Made by a program: the position numbers and the translations under genes
The notes under the pieces: generated by a model
Databases searched by the model: none
Told to the model about the DNA's origin: nothing
What the model saw: the letters and a program-made list of their open reading frames with translations, nothing else
Part shown: piece after piece, positions 1 through 20,906 of the stretch
Position numbering within the stretch: position 1 is the stretch's first letter
Layout of the letters: each line of letters begins with the position of its first letter
Source of the DNA: a virus
Virus record (IMG/VR): IMGVR_UViG_3300009001_000114
Coordinates: 1 to 20,906 of that record
Reading direction: 5' to 3' (one strand)
DNA: 20,906 nt

Positions 1-320
1 GCAGGGAGATGCCCCTTGTTCCACTTGGTGTCGGTCTGGTAACGAAGTCGAGAATACTTCTCATCATTCCATTTCTTGAGTCGATCCACACCAACAAGTT
101 CCATGTCCGGAAACTCATTCCAGATCACATAGGCAGTCGGGAAATTGTATGTCGTACCATACAACCAGACCAACCAGTATTTCTGCTCAAGATTATATTC
201 GAAGCGATCGAAAAAATAGTTGGTCATGTAGAGAGCAGAGTCACAATCCTCAATCTCTAATGACCAACCAAACCAATTTATGAATGCTTCTTTACGATTA
301 TCGGCAGTTCTAAAATCCAT
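1..320 (-). CDS. Possible thymine-hypermodification family protein (5-hmdU kinase helical / aGPT-PPlase type), N-terminal part
   Basis: The gene starts with ATG at 320 and stays open for 106 codons to the window edge, so only the N-terminus is seen. The translation is rich in aromatic residues, with stretches such as ALYMTNYFFDRFEY, WLVWLYGTTY and YVIWNEFPDMELV, then YQTDTKWNKGHLP. I recognise this as a protein common in marine T4-like phages. From memory it resembles the families tied to enzymatic thymine hypermodification (5-hmdU DNA kinase helical domain or alpha-glutamyl/putrescinyl-thymine pyrophosphorylase), but I cannot verify the family and the catalytic region lies outside the window. 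Its start overlaps the end of the GNAT-like gene by 11 bp, so the two are probably translated from one message. The reading frame is sure; the function is tentative. Confidence 0.7.
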   Translation of the reverse strand, partial: MDFRTADNRKEAFINWFGWSLEIEDCDSALYMTNYFFDRFEYNLEQKYWLVWLYGTTYNFPTAYVIWNEFPDMELVGVDRLKKWNDEKYSRLRYQTDTKWNKGHLP

Positions 321-981
321 TAAAGAATTCTTCTAGTGTATTTGCATTATTAACAAGAGAGTCGCGCAACCAGTATTTACCCACAGACTCAATTGCCTCT
401 TCAACCTGAGCACGTTTCTTAACACCGAATCCATAGGAATCAAGAGATTCTGCAAGGAGTTTATTATATACTGAATCTGCAGGAAAGGCAATAGATGGAT
501 TCTTGACTGCGTCTTCACGAAAGTCCAGCTGCTCCTGTCGAGTCCGAAACAGAGGTTGGTCAGAGCGCAGAGAACCAGAGGGATCAACTGCCCAGAAGAT
601 AAGTCCATTGCGCACATGCCAGGTAATCGAGGAGGGAGTGCAGGAGATCTTGAGTCGACGCATCCCAGAGTCATAGGCAGTCTGAATGACATACTGCCAA
701 ACCTGAGAGGCATACCCTTTGCCTTCCATTCCTTCGAGTGTCACGATCTCGTAGAGATTGATATACTTGGAACGCTGACTGAATGTGGCAAACACAAGAG
801 CAACGGGTTCGCCATTATCAAACATGACAAAGGGAGGATTCTTGTCATAGTTATGAAAGCGAAACCATAGATTGTGGGAGGACTTTAGGAACTTGGTGTT
901 CTTTCCTTCAGGTTGAGTTTCAAGAAGATCCTCAACCTCTTTTTCATTGAAGGTCTGAAACGTTTTCTGCGAGGTCATCAT
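310..981 (-). CDS. GNAT-like acetyltransferase (putative)
   Basis: A protein of about 223 residues. About residues 80-100 hold a beta strand followed by EGMEGKGYASQVW, which fits the acetyl-CoA pyrophosphate-binding motif (Q/R-x-x-G-x-G/A) of GNAT N-acetyltransferases. The strand-turn-strand region before it (EPVALVFATF) fits the fold. Substrate unknown. Three ATGs are possible, at 990, 981 and 978. I chose 981 because GGTG lies just upstream, while nothing like a ribosome site precedes 990. The start overlaps the end of the amidotransferase gene by about 38 bp, so coupling is likely. The C-terminal half (DFREDAVKNPSIAF onward) matches nothing I know and may be a phage-specific extension. Confidence 0.72.
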   Translation of the reverse strand: MMTSQKTFQTFNEKEVEDLLETQPEGKNTKFLKSSHNLWFRFHNYDKNPPFVMFDNGEPVALVFATFSQRSKYINLYEIVTLEGMEGKGYASQVWQYVIQTAYDSGMRRLKISCTPSSITWHVRNGLIFWAVDPSGSLRSDQPLFRTRQEQLDFREDAVKNPSIAFPADSVYNKLLAESLDSYGFGVKKRAQVEEAIESVGKYWLRDSLVNNANTLEEFFNGF

Positions 982-1618
982 AATCACCATTCACATGCAA
1001 TTCATTTTTGAACGAATAAACTTTATACATTTCGCACTTCTTCGAACCTTCGATTCCAGCACGACGAGCAATGTCCTGAGTCGAGGTTACGATCACACCA
1101 CGCGGAATCTTGGTGTACCAGAGAGGACGTGCCTCGTTACGATACCATTCAAGAACCTGATCAGAGTGAAGCACACAGACTCCCATGCTAGAAGGACGGA
1201 AATCTTCAAGTGGATGCTGCCCATGCTCGTAGGAGCGAAGGATCAGTTCGCTATCGTTGGCAGTCTCTGTCTGATACTTCCACCTGCTCTGATCTTCCTG
1301 GGAGATCACACCATTATGAACAATGCTTAGAGTGTCGTTGTAGAATGGTTGATTGTAGCGAAGGTCAGAAGTCGAATAGCGAATGTGTCCAATCATGAAG
1401 ATAGAACCATCACTGCTAACGATATCGCCCATGCAGATTGTCTCAAGAAACTCTTTGGCAGGTATTCCAAATTTAAAAGAGATAATCTCATCACCAGAGA
1501 GGAACGACATCCCAGTCGCATGCTTGCCTCGGATCTCAGTCTCTGTGAACAAACGATAGACCAGTTCAATATCTTCCTTTCTTGCATCACGAATAGCGAC
1601 GCCAATCACACCGCACAT
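944..1618 (-). CDS. Class II glutamine amidotransferase domain protein
   Basis: A 224-residue stand-alone glutaminase (Ntn hydrolase, class II) domain of the kind found at the N-terminus of GlmS, PurF and asparagine synthetase. It should release ammonia from glutamine for an unknown acceptor. The Met is followed directly by Cys2, the catalytic nucleophile after Met removal. GHIRYST (about 77-83) matches the GlmS/PurF GHxRxxT motif, VHNGVI (100-105) the HNG motif, and DSE (122-124) the glutamine-binding acid pair. No synthase domain follows, so the partner must be separate; the GNAT-like gene and the partial gene downstream are candidates. The start ATG shares one base with the cupin stop (TAATG), which indicates coupling. 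Confidence 0.88.
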   Translation of the reverse strand: MCGVIGVAIRDARKEDIELVYRLFTETEIRGKHATGMSFLSGDEIISFKFGIPAKEFLETICMGDIVSSDGSIFMIGHIRYSTSDLRYNQPFYNDTLSIVHNGVISQEDQSRWKYQTETANDSELILRSYEHGQHPLEDFRPSSMGVCVLHSDQVLEWYRNEARPLWYTKIPRGVIVTSTQDIARRAGIEGSKKCEMYKVYSFKNELHVNGDYDDLAENVSDLQ

Positions 1619-2097
1619 TATCGTTTTCTCTTTTGCTGATTATCACCAGGACCAATTCTGTAGTGGTCATCTTCAAACTCTTTGTTACTGATCTCCATCA
1701 ATTCTCCCTCTCGGATACAGCGTATCTGATGAGGAGAGTTTGGAGGATTAATCACAAGATCACCTTTCCGTATAATATCTTCAGAGGTTATACCATTTTG
1801 GGAATCTATAGAAATTACAGCATATTCACCTGACATAACATAAATGGTTTCGTGTTTCTTAGCATGGAAATGCAGAGAAAATTTCCTGCCTGGTATCATC
1901 TTAAGAATCTTTGCATTGTAATCATCAGAGACAACCAACAGAGTTTCCGTACCCCATTGATGATCTATAATGTCTCCGGAACTACGCTCTTTCTTTTTCT
2001 TTGGTTGGGAATCCCAGGAGGATACATCAAATCCCAATTGAGTAAGAATTTCCTTTCCCTTCTTAATATCAATTGGACCATGTTTACTCTGCGCCAT
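1618..2097 (-). CDS. Small cupin protein (mannose-6-phosphate isomerase-like fold)
   Basis: A 159-residue single-domain cupin. The metal-binding motif HFHAKKHETIYVMSGEY (about 78-94) follows the cupin 1 pattern HxH(x)4E(x)6G, and PPNSPHQIRC (about 116-125) supplies the second-motif histidine. It resembles the cupin half of mannose-6-phosphate isomerase/GDP-mannose pyrophosphorylases, which could tie it to sugar nucleotide work, but substrate and metal cannot be read from sequence. About 50 lysine-rich residues precede the cupin and a basic tail (QQKRKR) ends it. ATG at 2097 overlaps the AbrB-like gene by 14 bp. Confidence 0.85.
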   Translation of the reverse strand: MAQSKHGPIDIKKGKEILTQLGFDVSSWDSQPKKKKERSSGDIIDHQWGTETLLVVSDDYNAKILKMIPGRKFSLHFHAKKHETIYVMSGEYAVISIDSQNGITSEDIIRKGDLVINPPNSPHQIRCIREGELMEISNKEFEDDHYRIGPGDNQQKRKR

Positions 2098-2263
2098 CTT
2101 CCTCTACCTTCGACAAAATCCATGCAGAACCAGCTTGTTCCCAACGCAACGTATCACCAGCTTTCCACCCCATAGTTTCTATCAAATCATCGGGAAGGTC
2201 AAGTGCTAGTTCATCATCAATCTCAATTACTTCTGCTCTGTAACTTTTGCCAACAGTAATCAT
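2084..2263 (-). CDS. AbrB/MazE-like small DNA-binding protein
   Basis: A 59-residue protein starting with ATG at 2263. It has the swapped-hairpin layout of AbrB/SpoVT/MazE domains: ALDLPDDLIETMGWKAGDTLRW matches the usual pattern of a proline-led strand, a helix ending in MGWKAGD, and a second strand. Such proteins bind DNA as dimers and act as transition-state regulators or antitoxins. No toxin gene is recognisable next to it, so a phage regulator is more likely than a toxin-antitoxin pair. The start lies one base after the stop of the 70-residue gene upstream. Confidence 0.75.
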   Translation of the reverse strand: MITVGKSYRAEVIEIDDELALDLPDDLIETMGWKAGDTLRWEQAGSAWILSKVEEDGAE

Positions 2264-2264
2264 A

Positions 2265-2477
2265 TTAATATACCTTCGTGATCTGATAATTAAACGGTTC
2301 TTTGACTTTCATATCAAATTTCTCGCCAGTAGTCTTTACTGCAGAGATCTGCGTATCTGTTAGTTTGATAATCTTCTTGAAACTGTACACGGTCTTTTTC
2401 TCCGGGTCATACCAGATAACAACCTGATACTCTTCGGTGAAAAGTGTTTTGAGAAAGTTTTTAATCTTTTCCATCAT
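2265..2477 (-). CDS. Hypothetical small phage protein
   Basis: A 70-residue basic protein I do not recognise by function. It opens with an amphipathic basic stretch (MMEKIKNFLKTLF) followed by beta-rich sequence (YQVVIWYDPEKKTVYSFKK). There are no cysteines, membrane segment or nucleotide motifs. The ATG at 2477 overlaps the stop of the upstream gene in an ATGA-type junction (2474-2477), and the stop is one base from the start of the AbrB-like gene, so it belongs to the same message. Confidence 0.7.
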   Translation of the reverse strand: MMEKIKNFLKTLFTEEYQVVIWYDPEKKTVYSFKKIIKLTDTQISAVKTTGEKFDMKVKEPFNYQITKVY

Positions 2478-2674
2478 TCCCCCTTAGTAAATTTTTTTAA
2501 TTGCTTGGCAAGAGTTAGAAGTTCGGCAACATCAAGCGAAGGCGGAATAAACGTACCTGTGGGTTTGCCTGCTTCTAGGTTATATCGGTAGGCATCAACT
2601 TTGAGATCAATATTTCGGTTCAGAATGCCAAGTGATTGTTTTAGAATCTCGAGGTTAATTTCTTCTTCAGTCAT
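2474..2674 (-). CDS. Hypothetical small protein
   Basis: A 66-residue protein, starting MTEEEINLEILKQ. The frame extends further upstream only through a TTG at 2701; I prefer the ATG at 2674, which overlaps the upstream stop by 8 bp and has AAGGG in front of it. The sequence is mostly helical and amphipathic (EILKQSLGILNRNIDLKVDAYR), with a proline-containing middle (PTGTFIPPSLDV) and a helical, lysine-rich end. Function unknown. It lies between the ribbon-helix-helix gene and the 70-residue gene. Confidence 0.68.
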   Translation of the reverse strand: MTEEEINLEILKQSLGILNRNIDLKVDAYRYNLEAGKPTGTFIPPSLDVAELLTLAKQLKKFTKGE

Positions 2675-2822
2675 CAATGAACCCTTCAATGTATCGCTCA
2701 ATGAATTTACGGACTTCTCGACTTGCAGTAGTGTCGTCTTTTCCGCAAAGTTCGATAAATTTCTTTTTCGTCTCTCTATTAATCTTCACGAGAAGTTGAT
2801 CATTTTTTTCTTTTTTACTCAT
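2667..2822 (-). CDS. Ribbon-helix-helix (CopG/Arc-like) DNA-binding protein
   Basis: A 51-residue gene starting with ATG at 2822 and ending TGA at 2667. After a lysine-rich start comes QLLVKINRETKKKFIEL, a short beta strand followed by a helix, then TTASREVRKFIERYIE, a helix with the S/T-x-x-R-xx-R pattern of the second helix in the ribbon-helix-helix fold. That makes a dimeric DNA-binding repressor likely. It is the first gene of the leftmost minus-strand cluster and faces the AT-rich region shared with the divergent plus-strand gene, so it could control that region. No clear ribosome site precedes it. Confidence 0.72.
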   Translation of the reverse strand: MSKKEKNDQLLVKINRETKKKFIELCGKDDTTASREVRKFIERYIEGFIDD

Positions 2823-2840
2823 TTTAAAGACTCATTTCGT

Positions 2841-2876
2841 ATATATAGAATATATAAAGCAAATATATATGGAGTA
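2841..2876 (+). promoter_or_regulatory. AT-rich divergent control region with possible late promoter and ribosome site
   Basis: The 60 bp between two divergent starts is almost entirely A/T. On the plus strand TATATAAAGC (2851-2860) partly matches the T4 late-promoter core TATAAATA about 23 bp before the ATG at 2883. GGAG (2871-2874) lies 8 bases before that ATG and is a good ribosome site. On the minus strand TATA-type hexamers occur but none has a matching -35 box. The late-promoter reading is weak because two of the eight core bases differ. Confidence 0.35.
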
Positions 2877-2882
2877 ATTACC

Positions 2883-3170
2883 ATGAAAGCAACACTACTT
2901 ATACTCGCAGTAATGGCGTCCCCAGCACTCGCGAACTTCCCTGTAAAACAGTCACAGACTTGGCAAGTGACTGAGGACAAGATCTATGTATCCAACCAGA
3001 GCGAAGTTCTTTGGGAAATCGAACACACATGCGACAATTATAACCTAAAAGAAGGGTCCGTGTCAATAGTTGTCAACGAGTCACGAGTACGAAGAAACTC
3101 GCAACTAGAGTTAGTGGTCAATGGTCGTCCTCAGATGTGTCAGGTTGAGCAGATTCGTTACCTTCGATAA
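2883..3170 (+). CDS. Small exported (periplasmic) protein with two cysteines
   Basis: A 95-residue protein with a clear Sec signal peptide: MKATLLILAVMASPALA followed by NFPVKQ, with the A-x-A site at about residues 15-17. The mature part of about 78 residues is beta-rich and has exactly two cysteines (C50 and C86), which would form one disulfide in the periplasm. No family recognised. It is one of only two plus-strand genes, preceded by GGAG and a possible late promoter. It runs head-on into the lipoprotein gene, sharing the last 53 bp in opposite orientation. The open frame continues upstream, but the signal peptide fixes this start. Confidence 0.82.
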   Translation: MKATLLILAVMASPALANFPVKQSQTWQVTEDKIYVSNQSEVLWEIEHTCDNYNLKEGSVSIVVNESRVRRNSQLELVVNGRPQMCQVEQIRYLR

Positions 3171-3432
3171 CAACTCGCTTGTAGGACTCAATACACTCAC
3201 CGACATCAGTACCGCCGTAGTTGGTCCAACCATTGAGAATCATGGTGCCACCTGCGGCGATACCTACCCCAATAGCTGCAGCAGGACCAGCAACTAGCGA
3301 CGCTGCGGCAGCAGTAGGAACACCGACGATAAAACCAGAGGGGTAGGCACAGAAGTCAGTGCCGTAAGAGTTGCTCCACTCCATGGTGGCGCAACCGTGT
3401 AGGAAGGGTAGTAATAACAAAAACTTCTTCAC
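3118..3432 (-). CDS. Small lipoprotein with glycine/alanine-rich segment
   Basis: A 104-residue protein starting with GTG at 3432 and preceded by GGAGAAG. The N-terminus is a lipoprotein signal (MKKFLLLLPFLHGCAT) with the lipobox Cys at residue 14, so the mature protein should be lipid-anchored. Residues about 33-67 form a glycine/alanine-rich hydrophobic stretch (AAAASLVAGPAAAIGVGIAA) that could insert in a membrane. Two further cysteines, C28 and C80, flank that stretch. The tail is acidic. Spanin, superinfection-exclusion or envelope roles are conceivable, but nothing decides between them. Its ribosome site sits right after the tmRNA coding piece, so it may be read through from the RNA promoter. 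Confidence 0.75.
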   Translation of the reverse strand: MKKFLLLLPFLHGCATMEWSNSYGTDFCAYPSGFIVGVPTAAAASLVAGPAAAIGVGIAAGGTMILNGWTNYGGTDVGECIESYKRVVIEGNESAQPDTSEDDH

Positions 3433-3493
3433 AAACTTCTCCGAATTAGTGCCGAGACTTTGGTAACAAGGCTCTCGGCGAACCCCGTGAGGT

Positions 3494-3538
3494 TTACGCT
3501 GCTAGCGCAAAGTCCTCAGTATAAACGTCATCGTTTGC
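3494..3538 (-). other. tmRNA tag reading frame (ANDDVYTEDFALAA)
   Basis: The resume codon GCA is at 3538-3536 and the TAA stop at 3496-3494. It encodes ANDDVYTEDFALAA, to be preceded in the product by the alanine carried on the tmRNA. The start AND and the end ALAA are typical of proteobacterial tags; the hydrophobic ALAA end is the ClpXP/ClpAP degradation signal. The tag is longer than the 10-residue E. coli type and does not resemble the cyanobacterial tags I remember. Confidence 0.92.
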
Positions 3539-3624
3539 GTTTACTTTAGGTTGCTCTGTTTAACGTCAGTGCTTGACGATTCTCCACTTTGATACTTAGC
3601 ACCTGTCGAATCCATTACACCCCC

Positions 3625-3700
3625 ATCATAAACACACTGCTGCCCAAGATTGCGACTCTACAGGACTTACTGACGCCGAAACGTACTCAGTGTGTTTATG
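3625..3700 (-). repeat. tmRNA internal transcribed spacer with 13-bp perfect inverted repeat
   Basis: CATAAACACACTG at 3627-3639 and its exact complement CAGTGTGTTTATG at 3688-3700 bracket the spacer between the two tmRNA pieces. The arms begin beside the two strands of the acceptor stem (the inner arm includes the CCA end), so in the precursor they extend the acceptor helix into one long hairpin, closing the permuted loop. Mature ends would be made by RNase P at 3624/3625 and by 3' trimming at 3699. Confidence 0.88.
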
Positions 3701-3812
3701 GTGGAGGTGGGGAGAGTCGAACTCCCGTCCAGATCACCTTTCTCTCTGCTTCATCGAATAAAACGCCCCTACGATTTGAGCATTGTTAAGAGGCTTGAGG
3801 GGCTTGTTAAAT

Positions 3813-3928
3813 AGGTGCGGGGATTCCACCCGCTGCTAATCAAACCGAAACGAGTTTCACGCACGGTGATTAATCTGCCCAGGATTTTAAATCCTTAGGA
3901 CTTTATAGATTGCTAGGATTCCGCACCT
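3813..3928 (-). other. Structured, tRNA-Leu(UAA)-like element
   Basis: A 116-nt stretch closed by a perfect 8-bp helix (AGGTGCGG at 3928-3921 with CCGCACCT at 3820-3813). Inside are an anticodon-like arm AAGGA-TTTAAAA-TCCTG, giving anticodon UAA (Leu), a long extra arm (TAATCACCG with CGGTTTGATTA, capped by GAAAC/GTTTC), and a T-arm-like hairpin GCGGG-TGGAATC-CCCGC. The upstream stretch GAGGTGCGGAAT resembles class II tRNA starts. The T-loop lacks the invariant T55 and C56, the extra arm is far longer than in any normal tRNA-Leu, and the closing helix overlaps the T-stem, so a normal charged tRNA is unlikely. It could be a decayed tRNA-Leu, or a leader structure of the tmRNA precursor. Confidence 0.4.
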
Positions 3929-3948
3929 CGCTTAGGAATCGGTCAGTC

Positions 3949-3978
3949 ACTTGGAAGCAACGAGTTTATGTTCCAAGT
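3949..3978 (-). repeat. Leader hairpin at start of the RNA transcript
   Basis: ACTTGGAA (3949-3956) and TTCCAAGT (3971-3978) form a perfect 8-bp stem with a 14-nt loop. It lies about 25 nt after the predicted start of the minus-strand transcript from the 4009-4037 promoter. It may protect the 5' end or guide processing. No T-run follows, so it is not an intrinsic terminator. Confidence 0.5.
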
Positions 3979-4008
3979 TATGTTCGCTCTGCCCAATCTA
4001 TATTATAT

Positions 4009-4037
4009 AGTATAATTGATTACGCTACAGAAGTCAA
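4009..4037 (-). promoter_or_regulatory. Sigma-70-type promoter of the tRNA-like/tmRNA unit
   Basis: TTGACT (4037-4032) and TATACT (4014-4009) are separated by exactly 17 bp, each with one mismatch to consensus. Transcription would start near 4002. The -35 box lies inside the last codons of the 76-residue membrane protein and the RNA unit follows at once, so the structured RNAs have their own promoter besides any read-through. Confidence 0.72.
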
Positions 4038-4250
4038 CTCTTTTTCGCACATCTTGTGCATCAAAATCGTCGGATTGTTGCAGATGTCATTGGTGACAGT
4101 CTCAGACTTCACCATCGGCATGTACAGCGTAGGAGACTCATTAAGAATCTCCCCGTACACATCGCTGTAAATAACAGGAGCAAACAGACCAAAGACTGAC
4201 AGAGCAGCAATGACAAGCAGCGGAATGTAAACCTTAAAAGTTTGTGCCAT
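4020..4250 (-). CDS. Small membrane-anchored or exported protein with two cysteines
   Basis: A 76-residue protein. Residues 8-28 (YIPLLVIAALSVFGLFAPVIY) are one hydrophobic segment, a signal anchor or an uncleaved signal peptide; I see no strong cleavage site. The rest is polar and probably periplasmic, with exactly two cysteines (C57, C68). No family recognised. It follows the 67-residue secreted gene by 21 bp and so is probably driven by the promoter at 4558-4586. The last codons contain the -35 box of the tmRNA promoter. Confidence 0.7.
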   Translation of the reverse strand: MAQTFKVYIPLLVIAALSVFGLFAPVIYSDVYGEILNESPTLYMPMVKSETVTNDICNNPTILMHKMCEKELTSVA

Positions 4251-4271
4251 TTTTAATTTGATCGCAACCTC

Positions 4272-4475
4272 TTATTGGACTTCGACAGTGAAACCGTTCT
4301 CTTTCCACTCTTCAAGGGTAAAGCACTTGTTCTTGAAGTAAGGAGTAACGATACCAACATTGACTTTAGCACAGTACTCACCTTGCTCGTTCAGGCGAGC
4401 AACATAGGAATCAGTGATAGCAAACGTGGAGGCGGACAGGGCAAGCAGGCAAAACGAGACGACAAGATTTTTCAT
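4272..4475 (-). CDS. Small secreted protein with two cysteines
   Basis: A 67-residue protein with a Sec signal peptide (MKNLVVSFCLLALSASTFA, cut after A-x-A-like STFA near residue 19). The mature part of about 48 residues holds two cysteines (C35, C51), likely disulfide-bonded in the periplasm, and ends GFTVEVQ. GGAG lies about 10 bases before the ATG, supporting this start. It is the first gene after the 4558-4586 promoter and its operator. Function unknown. Confidence 0.75.
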   Translation of the reverse strand: MKNLVVSFCLLALSASTFAITDSYVARLNEQGEYCAKVNVGIVTPYFKNKCFTLEEWKENGFTVEVQ

Positions 4476-4528
4476 TTGAAAAATTCTCCAAAGGTATTTG
4501 AATGTGGGGATTTCAGTTGCAGCAAAAA

Positions 4529-4543
4529 GTCACTTTTCGTGAC
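4529..4543 (-). promoter_or_regulatory. Leader stem-loop followed by U-run (possible attenuator)
   Basis: On the minus strand GTCAC-GAAAA-GTGAC is followed by TTTTT, and the flanking A and T runs can lengthen the stem. It would lie about 8 nt after the predicted transcript start of the secreted-protein promoter. The form is that of a weak intrinsic terminator or attenuator, but a 5-bp stem is short and it may only be a 5' stabilising hairpin. Confidence 0.4.
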
Positions 4544-4550
4544 GTTTTAC

Positions 4551-4568
4551 ACTTGTATCTATACAAGT
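4551..4568. promoter_or_regulatory. 18-bp palindromic operator overlapping the -10 box
   Basis: ACTTGTAT-CT-ATACAAGT has perfect 8-bp arms around a 2-bp centre, and it covers the -10 hexamer and start point of the minus-strand promoter. The arrangement is that of a repressor site for a dimeric regulator such as a helix-turn-helix or ribbon-helix-helix protein. The binding protein is not known. Confidence 0.65.
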
Positions 4569-4586
4569 TTGTCAAGGTTTTGTCAA
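4558..4586 (-). promoter_or_regulatory. Sigma-70-type promoter for the small secreted protein genes
   Basis: TTGACA (4586-4581) and TATAGA (4563-4558) are spaced by 17 bp. A second TTGACA at 4575-4570 is too close to serve this -10 box. The start point falls near 4551, in the gap between the zinc-ribbon gene and the secreted-protein gene. Confidence 0.75.
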
Positions 4587-4617
4587 AGTTTAATAAAAAT
4601 TTAACAAAAAACTTATA

Positions 4618-4980
4618 TTATTTTCTTATGTCGTTATAGAATTCTAGGAACAATTCAGCAAATTCTTCCAACTCAAACTGGAAGGTGTGTTCATAAACAT
4701 CAGTATATCGTTCTTGACTCCAATGCCATTGTTTCAGATGCTCTTTGCACCAGTCTTTACAACGGGATTCATAATCACTATGTGTCGGGACTTCAGTCCC
4801 TGGTTTCCACTTGAGTTTGTAATCAAAGATCTCTTGAGGACTCATCTGTTTGATGTCATACTTTTTGTGAAAACTCTCTGCATGCTCTGTTGCACACTCG
4901 AAACTACAAAAGGAAACGGAAGGGTGATCAACGACCACCCTGAATTCTTTTCCGCAAGTGAGACAGTTTTTAACTTTCAT
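4618..4980 (-). CDS. Zinc-ribbon protein of unknown function
   Basis: A 120-residue protein whose N-terminus carries two paired-cysteine knuckles, C6-x2-C9 and C25-x3-C29 (NCLTCGK and FCSFEC), as in zinc ribbons of the MYM/FCS kind. The rest is helical and very acidic and aromatic (FQFELEEFAELFLEFYND), with two more cysteines (CKDWC) in the middle. No enzymatic motif is visible, so a protein- or nucleic-acid-binding adaptor is likely. ATG at 4980 overlaps the DUF3310 gene stop by 11 bp. It is the last gene of the long gp43 operon. Confidence 0.72.
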   Translation of the reverse strand: MKVKNCLTCGKEFRVVVDHPSVSFCSFECATEHAESFHKKYDIKQMSPQEIFDYKLKWKPGTEVPTHSDYESRCKDWCKEHLKQWHWSQERYTDVYEHTFQFELEEFAELFLEFYNDIRK

Positions 4981-5311
4981 CTGGTAGTAATTCGAGACTA
5001 TAATTAATCTCGATAGGTTCCTCTTCTTTTTCGAGCATTAGACTTTCAGCATTTTCCATGTCGTGAACATAGAGAGCGATGAGTCCGTAGTGAAGGACTT
5101 TCATGAGATCTGCTCGGTTATAACCACCTTTCTTGCCATAACGTTGAGCATATTTCATGATGTTCCCAATACAGAAACCCATGCCATGACCGCCATCAAT
5201 AATAAACTCGGTAGCTTGAAAGTTACCTTGAGAGTAGTGTTGAGTATACGTAGACTCTACGTATTCTTGTAGTCCACGAATATTGACTTGCTCATTATAC
5301 TTATACATCAT
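4970..5311 (-). CDS. DUF3310-family protein
   Basis: About 113 residues from ATG 5311. The core, GMGFCIGNIMKYAQRYGKKGG followed by RADLMKVLHYGLIAL, matches the DUF3310 signature (FxxGNxxKYxxRxGxKGG...DLxKxxxY) found in many phages, where it is sometimes called nucleotide-kinase-like. No activity is established that I know of. An ATG at 5350 is possible, but it would overlap dsbA by 38 bp and has no ribosome site. Its acidic tail ends in the overlap with the zinc-ribbon gene. Confidence 0.78.
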   Translation of the reverse strand: MMYKYNEQVNIRGLQEYVESTYTQHYSQGNFQATEFIIDGGHGMGFCIGNIMKYAQRYGKKGGYNRADLMKVLHYGLIALYVHDMENAESLMLEKEEEPIEINYSLELLPDES

Positions 5312-5312
5312 G

Positions 5313-5558
5313 CTACTCAAACAACTCTTCATAAAGTTCCATAACCTCATCGGTTTCAGTTTTTACTTCATTAACATTCTGCTTGTGCCAGATGATAGCA
5401 AGTTTGCGAATATACTTCTTTTCAACACCAAGGGAATCGTGCGTCTCCTGAATAATATCTTTGATCAGGTCTTTCTCGGCATCAATTCGAGTCATGGAGT
5501 TAGACATCTCTTGGATTGCCTTCTCCAGCTTCTTCTTGTCTTCAGGGGTAAGCGTCAT
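5313..5558 (-). CDS. dsbA: DsbA, double-stranded DNA-binding protein of late promoters
   Basis: An 81-residue helical protein. Its C-terminal half (LGVEKKYIRKLAIIWHKQN, then TETDEVMELYEELFE) aligns with T4 DsbA as I recall it (LGVDGKMFNRLLALYHKDN, then AETEEVVELYDTVF). The length is close to T4's 89 residues. In T4, DsbA binds late promoter regions and enhances late transcription, which suits the late promoter found at 18158-18177. ATG at 5558 overlaps the oxygenase stop in an ATGA junction. Confidence 0.85.
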   Translation of the reverse strand: MTLTPEDKKKLEKAIQEMSNSMTRIDAEKDLIKDIIQETHDSLGVEKKYIRKLAIIWHKQNVNEVKTETDEVMELYEELFE

Positions 5559-6217
5559 GGTGTTTCGATCTCCTCAATTAACATATCACGAAGGTTACGT
5601 GCTTGTCGATCTTTCTCGACGTTTGCTTTGGTGTCATTGACAAACTTATATGCCAATGTTATCCTCTCACTGTTAGTATATGCAGCATGCCAGCAGTGAT
5701 CTTCAACTTCCTCCTTTGCACCAAAATAATAGTGACGACACTGCCATCCAGGAACATCAGGGATGGTTACAATCTCGTCATCTGATTTATTATAATACCT
5801 GAAATACCCGTTGCCGTCAATACTCCAAGTAAATAAAATTTGGTATGCATTTGCATCCCAGTTTGTGTGCCAACCAACATATCCGCCTGGAGGATAGAAG
5901 TTTAGCAGAGCAGAGGTATGAGCACCAAGTTGAGATGCGAAGTCATACTTTACTTTCTGCATGTAATCTTCCCAGGAAGGATCTACCCTGACCATCTTTG
6001 AGACTGGTTGCCCAAAATGTTTTTCTGGAGCACCAATTAGATTAGGCGAGACAAGACACTGCCGGAGGTATTCTTCTCCTGTGTAGTACTCTCCGCGATC
6101 ACCTTCTTCTTGCATCCACATATCAGGACGTTGGTGTCCGCCTCGTTCGTAAAACTCCTGGACAAACCCATTGAGAGTATCCAGGAGTTCTTCGTTACGA
6201 ATGACTACTTCAGTCAC
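5555..6217 (-). CDS. 2OG-Fe(II) oxygenase-like protein (marine phage family)
   Basis: About 220 residues. I place the start at GTG 6217, inside GTGACTGA, where it overlaps the thyX stop and follows GAGG; a longer frame exists upstream but lies within thyX. Residues 106-133 (NFYPPGGYVGWHTNWDANAY and on) look like the proximal iron-binding strand of 2-oxoglutarate oxygenases (H117 and D121), and HCWHAAYTNSERITLAYKF (174-192) gives the distal His (H174 or H177) and the Arg (R185) that binds 2-oxoglutarate. The H-to-D spacing is three residues, not the usual one, so the acid ligand is uncertain. Substrate unknown; coupling to thyX and dsbA may hint at nucleotide or DNA oxidation. Confidence 0.78.
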   Translation of the reverse strand: MTEVVIRNEELLDTLNGFVQEFYERGGHQRPDMWMQEEGDRGEYYTGEEYLRQCLVSPNLIGAPEKHFGQPVSKMVRVDPSWEDYMQKVKYDFASQLGAHTSALLNFYPPGGYVGWHTNWDANAYQILFTWSIDGNGYFRYYNKSDDEIVTIPDVPGWQCRHYYFGAKEEVEDHCWHAAYTNSERITLAYKFVNDTKANVEKDRQARNLRDMLIEEIETP

Positions 6218-6863
6218 TGAGTGCCTCTGCAACCGAAGGGAAGTGCCCAGTGATAATATCCCAGCACTTCTTGGCAACTTCCATATGCTCTTTCTGAGTG
6301 CCGTTTGCCATACGCAGATCACAGTAGTGAACCCAAGAGCGCAGCGAACCTGCCATATACAGAGTCGTCACCGTGTTGCCTTCAGGCAGCACTGCTCGTG
6401 CTTGCTCTTTGGCAATACCCTTACCAAGTGCCCAGGAGTAAGCATTCTTGGCATGGTTGATTAGATCGCTCTGAATCTCACGCCATTCTGCTGCAAGATC
6501 AGAATCATCAGTCTCAATGGAGTTCTGACGATTCTTATCATCTTGGAGTCTTGCTTCACGATTCTCAAAGTTCTCAGAGACAGCATATCGCTGAGAAAAC
6601 TCTTGAAACGAGAATGAACGATGCCGAATAATCTGCCGAGAGATGTCCCGAGTCGTAGTGATCTCCATGGTCAGATGAACCATCTCAAAAGGAGACCAGT
6701 GATTCTCTCGAATCAAATACTTAAGAAGGCGAGGTGCCGTCTTAGTATTGTTCTGATTCTCAGGATTGCTGACACGAGCAGCATATGCCACCAGTTGCTC
6801 TGCCGTAAAACAATCAGTAATTGCACTGGGTTTGCTTAGGGCAATCAGGTTTACTTCACTCAT
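6210..6863 (-). CDS. thyX: Flavin-dependent thymidylate synthase ThyX
   Basis: 217 residues. It converts dUMP to dTMP with FAD, NADPH and methylene-tetrahydrofolate. The signature RHR-x7-S is complete: RHRSFSFQEFS at residues 80-90, followed by QRY. The N-terminal ENHWSPFEMVHLTMEI and the C-terminal LRSWVHYCDLRMANGTQKEHMEVA are also typical, and the length matches the family. I start at ATG 6863, with GGAG 9 bases upstream. It works downstream of the dCMP deaminase at 20239-20655, which supplies dUMP. Confidence 0.96.
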   Translation of the reverse strand: MSEVNLIALSKPSAITDCFTAEQLVAYAARVSNPENQNNTKTAPRLLKYLIRENHWSPFEMVHLTMEITTTRDISRQIIRHRSFSFQEFSQRYAVSENFENREARLQDDKNRQNSIETDDSDLAAEWREIQSDLINHAKNAYSWALGKGIAKEQARAVLPEGNTVTTLYMAGSLRSWVHYCDLRMANGTQKEHMEVAKKCWDIITGHFPSVAEALSD

Positions 6864-6874
6864 CACTTATTCTC

Positions 6875-7033
6875 CTAGTCTTTTGTCCATCGAATCCCGA
6901 AGAAAAAATACTGCATTTTGCGCCAGAACCAATTCGGGTGTTCACCTTTGAATGGACGAAAGTTGAATCCAAAAATAAAACAACGCCACTCAGAGTATTC
7001 GGGCATCTTTAAAACGGTTTGTTCAAAAGACAT
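6875..7033 (-). CDS. Small aromatic-rich hypothetical protein
   Basis: A 52-residue gene, starting ATG at 7033 and ending TAG at 6875. It is very rich in Phe, Trp and Arg (CFIFGFNFRPF, PNWFWRKMQYFFFGIRW). I know no family. It shares the base of its ATG with the stop of the gene upstream (TGATG), and GGAGAGTGAGTG lies in front, the same ribosome-site arrangement used by its neighbours. That junction and the lack of other frames support a real gene. Confidence 0.62.
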   Translation of the reverse strand: MSFEQTVLKMPEYSEWRCFIFGFNFRPFKGEHPNWFWRKMQYFFFGIRWTKD

Positions 7034-7287
7034 CACTCACTCTCCATTTCCACAGGCTCAAACTTTTCTGCAAACCAATACTGAGCGTAAACAGTTACAA
7101 ACCCTTTAGAGTCTGTAACAATCCAGTCTCCGGGCTCAACAACTCCACAGCCATCATGTGTTGTGTCAATCCAACCATATTTGTCTTGTGGGTCGTTTAA
7201 ATCATAAGGTTCAACGTTAGGGTGGTCTCCCTGCTTCCACCATTGCACTGCCTCGACTTCTTCGACTTTGGGTTTGAACTTCGCCAT
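7033..7287 (-). CDS. PGDYI-type small phage protein
   Basis: 84 residues. The start (AKFKPKVEEVEAVQWWK) and end (EPGDWIVTDSKGFVTVYAQYWFAEKFEPV) match a widespread phage protein type with the pattern K-x-x-x-VEAVQW ... PGDWI ... F-x-x-x-F-E-P. Its function is unknown. ATG 7287 has GGAGAGTGAGTG upstream and overlaps the previous stop by one base. Confidence 0.75.
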   Translation of the reverse strand: MAKFKPKVEEVEAVQWWKQGDHPNVEPYDLNDPQDKYGWIDTTHDGCGVVEPGDWIVTDSKGFVTVYAQYWFAEKFEPVEMESE

Positions 7288-7457
7288 CACTCACTCTCCT
7301 TGTCCGAAATGTAATCTTCGCACCTACGCATCCACCCCCAGCGTTCATCAGTGTGAGACTTAGGCATATAGAAGCGCAGCTTGTGGCCTAGCTTGCACTT
7401 TCGGGCATCAAAAGTACCTGAGACATGGACGCATAAGTCGCAGTGCTTTGCTTTCAT
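7287..7457 (-). CDS. Small cysteine/histidine-rich protein
   Basis: A 56-residue gene, ATG 7457 to TGA 7287. Cysteines at 6, 9, 21 and 46 with nearby histidines (HCDLC, KCKLGH, RRCEDY) suggest a zinc-binding knuckle. No named family recognised. Both ends are one-base TGATG overlaps with neighbours, and GGAGCGTGAGTG gives the ribosome site, so it sits firmly in the operon. Confidence 0.65.
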   Translation of the reverse strand: MKAKHCDLCVHVSGTFDARKCKLGHKLRFYMPKSHTDERWGWMRRCEDYISDKESE

Positions 7458-7460
7458 CAC

Positions 7461-7727
7461 TCACGCTCCTCGGGTCAGAAATGATTCAAAGGAACAAGTC
7501 TCTTCAACGCTGTTTCCCCAGCGGTCAAAATCCCAACTTGGTACACTGCGGTCAACAACAAACCCTTCATCGCTCCACCACCGCCAGCGGAAGTAGTGGT
7601 ATCCACATTGGGTGACATATGCAGTATGCGAAAGGTTTCGAGGCACTTTGTGACCCAATCGTTTCAAAAACAATTTAAACTCACTGAGGCTGTATCCACC
7701 TAATTGCTTTCTAGTAGGTCGTGCCAC
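7461..7727 (-). CDS. Hypothetical small basic protein
   Basis: 88 residues from a GTG at 7727, with GGAG upstream. The N-terminus is basic (ARPTRKQLGGYSLSEFKLFLKRLG), and the middle is rich in aromatic residues (CGYHYFRWRWWSDEGFVVDR). There are no membrane segments or known motifs. It lies in the series of small genes that share the same junction type. Function unknown. Confidence 0.65.
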   Translation of the reverse strand: MARPTRKQLGGYSLSEFKLFLKRLGHKVPRNLSHTAYVTQCGYHYFRWRWWSDEGFVVDRSVPSWDFDRWGNSVEETCSFESFLTRGA

Positions 7728-7730
7728 TAT

Positions 7731-7946
7731 TCACTCTCCTTTATAGTTCATGAGAACCTGTAGCAGTTCCCACTCGCCATAAGTGAGACTAAAATTCTCT
7801 ATACCACGCTTGCGGTCGATGTTAATATCGTATCCTTCGCCATTCGCCCACTCGGTGACTTCCATGTAATCATGATCGCCACTGTGCATACAGTATGCTT
7901 TGATCTCAGAGAACACTGCTCGTCTTTTACTTACTTCAATGCTCAT
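7731..7946 (-). CDS. Hypothetical small protein
   Basis: 71 residues, ATG 7946 overlapping the upstream stop (ATGA). The pattern HSGDHDYMEVTEWANGEGYDINI occurs, as I recall, in many marine T4-like phages, but no function is known to me. It is acidic overall and soluble. The TGA stop is followed by GTG 3 bases later for the next gene. Confidence 0.68.
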   Translation of the reverse strand: MSIEVSKRRAVFSEIKAYCMHSGDHDYMEVTEWANGEGYDINIDRKRGIENFSLTYGEWELLQVLMNYKGE

Positions 7947-8269
7947 TTTTTCACCAATGGGTTCTCACCCGCTGTAATGTTATACAAATCATAATGCTGA
8001 TTTACACGAGTCATAATGTCTAACGCATAGTCACCTTCTGGCAAACACTGTTTTTCACACCACTCTTCTTTACTCTCGCCGTCAATCTCACAGACGTTCT
8101 CAGCGTTCAGTTCGCTTTCGTGTACGACACATTGATACTTACCACCACGCCAATACTCTTCAGCGATTGCCGCACGATAGGCACGAACAACGTCATCATA
8201 GGCACCAACGAAATAGGAATGACGTTCGTCATCACCCCAACGATTAGCAATCACCGTAAAGATTTTCAT
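7943..8269 (-). CDS. Hypothetical protein
   Basis: 108 residues, starting with the strand MKIFTVIANRWGDDERHSYFVG and followed by a helix with basic and acidic faces (VVRAYRAAIAEEYWRGG), then beta sequence (KYQCVVHESELNAENVCEI). Four cysteines lie scattered, with no clear metal pattern. I recognise no family. ATG 8269 overlaps the upstream stop (TAATG), and its own stop overlaps the next start (ATGA). Confidence 0.7.
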   Translation of the reverse strand: MKIFTVIANRWGDDERHSYFVGAYDDVVRAYRAAIAEEYWRGGKYQCVVHESELNAENVCEIDGESKEEWCEKQCLPEGDYALDIMTRVNQHYDLYNITAGENPLVKK

Positions 8270-8541
8270 TACTTCACCTCAACGATAAAACCTTCATCGG
8301 AACTACGAATGCGCTCTACTGTTTTATAGGTGCCTTGTTGGTCATCCCATAGTTGGTGACCTATTCCAACATACGGACCACCACTCGGATCAAACATACC
8401 AAGATCATTCATATCAATACCAGACTGACCTTCCTTACCACCATAACGACAGTACTTCAATGAGTCGCCTTCCATTACAAACTTGTATTCTTTGTCATTG
8501 AGTTTTTCCCAATGATACTCATCGCCATAACGATTTTTCAT
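8269..8541 (-). CDS. Hypothetical protein
   Basis: 90 residues from ATG 8541 (a GTG three bases upstream is also possible). The sequence is hydrophilic with charged repeats (YHWEKLNDKEYKFVMEGDSLKY) and a glycine-rich middle (YGGKEGQSGIDMNDLGMFDPSGGPYVGIG). It ends in short beta strands (TVERIRSSDEGFIVEVK). No known motifs. GGAAAGTGAGTG before the ATG is a variant of the ribosome-site block shared by this run of genes, and the start overlaps the membrane-protein gene by 23 bp. Confidence 0.68.
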   Translation of the reverse strand: MKNRYGDEYHWEKLNDKEYKFVMEGDSLKYCRYGGKEGQSGIDMNDLGMFDPSGGPYVGIGHQLWDDQQGTYKTVERIRSSDEGFIVEVK

Positions 8542-8704
8542 CACTCACTTTCCTCATCACCTTTTTCTCAAATTTAATGTATCCTTCTTCTTCAAGATAG
8601 GATATTGTATATATTATACCGCTTTTCTTCCCAGAATAAAACCCCCAAATGTAAATTATTCCAAAAAAACAAAGGGCAAGGACAGTATGCTCGAAATTCG
8701 TCAT
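8519..8704 (-). CDS. Small single-span membrane protein
   Basis: 61 residues with one hydrophobic segment at about residues 7-23 (TVLALCFFGIIYIWGFYSG), followed by a charged cytoplasmic or periplasmic tail (YLEEEGYIKFEKKV). Similar small proteins sit directly after the gp41 helicase in other marine T4-like phages, as far as I recall. ATG 8704 overlaps the helicase stop in an ATGA junction. Function unknown. Confidence 0.68.
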   Translation of the reverse strand: MTNFEHTVLALCFFGIIYIWGFYSGKKSGIIYTISYLEEEGYIKFEKKVMRKVSDEKSLWR

Positions 8705-10086
8705 ATCTTAAAATTCCTGAATTTCTCTTGATTGAGTTTTCTTCCCGAGTCAGAATTATCAAATACAGGAGTGTCGTCCTTTGCCGCATCTGAATTTTGA
8801 TCTGTATCGAATAGTCTCATCTTAGAACGATCGACTCCAACAACAAAACGCTGATTCATCGTAGGATCATTATACCTGTTTTTCAACTGCTTGACAAGTA
8901 TTTTTCCTTGTGAATTCAATTCTGGATTAGAGATGAGTGCAAACATTAAGTCAGCGGTAGCAGGGAGACCAAAGGACTCAGAAGTATCTTCGAGACCCAC
9001 ATCGTCATTGCTGAACCCTGAGCGAGTCGTTTGAGTGGCGGATACGATAGGAACGTCAAACTCCACCGCCAGACCACGGATCTCTTCGGCAATGCTCTTG
9101 ATATAGGAGTAGGAGTTGATCGCTCCACCCATACCCTTCATTCGAGAGGATGCACAGATATTTAGATAATCAATGTAGATGACATCAGGAACGAAGTTCT
9201 TCTTTAGTTTTAATTCATTGAGAAGTGCACGAAAGTGACTGGTGTTTGCCTGTCCGGTCGGATACTCCTTGATGATTAACTTACCCTGAGTTCGTTTGGC
9301 AATCTCTCCGACTCGATCACGGAACATATCCTTGGACAGATTCTCAAGTTGATCAATGGGGACATTGAGTAGGTTTGCGTCAATACGCTCTGCAATGCGC
9401 TCCTCTGACATCTCCATGGTGATATAGAGAACGTTCTTGCCCTGAGAAAGCACAGCGCCTGCACAGTGACACATGAATAGAGACTTACCGACGCCTGTAC
9501 CTGCGAGGGCGATATTCAGAGTCTTATTGGGCAGACCACCCTTCGTAATCTGATTAAAGTAATCCAGGTCAAAGGGAATGCGCTCCTCCTGCTCATGATA
9601 GAAGTCGTATCGCTTGTCAACATTCTCAAGATAGTCATGTCCAATGTTTGTGTCAAAGGAAACGCTGAGTGCTTTGCTGAGGATATCTGGAATAGCATTC
9701 TTGGTTAGAGTTTGGTGCTTACCATCGATGACCGTAATGGACTCCATGACAGCATTATAGACTGCACGGTCCTGACACCACTTCTCGGTTCGGTCAATCA
9801 ACCACTCCAGGTTCTCTTTCTCAGGTGTAAAGATATTGGGCAGGATCTCCATCGCATGGCGATACTGCTCGTCATTGAGACGATCGCCTTCATCGATCTC
9901 AATCTTGAATGCTTCCTGGGAAGGAAGTTTATTATACTTGGCAATGAATTTGGTAAACTCTTTGAAGAGGTTTTGATAGACTCCTTGGAAATAATCTGGC
10001 GATAAAAATGCAGCAACCTTTCTCGCATACTCATCGTTGGTCAAAAGGTTGCGAAGAACTGTCTGTTCTAGATTGATTTCATTCAT
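8701..10086 (-). CDS. 41: Replicative DNA helicase, gp41/DnaB type
   Basis: 461 residues from ATG 10086 (TAATG overlap with the gene upstream). It is a hexameric 5'-3' helicase that unwinds the fork ahead of gp43. The N-terminal helical domain (about 1-150) is followed by the RecA-like core: Walker A GTGVGKS at 196-202, TMEMSEERIAERI (223-235, DnaB motif with catalytic Glu), Walker B DVIYIDYLN (301-309), and a later SATQT motif for the sensor. T4 gp41 is 475 residues, so the length is normal. It shares the operon with gp43, uvsX and the primase-like gene. Confidence 0.94.
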   Translation of the reverse strand: MNEINLEQTVLRNLLTNDEYARKVAAFLSPDYFQGVYQNLFKEFTKFIAKYNKLPSQEAFKIEIDEGDRLNDEQYRHAMEILPNIFTPEKENLEWLIDRTEKWCQDRAVYNAVMESITVIDGKHQTLTKNAIPDILSKALSVSFDTNIGHDYLENVDKRYDFYHEQEERIPFDLDYFNQITKGGLPNKTLNIALAGTGVGKSLFMCHCAGAVLSQGKNVLYITMEMSEERIAERIDANLLNVPIDQLENLSKDMFRDRVGEIAKRTQGKLIIKEYPTGQANTSHFRALLNELKLKKNFVPDVIYIDYLNICASSRMKGMGGAINSYSYIKSIAEEIRGLAVEFDVPIVSATQTTRSGFSNDDVGLEDTSESFGLPATADLMFALISNPELNSQGKILVKQLKNRYNDPTMNQRFVVGVDRSKMRLFDTDQNSDAAKDDTPVFDNSDSGRKLNQEKFRNFKI

Positions 10087-10433
10087 TAACTCTCTGCCAT
10101 ACTCCACAAGTCAGAATCGGGGGCACCTTGTTCTTTCGTCATAAGATACCCTTCTTGTTGTGCTTTGTCAAGGATTTGCTCTAGCACTCTTGCCACATGC
10201 TCTTGAAGGTCTTTATCCTTCACTGTGAGGTCCGGGTCAGGACTACTCACAATGAAAAAGTTAAAGTTGAGGCATTGAAGTTCTGGGTTGAAAGCAATAT
10301 TTCCAAACCGAATCACAGTCTCGACATATTCGCCACGGAGGAGACGAACCTGCCAAGACTGTTCATTCGGATGACCATCAACCGGAATGAGTTCAAAGTC
10401 TACCTTCTCAAGCAATCGGTCAACGTTAAGCAT
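10086..10433 (-). CDS. Conserved hypothetical protein between uvsX and the helicase
   Basis: 115 residues from ATG 10433, overlapping the uvsX stop by 8 bp; an upstream TTG at 10448 is less likely. Content is mixed: an amphipathic start, beta strands in the middle (QVRLLRGEYVETVIRFGNIAF, FNFFIVSSPDPDL) and a long C-terminal helix (LQEHVARVLEQILDKAQ). I do not know its function. A small gene at this place between uvsX and gp41 is common in marine T4-like phages, as I recall, which suggests an accessory replication or recombination role. Confidence 0.75.
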   Translation of the reverse strand: MLNVDRLLEKVDFELIPVDGHPNEQSWQVRLLRGEYVETVIRFGNIAFNPELQCLNFNFFIVSSPDPDLTVKDKDLQEHVARVLEQILDKAQQEGYLMTKEQGAPDSDLWSMAES

Positions 10434-11481
10434 CTTCCGATTCCACAATTGTATCCGGATCTACTTGCATAGGCAAGCCAATCTTGTACTGTTTCTCTAC
10501 AAATTCCGAAAAATCGGTTTCTTCGAAAATTGGTGTCCAGAAAGATTCAGCGAGGGTATCTGCCTGACGAACTTTAGGTCCGACCAGTTCCCCAGTACTC
10601 GTATCAACTCGCTGATACCAACCAACAGAAGGCTTTGTAACGTAATTACCAGCAAGAGCAACGTCCAGAAGACCACTAAAACGCTGCACGCCACCTTCCC
10701 AAGAAACTGAAATAGGAATCTTAGATTTTTCTTTAACATAACGAGATTTCTCCACATTAATAACGAAATGATAACCCTTGATCTCAGTTCCTTGCTTGTC
10801 CTGCTGCCGACCCAAAATCCAGATGTTATCTGCTGAGTAGTAAATTCCCGTACCACCACCAACAATATCTTTCGGGAACATACCAATTTCTTTATAGGTA
10901 TGGTTCACTGCCAGCATCGGGATATTCTTCATTGCGAGATAGGGAGTTGCCATACGGAACAACCCTTTGAGTGCCTTGGCACGAGACATATCTGCAACAG
11001 ACTTCTCGCTCATAGCATCCTCAAGTTCTTTCTTTGACGCCAGATTACCAATAGAGTCAATCACGATAATGACATCGTCTTCTCGCTCAATATTCTCTAG
11101 TTGGTTAATCAGGTCAAACTTCAGTTCCTCTACATTTGTGATAGGAGTATGAAGAACCCGAGAAGGATCAATTCCAAACTGCTCGAAATAAGACTGGGGT
11201 GAACCAAACTCGGAATCGTAGAACAGAAGTACCGCATCTTTCTTTGCCTCCAGATATGCACCTGCCATTAGCAGAGCAAATGATGTTTTGAAATGCTTGG
11301 ACGGACCAGCAAGGACAGTCAAACCAGGAGTAACGCCACCGTTGAAAGAACCCGAGAGTGCCACATTAACCATGGGCACATTCGTCGGGACCATATCTTT
11401 CTCGGTGAAGAACTTACTCTCCGACAGAACCTCCGTCGTCTTCAGTTTGCTGTTCTTCTTCAATTTGTCCATTATCGACAT
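10426..11481 (-). CDS. uvsX: UvsX recombinase (RecA/Rad51-like)
   Basis: 351 residues. It is the T4-type strand-exchange protein for recombination-dependent replication and repair. It starts MSIMDKLKK at ATG 11481, with GGAG nicely spaced; the frame is open further upstream but T4 UvsX also begins MSIADLK. Walker A is GPSKHFKTS (59-67, T4 GPSKSFKSN), FYDSEFG (88-93) holds the catalytic glutamate, and Walker B is IIVIDSIGNLASKK (138-151). VGGGTG and NVEKSRYVKEKSK match DNA-binding loops and the C-core of T4. The first 68 bp lie inside the dehydrogenase-like gene. Confidence 0.96.
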   Translation of the reverse strand: MSIMDKLKKNSKLKTTEVLSESKFFTEKDMVPTNVPMVNVALSGSFNGGVTPGLTVLAGPSKHFKTSFALLMAGAYLEAKKDAVLLFYDSEFGSPQSYFEQFGIDPSRVLHTPITNVEELKFDLINQLENIEREDDVIIVIDSIGNLASKKELEDAMSEKSVADMSRAKALKGLFRMATPYLAMKNIPMLAVNHTYKEIGMFPKDIVGGGTGIYYSADNIWILGRQQDKQGTEIKGYHFVINVEKSRYVKEKSKIPISVSWEGGVQRFSGLLDVALAGNYVTKPSVGWYQRVDTSTGELVGPKVRQADTLAESFWTPIFEETDFSEFVEKQYKIGLPMQVDPDTIVESEDA

Positions 11482-12427
11482 CTTTTTCTCCAAATGTAAT
11501 GTTGTTTGCTTTCTCGCGGTCATCAGTTTCATATTCTGCTCTGTACTTGTTATTAATCTCAATGACTTTTTCTAGCAGACTGAAAGAAGCAACTTCGCCA
11601 GTTTCTTCGTTTTTAACCTCAGAAAACTTAAGGAATGCCATAATATCTTTGGGGAGACATGCTCCACCATAACCACGCTTACCGTCATATCCAGGGACAC
11701 GTGTATGTCCGATACCAACCCTAGGGTCTTCACCAACGACACGAGTGATGATATTATAACTGCAAGCATTGTAATTAATCAAGTCATAAAGTTGATTAAA
11801 GAAAATTAATTTTGTTGCCAGGTAAGAGTTGATCGCATACTTGACAAAACTTGCCTCGGGTGCAGACATGCGGAAAAACTCTTTGGAGCGACAAAGACTG
11901 AACACATCATAGAGTTCGGCAATTGCTCCTGTTGGATTCGGGTATCCGCCCAGGACATGAAACTCAGCATTTACGAACTGCTCTTCTGCTGCTTTCTCTG
12001 TCAAGAATTCAGGATTGTAGACAAACCGCTCATGACCATCTTCAAACATTGAGTTGTAGAGACGATCAATGATATCAGGAGTAATGGTAGATTTGACCAC
12101 AACCAGACTTTCAGTGTGTTCAATCAACTTAATTACTGCATCCTCGACGATACTAGCATCCACGAATCCAGTCTCAGGATTCATAGGAGTCGGAGCACAG
12201 ATAAAAGAAACCTGCGGATCAAACTCAATCAAGTCATCGATCGTCGTATTGTACTTGGGATCAGCAATAAAAATGTCCACAGAGGGACTGAAGAAAGCAT
12301 AGGAAACTGCCTTACCCACAAACCCATGTCCAACGATCCCAAGTTTGAGAGGATTCGCTGGACTGATCTGATCTTCTTTTTTAGGTGCACCACTCAAGGG
12401 TGCTGTTGTATCAAATTCATCAGACAT
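11414..12427 (-). CDS. UDP-glucose/nucleotide-sugar dehydrogenase-like protein, C-terminally short
   Basis: 337 residues. NAD-dependent oxidation of a UDP-hexose to the uronate would be the family reaction. The NAD fold begins LKLGIVGHGFVG (27-38), followed by the family motif CAPTPMNPETG (77-87) and VVKSTI (110-115). The catalytic Cys is C257 in YGGACLPKD (253-261), matching GxxCxPKD. The UDP-binding C-terminal domain of normal enzymes (about 400 residues or more) is missing; an acidic tail (DVDNGQIEEEQQTEDDGG) replaces it and overlaps the uvsX start by 68 bp. So it may be a reduced but active enzyme, or changed in specificity. ATG 12427 shares a base with the epimerase stop. Confidence 0.87.
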   Translation of the reverse strand: MSDEFDTTAPLSGAPKKEDQISPANPLKLGIVGHGFVGKAVSYAFFSPSVDIFIADPKYNTTIDDLIEFDPQVSFICAPTPMNPETGFVDASIVEDAVIKLIEHTESLVVVKSTITPDIIDRLYNSMFEDGHERFVYNPEFLTEKAAEEQFVNAEFHVLGGYPNPTGAIAELYDVFSLCRSKEFFRMSAPEASFVKYAINSYLATKLIFFNQLYDLINYNACSYNIITRVVGEDPRVGIGHTRVPGYDGKRGYGGACLPKDIMAFLKFSEVKNEETGEVASFSLLEKVIEINNKYRAEYETDDREKANNITFGEKDVDNGQIEEEQQTEDDGGSVGE

Positions 12428-13371
12428 TAATTAACTCCATAATACCATTTGTACCATTTATAGAATTCCTCGATTCCCTGTTCGACATCAACCTTCGGTT
12501 GGTAACCGAGTTCTTGTAGTTTAGTAACGTCACTCCACGTTTCTAGCGTGTCTGCAGGATGACGCTCAACAAACTTTATTTTCCCTTCCTTACCGCAGTT
12601 CTTCTCAATTTCATTCACAAAGTCTAGAAGCGGAACTTGTCTCCCTCTACCAATATTAAAAATTTCGCCTGAAAGAATATTGGCATTGATTATGATCTCA
12701 ATACCATCCAGGATATCTTCGACATATGTGAAATCTCGTTTCATGTCTCCGTAATTATATACCTGAATTTCCTTTCCGTCAATGATGTTTTTCGTGAATT
12801 GAAACAGTGCCATGTCAGGACGACCCCACGGACCATATACCGTAAAGAAACGAAGTCCCGTATTATTAAGTTCTGAAACTTTAAACTGACACTCATTTGC
12901 ATACTTGGTGTAAGCATAGGCATTCAGTTGGTGTCCGTCTACTTGTTCCTCAACCCAAGGGAGAACCTTAGTCCCACCGTAAACGCTGCTGGTAGAGGCA
13001 TAGATTACCCTTGGAGGATTATCTAGAGTCTTACAAGCATCAATCAGAGACTGCGTGCCATCAATATTATTTGAGTGGTAGTTTGCCTCTTTACCAAAAG
13101 AATCTCTAACGCCAGCATGTGCTGCAAGATGGACAATAAGGTCAGGACGAAATTCATTTAGAATTTTGACCATACCGTCATAGTTTCTAATGTCTTCAAC
13201 TTTGACGTCTAGACCAAACTCCTTTACCCTAGCAACCTTTAATTCGGGGTCGTAAAGATGGTTATTGAAGTTATCAATCCCAATGCAGTCAATCTGTTTA
13301 TCTTTCAACCGTTTGAGTAGTTGAGATCCAATAAACCCTGCTGCTCCTGTTACAATAATTTTTTGAAACAT
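12427..13371 (-). CDS. NAD-dependent epimerase/dehydratase (UDP-glucuronate 4-epimerase-like)
   Basis: 314 residues of the extended short-chain dehydrogenase family. The NAD-binding motif TGAAGFIG is at 8-15, HLAAHAGVRDS at 81-91, the active-site serine lies in YASTSSVYG (124-132), and the catalytic YxxxK is Y152-K156 in AYAYTKYANE. The HAGVR element and the GRGRQVPL stretch are typical for UDP-glucuronate epimerases. It adjoins the dehydrogenase gene (TAATG), giving a plausible UDP-glucose to UDP-glucuronate to UDP-galacturonate path, which would feed the glycosyltransferase at 16839-17633 or a host enzyme. Confidence 0.92.
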   Translation of the reverse strand: MFQKIIVTGAAGFIGSQLLKRLKDKQIDCIGIDNFNNHLYDPELKVARVKEFGLDVKVEDIRNYDGMVKILNEFRPDLIVHLAAHAGVRDSFGKEANYHSNNIDGTQSLIDACKTLDNPPRVIYASTSSVYGGTKVLPWVEEQVDGHQLNAYAYTKYANECQFKVSELNNTGLRFFTVYGPWGRPDMALFQFTKNIIDGKEIQVYNYGDMKRDFTYVEDILDGIEIIINANILSGEIFNIGRGRQVPLLDFVNEIEKNCGKEGKIKFVERHPADTLETWSDVTKLQELGYQPKVDVEQGIEEFYKWYKWYYGVN

Positions 13372-14316
13372 TTATCCATTCCTATAGACGTATTCTAGTG
13401 CACCATCTGCTTCACGTTCGATTGGACGTCCTTCATACCAGTTTCCCGTATCCTTATCAAACTGACGACAGAGTTCTGCAATCTGGTGAGCAGTAATAGG
13501 GTATCCACACTTCACAGCATTGCCCGCAAGGGCAACCATAATCTGATACATCTTGTGATACCAACCAGTGCTGCTGATGTTTCGATACTCGACTGCTAGC
13601 ATTCGTGGCCAGAAAGGACAATCATGGTATGAAGTCCAACGAATGTTGGTATTATGTAGCGAATTCTTACGATGCTCAATCACTGCTTTCTGTAGTTCAG
13701 GAGGCAGACGATCCATGAAGGAGTTGCCAGTCTTCTCAGTGTAGGGATGCTTGGCAATCAACTCCGAAACGTTTAGAGGATTGCCACCATTATGAACAAA
13801 GATAAAGTTATTGTCACAAGGGTATTGTGCTGGAACGTAATACATTCTAGCAAGGTCTTTTGTCTGGGGATCGCCGATCTCTCCGAGTTCCGTGTTAAGA
13901 GCATACCAGAAAGGTTTGATTCGCTCCTGCTCAATCTTTTCGTCCGTTCTAAAAACGATACGGAATTTCGGATAAGTGCTGCTAGAAGAAGCAGTGCTAT
14001 AAACCACGAAATCATAATTATTAAATTTACTAATCAATGCCCCTTTGAGATCATCTACCAGGACAGGAAAATCGTGATCATCGACATCAACAGCACACCA
14101 AGAACCCCAATAAGAAGTAGATCGATTACTACGCGTCGAACCGTCCTCGAAAACAGCAGGACTAATGAGAGGACTAGAATTATTTCCACCTTTTTGCCCC
14201 TTTACTTGAGATATCTTATATAACCAGTTTACAAAAGAATCCCAAGTCTCAAAGGACAGACGCCGATGAGTCTTGTTGTCAAACTGATTGCGAAATATTG
14301 TAAGTTCGTAGTTCAT
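13372..14316 (-). CDS. Primase-like protein (archaeo-eukaryotic primase/PrimPol fold, putative)
   Basis: 314 residues, overlapping the gp43 stop in an ATGA junction. [15 protein letters not shown] (about 69-83) offers a D-x-D pair, and [20 protein letters not shown] (about 105-124) resembles the [S/T]xSSxxxPKxR[I/V]xF strand of AEP/PrimPol-type primases. The next part ([18 protein letters not shown]) also fits that family. It looks nothing like the zinc-ribbon/TOPRIM primase gp61 of T4. Position next to gp43 in the replication operon makes a priming or lagging-strand role likely. I have not aligned it, so the fold call is inference. The C-terminal half (about 190-314) looks like a helical PrimPol C-terminal extension. 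Confidence 0.62.
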
Positions 14317-16787
14317 CCGAAAAAGTCTTCTAGAGACGCCTTTGGTTCATCTTCCCATCCAACTGCATCCAGGATCGGTCGCAGCGGATCAAGGAAGGTC
14401 TTGTCAAACATTGTATTATAATCAATGTACCTATGAAGGTCAAGCTCTTTTGGAAGGATCAGCGGATAAGAAACCACGTTCTCCTTGATCGGGTTTGGAG
14501 TCTTAAGATAGACGAACTTAACCTTCTCGCCGTCCTTGATAATCTCATACCGTTTCTCTAGGGCATGGTGTCTGATTGCCTGATTATATAGCAGAGCACC
14601 GCGCACATGGATCGGAGTTCCCTTCTTGTAAATAGACTTGGAGTCTTTCCACTTGGTAGCATCGGAAACGCCTCTCGGGAAGGAGATTTCCTCTGGAGGG
14701 AGATTTGAGAACTGATCCCGGAATTCTCGGATGAATCGCTGAGTATCGCTCTCCGTCCCCTCTACGATGACTCGGAAGATTTCCTTGAATTTATCACGAA
14801 CAATCTGAGGCGTCGAGGACTTGATTGCTTCAATGCCCATCATCTTCAACTTAGGTTCTGCGTACTGGACACCCTCGTTGTTATGCACGTTCAGAATATA
14901 GCGTTTCTTGGCAACCCAGATCCCACGGTCCGCAATAACCTCGCGACCCATCTCCATCCGATTCTCATAGGCATTGGTGAATAGTGCTAGTTCTTCATAG
15001 GATTTCTCTAGGACTTTCTCAAAGTGTTCACGGCAGATCTTATCCAGGAACTTCACTGGATCCTTCGGATTGAATTTCTCAACCAGAGAATTCATCCGAA
15101 TGTATAAGGAGTCAGTGTCAATCGCGACAACGTAATCTTCGTCAGTCTGAAGAAGTTTATTCATCTCCTCATTGACGGCACGTTCCGCCCATTTGATTGA
15201 CAACTGACCCGCAAGAGTGATGCTCTCCGCAACGCGCTGATCAAAGTATCGGAACCAGCGATTGCCGAGCGCACCGTAAAGGGAGTTCATTAGAATCTTA
15301 ATTGCCATCTGTTGGTTATCCAAAGAGGCAATCTTATTCTCTAGTTCTTTGGTTTTCTCAGTCTCATACTGCTGCTTGGCATCAAGCAGTTCTTTCTTAA
15401 TGACTCGACGATCATTGTAGTACTGAACGATCACGCTAGGAATTACACCCTGCTGATCATGAGAGAATTTAGAACCAGTGGGAGCAACAGAGTAGTTGCC
15501 ATCCGATCCTTCCATTCTCCGCAGCATCTTCTCAACGCTCATGTTAGGCACAAGACCATCAAGCACTGTCTCAGGCGACATATTGTATTGGACAATGATG
15601 TTGGGGTACAGAGAGTTAAGGTCAAAGGAAACAACCCAATCGTGCGAACCAACCTGTGGTTCTTTCACATAAGCACCAGGAAACTGCGTCTTCGGTTTCT
15701 CAACCTTCTGTGGCACTGCGATCTTACGCTCATTCAGGATTCGGTAGATGATCGAGTCCCAGATGTTTGTCGTGCCCATTGAGTCTGAGTAGTTCACTCC
15801 GCCACGGTATGCCATAGTCAAAGCAAGAGAGATCAAGTCAACCTTCTCGTCAATTCGGAAGATGAGTTCAACGTCTCGGATGTTATAGTCAATAAACTTC
15901 TGGAAGTCATGCTTGTACAAGAGATGCAGACTCCCGTACTCGTCATAGGAGAGTTTGCGCTCACCAAGCACAACGAAGGCAATATGATCTAGGCGATACG
16001 ACTCCTGCCGACCAAGAGTGTTCAGAGTAAACTTCTTAAACAGATCAAGGTAGTCAAGTTGCTCAACGCCAACAATCTCATATGACTGGTGGTGCTTACC
16101 CTCGACGATTACTTTACGTTCACGAACAATTCCCCAGGGAGAGAATCGAGCAATTGGTTCAGGACCAATCACTTTGGTGATTCGGTTTACCAGATAGGGA
16201 ATGTCGAATAGTTTAGAGTTCCAACCAGTGATGATGTCCGGACACTCATGTGCCCAGTAACTGAGAAACTTCTGAAGCAGTTCAATCTCGGTGAAGCATT
16301 TCTCATAGATGACATCGGAGTTCTTGACGTCGTAGTCATAGAGACCCCAGACTCGATAGGGTCCGCGCTCACTCTTCATCGTGATTGAGATTACTGGTTG
16401 GGCAGCAATCCCAGGTTCGGGGAATCCATCCTCGGACGCCACCTCAATATCGAGAGCACAGACGTTAATGTGGTCTCGATTGAATTTAATTTCTTGGGGA
16501 AATTTCTCGGCAATAAACTGGAACACATAGTTGTTCATGCCATAAACGCGGAAACTCTGAACATCCTCGTAGCGAGACATGAAGTCAGAGGCATCGCGCA
16601 TACTATCAAACTGCATGGGTTCGACTGGCGTACCGTCCAGTCCCTTCCACTGAGTTAGTTTACTCGTCTGTACAAATAGGGTAGGTTTAAAATCGACTTT
16701 CTGGCGGATCTGACGACCATTGGCGTCATATCCACGGTAAAGAATATTGTTGCCTTGGCGAGCAACAGAGGTGTAAAAACTACTCAT
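14313..16787 (-). CDS. 43: DNA polymerase gp43 (family B)
   Basis: 824 residues, intact and unsplit (T4: 898). Proofreading motifs: Exo I ALDIEV with D113/E115, Exo [16 protein letters not shown] (186-199), Exo [12 protein letters not shown] (301-309, Y301 and D305). Polymerase motifs: [12 protein letters not shown] (387-397, D389), [14 protein letters not shown] (497-509), [10 protein letters not shown] (554-562, D557 and D559). The C-terminal SLEDFFG resembles the sliding-clamp peptide of T4 gp43. ATG 16787 follows AAAGGAT and the strong promoter at 16814-16842. It heads the longest operon in the window. Confidence 0.97.
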
Positions 16788-16813
16788 CGTTTATCCTTTA
16801 TCAGCGTCCGGAT

Positions 16814-16842
16814 ATTATACCCGAAGACCAAAGAATTGTCAA
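16814..16842 (-). promoter_or_regulatory. Consensus sigma-70 promoter of the gp43 operon
   Basis: TTGACA (16842-16837) and TATAAT (16819-16814) with exactly 17 bp between them, a perfect consensus. The start point near 16807 leaves a leader of about 20 nt. The -35 box overlaps the stop region of the glycosyltransferase gene. This strength fits an early promoter served by unmodified host polymerase. Confidence 0.85.
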
Positions 16843-17633
16843 TCAATAACGTGGAAATAAGGATGTCTGGTCCAAGGTTCTTCAATGAATTTTTTTCGGT
16901 AGGTGTGGTGCTCTTGAGTAACCTGAAGTCTTTTGGAGATAACCTGAGTTACCGGAGTGGGGATGCTGTTTTCTTTGTTCTCATCACGTTCGTTAAAAAA
17001 TATCTCGACTCTTCTGCCCATTCCAATTGTATCACAACCACCCCACGGATGAATCACTGTGTGGGCGATTCCATTGAAGTCTCTCTTGCGCAGGAGGTGG
17101 TCGGTGTAGTTCCTAAACAGACGCTCAACAACGCTGTATGGTCCGCCATTAATCCAAAACTTTTGTTCATGGAGCAATTGATACATCCATTGCGCGCAGT
17201 GAGTATCGAATGTGTAGCATGCCATGAACAGTCCAATGTTTGCATAGCATACTTTGTTTTCATTAATATAGTCAAGCAAATAGTAAAAATACTCCTGGTG
17301 CTCAGGAATCAGGTATGCGTCGTGTTCAAGCACAAGGAATCGTTCGTCAGACTGCCCCTGTTTCTTCATTAACTCCCAATGAGTGCACATGCCTGCTTTT
17401 TCGGAGGGAGAGTGGTCCTTGTTATTATTATAAGAACCGTCTCCAATCATAAGACTTGGGTGCCATTCATAGAGGTGTTCATACTTATCTAGATTGGCAG
17501 GAGTGATTGCCTGAACAGGAATAATCTCGCTGATATAACCTTCTTGGATTGCGGGAATAAATGACTGTTGAGAGATCTTCATATACTCAACAGAGACAGG
17601 ATTATTAAAATCAACGATCTGGTATGCTAACAT
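16839..17633 (-). CDS. Glycosyltransferase family 25-like protein
   Basis: 264 residues. The N-terminal half fits the GT25/LPS glycosyltransferase layout: SEKAGMCTHWELMKKQG (about 77-93) corresponds to the GC-x-x-SH-x-x-LW motif, and RFLVLEHDAYL (98-108) to the LILEDD acid motif that holds the metal and sugar nucleotide (here E103 and D105). Acceptor unknown: phage structural protein, DNA or host surface sugar are all possible. It may use the products of the epimerase/dehydrogenase pair. Its only ribosome site, GGAGG, lies in the 3' arm of the terminator hairpin upstream. Its stop overlaps the gp43 -35 box. Confidence 0.72.
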   Translation of the reverse strand: MLAYQIVDFNNPVSVEYMKISQQSFIPAIQEGYISEIIPVQAITPANLDKYEHLYEWHPSLMIGDGSYNNNKDHSPSEKAGMCTHWELMKKQGQSDERFLVLEHDAYLIPEHQEYFYYLLDYINENKVCYANIGLFMACYTFDTHCAQWMYQLLHEQKFWINGGPYSVVERLFRNYTDHLLRKRDFNGIAHTVIHPWGGCDTIGMGRRVEIFFNERDENKENSIPTPVTQVISKRLQVTQEHHTYRKKFIEEPWTRHPYFHVID

Positions 17634-17636
17634 AAT

Positions 17637-17660
17637 AAAAGGTGCCTCCGAAGAGGCACC
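17637..17660 (-). terminator. Intrinsic terminator after hsp20, UUCG tetraloop
   Basis: On the minus strand GGTGCCTC-TTCG-GAGGCACC (17660-17641) is followed by TTTTATT. This is an 8-bp, GC-rich stem with the exceptionally stable UUCG loop and a U-run. It lies 13 bp after the hsp20 stop and ends 4 bases before the glycosyltransferase ATG. Confidence 0.88.
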
Positions 17661-17672
17661 ATGATCTCCATA

Positions 17673-18101
17673 CTATTGAATAGGAATAACCTTCGGCTTC
17701 TTCTCTTCAGGAAGTTCAACCTTCAGCAGCACATATAGGATACCGTTCGTATAGGACGAACTGACAACGTTCACATGCTCATTGACTTTGAAGGACTTAC
17801 GGAACTTCTTGGTAGAGATACCCTTGTGAAGAAACTCACAGGGTTCGTCATCACGAGGAGACTGCTCGCCAGAGATGTGCAGGTCAGTGCCGTGATGCTC
17901 AACCTTCAGATCATCTTTTTCAAAACCTGCCAGTGCAAACTCTAGTTGATAGGTGTACTCATCGTACTTGACTAGATTATGCGGAGGATAGTTTTGTTGA
18001 TTAGACGGTTTACTAAGTAGTTCCATATCACGAAGAAGGTTGTCGAAACCAATAAAACGGGGAAGTGCCCCAGCAAAGGGCAAAAGATCATGGTTAGTCA
18101 T
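17673..18101 (-). CDS. hsp20: Small heat shock protein, Hsp20/alpha-crystallin family
   Basis: 142 residues. It is an ATP-independent holdase chaperone. The alpha-crystallin domain covers about residues 45-132: YQLEFALAGFEKDDLKVEH, LHISGEQ, KKFRKSFKVNEHV and TNGILYVLLKVELPEE, all standard strands. The end VIPIQ gives the I-x-I anchor used in oligomer assembly. Length is usual for the family, and many marine T4-like phages carry such a gene. AAGGAG precedes the ATG. It is driven by a perfect consensus promoter and by a late promoter, and closed by its own terminator, so it is a single-gene unit expressed early and late. Confidence 0.95.
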   Translation of the reverse strand: MTNHDLLPFAGALPRFIGFDNLLRDMELLSKPSNQQNYPPHNLVKYDEYTYQLEFALAGFEKDDLKVEHHGTDLHISGEQSPRDDEPCEFLHKGISTKKFRKSFKVNEHVNVVSSSYTNGILYVLLKVELPEEKKPKVIPIQ

Positions 18102-18157
18102 GATTGTATCTCCTTAAGTTAAGCAAGATTAAATTGGACCGGACTATCCGCATCCAC

Positions 18158-18177
18158 GTTTATTTATATAAATAAAC
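18158..18177. promoter_or_regulatory. Bidirectional T4-type late promoter (palindromic)
   Basis: GTTTATTTATATAAATAAAC is a perfect 20-bp palindrome, so the T4 late core TATAAATA is present on the plus strand (18167-18174) and on the minus strand (18161-18168). Plus-strand transcription would reach the virion-like gene at 18212, minus-strand transcription hsp20. The exact core, DsbA in the window and gene content support late promoters, read by the phage sigma gp55. Confidence 0.75.
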
Positions 18178-18183
18178 AAGGTA

Positions 18184-18212
18184 ATTATACTCTTTTTAGG
18201 ATTTTTTGTCAA
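18184..18212 (-). promoter_or_regulatory. Consensus sigma-70 promoter of hsp20
   Basis: TTGACA (18212-18207) and TATAAT (18189-18184) with 17 bp between, a perfect consensus. The -35 box touches the first base of the plus-strand gene's ATG. The transcript would start near 18177, at the edge of the late-promoter palindrome, leaving a leader of about 76 nt. Confidence 0.85.
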
Positions 18213-18928
18213 TGGCAATCAAAGCAACGTATAATAGAAATTCTGAACCGAAAGAGAATCAGGTTCTGATATACAACGAAGCAAGTCAGCTCATGGAATG
18301 GGGACCTATTGATAAACTGGTCAACAAAACTGAAATTAACATATTTGACTCGGCAGATGCAGGACAAACACAATTTGCAATTTCAAGCATTGTTGATTCT
18401 GAAGAAAGAGTTCATGTATTTAGAAATGGTGAAGAAGTTTCGTTTACCGCTAGTGGATATACCATAACTCTTGACAGTGCAGCAGATAGTGGAGACGAAG
18501 TAAGAATCAGTCATGTCCTTGATAGTGCTGAGCATCTAGGGATTATGTACTGGCATCAGAATCGCCCAAGTTTCGATAGTAATTATGACAGCATTCGTTG
18601 GGGTACTCTCGTTAATCTAGTTGACAGCACTCCTACTCGACACCAAGACATCCCAATGTATGATAGCGATACAAGAAGAATGTCTTGGGGTAGAGCACCA
18701 ACAATGGTGAGTGTTATCTTCGGCGAATTTGGTGATGCTGGCGGATCGCGAACCTATGACTCTGCCGTTGCTGGAAGTTACATTTCTGGTACAGGTGGTT
18801 CTGTCACTGGCGGTGGATTGTCTGGACAGTCGCTTTCTTCCGGAGTCTTACTAGGACCGCTGGATGGAAGTTCAATTACCATCAATGCCGTTGAAGGTGA
18901 TATTGTTATCCTTTCCAGACCAGTCTAG
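18212..18928 (+). CDS. Putative virion/tail-fibre-associated protein
   Basis: 238 residues from ATG 18212, with AGGA about 10 bases upstream. The composition is rich in Ser, Asp and Gly with many DS pairs (DSADAG, LDSAADSGDE, LDSAEH, YDSDTRR), as in marine phage structural proteins. A motif recurs: Y-[ND]-x4-x-M-x-WG at residues 21-31 and 150-160, with a related SIRWG at 128-131. The C-terminal 60 residues are glycine/serine-rich (GTGGSVTGGGLSGQSLSSG) and end in beta sequence. It is on the opposite strand from the replication genes and follows a late promoter. No exact family; structural role is inferred. Confidence 0.7.
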   Translation: MAIKATYNRNSEPKENQVLIYNEASQLMEWGPIDKLVNKTEINIFDSADAGQTQFAISSIVDSEERVHVFRNGEEVSFTASGYTITLDSAADSGDEVRISHVLDSAEHLGIMYWHQNRPSFDSNYDSIRWGTLVNLVDSTPTRHQDIPMYDSDTRRMSWGRAPTMVSVIFGEFGDAGGSRTYDSAVAGSYISGTGGSVTGGGLSGQSLSSGVLLGPLDGSSITINAVEGDIVILSRPV

Positions 18929-19455
18929 AAATAATCTGCTGGATCAGGACCACCTTCGACACCAAAAGAAAATGTGACTCGTGATTTATGGGGAGTAATT
19001 CTGTGATGAGTTCCTCTTGGAATCCAAACATACTCCCCAGGAGTAAACCAGAAATCTTTTTCCTCGTTCACCCCCTCAACTCTTAACTCAATATCGTTTA
19101 AGACTTGGACCAGAAATACATCCATGCCATCCTTGTGCCATGGATAACTATCGCTGTTAAGACCAAATCCGCTGAATGCGATATTGGTGATGTTGTTAGA
19201 ATGTAGAGAAAAAACTTCTTTCATTTCGTCTACAATCTTTTTCGCAAAGGGTGGAGAAGAGGGTCGGGAGTGGAAATTGTTTAGTCCAATCCTAAACTTC
19301 CGAGTGTTCCGGTCATACATGTCTTCTGGATGATTATCCATCAGATCCATATACCGAGTCCAGTCAAACTCGTCGCTTATATTGATTGGCAACTTCCCGA
19401 AGAAAACACGTTTATTAGCAATTTCTTCTTCACGACCATCAAAGATTCCGAACAT
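18925..19455 (-). CDS. 2OG-Fe(II)/cupin-type oxygenase
   Basis: 176 residues. WHKDGMD (106-112) supplies H107-x-D109, the iron-binding pair. EYVWIPRGTHHRITPHKSRVTF (141-162) resembles the JmjC/cupin second motif, with the third His ligand at H150 or H151. The first 80 residues include basic and aromatic sequence of unknown role. Substrate unknown; protein hydroxylation (cupin-8/JmjC-like) is as possible as nucleotide oxidation. ATG 19455 shares a base with the regA stop (TGATG), so the two are coupled. Its stop overlaps the end of the convergent plus-strand gene by 4 bp, without a visible terminator. Confidence 0.78.
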   Translation of the reverse strand: MFGIFDGREEEIANKRVFFGKLPINISDEFDWTRYMDLMDNHPEDMYDRNTRKFRIGLNNFHSRPSSPPFAKKIVDEMKEVFSLHSNNITNIAFSGFGLNSDSYPWHKDGMDVFLVQVLNDIELRVEGVNEEKDFWFTPGEYVWIPRGTHHRITPHKSRVTFSFGVEGGPDPADYF

Positions 19456-19826
19456 CACTTGTTTCCGATATTATACTTGGGACAGAGTTCCCACTTATCC
19501 TTATCTTTGTATCCAATGATCTTGATCTGGCGCATAGGGGCACAGTCCTTTGCAACTTCCTTGTTCTGAATCTCAACGAGTCCCCAGTCTTGCAGGAGAG
19601 TCGCGATCGTGTTGCGTCGCTGAACATCAGACTCTTCGAGGTTGGACTTCTTTCCGTCTAACAGGAACAGTTCCTTGAAGTGCACGATGAAATACCGACC
19701 CTGCTTATGCAGAATATGGCACGATTGAAATAGTTTGTTTTCTTTACGAGAAGCGACGCCGATGCGAGTGAGTGTTTCCCGCACCTTCAAAAAGTCATCT
19801 GGTTCTGCCAGAGTGACTTCCAGCAT
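19455..19826 (-). CDS. regA: RegA translational repressor
   Basis: 123 residues (T4: 122). RegA binds ribosome sites of early mRNAs and blocks initiation. The sequence MLEVTLAEPDDFLKVRETLTR follows T4 (MIEITLKKPEDFLKVKETLTR as I recall it), as do QSCHILHKQG, YFIVHFKELF, LLQDWGLVEI and the end LCPKYNIGN. I start at ATG 19826, with GGAG 9 bases upstream; a GTG at 19865 would add 13 residues not found in T4 and overlap gp62. The gene follows gp62, as in T4 but in swapped order. Confidence 0.94.
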   Translation of the reverse strand: MLEVTLAEPDDFLKVRETLTRIGVASRKENKLFQSCHILHKQGRYFIVHFKELFLLDGKKSNLEESDVQRRNTIATLLQDWGLVEIQNKEVAKDCAPMRQIKIIGYKDKDKWELCPKYNIGNK

Positions 19827-19851
19827 CTTTGCCGGACTCCATTCAACGAGA

Positions 19852-20229
19852 TTATTTTCTTCCACCTTTGCTCACCTTATTTTTTATAATTGTTATTTGA
19901 TCGGCAGATAGAAGAGCGATTGCTTGGCGAGCCTTTTCATTGCTGTAGCCATAATACTCTTTTACTGCATCCAAGTCACTGATTTCAGTAGGTTTTGCCC
20001 ACTTAGAGAAACGTTTCCGTTTCCGAATAATATTTAGGAAAAACTGAAATTGCAACTTCTTATCAAGGTGGTGGTATTGGTTCATTGCGTTTGCAACATG
20101 AACCGTATCAGAAAAATAAGAAAGAGTACGATTCACCACAAATGGCACATACTTTTTCTCGTTGTCGGGATCAATCATTAAATCTTGTTTGGTCGTGTTA
20201 ATAGCATTCAGAAAATCAAATGGACTCAT
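19852..20229 (-). CDS. 62: Clamp loader small subunit gp62
   Basis: 125 residues, shorter than T4 gp62 (187) but like the short marine versions. The recognisable parts are YVPFVVNRTLSYFSDTVHVANAMN (about 27-50) and RKRKRFSKWAKP (about 69-80), which match the T4 protein's MVENALSQFPECMPAVYAMN and RGKRYGKWAK. Together with gp44 it loads the gp45 clamp for gp43; neither gp44 nor gp45 is in this window. ATG 20229; it lies 9 bp after the deaminase stop and upstream of regA. Confidence 0.88.
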   Translation of the reverse strand: MSPFDFLNAINTTKQDLMIDPDNEKKYVPFVVNRTLSYFSDTVHVANAMNQYHHLDKKLQFQFFLNIIRKRKRFSKWAKPTEISDLDAVKEYYGYSNEKARQAIALLSADQITIIKNKVSKGGRK

Positions 20230-20238
20230 AATGTAATC

Positions 20239-20655
20239 TCAAATTTGTTTGACAAGTATATCGCACTTCCTCAAAAATGACAATCCGCTACAGTTGCGAT
20301 ACTCGTGGCGATAATAAACCTTAGAAATTCCAACCTGATGGATTAACTTAGCACACTCAATGCAGGGAGAGACTGTGACGTAGAGTTCTGCATCTCTCCC
20401 GCTCTCTGTGCTCTGTGCCAGTTTCGCAATGGCGTTAGTCTCAGCATGAAGCACTTCACGTTTGGTGGTTAGTTTACCGTCCAGATAGTCGAGGTGCTCG
20501 CAGGTGTTGTCCCACCCAGAAGGCATACCATTGTATCCAATAGAGATAATACGGTTATCCTTGACAATCACACAACCAACCTGAAGTCTCTTGGCAGAGG
20601 AGAGTTTGGCATAAACCTCCGCTACCTTCATGTGTGCTTCATTCCATTTATTCAT
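20239..20655 (-). CDS. cd: dCMP deaminase
   Basis: 138 residues. It turns dCMP into dUMP, the substrate of ThyX. The zinc site is complete: LHAETNAIAK (69-78, H70 and E72) and SPCIECAK (96-103, C98 and C101). The front (MKVAEVYAKLSSAKRLQVGCVIV) and GYNGMPSGWDN (40-50) are typical of the phage/ComEB family. T4's version is longer (193). Here the usual insert is shortened, and the end CSGLSFLRKCDI is normal. ATG 20655 overlaps the MazG-like stop. Confidence 0.94.
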   Translation of the reverse strand: MNKWNEAHMKVAEVYAKLSSAKRLQVGCVIVKDNRIISIGYNGMPSGWDNTCEHLDYLDGKLTTKREVLHAETNAIAKLAQSTESGRDAELYVTVSPCIECAKLIHQVGISKVYYRHEYRNCSGLSFLRKCDILVKQI

Positions 20656-20906
20656 TCTAAATTCATTGCCTTCCGAATGTTGGGTTTGAAATAGGTATCG
20701 GGTTTTAGGATCTTACCGTCTTCACGACGAATCACTTTACCCTTTACAACCTTGCTCATGTTTGATGCTTTGACTTCATCCCAGACTTGATTAAAAGGAA
20801 TGTCAAGGGTAGAAGCAAGACCCATGATGACCCAAACCATATCAGCAAGACCATCTGCAACCTCTACAATGTCTTTATCAGCGAATGCAGCAATCGTCTC
20901 GTGAAA
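20652..20906 (-). CDS. MazG-like nucleotide pyrophosphohydrolase, C-terminal part
   Basis: The frame runs open from the window edge to a stop at 20652, 84 codons. FHETIAAFADKDIVEVADGLADMVW shows the E-x-x-D-x-x-A-D metal-binding helix of all-alpha NTP pyrophosphatases, followed by LASTLDIPFNQVWDEVKASNMSK and a DGKILKPDTYFKP tail, as in phosphoribosyl-ATP pyrophosphohydrolase-like phage proteins. It would hydrolyse a nucleoside triphosphate, or alter the (p)ppGpp or nucleotide pool. The N-terminus lies outside the window. Confidence 0.87.
   Translation of the reverse strand, partial: FHETIAAFADKDIVEVADGLADMVWVIMGLASTLDIPFNQVWDEVKASNMSKVVKGKVIRREDGKILKPDTYFKPNIRKAMNLE

Follow-up and report, generated by a model that had tools for sequence, protein, structure and literature searches.

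The locus analysed here raises the question whether a virus carries its own circularly permuted tmRNA gene, where this gene may have originated, and what it might do in conjunction with the sequences next to it. The window, that is the whole stretch of DNA analysed, is a virus record of 20.9 kb (20,906 nucleotides). Its minus strand carries replication genes of the T4 type, and genes for DNA polymerase, UvsX, a DnaB-like helicase, dCMP deaminase, thymidylate synthase, and Hsp20 were detected there. According to the DNA polymerase, the closest isolate is phage C48C1 of the Kyanoviridae (66% identity), followed by cyanophages with about 48% identity. C48C1 contains genes for tRNA-Asn and tRNA-Leu; no annotated tmRNA was present in the stretch of C48C1 examined, and no abiF RNA was found. 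The gene for Hsp20 is common to the window and C48C1. At 2265-2477, a protein of 70 aa is encoded that in PADLOC weakly resembles PglZ, over about 60 residues at the PglZ N-terminus (E 4e-4). Two of the protein genes are positioned as follows:

17673-18101, minus strand: Hsp20 small heat-shock protein, adjoining the DNA polymerase region
3118-3432, minus strand: reading frame of 104 aa with GTG start (MKKFLLLLPFLHGC..), lipoprotein-like, directly 3' of the tmRNA

Searches of Pfam, PHROGs, and PADLOC gave no match to the 104-aa reading frame, and its position is taken by other genes in relatives.

In a preliminary description, positions 3444-3810 had been assigned to a phage-borne, circularly permuted tmRNA. 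A search with the permuted tmRNA model, a check proposed there, yielded a match to RF04321 (tmRNA_permuted) at 3759-3494 on the minus strand with 113.6 bits, clearly above the cut-off of 47 (E 7e-22), and ARAGORN also predicted a permuted tmRNA on this strand (3403-3791) with the tag ANDDVYTEDFALAA. It is virtually certain that the segment from 3759 to about 3451 (minus strand) represents a permuted tmRNA, consisting of the following parts:

about 3759-3451, minus strand: permuted tmRNA (ARAGORN and Rfam RF04321)
3699-3759, minus strand: acceptor piece with T-arm, acceptor 3' strand CACCUCC, and encoded A-CCA end (RF04321, T-stem covariation)
3625-3698, minus strand: intervening spacer of 74 nt, with cassette F inside a 13-bp stem
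3451-3624, minus strand: coding piece with acceptor 5' strand GGGGGUG, UUCGAC D-loop motif, mRNA-like part, and 3' hairpin GCCGAGA/UCUCGGC (RF04321)
3494-3538, minus strand: tag frame ANDDVYTEDFALAA followed by a stop, ALAA-type end (ARAGORN)

The order on the minus strand is thus acceptor piece, spacer, and coding piece. The complete tag frame (3538-3494) and the full pairing of the acceptor strands GGGGGUG and CACCUCC, including the G3-U wobble, were confirmed. The span given before does contain the tmRNA, but an abiF RNA at 3765-3802 (minus strand), located within the same span, had gone unnoticed.

The same tmRNA gene is present in six related virus contigs (L034, L035, L036, L024, L051, and L053). 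In all seven sequences, pairing is complete in the acceptor stem, the T-stem, the 3' hairpin, and the hairpin preceding the tag, and the T-stem is changed on both strands (GGGAG/CUCCC, AGAGG/CCUCU, GGCGG/CCGCC, GUGGG/CCCAC). The gene has therefore been kept intact as an RNA. Since tmRNA genes serve as integration sites, prophages hold fragments of them (PMC9004378), and the locus could in principle be decayed prophage debris or part of a host contig, not a phage gene in use. This is extremely improbable: seven phage contigs have a full-length tmRNA in which base changes preserve the pairing, and the window itself has T4-like genes for DNA polymerase, UvsX, DnaB-like helicase, and dCMP deaminase.

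In the window, nothing is missing from the tag frame, the ALAA end, the G3-U identity element, or the pairing, and all seven tmRNAs have retained them. Judged from these features, the phage tmRNA is likely to be active. Instead of acting mainly in ribosome rescue, it might compete with or regulate trans-translation of the host, by sequestering SmpB or by tagging host proteins for recycling. Such a role would have a precedent in a tag-less tmRNA-like RNA of phage DS6A, cited in PMC11915505 as an inhibitor of the endogenous tmRNA in E. coli, but it is rather doubtful for the RNA described here, as intact tags, ends, identity elements, and helices throughout the seven sequences are what is expected for an active tmRNA.

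Two-piece tmRNAs are already known from phages. In a survey published in 2022, 53 of 133 unique phage tmRNA structures were of this type, 50 of the 53 coming from marine or aquatic samples, and the tmRNAs of phages Mosig and Melnitz are among them (PMC9004378). The gene is indeed phage-borne and permuted, but with 53 such structures listed, the earlier statement, which named only the one-piece form for phages, was incomplete. Comparison to the subtype models placed the tmRNA of the window closest to the beta type with 76.5 bits (cut-off 84), followed by the alpha model RF01849 with 42.1 (cut-off 50) and the cyano model with 40.4 bits (cut-off 70); none of the cut-offs was reached. The searches with the alpha and cyano models that had been recommended were thus both negative, and a donor among the alphaproteobacteria, as initially proposed, is unsupported, the alpha score being also below that of the beta model. 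The tmRNAs of Mosig and Melnitz match best to the alpha model (67.6 and 106.7 bits, respectively). A search for the tag as an exact degenerate pattern gave no match in the genomes of about 85,000 species of bacteria and archaea, and hence no bacterial source for the tag among these genomes. In agreement with the earlier description, no SmpB was found in the window, a 21-kb fragment. SmpB was not found in the relatives of the window, in Mosig, or in Melnitz either, and host SmpB would therefore be needed.

The 13-bp inverted repeat described across the spacer (CATAAACACACTG/CAGTGTGTTTATG at 3688-3700 and 3627-3639) was also recovered and lies within a 22-nt pair that is 91% complementary. The spacers checked in other phage tmRNAs, those of Mosig and Melnitz included, have a fully paired closing stem of 11-13 bp at the same place, with changed base pairs. 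Taken with the model matches, this goes well beyond chance. In L060, a phage tmRNA of the beta type, the spacer is just 8 nt long; the closing stem is therefore not obligatory. Four different hairpin cassettes occur in the seven tmRNA spacers, cassette F being found in L034 as in the window, cassette D in three contigs (L035, L036, and L053), and cassettes E and G in one each, L024 and L051, respectively. Copies of cassette F are also found free-standing outside tmRNAs in L003, L035, L036, and L053, and cassette D likewise occurs outside tmRNAs. By sequence comparison, the tmRNA spacer is an exchangeable cassette slot; what lies between the two pieces of a permuted tmRNA may thus be more than dead sequence. 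The spacer of the Melnitz tmRNA (L071:1375-1500) seems to contain a small reading frame (ATGTTTAAATGGTTATC..) with GGAG ahead of it.

AbiF is a HEPN ribonuclease toxin of abortive infection and a proposed ancestor of Cas13. The RNA overlooked before belongs to the family of its antitoxins and is located 5 nt upstream of the acceptor piece, where the RF04321 match starts:

3765-3802, minus strand: orphan abiF RNA (RF03085), antitoxin-type RNA of the AbiF toxin, 50.8 bits (cut-off 37), full-length match (1-37)

A protein of the Abi_2/AbiF family (PF07751) was detected neither in the window nor in 34 other virus records, fragments for the most part, nor in the complete phages Acj61, Mimi, and CRP-143, all of which harbor orphan abiF RNAs. 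In the positive control, phiC2, the same protein model identified AbiF with an E value of 8e-51, and 75 nt separate the end of the abiF RNA from the gene downstream of it. As no AbiF gene is found just downstream of the RNA, the locus is classed only as an orphan antitoxin-type RNA and not as an AbiF system. One could still imagine a complete toxin-antitoxin system that the phage uses against rival phages and whose toxin gene lies in another part of its genome, since the window is a 21-kb fragment and prophages such as phiC2 hold complete systems (PMC12373285). Yet in the described system, RNA and gene are close neighbours, the RNA coming first, and Abi_2 is lacking in 35 contigs with abiF RNA or tmRNA as well as in the three complete phages, which makes this arrangement very unlikely.

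A pattern scan detected the abiF core in 32 IMG/VR contigs; since these viral copies were retrieved with a fixed core, core identity among them is by construction. Thirteen of the 32 copies have a tRNA or tmRNA gene within 500 bp, where randomly placed copies in these contigs would give 3.4, and all 13 are on the same strand as the tRNA or tmRNA. The other 19 are not near a tRNA in the available DNA, most of these contigs being fragments. Among 33 distinct abiF RNAs, the outer stem has on average 5.2 bp, whereas 1000 shuffles of the arms gave a mean of 3.37 (sd 0.21, maximum 4.03). The outer stem is thus kept by compensatory change, above all shuffles. Covarying stems and the retained core were also observed in unrelated phages, T4-like Acj61, Arthrobacter phage Mimi, and Roseobacter phage CRP-143, although the RNA of Mimi is below the Rfam cut-off despite having the core.

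Variants of the RNA were seen as well. In L053 (230-335), an abiF-like RNA upstream of a tmRNA has, in place of the hairpin loop between AAGCCTCT and ATGCTCAAAT, a longer inserted segment, several tens of nucleotides in size. In L003 (3180-3330), L005, L008, L018, L021, L022, and L031, the core is followed by a conserved structure of roughly 100-200 nt (TGTAAGTCC..GATAATG.GGATAA); this composite RNA usually adjoins tRNAs and is not in Rfam. Two abiF RNAs about 1 kb apart (L067:2501-2537 and 3528-3587) are present on an unannotated plasmid of Phocaeicola massiliensis (OY726013). No usable match for an abiF RNA beside AbiF in bacteria was obtained from the E. coli and plasmid records examined. 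A region of lactococcal phage sk1 has been reported to protect against AbiF (Rince 2000, as cited in PMC12737573). A search of sk1 gave no RF03085 match, and the idea that sk1 provides another abiF decoy was consequently rejected.

Work on bacterial systems indicates what such an RNA could do. RCd22 of C. difficile neutralises AbiF in cis and in trans by direct binding, for which its stem structure is required (PMC12373285). In the solved PbAbiF-AbiFr complex (8VZ6), a bulge of the antitoxin inhibits the RNase, and one RNA is bound per monomer (PMC12737573). By analogy, the abiF RNA of the window may be a decoy against AbiF, an interpretation to which we give slightly better than even chances. 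It could also be a passenger without a role against defence next to an ordinary acquired phage tmRNA, for instance a terminator or a processing signal in a tRNA-type operon. Phages often carry tRNAs and tmRNAs (PMC9004378), and a T-rich run following the abiF stem in L004, L011, L019, L032, and L067 could terminate transcription. A terminator, however, would not require the abiF core of roughly 23 nt, nor the covarying stems together with this core in Acj61, Mimi, and CRP-143; moreover, the tmRNA follows the abiF RNA in the window, and no terminator-like site was found. A mere passenger is therefore considered unlikely.

Upstream of the abiF RNA, further elements of the RNA array are located:

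4009-4037, minus strand: sigma-70-like promoter TTGACT-17-TATACT, 10 of 12 consensus matches, ahead of the RNA array
3904-4002, minus strand: cassette B, structured RNA of about 99 nt with outer stem TATAGATTG/CAATCTATA, no Rfam family
3814-3903, minus strand: cassette C, RNA with three hairpins, no Rfam family

Two promoter-like sites were found compared to 1.2 expected, which is weak taken alone. TTGACT or TTGAAT, 17 nt apart from TATACT, is likewise present in L034, L036, L024, and L053, and L053 keeps the site although the overlapping gene for a 76-aa protein has been lost. The site resembles a host sigma-70 (early) promoter, and its position next to the array argues for early expression; retagging late in infection had initially been suggested. 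Cassette B has copies with 98-99% identity in L035, L036, and L037/L015. Cassette C was identified in 15 IMG/VR contigs, including large arrays of up to 28 tRNAs, and also in two Aeromonas phages. Most copies adjoin tRNA genes or are located between them, and both copies of the Aeromonas phages are next to tRNA genes. Paired substitutions were observed in its first (CCAC/GUGG, CCGC/GCGG, CCUUGA/UCAAGG) and in its last hairpin (GCAGG/CCUGC, GCGGG/CCCGC). An exact degenerate pattern for cassette C was also searched in the approximately 85,000 genomes of bacteria and archaea, with no match. Cassettes A, B, C, D, F, and H are shuffled as units among the relatives, in which they occur in differing orders and combinations, beside tRNAs in L037/L015 and L003.

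Between 3300 and 4300, no known ribozymes or riboswitches were detected up to an E value of 5, and neither ARAGORN nor RF00005 indicated a tRNA in the window, cassette C and the element at 3811-3929 included. The conserved core of cassette C is not tRNA-like. A tRNA-Leu-like RNA formed by cassette C and its flank through acceptor-like pairing of AGGTGCGG and CCGCACCT was considered and rejected, because this pairing spans the separate cassettes B and C and no tRNA match was found. L018 contains a long array of hairpin cassettes between two tRNAs (12560-13950), with recurrent outer stems resembling TTTAGAATAGGC/GCCTATTCTAAA.

Taken together, the locus is reasonably well explained, though by no means conclusively, as an operon of phage RNAs, expressed early, that serves ribosome rescue and at the same time supplies a decoy antitoxin against a host AbiF. 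The tmRNA, the abiF RNA, their common strand, and the promoter-like site can be read directly from the DNA; the events that would follow are predicted. The operon would comprise, in this order, the promoter, cassette B, cassette C, the abiF RNA, and the permuted tmRNA, and host RNA polymerase would transcribe the array as one unit early in infection. In the tmRNA precursor, the acceptor stem would adjoin the 13-bp spacer stem, and tRNA-processing enzymes of the host would excise the spacer, yielding the two-piece tmRNA and small RNAs. The tmRNA could then, with host SmpB, rescue ribosomes stalled on broken mRNA and add a ClpXP-type tag ending in ALAA. The abiF RNA, having no AbiF partner, would act in trans, occupying a putative host AbiF and thereby blocking abortive infection, comparable to pseudo-ToxI of PhiTE. 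Both functions would be complementary, since cleavage of mRNAs by AbiF or a similar RNase, once activated, would leave ribosomes stalled.

That the other cassettes are decoys, too, is a doubtful extension. In its widest form, which must be regarded as speculative, aquatic T4-like and other large phages would maintain exchangeable arrays of structured RNAs in tRNA/tmRNA operons as an anti-defence arsenal, with cassettes A-H as decoys and the abiF RNA as the sole member whose target, AbiF, can be named. If this were true, the excised tmRNA spacer would be a built-in slot releasing one RNA each time the tmRNA is processed.

The tmRNA alone adds one more two-piece phage tmRNA, of a beta-like subtype; of greater interest is its combination with the abiF RNA. 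With an AbiF antitoxin RNA standing alone in a phage tRNA/tmRNA operon, RNA-based counter-defence against a toxin lineage thought to be ancestral to Cas13 can be tested directly and cheaply. Conserved non-tRNA RNAs in phage tRNA arrays, such as cassette C, provide a comparative handle on the role of such RNAs, including T4 stable species 1 and 2.

These T4 RNAs (rnaC and rnaD) are, like the cassettes, structured non-tRNA RNAs, located at the edge of a tRNA cluster; comparison by eye to cassettes A-H and to the abiF core revealed no sequence similarity. The closest counterparts of the tmRNA are those of Pelagibacter phage Mosig (MT647606) and Methylophilales phage Melnitz (MZ577097), which share with it the permuted gene, the encoded CCA, the tag, and G3-U (PMC9004378). 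Both phages are T4-like Kyanoviridae in which, as in the window, SmpB was not found, and all three spacers have a fully paired stem of 11-13 bp beginning with CATAAACAC. The subtype differs, the tmRNA of the window being closest to the beta model and those of Mosig and Melnitz to the alpha model. The spacers also differ, with the 74-nt cassette F in the window, a short hairpin in Mosig, and, in Melnitz, a longer segment that includes an ATG reading frame, and so do the neighbours, an abiF RNA upstream in the window and a glutamine riboswitch overlapping the tmRNA 3' end in Melnitz.

The abiF RNA belongs to the same family, RF03085, as the RNAs of RCd22-AbiF (PMC12373285) and PbAbiF-AbiFr (PMC12737573) and shares with them the covarying stem and the core of AAGCC and GCUCAAAU. 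In its CUCAAAU sequence, C and U have the spacing of the inhibitory residues C32 and U38 of AbiFr, to which they were mapped by spacing only. Unlike these systems, it has no detectable AbiF gene, consists of a single motif, whereas the functional work on RCd22 used two motifs in one RNA (PMC12373285), and is part of a phage tRNA/tmRNA operon. An abiF sRNA, presumed functional, has been described in the T4-like cyanophage S-CREM1 (PMC9964418); it matches RF03085 with 51.6 bits. This paper does not use the word tmRNA, and no decoy mechanism is proposed in the passages compared; further orphan phage abiF RNAs may have been reported outside the open-access literature covered here. The nearest functional parallel is pseudo-ToxI of PhiTE (PMC3475682), a phage mimic of a type III antitoxin RNA that, like the abiF RNA of the window, occurs without its toxin. 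For pseudo-ToxI, blocking of abortive infection was demonstrated, and the same effect is predicted here. In PhiTE, however, the toxin is ToxN, not AbiF, and repeat expansion is needed, whereas the RNA in the window contains one full conserved motif that is kept in unrelated phages.
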